DNA of 55,906 bases from Burkholderiales bacterium. Lineage in GTDB: Bacteria; Pseudomonadota; Gammaproteobacteria; Burkholderiales; Burkholderiaceae_C. The stretch is from positions 1 to 55,906 of the forward strand of contig JAPLPK010000193.1 of the NCBI GenBank assembly GCA_026400275.1, written 5' to 3'. Shown here piece by piece: positions 1 through 55,906 of this stretch. The first letter of the stretch is position 1. Every line of letters begins with the position of its first letter. Below the pieces are notes generated by a model. The model did not search any database. It was not told the origin of the DNA and saw only the letters and a program-made list of their open reading frames with translations. The position numbers and the translations under genes are program-made.

Positions 1-1049
1 CGACCTCCAATCTCACGCCGGGCGAAGTGGCGGGCCTCTTCGGCGTGCTCCGCCAGCTGAAGGCGGACGGCAAGGGCGTGGTACTGATCACCCACAAGCT
101 GCACGAGATCCTCGACGTCACCGATGCCGTCGTGGTGCTGCGCGACGGCACCACCGTGGGCAGCGGCCGCATTGCCGATGCCACCGAGCAAGACCTGGTG
201 AAGCTGATGGCGGGCCGCGCCATCGACCAGATCTACCCCGCCATCACCTCGGTGCCGGGCGAGGTGGTGCTGACGGTGCAAGACCTGTCCCACCCCACCG
301 AATTTGACAAGCTGAACTTCACGCTGCGCAAGGGCGAAATCCTGGGCTTTTACGGCCTGGTCGGCTCTGGCCGCAGCGAATCCATGATGGCGCTGATGGG
401 GCTGAACCCCGCAGCCCACGGCACATTCACCGTCGGCGGCAAGCCCTTTTCACCCAAAGACCCGGCAGACGCCATCAACGCCGGCATCGCCTACGTGCCG
501 GAAGAGCGCCAGCGCCAGGGTGGCATTCTGAGCTTTTCGGTGCAACACAACATCAGCCTGGCGGGCTTGAGCCGCTTTGCACGCGGGCCCTGGCTATCGC
601 AAGTGCGCGAATCGGCACTGTGCCAACGCATGATCGAGCGCCTGCGCATCAAGACGCATTCGCCCGACACCCTGCTGTCCGGCCTGTCGGGCGGCAACCA
701 GCAAAAAGTGGTGATCGCCAAGTGGCTGGGCCTGGAGCCGCGCATCGTAATCCTGGACGAGCCCACCAAGGGCATCGACGTGGGCGCCAAGCAGGCGGTG
801 TACCAGTTGATTGCAGAAATGGTGGAACAAGGCCTGGCGGTGATTCTGGTGTCCAGCGAACTGCCTGAAGTGATGAACCTGGCCCACCGCACCATCGTCA
901 TGCGGCGTGGCGTGCAGGTGGCCGAATTTGCCCGTGCCGACGCTCATGCGGAAGCCATTGTGGCGGCGGCATCCGGCGCCACTGCAGCCAACAGCCCGCC
1001 GCCTGCGGCGCGGCCCACCCAGGTATTGCGAGAGGCATTTGCAGCATGA
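1..1049 (+). CDS. rhaT: Sugar (rhamnose-type) ABC transporter ATP-binding protein, 5' truncated by window edge
   Basis: Open frame continues upstream of the first ATG (TSNLTPGEVAGLFGVL...); second ABC domain with LSGGNQQKVVIAKWL signature and ILDEPTKGIDVGAK; followed by two permeases and L-rhamnose mutarotase. Confidence 0.85.
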   Translation, partial: TSNLTPGEVAGLFGVLRQLKADGKGVVLITHKLHEILDVTDAVVVLRDGTTVGSGRIADATEQDLVKLMAGRAIDQIYPAITSVPGEVVLTVQDLSHPTEFDKLNFTLRKGEILGFYGLVGSGRSESMMALMGLNPAAHGTFTVGGKPFSPKDPADAINAGIAYVPEERQRQGGILSFSVQHNISLAGLSRFARGPWLSQVRESALCQRMIERLRIKTHSPDTLLSGLSGGNQQKVVIAKWLGLEPRIVILDEPTKGIDVGAKQAVYQLIAEMVEQGLAVILVSSELPEVMNLAHRTIVMRRGVQVAEFARADAHAEAIVAAASGATAANSPPPAARPTQVLREAFAA

Positions 1050-2029
1050 AAAAATTTAACGTGATTCGCAGGGAATGGCTGCTCCTGGCCATCATCGTGG
1101 TGATTGCCCTGGCCGTGGGTGCACGGGCTCCCGTGTTCCTGAGCTGGCGCAACGGCCTGGATATCGCCAACGACTCGGCCATCCTGAGCATCCTGGTCAT
1201 GGGACAGATGCTGGTGTTGCTGACCCGTGGCATCGACCTGTCGGTGGCCTCCAACCTGGCGCTGACTGGTATGGTCTGCGCGCTGCTGGGCCGGGCCTGG
1301 CCCGAGGCACCCATCGTGCTGCTGATATTGGTGTCCCTGGTAGTAGGTGCGCTGCTGGGCAGCGTCAACGGCTGGCTGATTACCCGCTTTGCGCTGCCGC
1401 CCATTGTGGTGACGCTGGGCACGCTGTCGGCCTACCGGGGCGCAATCTTTGTGGCCAGCAAGGGCGCCTGGATTTCCGACCAGGACATCCACCCCGCCAT
1501 CAAGGGCCTGCCGCGCGAGGTCTGGCTGGGCCTGCCCGCCCTGGTGTGGTTTGCGCTGGCCGTGCTGGCCGCCAGTGCCGTGTTTTTAAAACTGCGCCGC
1601 GAAGGCCGTGAAATCTACGCCCTGGGCGGCAACCCGCATGCGGCGGCCTATGTGGGCATCTCGGCCAACAAGCGGCTGATGATGGTCTACACCCTGTCCG
1701 GCATGCTGGCCGGGCTGTCAGGGCTGCTGTGGGTGGGACGCTATTCCATCGCCTACACCGAGCTGGCCGCAGGCTATGAGCTGACCGTGGTGGCGGCCTG
1801 CGTGATCGGCGGCGTGAGCATTGGCGGCGGCGTGGGCAGCGTGTTGGGTGCCGCTTTAGGCGTGCTGTTCATCGGTGTGGTCAACGGCGCCTTGCCGGTG
1901 ATACAGGTGTCGCCCTTCTGGCAGCAGGCGATTGCCGGCGCGGTGATCTTGGTCTCGGTGGCGGTGAATGCCCGCGCCGAGCGGCGCGCAGGGCGCCAAA
2001 TTCTGGAACGTAAAGGGAGTCTGGCATGA
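1046..2029 (+). CDS. rhaP: Sugar ABC transporter permease (RbsC/RhaP type)
   Basis: Multi-TM protein with GIDLSVASNLALTGM and EGREIYALGGNPHAAAYVGI motifs; 4-nt ATGA overlap with upstream gene. Confidence 0.85.
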   Translation: MKKFNVIRREWLLLAIIVVIALAVGARAPVFLSWRNGLDIANDSAILSILVMGQMLVLLTRGIDLSVASNLALTGMVCALLGRAWPEAPIVLLILVSLVVGALLGSVNGWLITRFALPPIVVTLGTLSAYRGAIFVASKGAWISDQDIHPAIKGLPREVWLGLPALVWFALAVLAASAVFLKLRREGREIYALGGNPHAAAYVGISANKRLMMVYTLSGMLAGLSGLLWVGRYSIAYTELAAGYELTVVAACVIGGVSIGGGVGSVLGAALGVLFIGVVNGALPVIQVSPFWQQAIAGAVILVSVAVNARAERRAGRQILERKGSLA

Positions 2030-2994
2030 AGGCCTGGAACACATGGGAACGGGTGCTGCTGGCCCTGCTGGTACTGCTGTTGGTGGTGTTTGGCATAACG
2101 CAACCGGGCTTTATGTCGCCCGACGCGCTGGCCGACAGCACCTTCAATTTCAGCGAAAAAGGCATTCTGGCGCTGGCCTTGGCCTTGCTCATCATCACCG
2201 GCGAAATTGACCTGTCCATCGCCGCCACGCTGGCGCTTTGTTCGCTGGCCATGGGCTTTTCCATGCGGGCGGGGGCCGGTCCGCTGGGCATCACGCTGGC
2301 GGCATTTGCCACCGGCGCGATTGCCGGCGGGCTGAACGGCTGGCTGGTGACGCGCTACAAGCTGCCCTCCATCGTGGTGACGATTGGCACCTTGTCCCTG
2401 TACCGGGGCCTGGCCCTGGTGGCACTGGGCGACAAAGCCATCTCTGGCTACCCCGAGGCCTTCTCCACCCTGGGCAACGCCTATGTGGGCGAGCTGATTG
2501 GCGTGCGCTGGCTGGTGTTGCCGATTGAGTTCGCCATCCTGCTGCTGTGCGCCGTGGCGGTGGGCGTGGTGCTGCACCGCACCGTGCTGGGCCGCCGGCT
2601 GTATGCGGTTGGCGCGAACCCAGTAGCGGCCCGCTTCTCGGGTATTGCGGCCGACCGATACCGCATGGGTCTGTTTGTATTTGCCGGCCTGATGGCGGCG
2701 CTGGCAGCCATCATGTTGACCGGCCGCATCGGCAGCACCCGCCCCAACATCGCCATGGGCTGGGAGCTGGACGCCATCACCATGGTGATCCTGGGCGGCG
2801 TGGCCATCGAAGGCGGGCGCGGCAGCATCGTGGGCACCATGCTGGCCGTGCTGCTGCTGGGCCTGTTCACCTTTGCCATGGGCATGGCGAACGTGACCGG
2901 CATTGTGATGAGCATGGTGATTGGCGCGCTGCTGATCGTCTCCATGGTCTTGCCGCGCATGTTCAAGCGGCCTGGCCGGAGGCTGTTGGCATGA
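2026..2994 (+). CDS. rhaQ: Sugar ABC transporter permease (RbsC/RhaQ type)
   Basis: Multi-[21 protein letters not shown] and [24 protein letters not shown] overlap. Confidence 0.85.
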
Positions 2995-3323
2995 GCGTTG
3001 AAATTAGCGCGGAGAAATACGCCTTCCGCATGTTCCTGCACCCGGGCTGCGTGGCGGAATACAAAAAGCGCCACGACGAGATCTGGCCCGAGCTGGTGGA
3101 CCTGCTGAAAACAGCGGGCGTGAGCGACTACAGCATCTACCTCGATGAGGAACACCATGTGCTGTTCGCCGTGCTGCGCCGCACCGCCGGCCACACCATG
3201 GACGCCCTGCCCCAGCACCCGGTCATGCAGCGCTGGTGGGCCTATATGGCCGACCTGATGCGCGCCAACCCCGACGGTTCGCCGGTGGCCGAGCCGTTGC
3301 CCTGCATGTTCCACCTGGACTGA
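2991..3323 (+). CDS. rhaM: L-rhamnose mutarotase
   Basis: 110 aa, ...[47 protein letters not shown]...; ATG at 2991 overlaps upstream stop. Confidence 0.92.
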
Positions 3324-4747
3324 TGCGCATGCAGGACACGACTCTGGACCTAACCCTGGTCATAGACATCGGCAAAAGCCACGCCAAACTGCTGCTGGTC
3401 AACGACAGCGGCGAAGTACTGGAGCAACACGGCCGTAAGAACGCCCCAGTCACGGTGCCGCTGGGCTACAGCGCGCTGGACATTGGCGGCCTGACCGACT
3501 GGATCTGCTCCACCTTGGCCGCGTCTGCGCTGACGCGGCGCTGCGCCCGCGTGATTCCCTGCACCCACGGCGCGGCGTTTGTAGCCCTGGACGACAGCGG
3601 CCTGGCCTGGCCCGCAATGGACTATGAGTTTGACGGCTGTGCAGGCCAGACCAGCGCGCTGCATCCGGACTACCAAAGCCAGCGCGATGCCTTCGAGTCC
3701 ACGCTGTCGCCCGATCTGCCCATGGGCCTGAACGCGGCCCGCCAGCTCTACTGGCTGCAACACACCCACCCAAACGCCTGGGCCCGCACCCACTGCCTGC
3801 TGCCCTATCCGCAGTACTGGGCCTGGTGGCTCAGCGGCGTGGCCGCCAGCGAGGTATCGTCGCTGGGCTGCCACACCCAGCTGTGGCTGCCAGACAGGCA
3901 AGAGTTCTCCGCCCTCGCCACTTCGCAAGGCTGGGCCGCTCTGTTTGCGCCACTCGCGCCGGCCTGGCAAGTGCTGGGTACAGTGCGGCCCGCTTTGACC
4001 GAGACACTGGGCTTGCCAGCCGCCTGCGAAGTGCATGCAGGTGTGCATGACAGCAATGCCTGCCTGGCGCGCTACCTCTCAAACGCACAGGACCTCACGG
4101 TGGTCTCATCTGGCACCTGGACGGTTTTGATGGCGCCCGATGCCTCCACCGCTACTTTGCGCGCAGAACGCGACATGCTGTGCAACGTCAACGTACTGGG
4201 CCAGGCCACACCCACAGCCCGCTTCATGGGCGGGCGCGAGTTCGCCGCCATACTGGACGGCGCCCCCCCAGATCTGGGCACACTGGGCGACATCGCCAGT
4301 CTGCTGCATAGCCAAACCTGTGCGCTGCCCAGCTTCGCCCCCCAGGGCGGCCCTTTCATGCAACGCGTGGGGCAGATCGTACGGGCCGGCGAAACAATTC
4401 CTTTGTCCATGCTGCCCCCGGGTGAACGCTCGGCACTGGCGGCGCTGTATTGCGCGCAACTCACCGCATGGCTGGTGCTGCAGTTGCGCCCCACTGCAAC
4501 CCACGCCAGCGTGGTGGTCGAGGGGCCGTTGGCCCATAACCCGCTGTACCTTGGGCTGCTACAAGGCCTGCTGCCAGACCACCACTGCCAAGCCAGCACC
4601 GACGCCATGGAAGGCACGGCGCGCGGCGCCTGGATGCTCAGCCGTTGGACAAGCAGCCCTGCCGCCACGAGCCTACAAGCTGCGCCCCGCTACGTACTTC
4701 CCGGTTTAGCCGCCTACCAGGCGCTCTGGATGCAAGCATTGCAGTAA
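3323..4747 (+). CDS. FGGY-family carbohydrate kinase (probable rhamnulokinase)
   Basis: LVIDIGKSHAKLLLVN N-term, GVHDSNACLARYL, SSGTWTVLM; TGATG coupling with rhaM (ATG 3323). Confidence 0.8.
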   Translation: MRMQDTTLDLTLVIDIGKSHAKLLLVNDSGEVLEQHGRKNAPVTVPLGYSALDIGGLTDWICSTLAASALTRRCARVIPCTHGAAFVALDDSGLAWPAMDYEFDGCAGQTSALHPDYQSQRDAFESTLSPDLPMGLNAARQLYWLQHTHPNAWARTHCLLPYPQYWAWWLSGVAASEVSSLGCHTQLWLPDRQEFSALATSQGWAALFAPLAPAWQVLGTVRPALTETLGLPAACEVHAGVHDSNACLARYLSNAQDLTVVSSGTWTVLMAPDASTATLRAERDMLCNVNVLGQATPTARFMGGREFAAILDGAPPDLGTLGDIASLLHSQTCALPSFAPQGGPFMQRVGQIVRAGETIPLSMLPPGERSALAALYCAQLTAWLVLQLRPTATHASVVVEGPLAHNPLYLGLLQGLLPDHHCQASTDAMEGTARGAWMLSRWTSSPAATSLQAAPRYVLPGLAAYQALWMQALQ

Positions 4748-4749
4748 AT

Positions 4750-4811
4750 GCTCTACTTTTAATAGCTACTTGCGCAGGCATTACCTGCGCCGCAGCCCTA
4801 TTTTTCATATA
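4750..4811 (+). repeat. Copy of dispersed ~60-bp palindromic element (family A), 3 nt after kinase stop
   Basis: gctctacttttaATAGCTACTtGCGCAGGcattaCCTGCGCcgcaGCCctatttttcatata; shares core with other copies in window. Confidence 0.8.
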
Positions 4812-4880
4812 TTCAGATGCAGAAAAGGTATATGCATCTGGACTTACACTCTGGGGGTGCGCACTTGTTGGTGCGCAACA

Positions 4881-5032
4881 GCGTTCTCAGGGCGGGGTGA
4901 AATTCCTCACCGGCGGTAATGGCAGCGATGCACAAGCCCGCGAGCGCCTGCAGATGGCCCGCCATCCGCAGGGTCAGCAGACTCCGGTGCGATTCCGGGG
5001 CCGACGGTCATAGTCCGGATGCAAGAGAACGC
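4881..5032 (+). ncRNA. FMN riboswitch (RFN element)
   Basis: Conserved RFN blocks: gcgttctcagggcggggtgaaattcctcaccggcggtaat ... agcccgcgagcg ... gggtcagcagactccggtgcgattccggggccgacggtcatagtccggatgcaagagaacgc; P1 closes gcgttctc/gagaacgc. Confidence 0.96.
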
Positions 5033-5121
5033 GTTCCTGCAGCCCTTTGCCGTGCGCGGCGTTTGGCTGGGTGGGTGCGCGTGCGTCCTGGGTTTGGAAA
5101 CTTTTAATGTGTTGACGCCCT

Positions 5122-5601
5122 ATGACCACGACCGCAAAATTCTCCGGCAACATCCGCGTTGCCTTTGTCCAAGCCACCTGGCACGCCGACATCGTGAACC
5201 AGGCGCGAGACGGCTTTCTGGCCGAAATGACCCGCCAGGGCGTTGCCCGTGAATCCATTTCTGTGATTGAACTGCCCGGTGCTTTCGAGATTCCGCTGCA
5301 CGCCAAGAAGCTGGCGCAGTCGGGCAAATTCGATGCCATCGTGGCAGCTGGGCTGGTGGTGGACGGCGGCATTTACCGCCATGACTTCGTGGCCACGGCG
5401 GTGATCCAGGGCCTGATGTCGGTGCAGCTGGAAACCGGTGTGCCGGTGTTCTCTGCCGTGTTGACGCCCCACCATTTCCATGCGGGCGCTGAACACCAGC
5501 AGTTTTTCAGCGACCACTTCGTGCACAAGGGTGCAGAAGCTGCACAGGCCTGCCTGCGCACCGTGACCAGCCTGCGCCAGCTGAACGCGCTGACGCAGTA
5601 A
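5122..5601 (+). CDS. ribH: 6,7-dimethyl-8-ribityllumazine synthase, RibH2 (type II) like
   Basis: VDGGIYRHDFVATAVIQGLMSVQLETGVPVFSAVLTPHHFH; downstream of FMN riboswitch. Confidence 0.92.
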   Translation: MTTTAKFSGNIRVAFVQATWHADIVNQARDGFLAEMTRQGVARESISVIELPGAFEIPLHAKKLAQSGKFDAIVAAGLVVDGGIYRHDFVATAVIQGLMSVQLETGVPVFSAVLTPHHFHAGAEHQQFFSDHFVHKGAEAAQACLRTVTSLRQLNALTQ

Positions 5602-5613
5602 GGACTTGTTGCC

Positions 5614-6159
5614 TTAGTGCAGCATCAGTGTGCGTTCGCCCTTGCACTTGCCGGCACGTGCCGGTGGGCTGCACAGGCCGCACACGTACTGGCGGGGGTT
5701 TTCGTACAGCTCGGTGACGAACTTACCGCCGCAACCGCTGCACTGCGTCATGTTCAGCATGTTCGCGTCCACAAACTTCACCAGGCGCCAGGCACGGGTG
5801 AAAGACAGCAGCGGGTCGATTTCAGCAGCCAGAATCTGCTCGCTGTACAGGCGATAGGCCTTGGTCAGCGTGTCGATAGAGTCCAGGTCCACGCTCTTGG
5901 ACAGGTATTCGTAGATGTTGAGAAACAGCGACGAATGGATGTTTTCTTGCCACGACAAAAACCAGTCGGTGGAGAACGGCAGCTGGCCTTTGCTAGGCGA
6001 CTTGCCCGACACTTCCTTGTACAGGCGCAGCAGGCGCTCGTAGGACAGGTCGGTCTCCGACTCCAGCACTTGCATGCGTGCACCCATACGGATCAGCATC
6101 GCGGCACGTTCAATTTGCTGGGAATCCTGCAGCACGCTCTTGACGGGTTTGGTTGCCAT
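5614..6159 (-). CDS. flhC: Flagellar transcriptional activator FlhC
   Basis: CSGCGGKFV...YVCGLCSPPARAGKC zinc-cysteine motif, QLPFSTDWFLSWQENIHSSLF; adjacent flhD. Confidence 0.93.
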   Translation of the reverse strand: MATKPVKSVLQDSQQIERAAMLIRMGARMQVLESETDLSYERLLRLYKEVSGKSPSKGQLPFSTDWFLSWQENIHSSLFLNIYEYLSKSVDLDSIDTLTKAYRLYSEQILAAEIDPLLSFTRAWRLVKFVDANMLNMTQCSGCGGKFVTELYENPRQYVCGLCSPPARAGKCKGERTLMLH

Positions 6160-6169
6160 GGTGCGCTCC

Positions 6170-6496
6170 TTACAGGACTTCGGCCACGCGGCCAGCCATC
6201 AGGATGTTGGCATGCAAGATGTTGGTGGCCGAGTTGCCCACCTTCTTGATGTCGTGGTTGGTCAACAAGCTCCACACCAGGCTGTCTTCCACGCGGAAGT
6301 GGCACAGCAGCATATTGCCCGACGCCAGTTTCAAAATTTGTGCTGCCGACAATGCGCCGAGGATGTCGGCTGCTTCTTCATTGATGCCCAAGCGGAACAA
6401 GGCCTCGGCCTTGTCCTGCCGAATCAGGCTTTGCGCCAGCATGAGGTACGTCAGATTGGCCTCGCGGATTTCGGCAATGATCTGTTCGCTGTTCAT
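6170..6496 (-). CDS. flhD: Flagellar transcriptional regulator FlhD
   Basis: EIREANLTYLMLAQSLIRQDKAEALFRLGI; immediately upstream of flhC. Confidence 0.93.
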   Translation of the reverse strand: MNSEQIIAEIREANLTYLMLAQSLIRQDKAEALFRLGINEEAADILGALSAAQILKLASGNMLLCHFRVEDSLVWSLLTNHDIKKVGNSATNILHANILMAGRVAEVL

Positions 6497-6693
6497 GGTG
6501 ATGTCCTTTGGGGCTAACCCCGTTCAAGCCCAGTTCAGGCCGCATGTTGCTTGTCGCAAATTGCTTCTTCCCGATCCGTTGAAATGGATTGTGAATACCC
6601 CCCAATCAAAAATTAAGTCGGCGTAGAGCCATCCCGCATGTCAGGCTTTTGGGCACGCGTGTAAGGTTTTTTCTTACGCGCGTGTCAGCCCGC

Positions 6694-7740
6694 TCAGGGC
6701 AGCTCGGCAACCGGGTCGCGGCCCATCAGGGCGGACACCGCGTCAGCCGGTCGCATGCGGCCGTCCAGCAAGGCCACCACGCCCTCGGTGATGGGCATGT
6801 CCACACCCAGCGCCTGTGCGCGCTGCAGCACCGTGCGGGCGCTGTACACGCCCTCGGCCACATGGCCCAAAGAAGCCACGGCCTGCTCCAGACTGTGGCC
6901 CTGGGCCAACAACAAACCGACTTGGCGGTTACGGCTCAGGTCGCCTGTAGCAGTGAGCACCAGATCGCCCAGGCCGGACAAGCCCATAAAGGTCTCGGCC
7001 TTGGCGCCCAGGGCCAGGCCCAAGCGCGTCATCTCGGCCAGGCCCCGCGTGACCAGAGCAGCCCGCGCATTCAGGCCCAGGTGCAGGCCGTCGCACAGGC
7101 CGGTGGCAATCGCCAGCACGTTCTTCACCGCGCCGCCCACCTCCACGCCGGCCACGTCGTCGCTGGCGTACACGCGCAGCGCCGGGCTGTGGAATGCCGC
7201 CACCAGTGCGTCCCGTACATAGGCCTGGTGACTGGCGGCCACCAGTGCCGTAGGCTGGCCCCGCGCCACCTCCTGGGCAAAGCTGGGGCCGCTCAAAACG
7301 CCATAGCCGGCATCCTGCCAGTGCGGATTATTTGCTATTAATTCAGTAGCTACCTGCGCACGTATTTCGTGCGCTAGAAGCCCAAAAGCCTTGGAACCCG
7401 GCGGCTCAAAGCCCTTGCACAACCAGGCGACCGGCGCCTCGCAGGCAGCCACCACGCCCAGCATGGAACGCAAGCCCGACATGGGCGTGCCGACAATCAC
7501 CAGATCCTGCCCAACGAGCGGGCTAGCCAGGTCTTCAACGGTAGAGGAGCAGAGTTGCAGCGCATCCGGAAAGCGAATGCCCGGCAGATACCGGGCATTG
7601 CAGCGATCGGCTTGCATGGCCGTCGCCTGTTGCGGATCGCGCGCCCACAGCGTGACGACGTGGTGCGCAGACGGGTTTTGGGCAGCGCTGATGGCCAGCG
7701 CCGTACCCCACGCACCCGCGCCCAGCACGATAATTTTCAT
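6694..7740 (-). CDS. gpsA: NAD(P)H-dependent glycerol-3-phosphate dehydrogenase
   Basis: [54 protein letters not shown]; secB neighbour. Confidence 0.95.
7331..7390 (+). repeat. Family A palindromic element copy inside gpsA (antisense to the gene)
   Basis: tttGCTATtaattcaGTAGCTACctGCGCAcgtatttcgTGCGCtagaaGCCcaaaagcc; matches family core; read in frame on the gpsA strand as [21 protein letters not shown]. Confidence 0.65.
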
Positions 7741-7761
7741 GGCGGGCTGGGAACGCTGGTT

Positions 7762-8229
7762 TTACTGCAGCGTGGCAGTAGGTGCCTCGGCCGACGCGGC
7801 GGCTGCGTTGGCTTGCTGCTGTTCGTACATAGCCTGGAAGTTGATTTCCGCCAGATGCACTTGCGGGAAGCCCGCGCGTTGCACCAAGTCAGCCACGTTG
7901 CCACGCAGGTACGGGTAGACGATTTGCGGGCAGGCAATACCGATGATCGGGCCCATCTGCTCTTGCGACATATTGCGGATTTCGAAAATACCGGCTTGCT
8001 TGGCTTCGACCAGGAACACGGTCTTCTCGCCAATCTTGGTTTGCACGGTGGCGGTCACAGCCACTTCAAAAATGCCGTCGGCTACAGGGTTGGCTTCCAC
8101 ACCGAGTTGGATTTCCACCGAAGGCTGGGCCGGGTCCAGCAGGATGCCGGGGGAATTGGGCTGCTCCAGCGAAGCCTCTTTCAGGTAAACGCGCTGGATT
8201 TGGAATACGGGATCTTGTTGCTCGGACAT
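7762..8229 (-). CDS. secB: Protein-export chaperone SecB
   Basis: [19 protein letters not shown]..., [32 protein letters not shown]. Confidence 0.96.
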
Positions 8230-8258
8230 GGAATTCTTTCAATTCGAATCAAAAACAA

Positions 8259-8284
8259 AGCCCGCCAAAACAGCTCGGCGGGCT
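8259..8284 (-). terminator. Putative intrinsic terminator between grxC and secB
   Basis: On - strand agcccgccgagctgttttggcgggctttgttttt: 8-bp GC stem followed by T-rich run. Confidence 0.6.
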
Positions 8285-8321
8285 AAAAAGCAGACGGATT
8301 ATTGCCGATCAGGATGACGTT

Positions 8322-8582
8322 TCACGCCGCGTTCAGCAAGGGCAGCAAACCGCCTCGGCCATCCAACGCCACCAGGTCATCGCAACCACCCACATGGGTA
8401 TCGCCGATGAAGATTTGCGGTACGGTGCGGCGACCGGTTATTTCCATCATGGTCGCACGCGCTTCCGGCAGTTGGTCTATGCGGATCTCATCAATCGACT
8501 CCACGCCCTTGCTCTTGAGGATTTGCTTGGCCCGTATGCAATACGGGCAAACAGCGGTGGTGTACATCTTCACAACTTGCAT
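8322..8582 (-). CDS. grxC: Glutaredoxin 3
   Basis: VKMYTTAVCPYCIRAKQIL, TVPQIFIGDTHVGGCDDL. Confidence 0.95.
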   Translation of the reverse strand: MQVVKMYTTAVCPYCIRAKQILKSKGVESIDEIRIDQLPEARATMMEITGRRTVPQIFIGDTHVGGCDDLVALDGRGGLLPLLNAA

Positions 8583-8629
8583 GGGCAGCTACTTTCGGCA
8601 AAAAACAGATAACTTTATCTAAGGCCTTA

Positions 8630-9040
8630 TCAGGACTTTTCAACTGGCAGATTGGCTTCTTTCCAGGCCTTCAAGCCGCCGCTAAGCACCTCGGCCTGCT
8701 CATAACCCAGTTTTTTGGCCACAGCCAGGGCGCGGTTGGCGCGCGCGCCCGTGGCGCACACCAGAATCAAAGGCAGGCCTTTGTTCTTCACCGTGCTGGT
8801 GAGCTTGTCTTCCAGCTGGGCCAGGGGAACGTTCTTGGCACCGCCCAGATGGCCGGCAGCGAACTCTTCGGCTTCGCTCACGTCCACCACCACGGCTTTT
8901 TCGCGGTTGATGCGCTGCACAGCACCGTTGGCCGTCAGGGTTCCAGCTTTGGCGCCATTGGCCAGGACCGGCCACAGCAAGCCCACACCCGAGGCCACCG
9001 CCACCGCTATCAACATCCAGTTATCCAGTAAAAACTTCAC
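8630..9040 (-). CDS. Rhodanese-like domain protein
   Basis: N-terminal TM, VVDVSEAEEFAAGHLGGAKNVPL, LILVCATGARANRALAVAKKLGY. Confidence 0.88.
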   Translation of the reverse strand: MKFLLDNWMLIAVAVASGVGLLWPVLANGAKAGTLTANGAVQRINREKAVVVDVSEAEEFAAGHLGGAKNVPLAQLEDKLTSTVKNKGLPLILVCATGARANRALAVAKKLGYEQAEVLSGGLKAWKEANLPVEKS

Positions 9041-9150
9041 TTTGCACCTTTATTTGGGGTTAACCGGGACTTGCCCGAACCGGCGATTTTAGAATGGCGG
9101 GGTAGCGATCGCTTGGGACGCTATTTAAATACAACCTGCCTACACGCCAC

Positions 9151-9897
9151 ATGTACAAACTCGTTCTGATCCGCCACGGCGAATCCACCTGGAATCTTGA
9201 AAACCGCTTCACGGGCTGGACCGATGTGCCCTTGACCGAAACCGGCATCGAACAAGCCAAGCAATCCGGCCGATTGCTGAAAGCCGAGAACTACGAATTC
9301 GACGTGGCCTACACCAGCGTGCTCAAACGCGCCACCCACACGCTGTGGCATTGCCTGGACCAGATGGACCGCACCTGGCTGCCCGTGGTGCACAGCTGGC
9401 GCTTGAACGAACGCCACTACGGCGCCCTGCAAGGCCTGAACAAAGCCGAAACCGCCAAACAGTACGGCGATGACCAGGTGCTGGTCTGGCGCCGCAGCTA
9501 CGACACGCCGCCACCGGCGCTGGAAGCCACCGACCCCCGCAGCGAACGCGGTGACATCCGCTATGCCAAGCAATCCGCTGAACAAATCCCGCTGACCGAG
9601 TGCCTGAAAGACACCGTTGCCCGCGTGCTGCCCTTCTGGAATGACTCCATGGCACCCGCCATCAAGGCCGGCAAGCGCGTGGTACTGGCCGCGCACGGCA
9701 ACTCCATCCGCGCACTGATCAAGTACCTGGACAACATCTCCGACGACGATATCGTGGGCCTGAACATCCCGAACGGCATTCCTCTGGTGTACGAGCTGGA
9801 CGCTGACCTGAAACCCATTCGCCACTACTACCTGGGCGATGCCGAGGCCGCAGCCAAGGCAGCTGCTGCCGTGGCGGCCCAAGGCCAAAAGAAATAG
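9151..9897 (+). CDS. gpmA: 2,3-bisphosphoglycerate-dependent phosphoglycerate mutase
   Basis: [51 protein letters not shown]. Confidence 0.97.
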
Positions 9898-9970
9898 GCT
9901 TCAAAAAGGTTTACATGGAACGTATCCGTGCAAACGGATATCAACGTGTATATTGACAGCGACTTGAAAG

Positions 9971-11413
9971 ATGCTTATGGGCCAGAAACTCAAAATTACC
10001 GGCTGGGTTGCCGCCGGTGCTATCGCCGGGGCCTTAACCACGGTCTCGCTGCAAACAGTAGCGCGGGGCGCGATGGCGCCGCTGCCGCTGGAAGAGCTAC
10101 AACAACTGGCAGCGGTCTTCGGCATGGTCAAAACAGACTATGTGGAACCGGTGGACGAGAAAAAGCTGATCAGCGATGCCATCTCCGGCATGGTGGCCAG
10201 CCTGGACCCCCATTCGCAGTACTTTGACAAAAAGTCTTTCAAGGAATTCCGTGAAGGCACGACCGGCCGTTTTGTCGGCGTGGGCATCGAAATCACCCAG
10301 GAAGACGGCTTGGTCAAGGTGGTTTCGCCCATCGAAGGCTCGCCGGCCTTCCGCGCTGGCCTGAAGCCCAACGACCTGATCACCAAGATCGACGACACCG
10401 CCGTGAAGGGGCTTGCCCTGAATGACGCAGTGAAGCGCATGCGGGGTGAACCCAATACCAAGGTCAGCCTGACGATCTTCCGCAAGGATGAAAACCGTAG
10501 CTTCCCTGTCACCATCACCCGCGAAGAAATCCGAACCCAATCGGTACGCGCCAAGGTCGTCGAGCCCGGCTACGCATGGGTCCGCCTGAGCCAGTTCCAA
10601 GACCGCACGGTAGAGGACTTCGCCCGCAAGATCGAAGACATCTACAAACAGGAACCCAAGCTGAAGGGCCTGGTGCTTGATTTGCGCAACGACCCCGGTG
10701 GCCTGCTGGATGCCGCAGTCGCGGTGTCGGCCGCCTTCCTACCTGAAAACGTGACCGTGGTGTCCACCAATGGCCAGTTGGCAGACAGCAAGTTCACCTA
10801 CAAGGCCTCGCCCGAGTTTTACCAACGCCGAGGTGCCGCCCCCCTCGCCCATCTGCCGGTCGCCCTGAAGACGGTGCCACTGGTGGTGCTGGTGAATGAA
10901 GGCTCGGCCTCGGCCAGCGAAATCGTGGCCGGCGCACTGCAGGACTACAAGCGCGGCACCCTGATGGGCAGCCAGACCTTCGGCAAGGGCTCGGTGCAGA
11001 CCGTGCGCCCCCTGGGGCCAGACACCGGCCTGAAGCTAACCACCGCCCGCTACTACACGCCTAGCGGCAAGTCCATCCAGGCCCGGGGTATCGTGCCAGA
11101 CGTGATGGTGGATGACACCGAAGAAGGCAGCCCCTATGCCGCCCTGCGCATGCGCGAAGCCGATCTGGACAAGCACCTGAACAGCGGCCAGGGCGAAGAA
11201 AAGAAGGACGAAGCCCGTGAAAAGGCCCGTGAGGAAGCCCGCAAACGACTGGAAGCAGAGGCACTCAAGCCGATTCCTGAACGTAAGCCGGCGCCTGAGT
11301 TCGGCAGCGACAAGGACTTCCAGCTGATGCAAGCCATCAACCAGCTCAAGGGTCGGCCGGTGCTAGTCAGCAAAACCCAAACCGAACGCGCTGAAGAAAA
11401 GAAAGAGAATTAA
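9971..11413 (+). CDS. ctpA: S41 family C-terminal processing peptidase
   Basis: PDZ-like domain, LDLRNDPGGLLDAAV, EGSASASEIVAGALQDYKRGTLMGSQTFGKGSVQ. Confidence 0.93.
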   Translation: MLMGQKLKITGWVAAGAIAGALTTVSLQTVARGAMAPLPLEELQQLAAVFGMVKTDYVEPVDEKKLISDAISGMVASLDPHSQYFDKKSFKEFREGTTGRFVGVGIEITQEDGLVKVVSPIEGSPAFRAGLKPNDLITKIDDTAVKGLALNDAVKRMRGEPNTKVSLTIFRKDENRSFPVTITREEIRTQSVRAKVVEPGYAWVRLSQFQDRTVEDFARKIEDIYKQEPKLKGLVLDLRNDPGGLLDAAVAVSAAFLPENVTVVSTNGQLADSKFTYKASPEFYQRRGAAPLAHLPVALKTVPLVVLVNEGSASASEIVAGALQDYKRGTLMGSQTFGKGSVQTVRPLGPDTGLKLTTARYYTPSGKSIQARGIVPDVMVDDTEEGSPYAALRMREADLDKHLNSGQGEEKKDEAREKAREEARKRLEAEALKPIPERKPAPEFGSDKDFQLMQAINQLKGRPVLVSKTQTERAEEKKEN

Positions 11414-11431
11414 GCCTCTCTGCCCCCACAC

Positions 11432-11458
11432 AATGCCCCGATTTACGGGGCATTTTTC
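11432..11458 (+). terminator. Intrinsic terminator after ctpA
   Basis: aatgccccg attta cggggcatt tttctttg. Confidence 0.75.
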
Positions 11459-11479
11459 TTTGTCCACGACAATTGCCGC

Positions 11480-12238
11480 ATGAACGACGAGCAACTTCTA
11501 CGCTATTCGCGCCACATTCTGTTGGACGACATCGGGATCGAAGGCCAGGAGCGCCTGCTGGCGTCCCGGGCGCTGGTAATTGGCGCGGGCGGACTGGGCT
11601 CACCCGTCGCCCTCTACCTGGCAACCGCAGGCGTGGGCCAGATCAGCCTGGTGGACCACGACACGGTAGACCTGACCAATCTGCAGCGGCAGATCGCCCA
11701 TACGCTGGAGCGTGTCGGCAGCGCCAAGGTGGATTCGGCCCGCCAGTCCATGCAGGCCATCAACCCTGAAATTCAAATCACCGCCATCCAGGCCCGCGCC
11801 GATGCCGAGTTGCTGGACCGCCTAGTGACGGATGCAGATGTCGTGGTGGACTGCTGCGACAACTTTGCCACCCGGCACGCCATCAACGCCGCCTGCGTAC
11901 AGCACAGCAAGCCGCTGGTGTCAGGCGCGGCCATCCGTATGGACGGGCAGATCAGCGTATTCGATGCGCGCTCGCCGCTATCGCCTTGCTATGCTTGCGT
12001 TTTCCCACCCAGCGACGACTTCGAGGAAACCCGGTGCGCAGTCATGGGTGTGCTGGCGCCACTGGTCGGCATCATCGGTGCCATGCAGGCCGCCGAGGCC
12101 ATCAAATTGCTCAGTGGCGCGGGCAGCTCCCTGGCGGGCCGACTGCAAATGCTGGACGCCCGCAGCATGGCCTGGAATGAAATTCGCATTCCCCGTGATC
12201 CAGGCTGCAGCGTCTGCGGCCAGCGGCACGCACCCTGA
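11480..12238 (+). CDS. moeB: ThiF/MoeB/HesA family adenylyltransferase
   Basis: RYSRHILLDDIGIEGQERLLASRALVIGAGGLGSPVALYLATAGVG; C-terminal RDPGCSVC. Confidence 0.85.
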   Translation: MNDEQLLRYSRHILLDDIGIEGQERLLASRALVIGAGGLGSPVALYLATAGVGQISLVDHDTVDLTNLQRQIAHTLERVGSAKVDSARQSMQAINPEIQITAIQARADAELLDRLVTDADVVVDCCDNFATRHAINAACVQHSKPLVSGAAIRMDGQISVFDARSPLSPCYACVFPPSDDFEETRCAVMGVLAPLVGIIGAMQAAEAIKLLSGAGSSLAGRLQMLDARSMAWNEIRIPRDPGCSVCGQRHAP

Positions 12239-12327
12239 CCGTCTTACTCCTATTTTTATAGCTAGAAACCCAAGCAATATATGCGGATAGTGCCAAAAAT
12301 ATTCCACATCCTCGCCCCGCATTGCAA

Positions 12328-14016
12328 ATGAATACGGCGACGCGACTACAGCGCTGGTTTCCCTTTCTGGCCTGGCCCCGACCCGATCGCAGCACCCTCG
12401 TGGGTGAACTTTGGGCAGGCTTGACCGTAGGCATGATGCTCATCCCCCAGGGCGTAGCCTATGCCGCGCTGGCGGGTATGCCGTTGGTCACTGGCATATA
12501 CGCATCCATGCTGCCAGCTTTGGTGGCCGTGCTGTGGAGTTCATCGACCCGCTTGTCAGTAGGCCCTACTGCGCTGAGTGCGCTGCTGGTCGGCAGCGCG
12601 CTGCTGGGCATGGCCGAGCCGGGCAGCGCCCAATGGGTGAAGTTGGCTGTCTGGCTGGCTCTGCTGTGCGGCTTGCTGCAGGTGCTGCTAGGCCTGGGAC
12701 GCTTTGGCTGGCTGCTAAACCTGGTCAGCGCACCGGTCTTGACGGGCTTCACCCAGGCGGCAGCCGTGCTGATTCTGCTGTCCCAGTTGCCTGCGCTATT
12801 GGGCCTGCATGGCGCCCTGGCTAGCTTGTTGCAGCAGCCCGCCATGGACCCACAGGCCGCAGCCTTTGGCCTGGGCGCCTGGGCCGTTCTAGCCATGGGC
12901 AAGCGCTGGCTACCAAAATTTCCCACCTTGATGCTGTTAGTCGTTGCCAGCGCAGCACTAAGTGCCCAGCTGGGTTTTGCAGACCATGGGGGCGCAGTAG
13001 TCGGCCACTTGCCCGCCGGCCTGCCCTCCTTGCGATGGCCCGCCATGCTTAGCTGGGCCGATCTGGGCGGCCTGGCCCTCCCCACTTTGGTGCTGACCTT
13101 GATCAGCTTTCTGGAAACCGCCTCCAGCGCCAAGGTGGACAGCCAACGCAGCGGCAAGCGCTGGAACGAGAACCAGGATCTGATCGGCCAGGGCATGGCC
13201 AAAATCGCCTCGGGCCTGTGCGGCGCGTTCCCCACCAGTTCCTCGTTTTCCCGCTCGGCCATCAACCTCTATGCCGGCGCCAAAACCGGCTGGGCCACCA
13301 TTTTTTCGGTCGTGTTGGTACTGCTCGTGCTCCTGTGGCTGACGCCCTTGCTCTACCACGTACCCCAAGCCGTGTTGGCGGCCGTAGTGGTGGCCGCCGT
13401 GTCCAGCCTGCTGCAGCCGGCCGAACTGCGCCGCATCTGGCGTGCAGCACCGGTGGAAGCCCTGACCTGTGCCACTACTTTTGTGCTGACCCTGGCAACC
13501 GCGCCCCGACTGTACTGGGGCGTACTAGCTGGGCTGCTGATAGGCTTATCCCATTTTCTGTACCACCGGCTACACCCCCGCATCATCGAGATTGGACTGC
13601 ACCCGGATGGCAGCCTGCGGGACCGCCACCTGTGGCAGCTGCCGATGCTGGCACCCGACACCTACGCGCTGCGCATGGACGCCGAGCTCGACTTCGCGTC
13701 CGCCAGTGCACTGGAACGCACACTGATGGAGCACCTGGCGCTACACCCCAAGACACGCCAAGTCTGCCTGTTTGCACAACCCATCAACCGCATCGACGCC
13801 ACCGGTGTGGAAACCTTTGGCAAGCTGCGCCAGGCATTGGCTCAGAGCGGCATCACATTGCACGTGAGTGGAATGAAACTACCGGTGGAGCAAGTGTTGC
13901 GTCGTGCCGGAGAACTCCCTCCTGTAACATCCCGCTCAGAAATGTTGCAACTACACCGAACAGATCAAGATGCACTCATTGCTTTACAAAAGGAGCAGGA
14001 AGACTTCGTGATTTGA
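12328..14016 (+). CDS. SulP family inorganic anion transporter with C-terminal STAS domain
   Basis: AGLTVGMMLIPQGVAYAALAGMPLVTGIYASMLPALVAVLWSSSTRLSVGPTA; STAS region RMDAELDFASASALERTL. Confidence 0.93.
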   Translation: MNTATRLQRWFPFLAWPRPDRSTLVGELWAGLTVGMMLIPQGVAYAALAGMPLVTGIYASMLPALVAVLWSSSTRLSVGPTALSALLVGSALLGMAEPGSAQWVKLAVWLALLCGLLQVLLGLGRFGWLLNLVSAPVLTGFTQAAAVLILLSQLPALLGLHGALASLLQQPAMDPQAAAFGLGAWAVLAMGKRWLPKFPTLMLLVVASAALSAQLGFADHGGAVVGHLPAGLPSLRWPAMLSWADLGGLALPTLVLTLISFLETASSAKVDSQRSGKRWNENQDLIGQGMAKIASGLCGAFPTSSSFSRSAINLYAGAKTGWATIFSVVLVLLVLLWLTPLLYHVPQAVLAAVVVAAVSSLLQPAELRRIWRAAPVEALTCATTFVLTLATAPRLYWGVLAGLLIGLSHFLYHRLHPRIIEIGLHPDGSLRDRHLWQLPMLAPDTYALRMDAELDFASASALERTLMEHLALHPKTRQVCLFAQPINRIDATGVETFGKLRQALAQSGITLHVSGMKLPVEQVLRRAGELPPVTSRSEMLQLHRTDQDALIALQKEQEDFVI

Positions 14017-14109
14017 GGCCGGCTGGCACCGCAATCGAAAGCTGGTTTCGCGGACGCGGTTTTTCATAGCCTTACTGTTAAACTTTCTGCACTACTGATT
14101 GGTACTTTT

Positions 14110-14877
14110 GTGTCTGCATCGGCAACCTCACTTTCCATCGATTTGCACGGTTTGCATCTTGAGTCGGCCTGCGCGCTGCTCCAGATAGAGCCGCCTGCGC
14201 CCGATGTGGCCGACCCCGCTGCTTACCTGCAAAATATTCTGGACAGTTTGTGCGATCTGTCCCTGCGCGACCCGCTCACGGGCCTGTCCAATCGCCGCCA
14301 TTTCAATGCCGTACTGGCCTCCGAAGTAGACCGTGTGGCGCGTTCAGGCGAAGAAGCGCTGCTGTTAATGATCGACATTGATCATTTCAAAAGTGTGAAC
14401 GATACCTATGGCCACTCCGCTGGCGACGAAGTCCTGCGGGTCGTTGCAAAAACCCTGCAGACCTGCGTGCGCCCCATGGACACGCTGGCACGCTTCGGCG
14501 GTGAAGAGTTCGTGGTGATATTGCCGTCCTGCCAGCCGAGCTTTGGCCATGTGGTGGCGGAGCGCATCCGCAGGGCTGTGGAAAATACCATGATCGCTAT
14601 TGCCCCCGGACTCGATCTGAAGGTTACGATCAGTATCGGTGGCGCATTCGCTTTGCAATGGATACGGTCAACCAGCGAGCTCTGGACGGAACGTGCGGAC
14701 CAGCAACTTTATTTAGCCAAAACTACCGGGCGTAACCGCCTATGCCTGGAGCCCCCACCGGAAAGCAATGTCAGCGCGGAAGAAAAAAATCTGTTGTTTG
14801 GTCACCTGTCTGCCATCGAGCCGGCATGGGTTGAAATGTCGTCTAGTGCCACCTCTGATGGCGCTACACAAAGGTAA
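14110..14877 (+). CDS. GGDEF domain diguanylate cyclase
   Basis: DPLTGLSNRRHFNAVL, IDIDHFKSVNDTYGHSAGDEVLRVVA, RFGGEEFVVILP (intact GGEEF); GTG start. Confidence 0.92.
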   Translation: MSASATSLSIDLHGLHLESACALLQIEPPAPDVADPAAYLQNILDSLCDLSLRDPLTGLSNRRHFNAVLASEVDRVARSGEEALLLMIDIDHFKSVNDTYGHSAGDEVLRVVAKTLQTCVRPMDTLARFGGEEFVVILPSCQPSFGHVVAERIRRAVENTMIAIAPGLDLKVTISIGGAFALQWIRSTSELWTERADQQLYLAKTTGRNRLCLEPPPESNVSAEEKNLLFGHLSAIEPAWVEMSSSATSDGATQR

Positions 14878-14880
14878 GCC

Positions 14881-15711
14881 GTGAGTAACAACAATTCAAC
14901 AACCTCGACCACTCCGGCAGGCGCCGGCGCCAAGGTATTGGCCATCACCAGTGGAAAAGGCGGTGTAGGGAAGACCTTTGTCTCGGCCAATCTGGCGGCG
15001 GCACTTGCCAAGCGGGGCCACCGCGTGCTGGTGCTGGATGCAGACCTGGGCTTGGCGAATCTGGATGTGGTGCTGAACCTGCACCCCAAGATCACGCTGC
15101 ATGACGTATTTACGGGTAAGGCAACGCTGGACGAGGCCATCATCAAGGCACCCGGCGGCTTTTCGGTACTGCTGGCTGGCTCTGGCATGGTCGAATATTC
15201 ACGGCTGACGCCAGAAGTCCGCGACGAATTCCTGCAAGTGGTGCGTAGCCTGGTGCCTCGCTATGACGTGCTGTTGCTGGATACCGGCGCAGGCATCTCG
15301 GATGTGGTGCTGTTCTCGGTCTCGCTGGCGTCCGAAGTCCTGGTGGTGGCCACCCCCGAACCCACCTCGCTCACCGACGCATATGCGGCCATCAAGGTGC
15401 TGGCCACCCAGCAAAAGCGCCAGCACGTGCGCTTGATCATCAACCAGACAGCGCGCCCTGGCGATGGCCGGGCGATCACCACCCAGCTGCAACAGGTGCT
15501 AGACCGCTTTGTGACCACTGGCACCGGGCGCTCCGTGCGTCTGATCCATGTGGGTGACATTCCCGCCGACTTGGCGGTGCGTGAAGCCGTGATGCGACGC
15601 CAGCTGTTGCTCGTCAACACACCAGGCTGCCCCGCTGCACTGGCGATGTCCGAGTTGGCCCGCAAACTCGACGAAACCGTAATCACCCCCACTGAATTCA
15701 GCAAGGCTTGA
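14881..15711 (+). CDS. MinD/ParA family ATPase (FlhG/FleN-like)
   Basis: ITSGKGGVGKTFVSANLAAALAKRGHRVLVLDADLGLANLDVVL deviant Walker A; GTG start 3 nt after the GGDEF stop. Confidence 0.88.
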   Translation: MSNNNSTTSTTPAGAGAKVLAITSGKGGVGKTFVSANLAAALAKRGHRVLVLDADLGLANLDVVLNLHPKITLHDVFTGKATLDEAIIKAPGGFSVLLAGSGMVEYSRLTPEVRDEFLQVVRSLVPRYDVLLLDTGAGISDVVLFSVSLASEVLVVATPEPTSLTDAYAAIKVLATQQKRQHVRLIINQTARPGDGRAITTQLQQVLDRFVTTGTGRSVRLIHVGDIPADLAVREAVMRRQLLLVNTPGCPAALAMSELARKLDETVITPTEFSKA

Positions 15712-15723
15712 GCGCAAAGCGCC

Positions 15724-16596
15724 TCAGGCCGTGATGATCCAGCCCTCCAGTGGGTCCATATCGACGGGTAAGCCGTAGCGGGGAATGCCTAATGCATGCT
15801 GCCCTGCGGCCCATCCGGCCTGCAGCATGCACAGCACCGCATCCAGGGCGTCACCGCTGGCATCCGCCACCAGGCTTTCGCGCTGTTCGGCACTGATAGC
15901 CAGGCGCAGCCCCAGGCCTACCGCGCCATGGGCGCCCTGCCCCAATTCCAGCGCCTGCACCAAGTCTTTGCGGGCCTGCATGCGCTCACGCGTTTGTTTG
16001 GCCTTGTCATCGCTTTTGTAACTACGCCGCCCGACACCACGGGCACCCGGCTGCCATCCGTCAAGCACACGCCGCGCCAGCAAACCGGGGTAGGCCTCCA
16101 AGGCCACGCGCCGGGAGTCACCGCGATGCAAACCGGGGAAGTCGACTCCGGCGTCCAGCAACAAGGGAACACCCGCGTGCAACATATAGGCCACCGGTGG
16201 GTTTACCCACTTCATTGACGGGCTGGAGCCGGCCGCGAAATCGCAGCCGCGGTGGGCGAATTTGCCGCCCGCAGGCCGGGCGTCGCAGAAAGCCGCAAAC
16301 TGCGCCCGGACCTGGGCCCGGTCCAGGCTGGAAAAATGGCGTATACAGTCCACCCAGCAGAGCGGCCAACCCAGGCTTTCAACCAGTTCGCGGGGCAAGC
16401 CGAAGGGCAAATCGAATGCCCCCACCCAGTCTTGAGGCTGGGCAACTACGGCTGCAAAATCGGACAGGGAAGATATGCGCTCCAGCCGAGTCAACGCCAC
16501 GCATCCATCCGCGTGGGCGCCCCAGGCCAACACAATGTTTTTGCGCTTCGTCGGGCTACTGGAAAAATCACAGCCCAGAAGTGCAGGCAAGCCCAT
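15724..16596 (-). CDS. DUF429 domain-containing protein
   Basis: GCDFSSSPTKRKNIVLAWG, GAFDLPFGLPRELVE, EAYPGLLARRVLDG, GDALDAVLCMLQAGWA. Confidence 0.75.
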   Translation of the reverse strand: MGLPALLGCDFSSSPTKRKNIVLAWGAHADGCVALTRLERISSLSDFAAVVAQPQDWVGAFDLPFGLPRELVESLGWPLCWVDCIRHFSSLDRAQVRAQFAAFCDARPAGGKFAHRGCDFAAGSSPSMKWVNPPVAYMLHAGVPLLLDAGVDFPGLHRGDSRRVALEAYPGLLARRVLDGWQPGARGVGRRSYKSDDKAKQTRERMQARKDLVQALELGQGAHGAVGLGLRLAISAEQRESLVADASGDALDAVLCMLQAGWAAGQHALGIPRYGLPVDMDPLEGWIITA

Positions 16597-16627
16597 GCCC
16601 TAAGCTGCTGCAAATACTAGAGAACGC

Positions 16628-17050
16628 TTAGACGCGGCCCACAATGGATGCGGTGGCCATCAGCTCTTCCAGCAGGGCCAGCGAGACTTTGCCCGACACG
16701 GAATAGGGGTCCAGCTCTGGCTTCTCTGCATATTTCAAGAGAATGGACTGGTTCAGACGCTGGATGTTCACCTGGCCCATGGTCCAGCCACCAAAACGTC
16801 GCTCGGAGATTTCTTCGAAATGCAGCAGCGCCACGTCTTTATGGCGTGCATCGCGCTGGATATGGCCATACAGCTCATTGACCGGCATACGACCGCCTTC
16901 AATGGCCTGCAAAAAGATACCACCGCCATAGCAAAGAATGCCGGTGATGCCGCAGGTCGGGTTGTATTGGCGCGACTGGGCCAGGATGGCCTCAATCGCA
17001 GCAGGGCTGGTATCCAGGGCGCGGCTGGCGTAGAGCAGACGTACAAGCAT
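16628..17050 (-). CDS. BLUF domain blue-light sensor protein
   Basis: MLVRLLYASRALDTSPAAIEAILAQSRQYNPTCGITGILCYGGGIFLQAIEG ... RRFGGWTMG; ATG at 17050. Confidence 0.92.
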   Translation of the reverse strand: MLVRLLYASRALDTSPAAIEAILAQSRQYNPTCGITGILCYGGGIFLQAIEGGRMPVNELYGHIQRDARHKDVALLHFEEISERRFGGWTMGQVNIQRLNQSILLKYAEKPELDPYSVSGKVSLALLEELMATASIVGRV

Positions 17051-17054
17051 GGCG

Positions 17055-17795
17055 TTAGCCCTTTCTGGGGAGGAGAGACAGGAATTCACGGCGCAGGCTG
17101 GAGTCCTTCAGGAATGCACCGCGCATGACCGAGTTGATCATCTTACTGTCCACATCTTTCACACCGCGCCAACCCATGCAGAAATGGCTGGCCTCCATCA
17201 CGATGGCCAAGCCGTCCGGCTGGGTCTTCTCCTGGATCAGGTCGGCCAGTTGCACCACGGCTTCTTCCTGGATCTGGGGGCGGCCCATGATCCACTCGGC
17301 CCGGCGCGCATATTTCGACAAGCCGATCACGTTTGTGTGCTCGTTGGGCAGCACGCCGATCCATATGTGGCCCATTACAGGGCACAAATGGTGGGAGCAA
17401 GCGCTGCGCACCATGATCGGGCCGACGATCATCAGCTCGTTCAAATGCTCGGCGTTGGGGAATTCGGTGATGGTGGGAGCCGCCACATAGCGCCCCTTGA
17501 ACACCTCTTTCAGGTACATCTTGGCCACTCGGCGGGCGGTGTTCTCGGTGTTGTGATCGTTTTCGGTATCGATCACCATGCTGTTCAGCACACCCTGCAT
17601 TTGCACGGTGACCTCATCCAGCAAGGCCTCCAATTCACCAGGCTGGATGAACTCGGCAATATTGTCATTGGCGTTGAAACGCTTGCGCGCGGCCTGCAGC
17701 CGTTCGCGAATTTTGACGGATACAGGTGTGCCTTCCCCGTCTCGGGCATCAGCCAGCGCAATGGGATTCATAGCATCAGGTGTTTTCATTAACAT
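17055..17795 (-). CDS. folE: GTP cyclohydrolase I
   Basis: CSHHLCPVMGHIWIGVLPN, GLSKYARRAEWIMGRPQIQEE, ASHFCMGWRGVKD. Confidence 0.96.
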   Translation of the reverse strand: MLMKTPDAMNPIALADARDGEGTPVSVKIRERLQAARKRFNANDNIAEFIQPGELEALLDEVTVQMQGVLNSMVIDTENDHNTENTARRVAKMYLKEVFKGRYVAAPTITEFPNAEHLNELMIVGPIMVRSACSHHLCPVMGHIWIGVLPNEHTNVIGLSKYARRAEWIMGRPQIQEEAVVQLADLIQEKTQPDGLAIVMEASHFCMGWRGVKDVDSKMINSVMRGAFLKDSSLRREFLSLLPRKG

Positions 17796-17935
17796 CCAAG
17801 AATGGTAGCAGGGCAGGCAATAGTGCCGCTCGAACGCGCTGCAAAGCCCTTTTCAACGCTACCAAATCGGGGCCTGCTGCGGGCACAGCATAATCAGCCC
17901 CTTTTTCGAAACGCTGGTTCCCACAAAAAGAAACT

Positions 17936-18307
17936 ATGGACAACATCGACCTGCTCAACACACGTGAAAACTGGTACGCGGCCTTCTTCGCGGGAGACAC
18001 CGACTTCATGGCCAGTGTGGAGGCCGACTCCTTCTGCGTAGTGCATGCGTCCGGCGTGCAATCCAAATGGGAACAGTTGCACGGCATCTCCCGCGCAGTG
18101 CAGGCGGACCGCTGGTTTCCCAACAATGCCTACAAGCAGGACGCCAGCCTGTCGCTGCAAAACCATGGCGAATTCGTCGTGGTATCTGGCCAAAGCCATA
18201 CGCTGATCGACGAGGAGCGCCTGGGTAGCGTGTACTTCAGCGAACTCTGGCGCAAGCAGGCGCAGGACTGGCAGGTCATGCACCTGCACTACACGCCGGT
18301 GGAATAG
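17936..18307 (+). CDS. NTF2-like / DUF4440 family protein
   Basis: ENWYAAFFAGDTDFMASVEADSFCVVHASGVQSKWEQL...FSELWRKQAQDWQVMHLHYTPV. Confidence 0.65.
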   Translation: MDNIDLLNTRENWYAAFFAGDTDFMASVEADSFCVVHASGVQSKWEQLHGISRAVQADRWFPNNAYKQDASLSLQNHGEFVVVSGQSHTLIDEERLGSVYFSELWRKQAQDWQVMHLHYTPVE

Positions 18308-18339
18308 GCCAGCAGTCGGCCCGCTTTAACGTTACCGCG

Positions 18340-19566
18340 TTACTGGGTGGAGGCGCCGGCTTCGAACCACTGTTTGATCATCGCGCGCTCGGCATCGGTG
18401 ATGCCGGTGGCGTTGTTCATCGGCATGATTTTCGTCACCACTGCCTGCTGGTACACCGCCTGGGCGTGCTGCTGCAGGGCGGCCGGAGAGTCCAAGCGCA
18501 CATTCTTCATTTGCACCTGGGGACCGTGGCACATATAGCAGCGCTGGGCCAGCACGGGCTGTATTTTTTCATAAGAAAATACGGCCGAAGCGCTTGTATT
18601 ACCTGCGGGAGTAGCTACGGAACTTGTAGCATCCACGGGCGCAGGCCGCATCCACACAATGGCCCCCACGATCACCGCCAGGCCAACCAGGGCATACGCC
18701 AAAGGATGGCGGTTGCGACCCAGCAAATAGCCGTGGCGCATCACGAAGAACTGGCGTATGGCCGCACCGGCGAACATCATCAGCACGAGCACCAGCCAGT
18801 TCTGCGGGTGGCTGTAGGTAAAGCTGTAGTGGTTGCTCAGCATGGCAAACAACACCGGCAGCGTGAAATAGGTGTTGTGCACGCTGCGCTGCTTGCCGCG
18901 CTGCCCATGGATCGGGTCCACTGGCTGGCCGGCCTTGATGGCGGCCACCACGGTGCGCTGGCCCGGGATGATCCAGAAGAACACATTGGCGCTCATGCTG
19001 GTGGCAATCATCGCGCCCACCAGCAGAAAGGCTGCACGCCCAGCAAACCAGTGGCAAGCCAGCCAGGCCGCCACGCAGACCAGCACCGCCACCAGTGCGC
19101 CGACGATGGCGTCGCCATGCTTGCGCTTGCCAAACAGCTGGCAGATGCTGTCGTAGCACATCCAGAACACCACCAGGAACGACAGCGCCACACCAATCGC
19201 CGCGCCGGGCGACCAGTTCATCAGCGACTTGTCGATCAGATAGGTACTGGCATTCCACAGATAGGAAACGGTGAACAGCGAGAAGCCGGTCAGCCAGGTG
19301 GAATAGCTCTCCCAGTAGAACCAGTGCAGATGCTTGGGCAGCTGCGGCGGCGCCCCGGCGAACTTCACCGGGTGGTAGAAGCCGCCGCCGTGCACGGCCC
19401 ACAGCTCGCCGCTCACACCTTGTTTTTTGAGGTCGTCGTCGACCGGCGGCGTCAGGCTGCTGTCGAGAAAGACAAAGTAAAAGGAAGAGCCAATCCAGGC
19501 GATGGCGGTGATGACGTGGACCCAGCGCAGCAGCAGGTTGGCCCAGTCGAGGTAATAACTTTCCAT
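18340..19566 (-). CDS. puuD: Urate hydroxylase PuuD (membrane urate oxidase with C-terminal cytochrome c domain)
   Basis: ESYYLDWANLLLRWVHVITAIAWIGSSFYFVFLD; C-terminal CYMCHG haem motif. Confidence 0.9.
   Translation of the reverse strand: MESYYLDWANLLLRWVHVITAIAWIGSSFYFVFLDSSLTPPVDDDLKKQGVSGELWAVHGGGFYHPVKFAGAPPQLPKHLHWFYWESYSTWLTGFSLFTVSYLWNASTYLIDKSLMNWSPGAAIGVALSFLVVFWMCYDSICQLFGKRKHGDAIVGALVAVLVCVAAWLACHWFAGRAAFLLVGAMIATSMSANVFFWIIPGQRTVVAAIKAGQPVDPIHGQRGKQRSVHNTYFTLPVLFAMLSNHYSFTYSHPQNWLVLVLMMFAGAAIRQFFVMRHGYLLGRNRHPLAYALVGLAVIVGAIVWMRPAPVDATSSVATPAGNTSASAVFSYEKIQPVLAQRCYMCHGPQVQMKNVRLDSPAALQQHAQAVYQQAVVTKIMPMNNATGITDAERAMIKQWFEAGASTQ
18566..18632 (-). repeat. Family A element copy inside puuD linker (only copy on the - strand)
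   Basis: Reverse complement: GCTACaagttccGTAGCTACTcccGCAGGTAATACaaGCGCTTCGGCCGTATTTTCTTATGAAAAA. Confidence 0.75.
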
Positions 19567-19718
19567 GTGCACTCTCACCCTTGATGGCGCCCGTACAGGG
19601 CACCCGTAGTTTCTCTGCCTACCACTGCGGGCACTGTAGGCAAAACGAGGTCGCGAACAAAAGCTGTGAGAGAAAGCCTTGCACCGCTGCGACCTTAACC
19701 TTTGATTCTATGGATTAA

Positions 19719-20525
19719 TCAAGAGTTAAGGCTTTGCAACAACTGTGCCGCAACCGCGACCGCGATCACCTCGGGCTCTTTGCCCGTAATGCCCGGCACG
19801 CCGATCGGGCAGGTCACCCGGGCCAGTTCGGCCTCGTCAAAGCCTCGGGCGAGCAACCGCTGACGAAAGCTGGCCCATTTGGTCTTACTGCCGATCAGGC
19901 CGATAAAAGGCAGGTCGCCCTGGCTGCGCTGGCGTTGCAGGCAGGCCGCCACGATGTCCAGATCTTCGGCGTGGCTGAAGCTCATGATCAGCACCTGGCT
20001 GCCGGGCCGCAGATCGGCCACTGCCTTTTGTACCGGGTCGGAGTGCTCGCAGTGCACACGGGCCGGCAGATCGGCGGGGAAGATACCGTCGCGGCTATCT
20101 ATCCAGTTCAGCTGGAATGGCAGGCGCGACACCACCTGCACCAACGCATGGCCCACATGGCCACCACCAAACAAGGCCACCGGCCTGAGCTGTTGGGCGC
20201 ACTGCTGGCGCAGGCGCGGTGCATCCGCCGCCGCGATGGACTCAAAACGCAGGTAGACCACGCCGCCACAACACTGGCCCAGGCTGGGCCCCAGGGGGTA
20301 GCGCAAAGTCTTTACGGAGACCTCGCCGACCCGCAAGCGCGCCCGGGCTTCAGCGATGGCCTGGAACTCCAGATGGCCGCCGCCTATCGTACCCACCAGA
20401 CGGTCGGCAAACACCGCCATCCAGGTCCCGGACTCACGCGGCACCGAGCCTTGGGTAGACTCTACGCAGATAAGCACCGCAGCCTTGGACTGCAAGTGGT
20501 GGAGTAAAACGTCAATATGTGTCAC
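19719..20525 (-). CDS. xdhC: Xanthine dehydrogenase accessory protein XdhC
   Basis: VCVESTQGSVPRESGTWMAVF, GTIGGGHLEFQAI, FGGGHVGHALVQVV; GTG start at 20525 is a best guess, ORF extends to 20570. Confidence 0.87.
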   Translation of the reverse strand: MTHIDVLLHHLQSKAAVLICVESTQGSVPRESGTWMAVFADRLVGTIGGGHLEFQAIAEARARLRVGEVSVKTLRYPLGPSLGQCCGGVVYLRFESIAAADAPRLRQQCAQQLRPVALFGGGHVGHALVQVVSRLPFQLNWIDSRDGIFPADLPARVHCEHSDPVQKAVADLRPGSQVLIMSFSHAEDLDIVAACLQRQRSQGDLPFIGLIGSKTKWASFRQRLLARGFDEAELARVTCPIGVPGITGKEPEVIAVAVAAQLLQSLNS

Positions 20526-20590
20526 AGCAAGCAATCTGGCCAAGAAAGCAGTATGCACGGCTGCGCGCACTGCCCCAAGCCTTCAAAATA

Positions 20591-21115
20591 ATGAAAAAGC
20601 AACTCAAATACCTGCGTTTGAAACTAGCCGGCCTGTCCGCAGCCGCTGCGGCCTTGGTGGCGGGTTGTAACTCCACGCCAGCACCCCAGCCAGCCGGCAC
20701 ACCAAGCCCGCCTTCGCCACCCAACACCGCTGCGCCCAGCAGCCCTCGCCCGGCCCAGCCTGCACCGCCCAAAATTTCCGCCGCCACCAATCCGCGCGAC
20801 TACCGGCGCGATGCCGCCCGCCACCTGTACGACCGCAATGCAGCACGCATATTCCAAGGCAAGTTGCAAGCCAACCTGTACGCAATAGGCGTGCTGGAGG
20901 TGCACCTGGACCGCAACGGCATGGTCACCGGCCTGCACTGGATGCGCGCGCCACGCCACGCACCCGAGGTGGTTACCGAAATCGAACGCACCGTGCGTGC
21001 CGCAGCGCCCTACCCTCCACCGTCCCGTATGGGCAAGGTCACCTACACCGATACCTGGCTGTGGGACAAGAGCGGCCAGTTCCAGCTGGACACGCTGACC
21101 GAAGGCCAACTGTAG
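20591..21115 (+). CDS. Hypothetical lipoprotein
   Basis: Signal with lipobox LVAGCNS, Pro-rich linker, TonB-C-like tail. Confidence 0.65.
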   Translation: MKKQLKYLRLKLAGLSAAAAALVAGCNSTPAPQPAGTPSPPSPPNTAAPSSPRPAQPAPPKISAATNPRDYRRDAARHLYDRNAARIFQGKLQANLYAIGVLEVHLDRNGMVTGLHWMRAPRHAPEVVTEIERTVRAAAPYPPPSRMGKVTYTDTWLWDKSGQFQLDTLTEGQL

Positions 21116-21118
21116 ACA

Positions 21119-21182
21119 TGCTACAAAAAACATAGCTTCCAGCGCAGGTAAATACTGCGCCAGCGGCCCATTTCTCTTAAAA
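21119..21182 (+). repeat. Family A element copy, just after lipoprotein stop
   Basis: tGCTACaaaaaacATAGCTtccaGCGCAGGTAaatacTGCGCcagCGGCCcatttctcttaaaa. Confidence 0.85.
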
Positions 21183-21187
21183 ACCTA

Positions 21188-21538
21188 TCAACTCCCCCGG
21201 TAGGTCGAATAGCTCCAGGGGCTGACCAGCAGAGGCACGTGGTAGTGCTGCGCGGTATCGGCCACGCCGAAATCCAGGCTCACCTTGTTCAAAAACTGCG
21301 GTTGCGGCAACACCACGCCGCGCGCCGCAAAGTAGGCTGCCACGTCGAACACCAGCCTATAGGTGCCGACCTGCAGCGTGTGGTTGTCAAACAGCGGCGC
21401 GTTCGTGCGGCCGTCATGGTTCATCACATGGCGCTGCAGCAAAGTGCTGCTGTCACCCTGGGTGGCATACAAATCCACCGCCATACCAGCGGCCGGGCAG
21501 CCATGCATGGTGTCCAAAACGTGCGTGCTCAATCCCAT
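21188..21538 (-). CDS. uraH: 5-hydroxyisourate hydrolase
   Basis: LSTHVLDTMHGCPAAGMAVDLY ... HYHVPLLVSPWSYSTYRGS (YRGS C-terminus). Confidence 0.96.
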   Translation of the reverse strand: MGLSTHVLDTMHGCPAAGMAVDLYATQGDSSTLLQRHVMNHDGRTNAPLFDNHTLQVGTYRLVFDVAAYFAARGVVLPQPQFLNKVSLDFGVADTAQHYHVPLLVSPWSYSTYRGS

Positions 21539-21614
21539 AGATATCTCCACAAAAACGGTTTCAAAACGTAAAACAGATGTGTATACAGTTCGGTATTTCC
21601 GCTATTATGGATGC

Positions 21615-22286
21615 ATGGAAGCAAGTACCACCAACACCCATACGATCGTCGAAGCGCTAACCAAGGCCATTGTGGAACACCGGCTGCACCCCGGCACCAA
21701 GCTGGCCGAGCAAAAGCTGGCCGACCATTTCGGGGTCTCGCGCACCCTGGTAAGGCAAGCCCTGTTCCAGCTGTCGCAAAACGGCCTGATCCGCCTGGAG
21801 CCCGCCCGTGGCGCCTTCGTAGCCGCGCCTTCGGTGGCCGAGGCGCGCCAGGTCTTCGCCGTGCGCCGCATGCTGGAGGCGGAAATCACCCGCGCCTTGG
21901 CCCGCAGCATGACGCCGGCCAAGCTCAAGGTGTTGACCGACCATTCCGCGCTGGAGAAGTCCGCCCTCCAAACCCAGGACAACAGCAACCGCGCCGAGCT
22001 GCTGGGCGACTTTCACATCCGCATGGCCGAGCTGCTGGGCAACGACGTGCTGGTGCAGATGATGGTGGAGCTGCTGTCGCGCTGCTCGCTGATCACCCTG
22101 ATGTACCAACCAGACAGTGCCGCCGAACACTCCAGCGAAGAACACGGCGCATTGATACAGGCACTCGCCGACCAGGACGAAAACCTGGCCGTACGCCTGA
22201 TGGACGAACACCTGCAACACGTGGAGGCCAGCCTGTCCTTCGACCGCAAAATTCCCAGTAACGACATCGCAATGGCACTGGCCTGA
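21615..22286 (+). CDS. GntR family transcriptional regulator (FCD subfamily)
   Basis: GTKLAEQKLADHFGVSRTLVRQALFQLSQNGLIRLEPARGAFVAAPSVAEARQVFAVRRMLE; ATG 21615. Confidence 0.92.
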   Translation: MEASTTNTHTIVEALTKAIVEHRLHPGTKLAEQKLADHFGVSRTLVRQALFQLSQNGLIRLEPARGAFVAAPSVAEARQVFAVRRMLEAEITRALARSMTPAKLKVLTDHSALEKSALQTQDNSNRAELLGDFHIRMAELLGNDVLVQMMVELLSRCSLITLMYQPDSAAEHSSEEHGALIQALADQDENLAVRLMDEHLQHVEASLSFDRKIPSNDIAMALA

Positions 22287-22305
22287 CTTGTGCTTGAGGA
22301 GCCCT

Positions 22306-23250
22306 ATGACCGAGACATCCACCCACCACAGCAACTACCCCCGCGACCTCGTCGGCTATGGCCGCAAGGTGCCCCACGCGCAGTGGCCCAACCAGGCCAA
22401 GATCGCTGTGCAATTTGTGTTGAACTACGAAGAAGGCGGCGAAAACAATGTGTTGCATGGCGACGCCGCGTCGGAAACATTTTTGTCCGAGCTGATCACC
22501 GCCCAGCCTTTCCCTGACCGCCACATGACCATCGAGTCCATGTACGAGTACGGCTCGCGGGTGGGCAGCTGGCGCATCCTGCGCGAATTTGAAAAGCGCG
22601 GCCTGCCGCTGACCATCTTCGGTGTCTCTATGGCCCTTGAGCGCCACCCCGAGCTGACCCAGGCCTTTATCGACCTGGGCCATGAAATCGCCTGCCACGG
22701 CTGGCGCTGGATCCACTACCAGAACCTGCCCGAAGCCACCGAGCGCGAGCACATGGCCGTGGGCACGGAAATCATCCGCAAGCTGACCGGTGGCCAATGG
22801 CCCCAGGGCTGGTACACCGGCCGCGACAGCCCCAACACCCGCCGCCTGCTGGCCGACCAGGGCGGCTTCAGCTACGACAGCGACTACTACGGCGACGACC
22901 TGCCGTTCTGGATGCCCACCACCAAGAGCGACGGCACGGTAGAACCCCGCCTCGTCGTCCCCTACTCGTTGGACACCAACGACATGCGCTGCGTGCAGGT
23001 GCAAGGCTTCAACACCGGCGACCACTTCTTGCAATACCTGAAAGACAGCTTCGACGTGCTGTACGCCGAGGGCGATGAAGCCCCGAAGATGATGAGCATC
23101 GGCATGCACTGCCGCGTGCTCGGGCGCCCAGGCCGCTTCGGCGCACTGCAGAAGTTTCTGGACTACGTGCAAAGCCACGAGCGCGTGTGGATCTGCCGGC
23201 GCATCGACATCGCCCGCCATTGGCACGAAACGCACCCGTTCCAAGGCTGA
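22306..23250 (+). CDS. puuE: Allantoinase PuuE (polysaccharide deacetylase-like)
   Basis: YPRDLVGYGRKVPHAQWPNQAKIAVQFVLNYEEGGENNVLHGDAASETFLSE. Confidence 0.95.
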   Translation: MTETSTHHSNYPRDLVGYGRKVPHAQWPNQAKIAVQFVLNYEEGGENNVLHGDAASETFLSELITAQPFPDRHMTIESMYEYGSRVGSWRILREFEKRGLPLTIFGVSMALERHPELTQAFIDLGHEIACHGWRWIHYQNLPEATEREHMAVGTEIIRKLTGGQWPQGWYTGRDSPNTRRLLADQGGFSYDSDYYGDDLPFWMPTTKSDGTVEPRLVVPYSLDTNDMRCVQVQGFNTGDHFLQYLKDSFDVLYAEGDEAPKMMSIGMHCRVLGRPGRFGALQKFLDYVQSHERVWICRRIDIARHWHETHPFQG

Positions 23251-23257
23251 GCCGCGC

Positions 23258-25033
23258 ATGCCACTGACGATAGATTTCCTCAACACGGCTCCCCTGGAAA
23301 CCGTGTTGCAGCAGTTGCCGGGCCTGTACGAACACTCGCCCTGGATCGCCGAGCAGGCGCTGCAGCAGCGCCCGTTCCGCTCGCTGGCGCAATTCAAATA
23401 CGCCATGGTGCAGGTGCTGGCCGCCGCCGGCAACCAGGCCCAGCTGGACCTGATACGCGCCCACCCGGACCTGGCCGGCAAGGCCATGGAGGCCAATAGC
23501 CTGACGGCCGAGTCCACCCACGAGCAAAACCAGGCCGGCCTCACCCGCTGCACGCCCGAAGAACTTGCCCTGCTGCAGCAGCTCAACGCCGACTACCGCG
23601 CCCACAACGGCTTCCCCTTCATCCTGGCCGTGCGCGGCCCGCGCGGCATCGGCCTGCGCAAGCAGGAAATCATCGACACCTTCCAGCGCCGCCTGCGCAA
23701 CTCGGCCGACTTTGAATTAGCCGAGGCACTGCGCAACATCCACCGCATCGTCGAAATCCGGCTGGACGACGCCTTTGGCAGCGCGCCCGTACTGGGCAAT
23801 CTGGTGTGGGACTGGCAGGAAGCGCTCAGCGTCCACACCGACCCCGGTTACGCCGAAAAAGGCCAGCTCACCGTCACCTACCTGACCGATGCGCACCGTG
23901 CCTGCGCCCAACAGATCGTGCTCACCATGCGCGACTGCGGCTTTGACGAGGTGTCCATCGATGCCGTGGGCAATGTAGTGGGCCGCTACCACGCTACAAC
24001 GCCACATGCCAAGACGCTGCTGACCGGCAGCCACTTTGATACCGTGCGCAACGGCGGCAAATACGACGGTCGCCTGGGCATTTACGTGCCCCTGGCGTGC
24101 GTGCGCGAACTGGCACGCCAAGGTAAGCGCCTGCCCTTTCACCTGGAGGTGGTCGGCTTCGCCGAGGAAGAAGGCCAGCGCTACAAAGCCACCTTTCTGG
24201 GTTCGGGCGCTTTAATTGGTGACTTCAACCCCAGCTGGCTGGACCAGACCGACGCAGACGGCATCAGCATGCGCTCCGCCATGCAGCATGCGGGCTTGCG
24301 GATAGAGGACATCCCGGCCTTGCAACGCCAGGCCGACGACTACCTGGGCTTTGTCGAACTCCATATCGAACAGGGTCCGGTGCTCAACGAGCTGGATATT
24401 CCGCTGGGCATCGTCACATCGATCAACGGCAGCGTGCGCTATACCGGCGAGGTCCAGGGCGTGGCCTGCCATGCCGGCACCACCCCCATGAACCGTCGCC
24501 GCGATGCCGCCACCGCCGTAGCCGAGCTGGCGCTGTTCGTGGAGCAACGTGCCGCGCGCGATGGCGACTCGGTCGGCACCGTGGGCATGCTGCAGGTACC
24601 CAACGGCTCCATCAACGTGGTGCCAGGCCTGTGCCAGTTCGGCCTGGACCTGCGCGCGCCGAACAATGTGCAGCGCGACGCCCTGACCGACGACGTGGTG
24701 GCCGCACTGCAAAGCATCTGCGAACGCCGAGGCCTGCGCTACACGCTGGTCGAGGCCATGCGCGCCGCTGCCGCCCCCAGCGCGCCCGCCTGGCAGCAGC
24801 GCTGGGAACGTGCGGTGGACAGCCTGGGCGTGCCCCTGTACCGCATGCCCAGCGGCGCTGGCCACGATGCCATGAAGCTCCATGAAATCATGCCCCAGGC
24901 CATGCTGTTCGTGCGCGGCCAAAACTCCGGCATCAGCCACAACCCGCTGGAAAGCAGCACCAATAACGATATGCAGCTGGCAGTAGATGCCTTCTCCCAG
25001 CTATTGACCCAACTCGCCACCGAATTCCCATGA
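23258..25033 (+). CDS. Bifunctional OHCU decarboxylase (UraD) / Zn-dependent amidohydrolase (allantoate amidohydrolase-like)
   Basis: N-term LIRAHPDLAGKAM...YRAHNGFPFILAVRG (UraD); C-term GSHFDTVRNGGKYDGRLGI, HIEQGPVLNELDIPLGIVT, SGAGHDAM. Confidence 0.92.
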   Translation: MPLTIDFLNTAPLETVLQQLPGLYEHSPWIAEQALQQRPFRSLAQFKYAMVQVLAAAGNQAQLDLIRAHPDLAGKAMEANSLTAESTHEQNQAGLTRCTPEELALLQQLNADYRAHNGFPFILAVRGPRGIGLRKQEIIDTFQRRLRNSADFELAEALRNIHRIVEIRLDDAFGSAPVLGNLVWDWQEALSVHTDPGYAEKGQLTVTYLTDAHRACAQQIVLTMRDCGFDEVSIDAVGNVVGRYHATTPHAKTLLTGSHFDTVRNGGKYDGRLGIYVPLACVRELARQGKRLPFHLEVVGFAEEEGQRYKATFLGSGALIGDFNPSWLDQTDADGISMRSAMQHAGLRIEDIPALQRQADDYLGFVELHIEQGPVLNELDIPLGIVTSINGSVRYTGEVQGVACHAGTTPMNRRRDAATAVAELALFVEQRAARDGDSVGTVGMLQVPNGSINVVPGLCQFGLDLRAPNNVQRDALTDDVVAALQSICERRGLRYTLVEAMRAAAAPSAPAWQQRWERAVDSLGVPLYRMPSGAGHDAMKLHEIMPQAMLFVRGQNSGISHNPLESSTNNDMQLAVDAFSQLLTQLATEFP

Positions 25034-26274
25034 CCGCCATAACCGTTAGCACTGCTGATTACGCCCGCCTGGACGCATGGATTGACAGCCATTTCGACGC
25101 CGAAGTCCAATTCCTGCAAGCGCTGATCCAGGTTCCCACCGACACGCCGCCGGGCAATAACGCCCCCCACGCCGAGCGCACCGCCGAGCTGCTGCAAGGC
25201 TTTGGCTTCATCGCAGAAAAGCACGCCGTGCCTGCAGCCGAAGTACAAGCCGCCGGCATGCAGTCCATCACCAACCTGGTGGTGCGCCGCGCCTATGGCC
25301 TGGGCAAAACCATTGCGCTGAACGCCCACGGCGACGTGGTACCTCCTGGCGAGGGCTGGACGCACGACCCCTACGGCGCAGAAATCAAAGACGGCAAAAT
25401 CTACGGCCGCGCCACCGCCGTCAGCAAAGGCGACTTCGCCAGCTTCACCTTCGCGGTGCGGGCACTGGAGTCCCTGGGCCTGCCGCTGCAAGGCGCGGTG
25501 GAGCTGCACTTCACCTACGACGAAGAATTTGGCGGCGAACTCGGCCCCGGCTGGCTTTTGAAGAACAAGATCACCCAGCCCGACCTGATGATCGCCGCCG
25601 GTTTCTCCTACCAAGTAGTTACCGCGCACAATGGCTGCCTGCAAATGGAAGTCACCGTGCACGGCAAGATGGCCCATGCGGCCATTCCCACCAGCGGCGT
25701 GGATGCGCTGCAGGGCGCGGTCCACATCCTGAAAGCCCTGTACGCGCAAAACACGCTGTACCAAAACATCACCTCCCAGGTGGAAGGCATCACCCACCCC
25801 TACCTGAATGTGGGCACCATCGTTGGCGGCACCAATACCAATGTGGTGCCCGGCAAGGTCACATTCAAGCTCGACCGCCGCATGATCCCCGAGGAGAACC
25901 CGGTCGAGGTCGAAGCCAACATCCGCAAAATCATTGCCGACGCGGCGGCCAGCCAACCCGGCATCACGGTGGACATCAAGCGCCTGCTGCTGGCCCGCTC
26001 CATGCGCCCCCTGCCCGGCAACGCGCCGTTGGTCGATGCCATCCAGAAGCACGGCCTGGCCGTGTTTGGCGAAACCATTCCGGCCATGGGCACACCGCTG
26101 TACACCGATGTGCGGCTGTATGCCGAAGCCGGTATTCCTGGCGTCATCTACGGTGCTGGCCCGCGCACCGTGCTGGAGTCGCACGCCAAGCGTGCCGACG
26201 AACGGCTGGACCTGGAAGACCTGCGCCGCGCCACCAAGGTGATTGCGCGCACGCTGTGCGACTTGCTGGCGTAG
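25030..26274 (+). CDS. M20 family metallopeptidase (ArgE/DapE-like)
   Basis: ALNAHGDVVPPGEGWTHDPYGAEIKDGKIYGRATAVSKGDFAS, FTYDEEFGGELGPGWLL. Confidence 0.9.
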   Translation: MTAITVSTADYARLDAWIDSHFDAEVQFLQALIQVPTDTPPGNNAPHAERTAELLQGFGFIAEKHAVPAAEVQAAGMQSITNLVVRRAYGLGKTIALNAHGDVVPPGEGWTHDPYGAEIKDGKIYGRATAVSKGDFASFTFAVRALESLGLPLQGAVELHFTYDEEFGGELGPGWLLKNKITQPDLMIAAGFSYQVVTAHNGCLQMEVTVHGKMAHAAIPTSGVDALQGAVHILKALYAQNTLYQNITSQVEGITHPYLNVGTIVGGTNTNVVPGKVTFKLDRRMIPEENPVEVEANIRKIIADAAASQPGITVDIKRLLLARSMRPLPGNAPLVDAIQKHGLAVFGETIPAMGTPLYTDVRLYAEAGIPGVIYGAGPRTVLESHAKRADERLDLEDLRRATKVIARTLCDLLA

Positions 26275-26297
26275 TCGCTCACTGCATTCAAAATACA

Positions 26298-26336
26298 AAA
26301 AAGCCCTGAACCGCGCAATGCGGTTCAGGGCTTTTT
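26298..26336. terminator. Bidirectional intrinsic terminator between convergent genes
   Basis: aaaaagccctgaaccgc gcaat gcggttcagggcttttt perfect stem with A/T tails. Confidence 0.88.
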
Positions 26337-26377
26337 GCCGTCAAAGCGCGGACGCATCCGCGCAATGGCTCAAACGA

Positions 26378-27664
26378 TCAGAAGCTCTGCGAATACTGCA
26401 GGCCCATGACCCAACCACTGTCCTTGTAAGTGCCATTCAAGGCGCCACGGCCGGCAGCCGCCTGGTTGTTCTGGATCTGCGCGTCCTTCAAGTACAGATA
26501 GGCCAAACCGAAGTCCAACGTGGAGGCTTGGGAGAGCTTCCACTGCGCGCCGGTCGAGAGCCAGATACGGTTGTTGTCCGGCAACGAAGCCAGGCGCGTG
26601 CTGGCACCCTTGACTGGGGTCTGGTCATAGGCCACGCCGTACTTGAACTTCCAGGCATCGCTGTACTTATAGTTGGCACCCACAGCCACGCGCCAGGTGT
26701 CGCGGAACTCGGTATCCAGGGTCTGCGCCACGGTACCTGCGGCAGGGCCCGAAGTGCGCACGATGTCGATCTTCGGAATGCTGCTCCATCCGGTCCAGGA
26801 CAGGTCACCCAGCAACTCCCAGCTCGGGTTTAGCTGGTGCGCCACGCTGGCGATGAAGGTGTCGGGCAAGGTCACGCTGGCCTTGACGTTGGCGCCAATC
26901 GCCGCGTTCACTGCGGCCGACGGGCTGCCACCCGTCAGTGTGCCCGTGAGGTCGTACTTGATCTTGGAGCGATACGACACACCAACCTTGGTTGCAGGCG
27001 CGAGCTTAACAAGCGCACCCACGTTCCAGCCCCAGGCATTGTCGTCAATGCTCAGTGCCAGCGGCGTGTTGCCAGGCAAGCCTGGCGGCACGGTTGGCAC
27101 CACCGCGAGTCGGCGCGAGTAGTCCGCCGTCAGGCGCTGCCAGTTCAGGCCAAAGCCCAAAGAGACAACATCATTGGCCTTCCAGGCGATCGACGGGTTG
27201 ATGTTGTAGGTCTTGACATCGAATTGGTTCGATTGCGCGCTGCCGGTCCAGGGCGACTCATAGTCGGTCTTGGAGCCAAACGGCGCGCCGACGCCGATAC
27301 CGGCGTACAGCCCGTCCTGCAGCTTCCACGACAGGTAGCCGTTGGGTGCCACGCCCCAGTGGCCTGCGTCGCCGCCCGAGCCTGCAGTGGCCAGCGTGCC
27401 GACCGAGGACCCTTGGTTCTGGAACTTGAAGCTGGGCTTGATAGCGGTCGCGCCTATCGAGTATTCGCGGTCTTTGAGCTCGGTCATACCGGCCGGATTG
27501 AAGTAGACCGTACTAGAGTTATCGGCCACCGCCGCAGAGCCGGCATAGGCATTGCCAATGCCGCTGGCGTTTTGCTCCAGCAGTTGGAAGCCCGACGCGC
27601 CGGCGCTACCTGCAAAAAGCGCGGCGATGAGCGCCGATAGATGTTTGAGGTTGTGGGTTTTCAT
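26378..27664 (-). CDS. FadL/OmpP1/TodX family outer membrane transport protein
   Basis: ASGFQLLEQNASGIGNAYAGSAAVADNSSTVYFNPAGMTELK; C-terminal F. Confidence 0.93.
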   Translation of the reverse strand: MKTHNLKHLSALIAALFAGSAGASGFQLLEQNASGIGNAYAGSAAVADNSSTVYFNPAGMTELKDREYSIGATAIKPSFKFQNQGSSVGTLATAGSGGDAGHWGVAPNGYLSWKLQDGLYAGIGVGAPFGSKTDYESPWTGSAQSNQFDVKTYNINPSIAWKANDVVSLGFGLNWQRLTADYSRRLAVVPTVPPGLPGNTPLALSIDDNAWGWNVGALVKLAPATKVGVSYRSKIKYDLTGTLTGGSPSAAVNAAIGANVKASVTLPDTFIASVAHQLNPSWELLGDLSWTGWSSIPKIDIVRTSGPAAGTVAQTLDTEFRDTWRVAVGANYKYSDAWKFKYGVAYDQTPVKGASTRLASLPDNNRIWLSTGAQWKLSQASTLDFGLAYLYLKDAQIQNNQAAAGRGALNGTYKDSGWVMGLQYSQSF

Positions 27665-27820
27665 CGTGTCTCCAAATTTGTTAATAATTGTGTCTGGTTT
27701 ATGTCCCAGGCATGACACTGTACCAACGGAGATAAGCCACACAAAGCGTATCCGGGCTGTCAATGTCACCTGCGGAACAGCAGCAGAGCACGCGAAGCCG
27801 GGCTGCACGCTGATCTGCAG

Positions 27821-27921
27821 GCTGAAGTCGCACGCCAAGCGCGCCGACAAACGGCGGGACCTGGAAGACCTGCGCAGCGCCACCAGTCGATTGCGCGCAA
27901 GCTGGCGGACTGCGCGCACCA
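27821..27921 (+). pseudogene. Degenerate duplicate of the 3' end of the M20 peptidase gene
   Basis: gctgaagtcgcacgccaagcgcgccgacaaacggcgggacctggaagacctgcgcagcgccaccag... aligns by eye with 26172-26263 of the peptidase gene. Confidence 0.8.
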
Positions 27922-28042
27922 ACCGCATAACCCCATACACGCTTCGCATAACTTTTCGCAGCGTAAGTAGGCTCCACAATGTTTATGGCCTGTAGCTTGC
28001 GTTAGGCTTGCCTTTCATAAAAATTCTTCGAGGACACAATCA

Positions 28043-30355
<2,313 letters not shown>

Positions 30356-30392
30356 GTGCCAACGCCCCTCGGGCAACCGAGGGCCTCAAAGG

Positions 30393-30418
30393 ACGCACCT
30401 ACACGGTGCGTTTTTTTA
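30393..30418 (+). terminator. Intrinsic terminator after maeB
   Basis: acgcacc tacac ggtgcgt tttttta. Confidence 0.8.
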
Positions 30419-30474
30419 TGGGCTTGGGCACCTTTTTTGCTCTAATGCAGGAAACCTCTGTTTCTGGAGCCCCC

Positions 30475-31518
30475 ATGACCCAACGCGTCTTTTTGCAGTC
30501 TGCCCTGGCCTGCGCCGTCTTGCTGGCCACCGTGCCGGTATTTGCCCAGACCACGCCCATCAAATTCCAGCTGGACTGGCGTTTTGAAGGCCCTGCCGCC
30601 CTGTTCCTCACCCCCGCAGCCAAGGGCTATTTCAAGGACGCCAAGCTGGACGTAACCATTGATGCTGGCAACGGATCGGGAGGCGCCGTCACCCGCGTAG
30701 CATCGGGCGCCTACGACATGGGCTTTGCGGACATGGCCGCGCTGATGGAATTCCACGCCAACAACCCCGACGCAGCCAACAAGCCCGTCGCCGTGATGAT
30801 GGTCTACGCAGACACACCGGCATCCGTGATGGTGCTGAAGAAGTCCGGCATCAAGACCCCTGCCGACCTCAGCGGCAAAAAGCTGGGTGCCCCGGTGTTC
30901 GACGCAGGCCGCCGCGCCTTCCCCATCTTCGCCAAGGCCAACAACATCACCGGCGTGCAATGGACCAGCATGGACCCACCGTTGCGCGAAACAATGCTGG
31001 TACGCGGCGACGTGGACGCCATCACCGGCTTCACCTTCACCTCGCTGCTGAACCTGGAAGCGCGCGGCACCCAGGCCGCCGACGTGCTGGTCCTGCCCTA
31101 CCCGCAGTTCGGCGTGAAGCTGTACGGCAACGCCATCATCGCCTCGCCCAAGCTGGTCAAAGAGAACCCGGCCGCCGTCAAAGCCTTTTTGCAGGCTTTT
31201 GCCAGGGGCATGAAGGACGTGATCGCCAAGCCTGCCGCCGCGATTGAGGACGTGAAAGCCCGCGACGGCATCATCAACAGCGCGCTGGAATTGCGCCGCC
31301 TGAACATGGCCATCGACACTGCGATCAACACCCCCAACGCCCACGCCGAAGGCTTTGGCAAAACCACGCCGCCACGCCTGTCGCTGATGGCCTCGCAGGT
31401 GTCCGACGCCTTTGCCACCAAGACCCGCGTCAACCCGGACGCGGTGTGGAACGCCTGCGCAGATAAAACCTGCGCTAGCGGCCTATTTCTTATAAATTTG
31501 TGCAAACACCTTTTGTAG
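30475..31518 (+). CDS. ABC transporter substrate-binding protein (SsuA/THI5/NMT1 type)
   Basis: Signal peptide; KFQLDWRFEGPAALFLTPAAKGYFKDAKLDVTIDAGNGSGGAVTRVASGAYDMGFAD. Confidence 0.88.
   Translation: MTQRVFLQSALACAVLLATVPVFAQTTPIKFQLDWRFEGPAALFLTPAAKGYFKDAKLDVTIDAGNGSGGAVTRVASGAYDMGFADMAALMEFHANNPDAANKPVAVMMVYADTPASVMVLKKSGIKTPADLSGKKLGAPVFDAGRRAFPIFAKANNITGVQWTSMDPPLRETMLVRGDVDAITGFTFTSLLNLEARGTQAADVLVLPYPQFGVKLYGNAIIASPKLVKENPAAVKAFLQAFARGMKDVIAKPAAAIEDVKARDGIINSALELRRLNMAIDTAINTPNAHAEGFGKTTPPRLSLMASQVSDAFATKTRVNPDAVWNACADKTCASGLFLINLCKHLL
31453..31502 (+). repeat. Family A element, 3' half, forming the end of the substrate-binding protein ORF
   Basis: gcctGCGCAGataaaaCCTGCGCtagCGGCCtatttcttataaatttgt. 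Confidence 0.75.
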
Positions 31519-32303
31519 ACTTCTCGGCCGTCTGGCTGGCCTATAACGACACACTGCTGGCGCAGAACCAGTTTGCTGTCGAGGCCATTGACCTGCAGGT
31601 CAGCCAGGGCGAATTCATCGCCATCGTTGGCCCGTCTGGCTGCGGCAAGTCCACCTTCATGAAGCTGGCCACCGGGCTGAAGATGCCGTCCAAGGGCCGC
31701 ATCCGCATCGACGGCCAGCCGGTCACCGGCCCGCTGAAGATTTCCGGCATGGCCTTCCAGGCGCCGTCGCTGCTGCCCTGGCGCACAACGGTGGACAACG
31801 TGCTGCTGCCGCTGGAGATCGTCGAGCCCTACCGCTCGAACTTCAAGACCAAGCGCAAAGAGTATGTGGAGCGCGCCCGTGCGCTGCTGCAGAAGGTCGG
31901 CCTGGCCGGCTATGAAGACAAGTTCCCCTGGCAGCTGTCGGGCGGCATGCAGCAGCGCGCCAGCATCTGCCGCGCCTTAATCCACCAGCCCAAGATGCTG
32001 CTGCTGGACGAGCCCTTTGGCGCGCTAGACGCCTTTACCCGCGAAGAGCTGTGGTGCATCTTGCGCGACCTGTGGACCGAGCAGCGCTTCAACGTGATCC
32101 TGGTCACCCACGACCTGCGCGAAAGCGTGTTCCTGGTCGACACGGTCTACGTGATGGGCAAAAGCCCGGGCCGCTTCATCGTCAAAAAGCAGATTGAGTT
32201 GCCCCGCCCGCGCGAACTGGAGTTGACCTACACCCCCGCATTCAGCGACATCGTGCACGAGTTGCGCGGCCACATCGGCAGCATACGAAAGACCTCGCCA
32301 TGA
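31500..32303 (+). CDS. ABC transporter ATP-binding protein (SsuB/TauB type)
   Basis: IVGPSGCGKSTFMKLATGL, LSGGMQQRASICRALIHQPKMLLLDEPFGALDAFTRE; GTG start. Confidence 0.9.
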   Translation: MQTPFVDFSAVWLAYNDTLLAQNQFAVEAIDLQVSQGEFIAIVGPSGCGKSTFMKLATGLKMPSKGRIRIDGQPVTGPLKISGMAFQAPSLLPWRTTVDNVLLPLEIVEPYRSNFKTKRKEYVERARALLQKVGLAGYEDKFPWQLSGGMQQRASICRALIHQPKMLLLDEPFGALDAFTREELWCILRDLWTEQRFNVILVTHDLRESVFLVDTVYVMGKSPGRFIVKKQIELPRPRELELTYTPAFSDIVHELRGHIGSIRKTSP

Positions 32304-33067
32304 ACGCCAAGACCCTGGAACGCTGGTCGCCCTGGGTGCTGCTGGTCGCCATCGTGCTGCTGTGGCAGGCCATCTGCAGCGCCTTCGACCTGTCGGAATT
32401 CATCTTCCCCAGCCCCTGGCGCATCGCCACCCAGCTGGTCGAATTCAAGGGCCCGATTGCCGCCCACGCCTGGCGCACCTACTGGGTGACGATGGCGGGC
32501 TTTGGCCTGGCGATCGTAGTGGGGGTGCTCTTGGGTTTTGTGGTCGGCAGCTCGCGCCTGGCCTACGCCGCCATCTGCCCGCTGATGACGGCCTTCAACG
32601 CCCTGCCCAAGGCGGCCTTCGTGCCTATTCTGGTGGTGTGGTTTGGCATTGGCACCGGGCCGGCCATCCTGACGGCGTTCCTGATCAGCTTCTTCCCCAT
32701 CATGGTGAACATCGCCACCGGCCTGGCGACGCTGGAGCCCGAGCTGGAAGACGTGCTGCGCGTACTGGGCGCCAAGCGCTGGGACGTGCTGGTCAAGGTA
32801 GGCCTGCCGCGCTCCATGCCCTACTTCTTCGGCTCGCTGAAGGTGGCGATCACGCTGGCATTTGTGGGCACCACGGTGTCGGAGATGACCGCCGCCAATG
32901 AGGGCATTGGCTACCTGCTGATCTCGGCCGGCTCCAGCATGCAAATGGGCCTGGCGTTCGCCGGCCTGATGGTGGTGGGCGCCATGGCCATGGCGATGTA
33001 CGAGCTGTTCAGCTTTGTCGAAAAACACACCACCGGCTGGGCGCACCGAGGCTCACAAAACGAATGA
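32300..33067 (+). CDS. ABC transporter permease (SsuC/TauC type)
   Basis: BPD transport domain; PLMTAFNALPKAAFVPILVVWFGIGTGPAILTAFLISFFPI. Confidence 0.9.
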   Translation: MNAKTLERWSPWVLLVAIVLLWQAICSAFDLSEFIFPSPWRIATQLVEFKGPIAAHAWRTYWVTMAGFGLAIVVGVLLGFVVGSSRLAYAAICPLMTAFNALPKAAFVPILVVWFGIGTGPAILTAFLISFFPIMVNIATGLATLEPELEDVLRVLGAKRWDVLVKVGLPRSMPYFFGSLKVAITLAFVGTTVSEMTAANEGIGYLLISAGSSMQMGLAFAGLMVVGAMAMAMYELFSFVEKHTTGWAHRGSQNE

Positions 33068-33216
33068 GAACGGTTTGCACGGCAGTAGCAGAGTTAAACC
33101 GCCGGGCATTGATTTTCGTCAGTAGCCTCATGGCCTGATGTGCGTATGCTGCGACTGCCGTTGCTATTGACGGCAGCCGTCCGCACTTTTTAAGCGGGCG
33201 CTCATAAGGAAACCCC

Positions 33217-33519
33217 ATGAAGACCCAACGACGCGTATTTTTGATGGCAGTCGCCGCCGGCGGAGCCGCACTGAGCACTTTGGCACGCGCCCAAGCCAAG
33301 GTCGATGACAAAGACCCCCAGGCTGCCGCACTCGGTTATGTGACCGACGGCACCAAGGCTGACGTGAAGAAATACCCCAAGTACGCCGCCGGCCAAAACT
33401 GCGGCAGCTGCGCCCTGTACCAAGGCAAGGCCGGCGACGCCACCGGTGCCTGCCCGCTGTTCGCTGGCAAAGTGGTCGCAGCCAAGGGCTGGTGCAGCGC
33501 CTGGGCCAAGAAGGGTTAA
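33217..33519 (+). CDS. High-potential iron-sulfur protein (HiPIP) with Tat-like signal
   Basis: TQRRVFLMAVAAGGAALS signal; NCGSCALYQGKAGDATGACPLFAGKVVAAKGWCSAW. Confidence 0.93.
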   Translation: MKTQRRVFLMAVAAGGAALSTLARAQAKVDDKDPQAAALGYVTDGTKADVKKYPKYAAGQNCGSCALYQGKAGDATGACPLFAGKVVAAKGWCSAWAKKG

Positions 33520-33528
33520 TTCCGCTCC

Positions 33529-33684
33529 ATGCCACCTACCTCGTTCAAAGGCAACAAACAGTCCTTGCCGAGCAAACTCTGCGCAGCCTGTGGCCGCACC
33601 ATGACCTGGCGTAAACGCTGGGCCAAGACCTGGGACGAGGTGAAGTACTGTTCAGACGCCTGCCGCAAGGCAAAAAATGCTTAG
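33529..33684 (+). CDS. DUF2256-like small cysteine-rich protein (51 aa)
   Basis: Manual translation MPPTSFKGNKQSLPSKLCAACGRTMTWRKRWAKTWDEVKYCSDACRKAKNA*; absent from ORF track; overlaps the start of the next gene by 8 nt. Confidence 0.88.
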   Translation: MPPTSFKGNKQSLPSKLCAACGRTMTWRKRWAKTWDEVKYCSDACRKAKNA

Positions 33685-35248
33685 GCACCTGGTGCTTGTG
33701 CTGGGCGACCAGCTGAACCTGGACTCTTCGGCTTTCGATGGCTTCGACCCCGCGCAGGACGCGGTGTGGATGGCCGAGGTGGCCGAAGAGTCCACCCACA
33801 TCTGGTCCAGCAAGCAGCGCATCGCGCTCTTCCTGGCCGCCATGCGCCACTTTGCGCAGGCCCTGCAAACCGCAGGTCGGCCACTGCACTACACCCACCT
33901 GGACGACCCAGACAACCACGGCAGCCTGGCAGCCGAACTACAGCTTGCTATAGAAAAACTAGCGCCTAGCGCAATCATTCTGTGCGCCCCAGGCGATTTT
34001 CGTGTTTTTAAATCTGTCCAGGCCGTAGTCCGGCAAGCCAGCATCCCCCTGGACGTGCGCGACGACCGGCACTTCTACGCCACCGTGCGCGAGTTCGCCG
34101 CCCACGCCAAAGACCGCAAGACCATTCGCCTCGAATACTTCTACCGCGCCCTGCGCAAACAGCACGGCGTGCTGATGGAAGGCGACCAGCCCGCAGGCGG
34201 CCAGTGGAACTTCGACGCCGAGAACCGCGAAGCCTTTGGCAAGGCTGGCCCCGGCGCCGTGCCACCCCGCAGCACCTTCGCGCCCGATGCAAGCACCCAG
34301 GAAGTCATTGCCCTGGTCAACAACCGCTTTGCCAGCCACCCCGGCACGCTGGACAGCTTTGCCTGGCCCGTCACGCGCGCGCAGGCACTGCAGTCGCTGG
34401 ACGCGTTCATCCAACAGCGCCTGCCGCTGTTCGGCCGCTACCAGGACGCGCTGTGGCCGGGCGAGGCCTGGCTCTACCACTCGCACATCTCCGCCGCGCT
34501 GAACCTCAAGCTGCTGGACCCGCGCGAGGTGGTGGCCGCCGCCGTAGCGGCTTATGAAACCGGCCACGCACCGCTGGCCTGTGTTGAAGGCTTTGTGCGC
34601 CAGATCCTGGGCTGGCGCGAATACGTGCGCGGCATCTACTGGACGCAAATGCCCGGCTACGCCGAGCGCAATGCGCTGCAGGCACACGAACCCCTGCCCG
34701 CCTGGTACTGGACCGGCCAGACCGACATGGCCTGCCTGCGCGACGCCATCACCCAAACCCTGGCCCACGGCTACGCCCACCACATCCAGCGCCTGATGGT
34801 CACCGGCCTGTTCGCCCTGCTGCTGGGCGTGGAGCCACAGCAGGTGCACGCTTGGTATTTGTCGGTCTACGTCGATGCGGTGGAATGGGTAGAGCTGCCG
34901 AACACCCTGGGCATGGCGATGTATGCCGACGGTGGGCTGATGGCCAGCAAGCCCTACATCGCCACCGGCAAATACATCGAGCGCATGGGCAGCAAGCAGC
35001 ACTGCGCCAGCTGCCGGTACGACCCTGCCCAGCGCGAAGGTGAGCGGGCCTGCCCCTACACCACGCTGTACTGGGACTTTCTGGCGCGCCACGAAAAGCT
35101 GCTGGCCGCCAACCCGCGCATGGCCTTGCAGGTCAAAAACCTGGCCCGGCTGAGCGACGCGCAAAAGCAGGCCGTCGCCGAGCGCGCCGCCGCTATACGC
35201 GATGGCACTGTGGGGGTAAATAGCGCAGCGGCCCGCCATGGCATTTAG
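33677..35248 (+). CDS. Cryptochrome/photolyase family protein, FeS-BCP (PhrB/CryB-like) type
   Basis: LRHLVLVLGDQLNLDSSAF; C-terminal HCASCRYDPAQREGERACPYTTLYWDFLARH Cys motif. Confidence 0.92.
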   Translation: MLRHLVLVLGDQLNLDSSAFDGFDPAQDAVWMAEVAEESTHIWSSKQRIALFLAAMRHFAQALQTAGRPLHYTHLDDPDNHGSLAAELQLAIEKLAPSAIILCAPGDFRVFKSVQAVVRQASIPLDVRDDRHFYATVREFAAHAKDRKTIRLEYFYRALRKQHGVLMEGDQPAGGQWNFDAENREAFGKAGPGAVPPRSTFAPDASTQEVIALVNNRFASHPGTLDSFAWPVTRAQALQSLDAFIQQRLPLFGRYQDALWPGEAWLYHSHISAALNLKLLDPREVVAAAVAAYETGHAPLACVEGFVRQILGWREYVRGIYWTQMPGYAERNALQAHEPLPAWYWTGQTDMACLRDAITQTLAHGYAHHIQRLMVTGLFALLLGVEPQQVHAWYLSVYVDAVEWVELPNTLGMAMYADGGLMASKPYIATGKYIERMGSKQHCASCRYDPAQREGERACPYTTLYWDFLARHEKLLAANPRMALQVKNLARLSDAQKQAVAERAAAIRDGTVGVNSAAARHGI

Positions 35249-35251
35249 GGG

Positions 35252-36562
35252 GTGTTAGCGTCACGGTCCTTCGACGTATTGGCTGACATGACGCTCCACT
35301 CCCCCACCTTGGCAAGGGCACAGGCCCATATGCAGACCGTGCGCCCTGCCGACTATGCGCGCAGCCGCAATGCCATAGACGGTGCCGTGACCGGCTTGTC
35401 GCCGTACATCACCCACGGCCTCCTCACCCTGCCCGAGGTGCTGGCCAGCGTGGCCGCGCAGCACAGGCTGGACATGCAGCACAAATTCGTTTTCCAGCTG
35501 GGCTGGCGCGAGTACTTTCAGCATGCGTGGGGGCACCGGGGCGCAGGCATCTTGCAGTCGCTGCATGCTGGCCCGCTGCCCGACAGCAGCTACGCCAGCG
35601 AAGTACCCGCAGACATCCGCCAGGCGCGCACAGGCATACCCGCCATCGACACCGCAGTGCGCACGCTGTATGCCACAGGCTACCTGCACAACCATGCGCG
35701 CTTGTGGCTGGCCAGCTACGTGGTGCACATCCGCAAAGTGCATTGGCGCGCCGGCGCGGACTGGATGGTTGCCCACCTGCTAGACGGCAACCTGGCCAGC
35801 AACCACCTGAGCTGGCAGTGGGTGGCGGGCACTGGCAGCAGCAAGCCCTATCTATTCAACGCCGAGAACGTGGCCAAATTTGCCCCACCCGACTGGCATA
35901 GCCCGGGCAGCCTGATCGACACGTCTTACGAAGCGCTGGACACCATCGCCCGCAACCCCCTAGCCCTGGTGGAACCTTCAAATGTCCAGGGTACGGACGA
36001 GCCAGCGCTGTCGCACACCCCACCAGACGCCACTGCACCCGATGCAGCACTGGTCGCTGGCCGCGACGTCTGGCTGGTCCACCCGTGGGCGCTGCGCCTG
36101 CCGCCGGATCTGCCGGCTGGCACGCTGTGCATCGGCATCTACCTTGCAGAATTTCATAGCACCTGGCCCTGGAGCCACCTGCGCTGGAGCTTTGTCAGCA
36201 CCCGCATGGCCGAGCTGACCGACCTGCGCTGGCACGCCGACACCGCCGCGCTGCAACAGGCCCTGCGCGGCGCGCGTTCGGTGCGCACCGTGGCCGACCC
36301 GCATATTGATTTGGGCGCCATCGCCCAGGTGCAGCCAGCACCCACCCTGTTCGCCGAAGTGGCCCACCCATGCACCTCGTTCTCCCAGTGGTGGACGCGC
36401 AGCACCCGCAGCACCCCGCATTTGCACGACCTGCCCGGCTTGGCCGGCCTGTCGGCAGGCCCCTTGTTTGACCCTCCCCCAGAAAGAGACGCCCATGACG
36501 ACACCCACAACCTCCCCCCAGATAGCCCTGGTGACCGGCGCCCGCGGTGGCATCGGTCGTGA
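35252..36562 (+). CDS. Photolyase-like FAD-binding domain protein lacking the usual N-terminal antenna domain; extra C-terminal domain
   Basis: FVFQLGWREYFQHAWGHRG, IPAIDTAVRTLYATGYLHNHARLWLASYVVHI, LDGNLASNHLSWQWVAGTGSSKPYLFNAENV; start codon uncertain. Confidence 0.82.
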   Translation: MLASRSFDVLADMTLHSPTLARAQAHMQTVRPADYARSRNAIDGAVTGLSPYITHGLLTLPEVLASVAAQHRLDMQHKFVFQLGWREYFQHAWGHRGAGILQSLHAGPLPDSSYASEVPADIRQARTGIPAIDTAVRTLYATGYLHNHARLWLASYVVHIRKVHWRAGADWMVAHLLDGNLASNHLSWQWVAGTGSSKPYLFNAENVAKFAPPDWHSPGSLIDTSYEALDTIARNPLALVEPSNVQGTDEPALSHTPPDATAPDAALVAGRDVWLVHPWALRLPPDLPAGTLCIGIYLAEFHSTWPWSHLRWSFVSTRMAELTDLRWHADTAALQQALRGARSVRTVADPHIDLGAIAQVQPAPTLFAEVAHPCTSFSQWWTRSTRSTPHLHDLPGLAGLSAGPLFDPPPERDAHDDTHNLPPDSPGDRRPRWHRS

Positions 36563-37250
36563 AGTCGTAGCACAGCTGCGCAAGGCCGGCCACCGCGTAG
36601 CAGCCGTAGGCCGCGACGCCGCCACGCTGGCCGAGGTAGCCGCCGATGCGCACATCGCCGCCGACACCACCACGCCCGAAGGCGCGGCAGAAGCCATCGC
36701 CGCCTGCGTAGCCCAGTTGGGCGGCCCGCCCACGCTGCTGGCCCACTGCGTGGGTAGCACGCTGATTGCGCCCCTGCACCGCAGCACGGCAGCCCAGTAC
36801 CGCGAGGTGATGCGCATCAACCTGGACAGCGCCTTCTTCATGCTGCAAGCCTGGGTGGAAGCTCTGCGCGTGGCCAAGCTACCGGGTGCCGCCGTGCTCG
36901 CGTCCAGCGTGGTGTCGCGCATAGGCGTGGCCAACCACGAGGCGATTGCCGCAGCCAAAGGCGGCATCGAAGCCCTGGCCCGCAGCGCTGCCGCCACCTA
37001 CGCCCCGCTAGGCCTGCGCATCAACGTCGTCGCCCCCGGCATGACCGACACCCCCATGACCGCCAGCATGCTGCGCATGGACGCCATGCGCGAAGGCGCG
37101 GGCAAGCAATACCCGCTAGGCGGCGTGCAGACCGCCGTGCAGGTGGCAGACGCCATGGCCTGGCTGCTGAGCGACGGCGCGGCGCGCATTACGGGGCAAG
37201 TGATTGCGGTGGACGGCGGGTTTACCACCGTGCGGCCCCTGGTACGGTAG
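36495..37250 (+). CDS. SDR family oxidoreductase
   Basis: ALVTGARGGIGREVVAQL, GLRINVVAPGMTDTPMT, GQVIAVDGGFTTV; overlaps upstream ORF by 68 nt. Confidence 0.92.
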   Translation: MTTPTTSPQIALVTGARGGIGREVVAQLRKAGHRVAAVGRDAATLAEVAADAHIAADTTTPEGAAEAIAACVAQLGGPPTLLAHCVGSTLIAPLHRSTAAQYREVMRINLDSAFFMLQAWVEALRVAKLPGAAVLASSVVSRIGVANHEAIAAAKGGIEALARSAAATYAPLGLRINVVAPGMTDTPMTASMLRMDAMREGAGKQYPLGGVQTAVQVADAMAWLLSDGAARITGQVIAVDGGFTTVRPLVR

Positions 37251-37269
37251 GTGTGGACGCTAGTAGAAA

Positions 37270-37330
37270 TTGCTATTGAATTCGTAGCTACTACCGCATA
37301 TAGCACATGCGCCAGAGCTATTTTTCACCA
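37270..37330 (+). repeat. Family A element copy
   Basis: tGCTATtgaattcGTAGCTACTAccGCAtatagcacaTGCGCcagaGCtatttttcacca. Confidence 0.75.
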
Positions 37331-37454
37331 ACATAGTTGCCAACAGTTGCACACCTACTGGCACGGTCAAGCTGCGCCTACCGGTTTATGCCCACCACGG
37401 TGACGCCATGCGGGCACGCATGCCTATCCATCGCTTGCACCTGCCGCAAACAAA

Positions 37455-37485
37455 AAATCCCTGCAACTTTGTGGTTGCAGGGATT
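37455..37485 (-). terminator. Putative terminator for the PEP-CTERM gene
   Basis: aaatccctgcaac tttgt ggttgcagggattt inverted repeat; - strand followed by tttttg. Confidence 0.6.
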
Positions 37486-37653
37486 TCAGGAATGGGCCTA
37501 AGTGGAGATATGAACTGCGGTAAAACCCAATTCACCGGGCCTTCTACTTTCAATAAGTTACCAACCATTCCCCGCCAGCGAAGACCACTTCACCAGATAC
37601 CTGGATGCGAGCAAGGTTCGGCGCACGCATTCGATGGCATAACTGCCCAAGGT

Positions 37654-38211
37654 TCAGCTACGGCGACGACGCACAGCTGCCAAGCCAACCAAAGCCAGCC
37701 CAACCAAGGCAATAGAGTTGGGTTCCGGGACGGTCGAAGTTGCAACAACCGGGGTGCCGTCGCTGAAGACCAAATTGCTGCGGTCTAAATCAGAAGCAAC
37801 AATCCTCACCGAATACAAATCGCCACTCGCAGCGCTAACGCGAAATCCAATAGAAAACACCCCGTCCAATAATTCCGGTATGGATTCTAAGGAGCCCAAA
37901 ACTAGCAGTTGTCGATTGAAACGCTGGGATAAGAACGAACGTTGCAGCCCTACTCCATCCAAATCACCAAAGATATCGATATCTACAGATAAATGATCCC
38001 ACGAAGCCCCGGAAACATTCAAGCGGATAAGCTGATAGGCCCCATTGGGCAATTTCGGTAAGCTAAAGTTGTAAATCAAATCGTCACTTGCACTTGTTCC
38101 CACAGGCACTGGAACCGCATGCGCCGAAGTGCCTACCAGGGCCCCCACCATGCCGGCGGCAAGGCACAAATGCTTAAGAGACAAAGCGGTGAAGATCTTT
38201 TTGATGCGCAT
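37654..38211 (-). CDS. PEP-CTERM sorting domain-containing protein
   Basis: N-terminal signal; C-term VPEPNSIALVGLALVGLAAVRRRRS. Confidence 0.92.
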   Translation of the reverse strand: MRIKKIFTALSLKHLCLAAGMVGALVGTSAHAVPVPVGTSASDDLIYNFSLPKLPNGAYQLIRLNVSGASWDHLSVDIDIFGDLDGVGLQRSFLSQRFNRQLLVLGSLESIPELLDGVFSIGFRVSAASGDLYSVRIVASDLDRSNLVFSDGTPVVATSTVPEPNSIALVGLALVGLAAVRRRRS

Positions 38212-38422
38212 GGCCGAATAACTTTTCTTGACTATTGAATGGGAGGGGTGTTTCCCGCCGTTATCAGCACCATGTGTGCCACGTCAAAATAGTTTTTTTA
38301 AATCATCAACTTGAGCGGAAAATTTGCACGGCAACCAAGGCAGTTGTCAAGAAATCCGACAGGGCTAACAGATGTTGGCACTGAGCAATCAATAGGTCAG
38401 CGCTGATAGGCAGCAATAGTGG

Positions 38423-39973
38423 TCAAAACAAGTCGAGCTGGGCTGACGGCGCTGGCGTACGTGGCGGTCGGTTGCGCTTGCTGCCGGTAGTGGTGGGCAA
38501 GCCAGCTTTGCGCGACCCATGCTTGTCCTGGATGGCGTTCGCCTCAGCCTTGGCTTTCGGGGTGCCGCGCAGACCATAAAGCCGCTCTTTGGCCTGCTTC
38601 ACTGCCGCAGCGTCGTCCACGATGGGCGCGGGGTAATGCTGGCCTATCACGCAGCCTGCCGCACGCTGCTGCGCCGCGCCCATCAGCCACGGCGTAGGCA
38701 GCAGAGACAAGGGCACGTTGGCCAATTCGGGCACCCAGCGGCGGATGAACACGCCGACCGGGTCGTGGTCTTGCGCCTGCTTGGTGGGTGAGTAGATGCG
38801 CAAGGTATTGATGCCGGTGGTGCCGCTTTGCATCTGCATCTGGCACCAATGGATGCCGGGCTCGAAGTCCAGAAACTGCCGCGCCAGAAACAAGCCGGTC
38901 TCGCGCCAGTGCAGCCACAAATGGTATGACGCAAAAGACACCAGCATGGCCCGCATGCGGAAGTTCAGCCAGCCGGTGGCTTTGAGGCTGCGCATACAGG
39001 CGTCCACCATCGGGTAGCCGGTCTGGCCGGCGCACCAGGCGTCAAACCGCCCGGCGTCAAAATCGTCTTCACGCAGGCCGTCGTACACGCGGGCAAAGTT
39101 CTGCTGTTCGATCTGGGGCGCGTCCTCCAGCTTTTGCATGAAATGGCAATGCCAGTGCAGGCGCCCGGCAAAGCTGCGCAGCGCGCCCAGCCAATGGCGA
39201 TCTTCCCCATCACCCGCCTCGCGGACGGCGCGTATCCGCACTTGCGTGGCCTGGTAAACCTGGCGCACGGACAGTGTGCCAAACGCCAGGTGCGGGCTCA
39301 GGCGGCTGCAGCCGTCTTCTGCTGTCAAAGGGCTGGACAAAGACTTCGCATAGGCCCCACCCCGCATGTGCAGAAAGCTCTGTAGAACGCCGTGCGCCGC
39401 TGCCTCGCCGGCGGCCTGCACGCGGCGGCCGTGGGGTTGCAGGCCCAGCTGCTCCAGCGTAGGCAGATCGGCCAAAGCCACCCTGGCGCCTTGCCAGCCC
39501 AGCGGCATATCAACCTGGCGCTGGCCCATGCGCTGCTGCCAACGCTCGGCCCAGCCGTTGCGCGAGCGCAGACGGCGCACCACGCCGGTCTGCGCAAACT
39601 CTTGCCAGGCGATACCGTGGGCGCGGCACCAGTCGGCCACCGCCACGTCCCGCGCATAGCTCCAGCCCGGGCCGGTTTCCTCATGGCTCAGCAGATGCGC
39701 CACGCCATGGCTGCGCCGCAGCTGTGCCAACGCCTCAATCACCGGCCCCACGTGCACCAGCAGTGGCAAGCCGCGCACAGCCAATGCCTGGCGCAACTCC
39801 GCCAGGCATTGCAACGCAAACTCCACATGCTGGCTATCGCACTCGGGGCTGTGCAGCCATTCCGGCTCCAGCACGAACAGGCCCAGCACCGGCCCGGGCA
39901 AAGCCGCAGCGGCAGCCAATGGCGCGTGGTCGGCCACCCGCAAATCTTTCTTGAACCATACGACAGTGCACAT
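38423..39973 (-). CDS. Deoxyribodipyrimidine photolyase / cryptochrome (FAD-binding)
   Basis: MCTVVWFKKDLRVADHAPLAAA start at 39973; GYPMVDACMRSLKATGWLNFRMRAMLVSFASYHLWLHWRETG. Confidence 0.93.
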   Translation of the reverse strand: MCTVVWFKKDLRVADHAPLAAAAALPGPVLGLFVLEPEWLHSPECDSQHVEFALQCLAELRQALAVRGLPLLVHVGPVIEALAQLRRSHGVAHLLSHEETGPGWSYARDVAVADWCRAHGIAWQEFAQTGVVRRLRSRNGWAERWQQRMGQRQVDMPLGWQGARVALADLPTLEQLGLQPHGRRVQAAGEAAAHGVLQSFLHMRGGAYAKSLSSPLTAEDGCSRLSPHLAFGTLSVRQVYQATQVRIRAVREAGDGEDRHWLGALRSFAGRLHWHCHFMQKLEDAPQIEQQNFARVYDGLREDDFDAGRFDAWCAGQTGYPMVDACMRSLKATGWLNFRMRAMLVSFASYHLWLHWRETGLFLARQFLDFEPGIHWCQMQMQSGTTGINTLRIYSPTKQAQDHDPVGVFIRRWVPELANVPLSLLPTPWLMGAAQQRAAGCVIGQHYPAPIVDDAAAVKQAKERLYGLRGTPKAKAEANAIQDKHGSRKAGLPTTTGSKRNRPPRTPAPSAQLDLF

Positions 39974-40110
39974 GGCGACACTGTCGCCGATTTCAGTTTC
40001 CGCCGGTGTGCAGCCCGCAAATGCCCCCCACAATGTGTTGCCGGCGGGCTGAGGATTGCCGATACCTTCCGTTAACATGCCGCATTCCATAGCAGAGCAG
40101 TTTGGCCACC

Positions 40111-41919
40111 ATGACACCTCGTATGCGCACCGCCTCTCCCGTGCTCCCTGCCACCCGCCCGGTCTATGCGGCCTGCCTTGCTGCGCTGGTGTTGCTGCAA
40201 GCTGCTTGCTCGTCCACGCCGCTGCCGCCCTGGCCCTCGTCCGCCGACACAGCTGCGCCGACACGCACTGCGCCGACACCGGCACCCACACCTAGCAAGC
40301 CAGCGGCAGAGCTCCCAGCGGCCGTGGCCAGCCCGGTTAACACCCCGCAGATCACCACGCCTGCCGATGCCGGTGCCGACGCCACAGAGAGCCCGGCAGT
40401 GGCTGCGCGCTTCCCTGCCCCGTCGCTGGCCTACAGCACACCCGGCCTGCAAAGCGGACGCAACAGCTTTACCACCAACCCGGAAATCATCGATTGGCTC
40501 AACGAGCTGGCAGACCACCCCAGCCAGGGGGTCAAGGCCACAGTACTGTCCATGGGCCAGTCGCAGCAAGGCTCGCCCCTGGTGGCCCTGCTGCTGACCC
40601 GGGCCTCCAGCCCCGATGCACCCACGGTGCTGGCCACCGGGCGACCCACCGTACTGCTGGTGGGGCAGCAGCATGGCAATGAACCCGCCGGCAGCGAAGC
40701 GCTGCTGGTGGTGGCCCGTGAGCTCAGCCAGGGCCTGCTGGAGCCCTTGCTGGACAAGATCAACGTCATCCTGGTGCCACGCGCCAACCCGGATGGAGCC
40801 GCCGCCAACCAGCGTGCCACCGCCAACGGCATCGACATGAACCGCGACCACCTGCTGCTGAACACCCCCGAAGCCCGCGCCCTGGCCCAGCTGGAGCGCA
40901 GCTACCAGCCCATGGTGGTAGTGGACGCACACGAGTACACGGTGGCGGGCCGCTACCTGCAAAAGTTCGGCGGCATCCAGAAGTACGACGCGCTGCTGCA
41001 GTACGCCATGACGGCCAATCTGCCCGAATTTCTGACCCGCGCCTCCGAGGAGTGGTTTCGCCGCCCCCTGCTGACCGCCCTCAAGAACCAGAAGCTCAGC
41101 AGCGAGTGGTACTACACCACCAGCAACACGGCGGACGACCTGCTGGTCTCCATGGGCGGCACGCAGCCCGATACCGGGCGCAACGTCAACGGCCTGAAAA
41201 ACACGGTCAGCATGCTTGTCGAGACCCGGGGCGTGGGCATTGGCAGCCAGCACATTCAGCGCCGCGTGCACACCCAGGTCACGGCCATGGTCAGCATGCT
41301 GCAAAGTACGGCCAGCCGCGCCGATGAACTGAACCAGCTGCGGCCCTATATGGAGCGTGACGTAGCCAGCCAGGCCTGCCGTGGCAGAGCCGTGGTGGAA
41401 GCCGGCCCCACCAGCGCCCAGTACACACTGACCCTACTGGACCCGAACACCGGCGCCGACCGCAAGGTCACGGTGGACTGGAATTCCGCCCTGGAGCTGC
41501 AAAACACCAAAACCCGCAGCCGCCCCTGCGGCTACTGGCTGTCGGCCAGCTCCACACTGGCCGTGGACCGCCTGCAGATGCTGGGCGTGCAAGTGATGCG
41601 GGTGATGGAGCCTGGCGCCCTGATGGGCGAGTCCTACCTGGAAAGCAGCCGCAGCGAAGGCAGCCGGCAAGACGTGCGCGGCACCATCCAGGACGGCACA
41701 CCCATCGTCCAGACCAAGGTCACGCTGATACCGGGGGTGGTGGATGCGCCGCAAAACAGCTTTTATGTGCCGCTGAGCCAGCCCCTGGGCAACCTGGTGT
41801 TGGCGGCCCTGGAGCCGGACACGCAGAACAGCTATTTCGCCAACCACCTGTTGGATGGCTTGCGTGACCTGTCACGCGTCACGGCCGAGCCGACGGTACG
41901 GATGGAGAAGCTGCCCTGA
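40111..41919 (+). CDS. M14 family zinc carboxypeptidase, putative lipoprotein
   Basis: lipobox-like LLQAACSS; VLLVGQQHGNEPAGSEALLVVARELS, VPRANPDGA, DMNRDH, VVDAHEYT. Confidence 0.87.
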   Translation: MTPRMRTASPVLPATRPVYAACLAALVLLQAACSSTPLPPWPSSADTAAPTRTAPTPAPTPSKPAAELPAAVASPVNTPQITTPADAGADATESPAVAARFPAPSLAYSTPGLQSGRNSFTTNPEIIDWLNELADHPSQGVKATVLSMGQSQQGSPLVALLLTRASSPDAPTVLATGRPTVLLVGQQHGNEPAGSEALLVVARELSQGLLEPLLDKINVILVPRANPDGAAANQRATANGIDMNRDHLLLNTPEARALAQLERSYQPMVVVDAHEYTVAGRYLQKFGGIQKYDALLQYAMTANLPEFLTRASEEWFRRPLLTALKNQKLSSEWYYTTSNTADDLLVSMGGTQPDTGRNVNGLKNTVSMLVETRGVGIGSQHIQRRVHTQVTAMVSMLQSTASRADELNQLRPYMERDVASQACRGRAVVEAGPTSAQYTLTLLDPNTGADRKVTVDWNSALELQNTKTRSRPCGYWLSASSTLAVDRLQMLGVQVMRVMEPGALMGESYLESSRSEGSRQDVRGTIQDGTPIVQTKVTLIPGVVDAPQNSFYVPLSQPLGNLVLAALEPDTQNSYFANHLLDGLRDLSRVTAEPTVRMEKLP

Positions 41920-41942
41920 CTTCAAAGGGCTGCGTTTGAGCC

Positions 41943-42581
41943 TCAGGGTGGCAGCGGTGCCGCCGGCGTCTTGGTGTTTTCAGCGTTGCGCTTGCGCGTC
42001 TGCTCAGCGTGTTCGGCGGCGTCCTGCTGCTTGCGCAGATAGCGCTCACGCTCTTCCCCGGCCGTCGCGGCCTTGCGCGCGCGGGTGGCCTGGGCTTCTT
42101 CAAAAGCCTTTTGCTTGCTGTCCAGCGTGGCTTTGCGGGCGGCTTTTTCTTGCGCGGCCTGGGCGGCGGTATGCGGTTGGCGTGGCGTCGAAGGGGTGGG
42201 TGTACGCACCTTGCCCACGCTCTTCTCGCCCGGCGTGGCACTGGCCGGCGGGCTTTCTTCGGCGGCTTTTTGCTCCATGCGCTGCAGCTGCTCGGCACCC
42301 TTGCGCTTTCGCGCGGCATCGTTGAGCAGAATCTCCTGGCGGCGCAGGTCGGCCATCTGGTCACGCCGCTGGGCGCGGTTCGCATCCCGGCAGTCGTTGA
42401 CAGCAAACTTCTGGAAGCAATGGGCCTCTTCGTTGTCGAAACGCTGCTGCACCTGAGCCCGCTCAGACTGGATGCGGATGCGCTCGGCCTGCTCGGCGTC
42501 GGCCGTGGCTTCGGTCTGGGCCTGGGCCTGGGCCAAGGTAGCCCCCAGCAGACAGAGACAAAGAATCAGGGGCTTTTTCAT
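41943..42581 (-). CDS. Hypothetical secreted charged/coiled-coil protein
   Basis: MKKPLILCLCLLGATLAQAQAQ signal; A/E/R/Q-rich; ATG 42581 overlaps zapE stop by 4 nt. Confidence 0.75.
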   Translation of the reverse strand: MKKPLILCLCLLGATLAQAQAQTEATADAEQAERIRIQSERAQVQQRFDNEEAHCFQKFAVNDCRDANRAQRRDQMADLRRQEILLNDAARKRKGAEQLQRMEQKAAEESPPASATPGEKSVGKVRTPTPSTPRQPHTAAQAAQEKAARKATLDSKQKAFEEAQATRARKAATAGEERERYLRKQQDAAEHAEQTRKRNAENTKTPAAPLPP

Positions 42582-43675
42582 GTGATGTGCGTATCGACGA
42601 TACGGCGCTCCAGCGCCAGGAATTCGGTGGACTGCATCTCGGTCAGGCGGGACACGGTACGCGGGAACTCGTGGGCCAGCGGGCCGTCGGTGTACAAGGC
42701 CTCGGGTGCCACGGCGGCCGACATGATCAGCTTGCAGCGGCGGTCGTACAGCACGTCCACCAGCCAGGTAAAGCGCCGCGCCGGCGACGCCATGTTCACA
42801 GGCATATGCGGCACATCGCTGAGCAGTACGGTATGGAACTGGCTGGCGATTTCCAGGTAATCGTTTTGCGAACGTGGCCCGCCGCACAGCTCGCGGAAAT
42901 CGAACCACACCACACCACCCGCCTTGCGCCGGGCCCGTATCTCGCGGGCCTCGATGTGCAGTATGGGGTCTTCATCCTGCGTCTCGGCCAGGCGGTTGAA
43001 GGCGTTGGTCATCTCCTGGTCCGCTTCAGGGCCCAGCGGGGTATGGTAGAGCTTGACCTGCTCCAGGGTGCGGCGGCGGTAGTCGGTGCCGTTGTCCACG
43101 CTCAGCACTTCCAGCTTTTCATTCAGCAAGGCAATCGCAGGCAAGATGCGGTCGCGGTGCAAGCCGTTGGGGTACAGGTCGTCGGGCTTGAAGTTGGAGG
43201 TAGTGACAAAGCCCACGCCGTTGGCAAACAGCGCGGCCAGCAGCCGGTGCAGGATCATCGCGTCGGTAATGTCGGCTACGTGGAATTCATCGAAGCAGAC
43301 CAAACGGTAGCGCTTGGCCATGCGCTTGCCCAGCTCGTCCAGCGGGTTCACCGTGCCCTGCAGCTCCTGCAGCTCGCGGTGCACCTCGCGCATGAATTCA
43401 TGGAAGTGCAGGCGGGTTTTGCGCTTCAAGGGCACGGCGTTGTAGAAGCAATCCATCAGAAAGCTCTTGCCACGCCCCACCCCGCCGTACATGTAGACGC
43501 CGCGCGGAATCTCCGGGCGGTTGATGAGTTTTTTGAGCGCGTTGGAACGCTTCTCTTTGTACGCTGCCCACTCAGAAGCACAACGCTCCAGTGCTTCCAC
43601 GGCGCGCAACTGCGCCGGATCGGCGGTGTAGCCACGCTGGGCCAGTTCTGCCTCGTAGGCCTGTTTGACGCTCAA
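42578..43675 (-). CDS. zapE: AFG1-like ATPase, cell division protein ZapE
   Basis: GVYMYGGVGRGKSFLMDCFYNAVPLKRKTRLHFHEFMREVH, LVCFDEFHVADITDAMIL. Confidence 0.94.
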   Translation of the reverse strand: MSVKQAYEAELAQRGYTADPAQLRAVEALERCASEWAAYKEKRSNALKKLINRPEIPRGVYMYGGVGRGKSFLMDCFYNAVPLKRKTRLHFHEFMREVHRELQELQGTVNPLDELGKRMAKRYRLVCFDEFHVADITDAMILHRLLAALFANGVGFVTTSNFKPDDLYPNGLHRDRILPAIALLNEKLEVLSVDNGTDYRRRTLEQVKLYHTPLGPEADQEMTNAFNRLAETQDEDPILHIEAREIRARRKAGGVVWFDFRELCGGPRSQNDYLEIASQFHTVLLSDVPHMPVNMASPARRFTWLVDVLYDRRCKLIMSAAVAPEALYTDGPLAHEFPRTVSRLTEMQSTEFLALERRIVDTHIT

Positions 43676-43690
43676 AGAGAAAAACTCCGG

Positions 43691-43757
43691 TTGCTACAAA
43701 TTAAATAGCTGCCAGCGCAGATAGATTCTGCGCTGGCAGCCCTTTTCTTCTAAAACT
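43691..43757 (+). repeat. Family A element copy with 14-bp perfect stem
   Basis: ttGCTACaaattaaATAGCTgccaGCGCAgatagattcTGCGCtggcaGCCcttttcttctaaaac; stem gctgccagcgcaga/tctgcgctggcagc. Confidence 0.88.
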
Positions 43758-43760
43758 GGA

Positions 43761-45179
43761 TTAGAAGTTCAGCGTACGCTTGTCCACGGCCAGAGCGGCT
43801 TCCTTGGTGGACTCGCTCAAGCTGGGGTGAGCGTGGCAGATGCGGGCAATGTCTTCCGCGCTGGCGCGGAATTCCATGGCCATCACGCACTCGGCGATCA
43901 GCTCGCTGGCCTGGGGGCCAACGATGTGCACGCCCAGGATTTCGTCTGTGGCAGCATCCGCCAGCATCTTCACCATACCGGTGGTGTCGCCCAGCGCACG
44001 TGCGCGGCCGTTTGCCAGGAACGGGAAGGTACCGGCCTTGTAGGCACGGCCTGCACCCTTGAGCTGCTGCTCGGTCTGGCCCACCCAAGCGATTTCCGGG
44101 TTGGTGTAGATCACCCAAGGCACGGTGTTGAAGTTCACATGGCCGTGCTGGCCGGCGATGCGCTCGGCAACCGCCACGCCTTCTTCCTCGGCCTTGTGCG
44201 CAAGCATGGGGCCGCGCACCACGTCACCCACCGCCCACACATTGGGCAGGTTGGTCTTGCAGTCGCCGTCCACGGTGATCGCGCCACGCTCGTCCAGCGC
44301 CAGACCCACCACTTCGGCACCCAGGCCAATGGTGTTGGGCACGCGGCCGATGGAGACGATCAGCTTGTCCACATCCAGCAACTGGGCTTCGCCCTTGGCA
44401 TCGGTGTAGGCAATATTCACGCCCTTCTTACCCGTTTTGATCTCGCCGACCTTCACGCCCAGGTTGATCTTCAGGCCTTGCTTGTCGAAAGCCTTTTTGG
44501 CTTCCTTGGCGATCTGCTCGTCCACCGCGCCCAGGAAGGTCGGCAGACCTTCGAGGATGGTGACTTCGGCACCCAGGCGACGCCAGACTGAGCCCATCTC
44601 CAGGCCGATCACGCCGGAGCCGATCAGGCCCAGCTTCTTTGGCACAGCGCCGACGCGCAGCGCGCCGTCGTTGGACAGCACCAGCTCTTCGTCAAACGGC
44701 GTGCCGGGCAAGGCGCGGGCGTTGGAGCCGGTAGCGATGACGATGTGCTTGCCGACCAGGGACTCTTCGCCCACCGTGATTTCGTAGCCGCCGTCCTTGG
44801 CTGCGGCGAAAGTGCCACGACCGTGGAAGAAGGTGATCTTGTTCTTCTTGAACAGGTACTGGATGCCGTCGTTGTTCTGCTTCACGACGATGTCCTTGCG
44901 GGCAATCATCCTGCCCACATCCATCTCCAGACCGGACACGGAAATACCGTGGTCGGCGAAGTGGTGGCTGGCCTGGTCATAGTGCTCGCTGGATTGCAGC
45001 AGCGCCTTGGAGGGAATGCAGCCCACGTTGGTGCAGGTGCCGCCCAGAGCGGGGCCGCCCTTGGCGTTCTTCCACTCGTCGATACAGGCCACGTTGAAGC
45101 CCAGCTGGGCTGCACGGATGGCAGCAATGTAGCCACCGGGGCCGCCGCCGATGACGATCACGTCAAAATTCTTAGACAT
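43761..45179 (-). CDS. lpdA: Dihydrolipoyl dehydrogenase (OGDH complex E3)
   Basis: GGPGGYIAAIRAAQLG, GGTCTNVGCIPSKALL, HAHPSLSESTKEAAL. Confidence 0.96.
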   Translation of the reverse strand: MSKNFDVIVIGGGPGGYIAAIRAAQLGFNVACIDEWKNAKGGPALGGTCTNVGCIPSKALLQSSEHYDQASHHFADHGISVSGLEMDVGRMIARKDIVVKQNNDGIQYLFKKNKITFFHGRGTFAAAKDGGYEITVGEESLVGKHIVIATGSNARALPGTPFDEELVLSNDGALRVGAVPKKLGLIGSGVIGLEMGSVWRRLGAEVTILEGLPTFLGAVDEQIAKEAKKAFDKQGLKINLGVKVGEIKTGKKGVNIAYTDAKGEAQLLDVDKLIVSIGRVPNTIGLGAEVVGLALDERGAITVDGDCKTNLPNVWAVGDVVRGPMLAHKAEEEGVAVAERIAGQHGHVNFNTVPWVIYTNPEIAWVGQTEQQLKGAGRAYKAGTFPFLANGRARALGDTTGMVKMLADAATDEILGVHIVGPQASELIAECVMAMEFRASAEDIARICHAHPSLSESTKEAALAVDKRTLNF

Positions 45180-45237
45180 AGTTAAATCCCAATTTAGTTG
45201 CAGTCATACCGCTTGGTGCTGACTGGCCTTCCAGGAA

Positions 45238-45315
45238 CACCGCGGAACTGGCTTTGCCAGGCCGCTGGTGTTGCCCCCTGCAAGGGGGAGGCGGCAAAGC
45301 CGCCCGGGGGTGTGC
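45238..45315 (-). repeat. Triple-hairpin GC-rich element in odhB-lpdA intergenic region
   Basis: ctggc ttt gccag (45248-45260), ccccct gca aggggg (45274-45288), ggcggc aaa gccgcc (45290-45304). Confidence 0.7.
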
Positions 45316-45323
45316 CTAGTTCT

Positions 45324-46571
45324 TTAGATGTCGAACAGGAGACGGGCTGGGTCTTCCAGCGCTTCCTTCATGGCCACCAGGCCCAACACGGCTTCGCGGC
45401 CGTCGATGATGCGGTGGTCGTAGGACATGGCGAAGTAGTTCATCGGGCGCACCACCACTTGGCCGTTTTCCACCACAGCGCGGTCCTTGGTGGCATGGAT
45501 GCCCAGGATGGCGGATTGCGGTGGGTTGATGATGGGGGTGGACAGCATGGAGCCGAAGGTACCGCCATTGGAGATGGAGAAGGTGCCGCCGGTCATGTCT
45601 TCGATGCCCAGCTTGCCGTCACGGGCCTTTTGGCCGTATTCGGCGATTTTCTTCTCGATGTCGGCAAAGCTCATTTGGTCGGCGTTGCGCAAGATGGGCA
45701 CCACCAAACCACGTGGCGAACCGACAGCGATACCGATGTCAAAGTAGCCGTGGTAGACGATGTCGTTGCCGTCCACGCTGGCGTTCAGCACGGGGAACTT
45801 CTTCAGGGCGTGCACTGCCGCCTTGACGAAGAAGCTCATGAAGCCCAGCTTGCAGCCGTGTTCCTTTTCGAAACGCTCTTGCATGCGCTTGCGCATGTCC
45901 ATGACCGGGGCCATGTTGATTTCGTTGAAGGTGGTGAGGATGGCGTTGGTCGATTGCGATTGCAGCAGACGCTCGGCCACGCGGGCGCGCAGGCGGCTCA
46001 TGGGGACGCGTTGCTCGGGGCGATCGCCCAGGTCTGGCGCCATGGTGGAGACCTGTGGCAGGGACTTGGTGGGCACGCCGGTGGGGATCACCGCAGCAGC
46101 AGCCTTCGGGGCAGCCACGGCAGCCAGTACGTCACCCTTGGTGACGCGGCCGTCTTTGCCGGTGCCGGCCACGGAGCCTGCAGCCAGGGCGTTGTCGGCC
46201 ATCAGCTTGGCAGCGGCAGGCATGGGCACGCCGGCCATGGAGGTGCTGGTAGCGGCAGCTGCAGGCGCAGCAGCGGCCACAGCGGGTGCGGCAGCGGCTG
46301 CGGGGGCAGCAGCCACGGCGCCGGCCTTGCCTTCGGTGTCGATACGGGCAATCAATTGCTCAGCAGCCACGGTGCTGCCGTCGCCCATGACCAGCTCGAC
46401 GATCACGCCGGCGGAGGGTGCGGGCACTTCCAGCACGACTTTGTCGGTTTCCACTTCGATGAGGATTTCATCCACGGCAACAGCGTCGCCAACCTTCTTC
46501 TTCCACTGCAACAAGGTGGCTTCGGCCACGGACTCGGACAGTTGTGGAACCTTCACTTCAACGATAGACAT
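45324..46571 (-). CDS. odhB: Dihydrolipoyllysine-residue succinyltransferase (OGDH E2)
   Basis: lipoyl domain [48 protein letters not shown]. Confidence 0.96.
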
Positions 46572-46666
46572 TTCAAAAACTCCAGATTTTTATATGTGGG
46601 GCGTGCGGGCCGGAGCATTCCGCTCCAGCCGGCACAGCGTTGGCCCGGAGGCACAACGCAGGGTGC

Positions 46667-49540
46667 TTACTTGGTTAAGACAAAGCCTTTGAGCTTGCCA
46701 AACGCGCCGTCGACCAGAGCCTTTTGCTGCTCTTGGTGCAGGTGCGAATAGCCGGCTGCAGGAGATGCCGAGGCCGCGCGGCCCGAGTAACCCAGCTTCT
46801 GGCCATCGGCCATGTTCTCGTGCAGATAGTGCTGCACGAAGAACCAGGCGCCCTGGTTTTGCGGCTCGTCCTGGCACCACACGAGTTCCGTGACGTTGGG
46901 GTACTTTTTCAGTTCCGCAGCAAAAGCCTTGTGCGGGAACGGATAGAGCTGTTCCACACGCAAGATCACCACGTCGTCGGCGCTCTTTTCTTCGCGCTTC
47001 TTGGCCAGGTCGTAGTAGACCTTGCCCGAGCAGGCGATGACGCGCTTGATCTTGTCGGCCTTGACTTCCTTGTTCTCAGGGATGATGGTCTGGAAACTAC
47101 CCTTGGTGAACTCGCTCAGCGGAGACGCTGCATCCTTGGCGCGCAAGAGGGACTTGGGCGTCATGATGACCAGCGGCTTGCGCAGGTTGCGCACCATCTG
47201 GCGGCGCAACAGGTGGAAGATCTGGCTGGCGGTGGTGGGCTGCACGACTTGCATGTTCGTGTCGGCGCTCAGCTGCATGAAGCGCTCCAGGCGGGCCGAG
47301 CTGTGCTCGGGACCTTGGCCTTCGTAGCCGTGCGGCAACATCAAGGTGATGCCGTTGACACGGCCCCACTTCACTTCACCGGAGGCGATGAACTGGTCGA
47401 TCACCACCTGGGCGCCGTTGGCGAAGTCGCCGAACTGGGCTTCCCAGATCACCAGGGTGTTGGGGTCGTTCGAGGCATAGCCGTATTCGAACGCCAGCAC
47501 CGCTTCTTCGGACAGGATGGAGTCGATGACCACGAACGGAGCCTGGTTGTCGGCCACATTTTGCAACGGCGTGTAGGTGCCTTCGTCGAACTTTTCACGG
47601 TTCTGGTCATGGATCACCGCGTGGCGGTGGGTAAAGGTACCGCGACCGCAATCTTCACCGCTCAGGCGTACGGGGTAGCCGCTGGCCACCAGGGAGGCGA
47701 AGGCCATGTGCTCACCCATGCCCCAGTCCACCGGAATGTCACCACGGCCCATGGCAGCGCGGTCGTCATAGACCTTCTTCACCAGGGAGTGCGGCGTCAC
47801 GGATGCCGGAATGGTGGTCAGCTTTTCAGCCAGGCGCTTCCACTCGGACAGGGGAATAGCGGTGTCGCCAGCGTCGGTCCACTTGCGGTTCAGGTACGGG
47901 GACCAATCCACTGCGTACTTGCTCTTGAAGTTGGTCAGCACCGGGTCGAAGGTGTTCTTGCCTGCGTCGAGTGCGGCGCGCATGGCCTTGACCATGTCGT
48001 CACCCAGCGTTTCGCCAAAGCCTTGGGCCGTCAGCTTGTCGGCGTACAGCTTGCGCGTGCCGGGGTGCTTGGCGATCTTCTTGTACATCAGCGGCTGGGT
48101 CAGCGCCGGTGTGTCTTGCTCGTTGTGGCCCAGTTTGCGGAAGCAAATGATGTCCACCACCACGTCGCGTTGGAACTCCATGCGGTAGTCCAGCGCGATT
48201 TGCGTTGCCAGCACCACGGCTTCAGGATCATCACCATTGACGTGCAGCACAGGCGCTTCGATCATCTTGACGACGTCGGAGCAGTACAGCGTGGAACGGC
48301 TGTCGCGTGGGTCGCTGGTGGTGAAACCGATCTGGTTGTTGATCACGATATGCACCGTGCCGCCCGTGAAATAACCACGGGTTTCGGCCAGCGCCAGGGT
48401 TTCCATGACCACACCTTGGCCGGCAAAAGCCGCGTCGCCGTGCACCAGCACGGGCAGCACCTGCTTGCCTTCGGGATCGGCACGACGGTCCATACGGGCG
48501 CGCACCGAGCCTTCGACCACCGGGTTCACGATTTCCAGGTGGGAGGGGTTGAAGGCCAGCGTCAAATGCACCGGGCCGCCAGGGGTGGACACGTCGGAGC
48601 TGAAACCTTGGTGGTACTTCACGTCGCCGGAAGGCAGGTCTTCGGGGGCGGTGTGGTCGAACTCGGCGAACAGGTCTGCGGGCACCTTACCCAGCGAGTT
48701 CACCAGCACGTTCAGGCGGCCGCGGTGGGCCATGGCGATGACGATTTCTTGCACGCCCTTGGTGCCACCCATCTGGATCAGCTCGTCCATGGCGGCGATG
48801 AAGCTCTCACCACCTTCGAGCGAGAAACGCTTTTGGCCCACATACTTGGTGTGCAGGAAGCGCTCCAGGCCTTCGGCCGCAGTCAGGCGGTCGAGGATGT
48901 GCAGTTTTTTCTCTCTGGACAGGCTGGGCTTGCTACGGATGCCTTCCAGCTTTTGTTGCCACCAGCGTTTTTTGTTCTGGTCGGTGGTGTACATGTATTC
49001 GGCGCCGATGGTGCCGCAATACGTTTCACGCAGTGCATTCATCAAGTCGCGCAGAGACATGGTCTCTTTGCCGAAGAAGGTATTGCTGGTGTTGTAGACG
49101 GTTTCCTGGTCAGCGTCGGTGAAGCCGTAGAAGGAAGGGTCCAGTTCAGGAATCTTTTCGCGCTCGGTGCGCTTCAGCGGGTCCAGATCGGCCCAACGTA
49201 CGCCGACATTGCGGTACGCGGCGATCAGCTGCTGCACGGCGGTGCGCTTGCGGCCCATTTCGGAGTCGGCGCCCGTGGCCATGACCACCTTGGTGCCGCC
49301 TTGCTTGGCGCGTTCTGCGAAGGCATTGACGACCGGCAGGTGCGGCACGTCCTTGGCATCGCTGCCGTCGGCGGCGGGCACGTGTTGGAGCGCGTCGAAG
49401 TAATCGCGCCAGTTGTCGGGCACGCTACCGGGGTTTGCAAGGTAGTTTTCGTAGAGTTCTTCTACGTACGGGGCATTGCCGCCGAAGAGATAGGTGTTGC
49501 CTTGGTAGGCTTGGTACACCGAAGAGACTGGTTCACTCAT
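46667..49540 (-). CDS. odhA: 2-oxoglutarate dehydrogenase E1 component
   Basis: GMAHRGRLNVLVNSLGK-like segment, HGDAAFAGQGVVMETLALAETRGYFTGGTVHIVINNQIGFTTSDPRDSRS. Confidence 0.97.
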   Translation of the reverse strand: MSEPVSSVYQAYQGNTYLFGGNAPYVEELYENYLANPGSVPDNWRDYFDALQHVPAADGSDAKDVPHLPVVNAFAERAKQGGTKVVMATGADSEMGRKRTAVQQLIAAYRNVGVRWADLDPLKRTEREKIPELDPSFYGFTDADQETVYNTSNTFFGKETMSLRDLMNALRETYCGTIGAEYMYTTDQNKKRWWQQKLEGIRSKPSLSREKKLHILDRLTAAEGLERFLHTKYVGQKRFSLEGGESFIAAMDELIQMGGTKGVQEIVIAMAHRGRLNVLVNSLGKVPADLFAEFDHTAPEDLPSGDVKYHQGFSSDVSTPGGPVHLTLAFNPSHLEIVNPVVEGSVRARMDRRADPEGKQVLPVLVHGDAAFAGQGVVMETLALAETRGYFTGGTVHIVINNQIGFTTSDPRDSRSTLYCSDVVKMIEAPVLHVNGDDPEAVVLATQIALDYRMEFQRDVVVDIICFRKLGHNEQDTPALTQPLMYKKIAKHPGTRKLYADKLTAQGFGETLGDDMVKAMRAALDAGKNTFDPVLTNFKSKYAVDWSPYLNRKWTDAGDTAIPLSEWKRLAEKLTTIPASVTPHSLVKKVYDDRAAMGRGDIPVDWGMGEHMAFASLVASGYPVRLSGEDCGRGTFTHRHAVIHDQNREKFDEGTYTPLQNVADNQAPFVVIDSILSEEAVLAFEYGYASNDPNTLVIWEAQFGDFANGAQVVIDQFIASGEVKWGRVNGITLMLPHGYEGQGPEHSSARLERFMQLSADTNMQVVQPTTASQIFHLLRRQMVRNLRKPLVIMTPKSLLRAKDAASPLSEFTKGSFQTIIPENKEVKADKIKRVIACSGKVYYDLAKKREEKSADDVVILRVEQLYPFPHKAFAAELKKYPNVTELVWCQDEPQNQGAWFFVQHYLHENMADGQKLGYSGRAASASPAAGYSHLHQEQQKALVDGAFGKLKGFVLTK

Positions 49541-49721
49541 ATTCCGCTGACCTCCGTTTCCCTGCAGGAAACATTAGCTGGTTAAAGCTGGGTTTAATTA
49601 ACCTTCCGCGACACGGCTGGACCGATTGGCGGATGCGACTGTGGCAGGAAGGGCCTAGTTCGGACGGGATTATCGCCGCAATGCGGGAGGTAACCACCGC
49701 GTTACATGCAAAGAACCGGTG

Positions 49722-49787
49722 AACGCTCTTTTTTTAATAGCTGCTTGTGCCGATGGCATAAGCGCAAGCGCCATTATTTATTTAAAT
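49722..49787 (+). repeat. Family A element copy (divergent stem)
   Basis: acGCTctttttttaATAGCTgcttgtgccgatggcataagcgcaaGCGCCattatttatttaaat. Confidence 0.65.
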
Positions 49788-49810
49788 CGACGTGTGGTGC
49801 CGGTGAAACA

Positions 49811-50413
49811 TTACTTCACCAAAGCCTGGATGGCCTTGAAATCCGCGTGCTCGGCGGTGCGCAACCACTCGAACAGCACCATCTCGGTGGTGACCAGCTC
49901 GGCGCCAGCGCCGGCCAGGCGGTCAAAGGCGGCGTCGCGGTTGCGTTCGGTGCGCGAGCTGCAGGCGTCGGTGACCACCCAGACGTCGAACTCGTCTTCC
50001 AGCAGGTCCAGCGCGGTTTGCAGCAGGCAGATGTGCGCTTCCAGCCCGGCAATGACGATGGTGTTGCGCTCGGGCGCCGCGTTTTGCGGTTTTTGCAGAT
50101 GCTTGGGCAGGCTACGGGCATTGCCCTGCACCGGCTTGGCGGGTGGGCGCAGCCATTCGCCCAGGCCCTCTTCCATGCCGCTGAAATGCATTTTGCTCAG
50201 GGTGTCGCGGCACAGGGCGCGCATCTCGGCCGGGTTTTGGCCCAACTTGGACGGGTTTTGCTCGGTGCCCCAAACCGGCACGTCCAGCAGCTGGGCGGCC
50301 TGGGCCAGGCGCATGGAATTGGCCAGCACGGCGGTGTTTTCAAAAATGGCGGGGAGCAGGCGCTCCTGGTAGTCCACCAGGACGAGTTGGGATTCTGGGG
50401 CGTCGAGCAGCAT
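49811..50413 (-). CDS. Isochorismatase-family cysteine hydrolase
   Basis: QLVLVDYQERLLPAIF, TIVIAGLEAHICLLQTALDLLEDEFDVWVVTDACSSRT. Confidence 0.9.
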   Translation of the reverse strand: MLLDAPESQLVLVDYQERLLPAIFENTAVLANSMRLAQAAQLLDVPVWGTEQNPSKLGQNPAEMRALCRDTLSKMHFSGMEEGLGEWLRPPAKPVQGNARSLPKHLQKPQNAAPERNTIVIAGLEAHICLLQTALDLLEDEFDVWVVTDACSSRTERNRDAAFDRLAGAGAELVTTEMVLFEWLRTAEHADFKAIQALVK

Positions 50414-50452
50414 GGGGTTCCTTGGCGAAATCGGGGGCAAATAAGCCCCAGA

Positions 50453-51019
50453 TTAAACCGCAGATGCCACGTCACCCACCGCTGGCTGCAACAGCCCGCC
50501 GGTCAAAGACTGCAACAAGGCCAGGCCCAGCGGCCAGTCGCCATGGCCAGACGCCACATTGATATGCCCCGCGTCCTGCAGGCGCACCATCTCGCTGCCC
50601 CAGGCGCGCGCATAGGCACCGGCCAGGCGCACCGGGCAGTACGGGTCGTTGCTGCTGGCCACCAGCACGCTGCGGTACGGCAGGCGGGCATAGGGCACGG
50701 GCGCGAAGTCGTTCAGGATGGCGCGGCGCTCGGGGTCGGCCGGGGCCACCAGCAGTGCGCCCTGGATGCGCTCCACCGCCTCGGGCGGCAAATGGGTGGT
50801 GGCGATGCAGCCCAGACTATGGGCCACCACCACCACGGGGCCAGGCCGGGCCAGTATCGCCCGGGTGATGGATGCCACCCAGGCCGCACGCGTAGGCGTG
50901 GCCCAGTCATCCTGGTCCACGCGCTCCACCCCGGCCACGCTCTCGGACCACAGGGTCTGCCAATGCCCAGGACCGGAATTGCGCCAGCCGGGCACGATGA
51001 GAATTCTGGTTTGCGTCAT
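50453..51019 (-). CDS. RBBP9/YdeN family alpha/beta hydrolase
   Basis: ILIVPGWRNSGPGHWQTLW, VVVAHSLGCIAT. Confidence 0.9.
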   Translation of the reverse strand: MTQTRILIVPGWRNSGPGHWQTLWSESVAGVERVDQDDWATPTRAAWVASITRAILARPGPVVVVAHSLGCIATTHLPPEAVERIQGALLVAPADPERRAILNDFAPVPYARLPYRSVLVASSNDPYCPVRLAGAYARAWGSEMVRLQDAGHINVASGHGDWPLGLALLQSLTGGLLQPAVGDVASAV

Positions 51020-51112
51020 GGCCCGGATTGTGGACAGGCCAGAGCCAAACTCCAACGACTGAATTGCTGTTTGTTTATACGCATGAGCTTAGAACCAAAT
51101 TGTCTGAAAAGA

Positions 51113-51186
51113 CGCTACAAATTCACACATAAAAAAAGCTGCAAGCGCATTAATTACCTGCGCTTGCAGCTCCTGTTTTCATAGCG
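51113..51186 (+). repeat. Family A element copy with 13-bp perfect stem
   Basis: GCTACaaattcacacataaaaaaAGCTgcaaGCGCAttaattaccTGCGCttgcAGCTcctgttttcata. Confidence 0.85.
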
Positions 51187-51198
51187 TACTAGACCGGG

Positions 51199-51996
51199 TT
51201 AGAAACCGCTCAACACCGCTCCCTTGAACTCGGTTTGCACGTACTGGCGGATCTCCTCCGAGTGGTAGGCCTTGACCAGCTTCGCCACCCAGGGCTTGTC
51301 CTTGTCCTGCTCGCGCACAGCCAGCAAGTTGACATACGGGCTCTTGGCGCTTTCCTGGGCGATCGCGTCCTTGGCCGGGTTCAGCCCGGCTTGCAGGGCG
51401 AAGTTGGTGTTGATGGCCGCCGCGTCCAGGTCGTCCAGCGAGCGCGGCAGCTGGGCAGCGTCCAGCTCCACAAAGCGGATCTTCTTGGGGTTGTCCACCA
51501 CGTCCAACGGCGTAGCCTTCAGGCCGGCCTCGGGTTTGAGCTTGACCAGGCCCTTGTCCTGCAGCACCAGCAGCACCCGGCCGCCATTGGTCGGGTCGTT
51601 CGGAATGCCGACCTTGGCGCCCTCCTTCAGCTCCGCCAGGCTTTTTACCTTCTTGGAATAGATGCCAATCGGGAAGTTGACGGTATTGCCCACCGCCACG
51701 ATCTTGTAGCCCCGGTCCTTGACCTGCTGGTCCAGAAAGGGCTTGTGCTGGTAGCTGTTCAGGTCCAGATCACCGGAAGCCAGGGCGGCATTGGGCTGGA
51801 TGTAGTCGCTGAATTCGACGATCTGGATCTTCAGCCCATCCTTTTCGGCGATCTTTTTCACCTGCTCAAAAATTTGCGCATGCGGCCCGGCAGTGACGCC
51901 GACCTTCAGCGGTTTGTCCTGCGCCAGCGCGCCGCCGGCCAGCAACAAGCTAGTGGCCAATACGACGGCGGACTGGATGAATGTTCTTTTGTACAT
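51199..51996 (-). CDS. metQ: MetQ/NlpA family methionine ABC transporter substrate-binding protein
   Basis: KVGVTAGPHAQIFEQVKKIAEKDGLKIQIVEFSDYIQPNAALASGDLDLNSYQHKPFLDQQ. Confidence 0.95.
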   Translation of the reverse strand: MYKRTFIQSAVVLATSLLLAGGALAQDKPLKVGVTAGPHAQIFEQVKKIAEKDGLKIQIVEFSDYIQPNAALASGDLDLNSYQHKPFLDQQVKDRGYKIVAVGNTVNFPIGIYSKKVKSLAELKEGAKVGIPNDPTNGGRVLLVLQDKGLVKLKPEAGLKATPLDVVDNPKKIRFVELDAAQLPRSLDDLDAAAINTNFALQAGLNPAKDAIAQESAKSPYVNLLAVREQDKDKPWVAKLVKAYHSEEIRQYVQTEFKGAVLSGF

Positions 51997-52016
51997 AGCT
52001 AACTCCCTAAAAATAT

Positions 52017-52682
52017 TTACTTGTGGCTTAACCGGCGGACCAGCCAGTCGCCCAGGCTTTGCAGCGCCTGCACGAAGACGATCAGCACCAGCACCACGGC
52101 CAGCATCACCTCGGGCAGAAAGCGCTGGTAGCCGTAGCGGATACCCAGGTCGCCCAGGCCACCGCCGCCAATAGCGCCGGCCATGGCCGAGTAGCCGGTC
52201 AGGCTCACCAGGGTGATGGTCACCGCTGCCACGATGCCAGGCAGCGCCTCGGGCAGCAGCACCTTGAAGACGATTTGCAAGGTGCTGGCACCCATGGCCT
52301 GGGCCGCCTCCACCAGACCGGCATCCACCTCGCGCAGCGCGGTTTCCACCAGCCGGGCAATGAAGGGCGCAGAGGCGATCGTCAGCGGTACCACTGCCGC
52401 CGCCGTACCAATGGACGAACCGGTCAGCAGCCGCGTGAACGGGATGATGGCCACCAGCAGGATAATGAAAGGCGTGGAGCGCACGGCATTCACCAGCGTG
52501 CCGACCACGCGGTTCAGCGCTGGCTTGTGCAGCACACCGCCCTGGTCGGTCAGCCGCAGAAAGACACCCAGCGGCACGCCGATCACTGCGCCGGCCAGGC
52601 CGGAGATGCCGACCATCACCAGCGTCTCCCAGAACGAGGACGCAAACAGCTCCAGCAATTGGGGCGTAAAGGTTTCAAACAT
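52017..52682 (-). CDS. metI: Methionine ABC transporter permease
   Basis: [49 protein letters not shown]. Confidence 0.95.
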
Positions 52683-53727
52683 GGGCTACCTCCTGCACCA
52701 GTACGCCGGCACCGCGCAAATGGGCCACAGCGGCGACCAGTTGCTCGCGCGCGCCGCGCACATGCACAGCCAGCGCGCCAAAAGGACGGCCCTGGATTTC
52801 GTCCACCTGGCCGTGCAGGATGTTCAGGTCCAGCCCGAAGCGGCGGATCACGTCCGACAACAGCGGCCGGTCAGAGTCGTCGCCCGCAAACGCTAGGCGC
52901 AGCAATTGGCCATGGTGCCCTTGCTGGGCAGGCGTATCGGTGGCCATCAGCTTGCGGATGCGCGCCAGCACGCTCTCCGGCAGGTCCTGCGGCAAGATCT
53001 CGTCGATCAGGCTGCGGGTGGTCGCGTGTTGTGGGCGGGTGAACACGTCCATCACCGCGCCCTGCTCCACGATGCGGCCGGCGTCTATCACCGCGACCCG
53101 GTCGGCCACCTGCTTGACGACCTGCATCTGGTGCGTGATCAGCACAATGGTCAAACCAAAGTCGCGGTTGATCTGGCGCAGCAGACCGAGGATGGAACGT
53201 GTGGTTTCCGGGTCGAGCGCCGAGGTGGCCTCGTCGGACAATAAAACCTTGGGGTTGCTGGCCAGCGCCCGGGCAATGCCCACGCGCTGCTTTTGCCCGC
53301 CGCTGATTTGCGCGGGGTAGCGGTCGCGCAGCGCCGACAGGCCGACCAGGTCCAGCAGGCCATCGACCCGGTCCTTGATCAGCGCCGGGCGGGTGCCTAC
53401 CAGCTCCAGCGGCAGCGCCACATTGTCAAAAATCGTCCGTGAAGACAGCAGGTTGAAGTGCTGGAACACCATGCCGATCTGGTGCCGGGCGGCACGCAGC
53501 GCGGTGGCATCCAGCGCCGTCAGGTCCTGCCCATCGACACGGACCTGGCCTTGCGAGGGCCGGTTCAGCAGGTTGACGGTGCGCACCAGCGAGCTTTTGC
53601 CCGCACCGCTGCGCCCTATCACCCCGAAAATTTCACCCGCCTGGATGTGCAGGTCGATGCCCCGCAATGCTTGCACCGGACCTTGTGGGCCAGGGTAAGT
53701 CTGGTGGATGTTGTGCAGCTCAATCAT
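52675..53727 (-). CDS. metN: Methionine ABC transporter ATP-binding protein
   Basis: [61 protein letters not shown]-domain. Confidence 0.95.
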
Positions 53728-53746
53728 GGGGTGGCGAAGGCGGTCC

Positions 53747-53962
53747 TCACAGCTTGGCGATCGACACTTCAGTGGACTTCACCAGAGCGACGACTTCGCT
53801 GCCCACCGCCAGTTGCAGGTCATTGACCGAGCGGGTGGTGATGACCGAGGTGACGATGCCCCAGGGGGTTTCGACGTCGATTTCAGAGACGACATCGCCA
53901 CGGATGATTTCCTTGATCTTGCCGCGGAATTGGTTACGTACGTTGATGGCTTGGATGGACAT
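53747..53962 (-). CDS. TOBE domain (Mop-like) molybdopterin-binding protein
   Basis: 71 aa; [66 protein letters not shown]. Confidence 0.9.
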
Positions 53963-53990
53963 GGATTTACTCCTGGTTAAAAAATCGTTG

Positions 53991-54054
53991 TGCTATGGAT
54001 TACGTAGCTACCAGCGCAAGTAATACCTGCGCCAGCGGCCTTTTTTATATAAAT
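53991..54054 (+). repeat. Family A element copy overlapping 3' end of metY
   Basis: GCTATggattacGTAGCTACcaGCGCAagtaatacCTGCGCcagCGGCCttttttatataaatg. Confidence 0.88.
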
Positions 54055-55309
54055 GCTCGATGCCGACCGACAGGCGCACCGTGTCTTCGCCCACGCCCGC
54101 CTTGGCCAGCTCGTCCGGGTTGAGCTGGCGGTGCGTGGTGGACGCCGGGTGCGTGGCCAGCGAGCGCACGTCGCCGATGTTGACCAGGCGGGTGAACAGC
54201 TGCAGCGCATCCAGGAAGCGCGCGCCGGCTTCGCGGCCGCCCACACCTTCACTCTTCACGCCAAAGGTGAGGATGCCGGAAGCAAAACCGCCCAGGTACT
54301 TTTTGGCCAGCGCGTGGTCGGGGTGGTCTTCCAGCCCGGCGTAGGTCACCCACTGCACCTTGGCCGACTTTTGCAGATGCCGCGCTACCGCCAGGGTGTT
54401 GCTGTGGATGCGGTCCATGCGCAGGGCCAGGGTTTCTATGCCTTGCAAAATCAGGAAGGCGTTGAACGGCGAGATGGCCGCGCCGGTATTGCGCAGCGGC
54501 ACGACGCGGGCACGGCCGATGTAGGCGGCAGCGCCCAGGGCCTCGGTATAGACCACGCCGTGGTAGCTGGGGTCGGGCTCGTTCAAGCGTTTGAAGCGCG
54601 CCTTGTGCTCCGCCCAGGGGAACTTGCCCGAATCGACGATGGCGCCGCCAATGCTGGTGCCGTGGCCGCCCAGGTACTTGGTCAGCGAATGCACCACGAT
54701 GTCGGCGCCGTGCTCGATGGGCCGGCTCAGGTAGGGGCTGGGCACGGTGTTGTCGACGATCAGCGGCACGCCGTGGCGGTGGGCGATCTCGGCAATCGCG
54801 GCGATGTCGGTCACATTGCCGGCGGGGTTGCCCAGAGATTCCACGAACACGGCCTTGGTCTTGTCGTCGAACAGGCCTTCGAAGCTTTTCGGGTCGCGGT
54901 GGTCGGCAAAGCGGGTGGTGATGCCGAACTGCGGCAGCGTGTGGGCAAACAGGTTGTAGGTGCCGCCGGACAGCGCCGTGCTGCTGATGATGTTGTCGCC
55001 CGCCTCGGCAATGGTCTGGATGGCGTAGGTCACCGCCGCCTGGCCAGATGCCAGGGCCAGCGCGGCAATGCCGCCTTCCAGGGCCGCCACGCGCTGCTCC
55101 AGGATGTCCTGCGTCGGATTCATGATCCGGGTGTAGATATTGCCCGGCACCTTCAGGTCGAACAGGTCGGCACCGTGCTGCGCGCTGTCAAACGCATAGG
55201 CCACGGTTTGGTAGATGGGCGGCGCCACGGCGCGCGTGGTCGGGTCCGGCGAATAGCCGGCGTGGACCGACTTGGTTTCAAACTTCCAGTTGCTGCTGTC
55301 TCTTGCCAT
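54008..55309 (-). CDS. metY: O-acetylhomoserine aminocarboxypropyltransferase / Cys-Met metabolism PLP enzyme
   Basis: [50 protein letters not shown]. Confidence 0.93.
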
Positions 55310-55336
55310 GGTGTCTCCCGAAGGTTGTGGTGAAAA

Positions 55337-55906
<570 letters not shown>

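Follow-up and report, generated by a model that had tools for sequence, protein, structure and literature searches.

The linker between the membrane and cytochrome c domains of the urate oxidase PuuD is encoded, in frame, by a copy of a short palindromic repeat that is dispersed through the genome of the window, i.e. the whole 55,906-nt stretch analysed here (contig JAPLPK010000193.1 of a Rhodoferax-like member of the Burkholderiales). The puuD segment belongs to this repeat family, occupies a fixed site in a fixed frame, is retained at the nucleotide level and, in several lineages, matches the repeat variant (dialect) of its own genome. We consider it probable that these features go back to one old insertion, which was tolerated as a flexible linker and has been refreshed from resident repeats.

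A dispersed repeat inside the puuD gene

In PuuD of the window, the element is placed between the Urate_ox_N domain (residues 4-306) and the CYMCHG haem motif (C343). Its core codons (18630..18577, minus strand), GCT ACA AGT TCC GTA GCT ACT CCC GCA GGT AAT ACA AGC GCT TCG GCC GTA TTT, translate to ATSSVATPAGNTSASAVF, residues 313-330 of 408. R1, a sequence-only model trained on seven copies of the window other than the one in puuD, detects the puuD copy with 30.9 bits (E = 1.2e-8 within the window), which excludes chance resemblance. In addition, the element reaches a position weight matrix (PWM) score of 40.6, compared to -5.3 +/- 7.7 for synonymous recodings, none of which (0/300) scores as high. 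In an AlphaFold2 model, residues 307-331 form a coil between two helices, but with a mean pLDDT of only 51.6 this adds little. High variability of this linker region is already noted in published work on PuuD (PMC4562309), in agreement with a site tolerant of change.

The sequence-only reading from which this work started had assigned a repeat copy to the linker ahead of CYMCHG, and the R1 match upholds that assignment. The interval it gave, 18566-18632, does contain the element but runs about 10 nt too far at the 3' end, as the match spans 18576-18631 and the core 18577-18630. Its claim that no other copy runs in sense with its host gene is wrong: the copy at 33945-34003, in a photolyase-related DPRP ORF (33677-35245; Pfam DPRP E = 3.3e-75), is also sense and uses the same repeat frame as puuD. 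Coding recruitment as such stands, but not as the isolated case it was taken for, being family-wide in puuD and accompanied by translation of the repeat in many other proteins.

Table 1. Features of puuD and copies of the repeat in the window.
Feature	Position	Strand	Basis
Intergenic copy	4749..4807	+	R1 50.9 bits
gpsA copy, read in an antisense frame (gene at 6697-7740, minus strand)	7332..7383	+	R1 match
puuD, membrane-bound cytochrome c urate oxidase	18340..19566	-	408 aa + stop; Pfam Urate_ox_N PF06181 E = 3.8e-127; orthologues family-wide
CxxCH haem-binding motif (CYMCH), residues 343-347	18526..18540	-	12 codons past the element
54-nt repeat core, frame 0, linker residues 313-330 (ATSSVATPAGNTSASAVF)	18577..18630	-	R1 30.9 bits, E = 1.2e-8
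Hairpin 2 region (pairing imperfect in puuD), genome-specific variant CCCGCAGGTAATACAAGCGC	18587..18611	-	Near-copies elsewhere in own genome and genus
Hairpin 1, GCTAC (18630-18626) pairing with GTAGC (18618-18614)	18614..18630	-	Sequence reading; arms family-conserved
Urate_ox_N (DUF989) eight-helix membrane domain, residues 4-306	18649..19557	-	Pfam; layout in PMC4562309
Intergenic copy between convergent genes	21119..21176	+	R1 54.6 bits
Sense in-frame copy (AIEKLAPSAIILCAPGDF) in DPRP gene	33945..34003	+	R1 47.7 bits; copy used in building R1
Intergenic copy between convergent genes	37270..37328	+	R1 49.9 bits
Intergenic copy	43691..43750	+	R1 53.9 bits
Intergenic copy, outside the R1 training set	51129..51185	-	R1 35.3 bits
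Copy that overlaps a minus-strand gene at its 3' end	53991..54049	+	R1 59.2 bits

The repeat, with the consensus GCTATAAAATAAATAGCTGCTAGCGCAGGTATTACCTGCGCTAGAGGCCAATTT across several genera, is an imperfect palindrome of ~54 bp and ~48% GC, in which a small hairpin (GCTAY...RTAGC) is followed by a longer one. Position 13, which precedes TAG, is occupied by A in 74% and by G in 25% of intergenic copies, making ATAG the usual form. At least 150 copies are found in the genome of the window among the matches listed, and the density of 0.18 copies/kb in the 453 kb sampled from it extrapolates to roughly 800 copies in 4.55 Mb. Using R1 with strict filters, the repeat is detected in 21 of 61 genomes, every one in the window's own family. 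Copies lie close to gene 3' ends (median distance about 12-21 nt), and 42 of 141 are located between convergent genes, compared to 83 of 576 for all spaces. No strand bias relative to the flanking genes was found for the intergenic copies, and a unidirectional terminator as general function was rejected on this ground. At gathering scores, Rfam leaves the element unmatched and detects only two motifs in the window, an FMN riboswitch (RF00050; 4879-5034, plus strand), shortly downstream of the intergenic copy at 4749..4807, and a SucA RNA motif (RF01070; 49545-49638, minus strand).

Retention across orthologues and genome-specific variants

PuuD relatives were drawn from the 61 genomes, 401 genomes of the family and 80 named loci, leaving 120 distinct puuD genes after deduplication. 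For each gene, the best ungapped score in the linker, obtained with a matrix of non-puuD, non-sense copies, was compared to 300 synonymous recodings drawn with the gene's own codon usage. The element is present in the linker of 76 of the 120 genes, at the same place and with every best match in frame 0, and in each of these 76 none of the 300 recodings reaches the observed score. The sequence-only reading had named a linker conserved as protein across distant orthologues without such DNA as the observation that would speak against it; repeat-like DNA is instead found in these 76 genes. Linker length, which it had suggested comparing with element presence, indeed differs (62.2 codons with the element vs 55.2 without, p = 6e-11).

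The A and T bases of the repeat are kept at third codon positions despite the GC-rich host genes, with a GC3 of 0.29 in the element compared to 0.83 elsewhere in the gene. All 76 genes have GCT as codon 1, a triplet that accounts for 5.3% of Ala codons outside the linker. At codon 5, 29 genes use GTA, 29 GGA and 18 ATA, i.e. the residue varies and the third base is always A. Together with the recoding result, this indicates retention at the nucleotide level and not of the protein alone. Column conservation is also correlated between puuD and intergenic copies, at third positions too (Spearman 0.66, p = 0.004).

The distance from the end of the element to CxxCH is exactly 12 codons in 71 of the 76 genes, and that from the membrane helix to the element varies from 18 to 36 codons. 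When the linker is left out of the puuD tree, genes carrying the element fall across most of the family, losses and relics being scattered among them; the element must change state 16-18 times, and many inner branches are weak. A single old insertion followed by scattered losses fits best, with possible regains on this weakly supported tree. We note that two Rhodoferax metagenome-assembled genomes (L076/L077 and L082/L092) have two puuD genes each, all with the element and differing in sequence.

Presence of the element goes along with resident repeats. Among the genomes with whole-genome repeat counts, the repeat occurs in 11 of 11 with the puuD element and in 6 of 16 without (Fisher p = 0.0009, uncorrected for relatedness), and its density near puuD is 0.067/kb with and 0.011/kb without the element (p = 0.0004, likewise uncorrected). 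In genome G163, no repeats are found in 140 kb, and puuD holds only a relic.

Dialects were sampled in 12 genomes, i.e. 11 with repeats and G163 without. Each of the 11 has its own hairpin-2 variant, often carried by the puuD copy as well, and loop and spacer bases track the dialect too. Using one genome per genus, 8 of 9 puuD copies best fit the repeats of their own genome (p = 5e-5), and 7 of 9 when only intergenic copies are considered. The signal is detected at third codon positions (p = 1e-4) and also at first and second positions (p = 7e-4). Whole-genome pattern searches, allowing up to 3 mismatches and with puuD itself included in own-genome counts, gave 0 matches throughout for reversed-pattern controls. 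The segment of G007 has 109 matches in G007 (apart from puuD, two of them are exact) and 177 in the sister genome G003, with 7 in G004, 1 in G000 (the window's genome), 2 in G255 and 0 in six genomes of other genera. The G247 segment has 6 matches in its own genome and 0 in five others, the G331 segment 5 and 0 in ten others. For the window's puuD segment, there are 7 in G000, 2 in G002, 1 (exact) in G004 and 0 in five further congeners. The G130 segment matched itself alone. That of G291 likewise had no second match in its own genome, though two copies with 3 mismatches occur in G000. When simply the nearest copy is taken, the own genome provides it for 4 of 11 puuD copies (1.0 expected), and the flanking repeats of 15 loci, used as an independent dialect test, give a weak signal (p = 0.04). 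Based on these mixed pattern-search, nearest-copy and flank results, dialect tracking is real in several lineages, though perhaps not in all.

The exact match in G004 (L226:13340-13433), 29 nt in length, is located at the N-terminus of an apparent CysN (MNATTSIATPAGNTSAAVLSALKFITCGSVD). The peptide ATPAGNTSA is thus common to two unrelated proteins, PuuD and the apparent CysN, via the repeat, and even a donor-like copy may be coding.

Proposed origin of the linker

We propose that the linker arose and is maintained in the following manner. Early in the family, a repeat likely inserted once into a linker tolerant of changes in length and sequence. Because frame 0 of the repeat is often stop-free, the copy could then persist as a flexible spacer rich in Ala, Ser, Gly and Thr. 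We further infer that it has been refreshed in place by resident copies, most likely through recombination (gene conversion) between repeats, resulting in concerted evolution of the puuD copy with the non-coding ones. In genomes whose repeats died out, the linker would decay, leaving a relic or a GC-rich Ala/Pro stretch of reduced length. Other genes would receive copies by the same process, with those outside folded domains surviving preferentially.

Alternatively, the element may be a functional DNA or RNA site, for protein binding or mRNA folding, where the specificity of a factor shifts and all copies follow by selection, with no exchange between them. While the element overall diverges about as fast as the fourfold sites of the gene, fourfold sites within it are slower (about 0.25 vs 0.41 in the rest of the gene, distant pairs), which would suit such a site, as would the conserved columns common to puuD and intergenic copies. 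Nevertheless, we regard this reading as unlikely. Hairpin 2 is weakened in puuD, with pairing in 51% of cells compared to 73% in intergenic copies, as would follow if stable hairpins are poorly tolerated in coding sequence, although decay would give the same picture. Covariation in the puuD hairpins shows no excess over pair shuffles, and RNA structure is therefore not claimed for these copies. Furthermore, many puuD genes are without the element, and the dialect extends to loop and spacer bases.

The fit of puuD copies to the local dialect and the patchy presence on the tree could also be reached by independent insertions at a hot spot, each lineage's copy arriving after its dialect arose; different REPs at about the same recB site in two Xanthomonas species provide a precedent (PMC3733652). 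Separate events should, however, scatter, and the single frame and the exact 12-codon spacing in 71 of 76 genes make this quite improbable. So does TTCA at positions 9-12, common to 78% of puuD copies vs 5% of intergenic ones, a difference that is partly due to stop-codon avoidance. Hardly any credence is left for ordinary protein-level conservation of an Ala/Ser-rich linker with a chance DNA likeness to the repeat. The peptide pattern A-x-N-S-[VGI]-A ... T-G-A-x-G-Q does recur across genera, yet the reading is refuted by the recoding test and by codon 5, which switches amino acid but never its third base, and the drop in GC3 from 0.83 to 0.29 also speaks against it. An old insertion refreshed from resident repeats is hence the reading that we prefer.

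Other coding copies and known repeat systems

Besides puuD, a threshold of at least 19 bits yields 41 copies within ORFs of 150 codons or longer across 11 genomes. Among the 38 in Pfam-recognised genes, 20 have their midpoint outside all domains, compared to 9.2 expected (p = 5e-6), and 11 are located between two domains, including those in DprA, UvrD, MetG, XdhA, GcvT, IleS and asparaginase (two species). A frame-0 stop is found in 3% of sense copies vs 37% of intergenic ones, partly by construction as the former were called inside ORFs. Gene starts were taken from a simple codon-usage caller, leaving N-terminal cases uncertain; in-frame copies are seen in likely signal peptides of a secretin (L188:16129-18357) and a SCO1/SenC protein (L177:5485-6093). 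In asparaginase of two species of the genus (L174:12097-13071 and L227:8040-9014), an antisense-frame copy occupies the same interdomain place, perhaps a second conserved coding site. A xanthine dehydrogenase subunit of G230 (L262:5731-7206) has an in-frame copy between its Fe-S and FAD domains, i.e. a repeat linker in another purine-degradation enzyme besides PuuD. A broader proposal is that the repeat dialect of the genome sets the sequence of the PuuD linker: scattered non-coding copies would keep rewriting it, making it evolve in concert with them across the family, and the repeat would be a general source of interdomain linkers, with DprA, UvrD, asparaginase, MetG, XdhA, GcvT and IleS as examples. 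We advance this only tentatively, leaning slightly against it.

The papers searched gave no description of this repeat, BRE being nearest. BRE, the beta-proteobacterial repeat element of Bordetella and Comamonadaceae, is mostly intergenic, with some copies wholly in coding sequences; it is ~90 bp long with 69% GC in Bordetella, often in tandem, and present in 1-29 copies per genome (PMC3110155). By this description, it is set apart from the element, with its 54 bp, about 48% GC and an estimated several hundred copies, although the two could be related.

The nearest precedents are intragenic REPs, as in recB of the two Xanthomonas species, and the Rickettsia palindromic elements (RPEs). GTAG/CGTC-tagged REPs are short palindromes, mostly located between convergent or unidirectional genes, with some inside ORFs (PMC3733652); Rhodoferax, Polaromonas, Acidovorax and Delftia are unmentioned in the main text of that work. 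The element shares with REPs the short palindromic form, the intragenic copies and the preference for gene 3' ends and convergent spaces. However, it has two hairpins and usually ATAG instead of GTAG at the foot of hairpin 2, and as a rule it lacks the GTAG/CGTC tag that REPs have at one end of the palindrome. No RAYT (Y1) transposase with flanking elements turned up in the draft genome G000; its single Y1_Tnp gene has no element beside it, the best element-like match in the 3.3-kb locus reaching 6.7 bits, and a transposase link was rejected.

RPEs are dispersed palindromic repeats that occur in frame in unrelated protein genes and are translated (Ogata et al. 2000, 2002, reviewed in PMC10969869). 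The element resembles them in its in-frame translated copies in several unrelated genes (38 copies, 20 of them outside Pfam domains). In contrast, RPEs are ~150 bp long and found in Rickettsia, whereas the element is ~54 bp long, found in Burkholderiales and mostly near gene 3' ends; the distinction is based on host and length. Moreover, a single coding site occupied family-wide and following the genome's repeat variant is absent from what PMC10969869 relates of RPEs. Rickettsia provides most known cases of translated palindromic repeats, which are taken for curiosities or selfish insertions. Here, a linker derived from a repeat keeps the same site across a family of free-living bacteria, and in several lineages its amino acids vary with the nucleotide variant present in the repeats of the genome. 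With these findings, concerted evolution between non-coding repeats and part of a protein would become testable in bacteria that can be cultured; they also suggest how repeats may come to supply linkers between domains.
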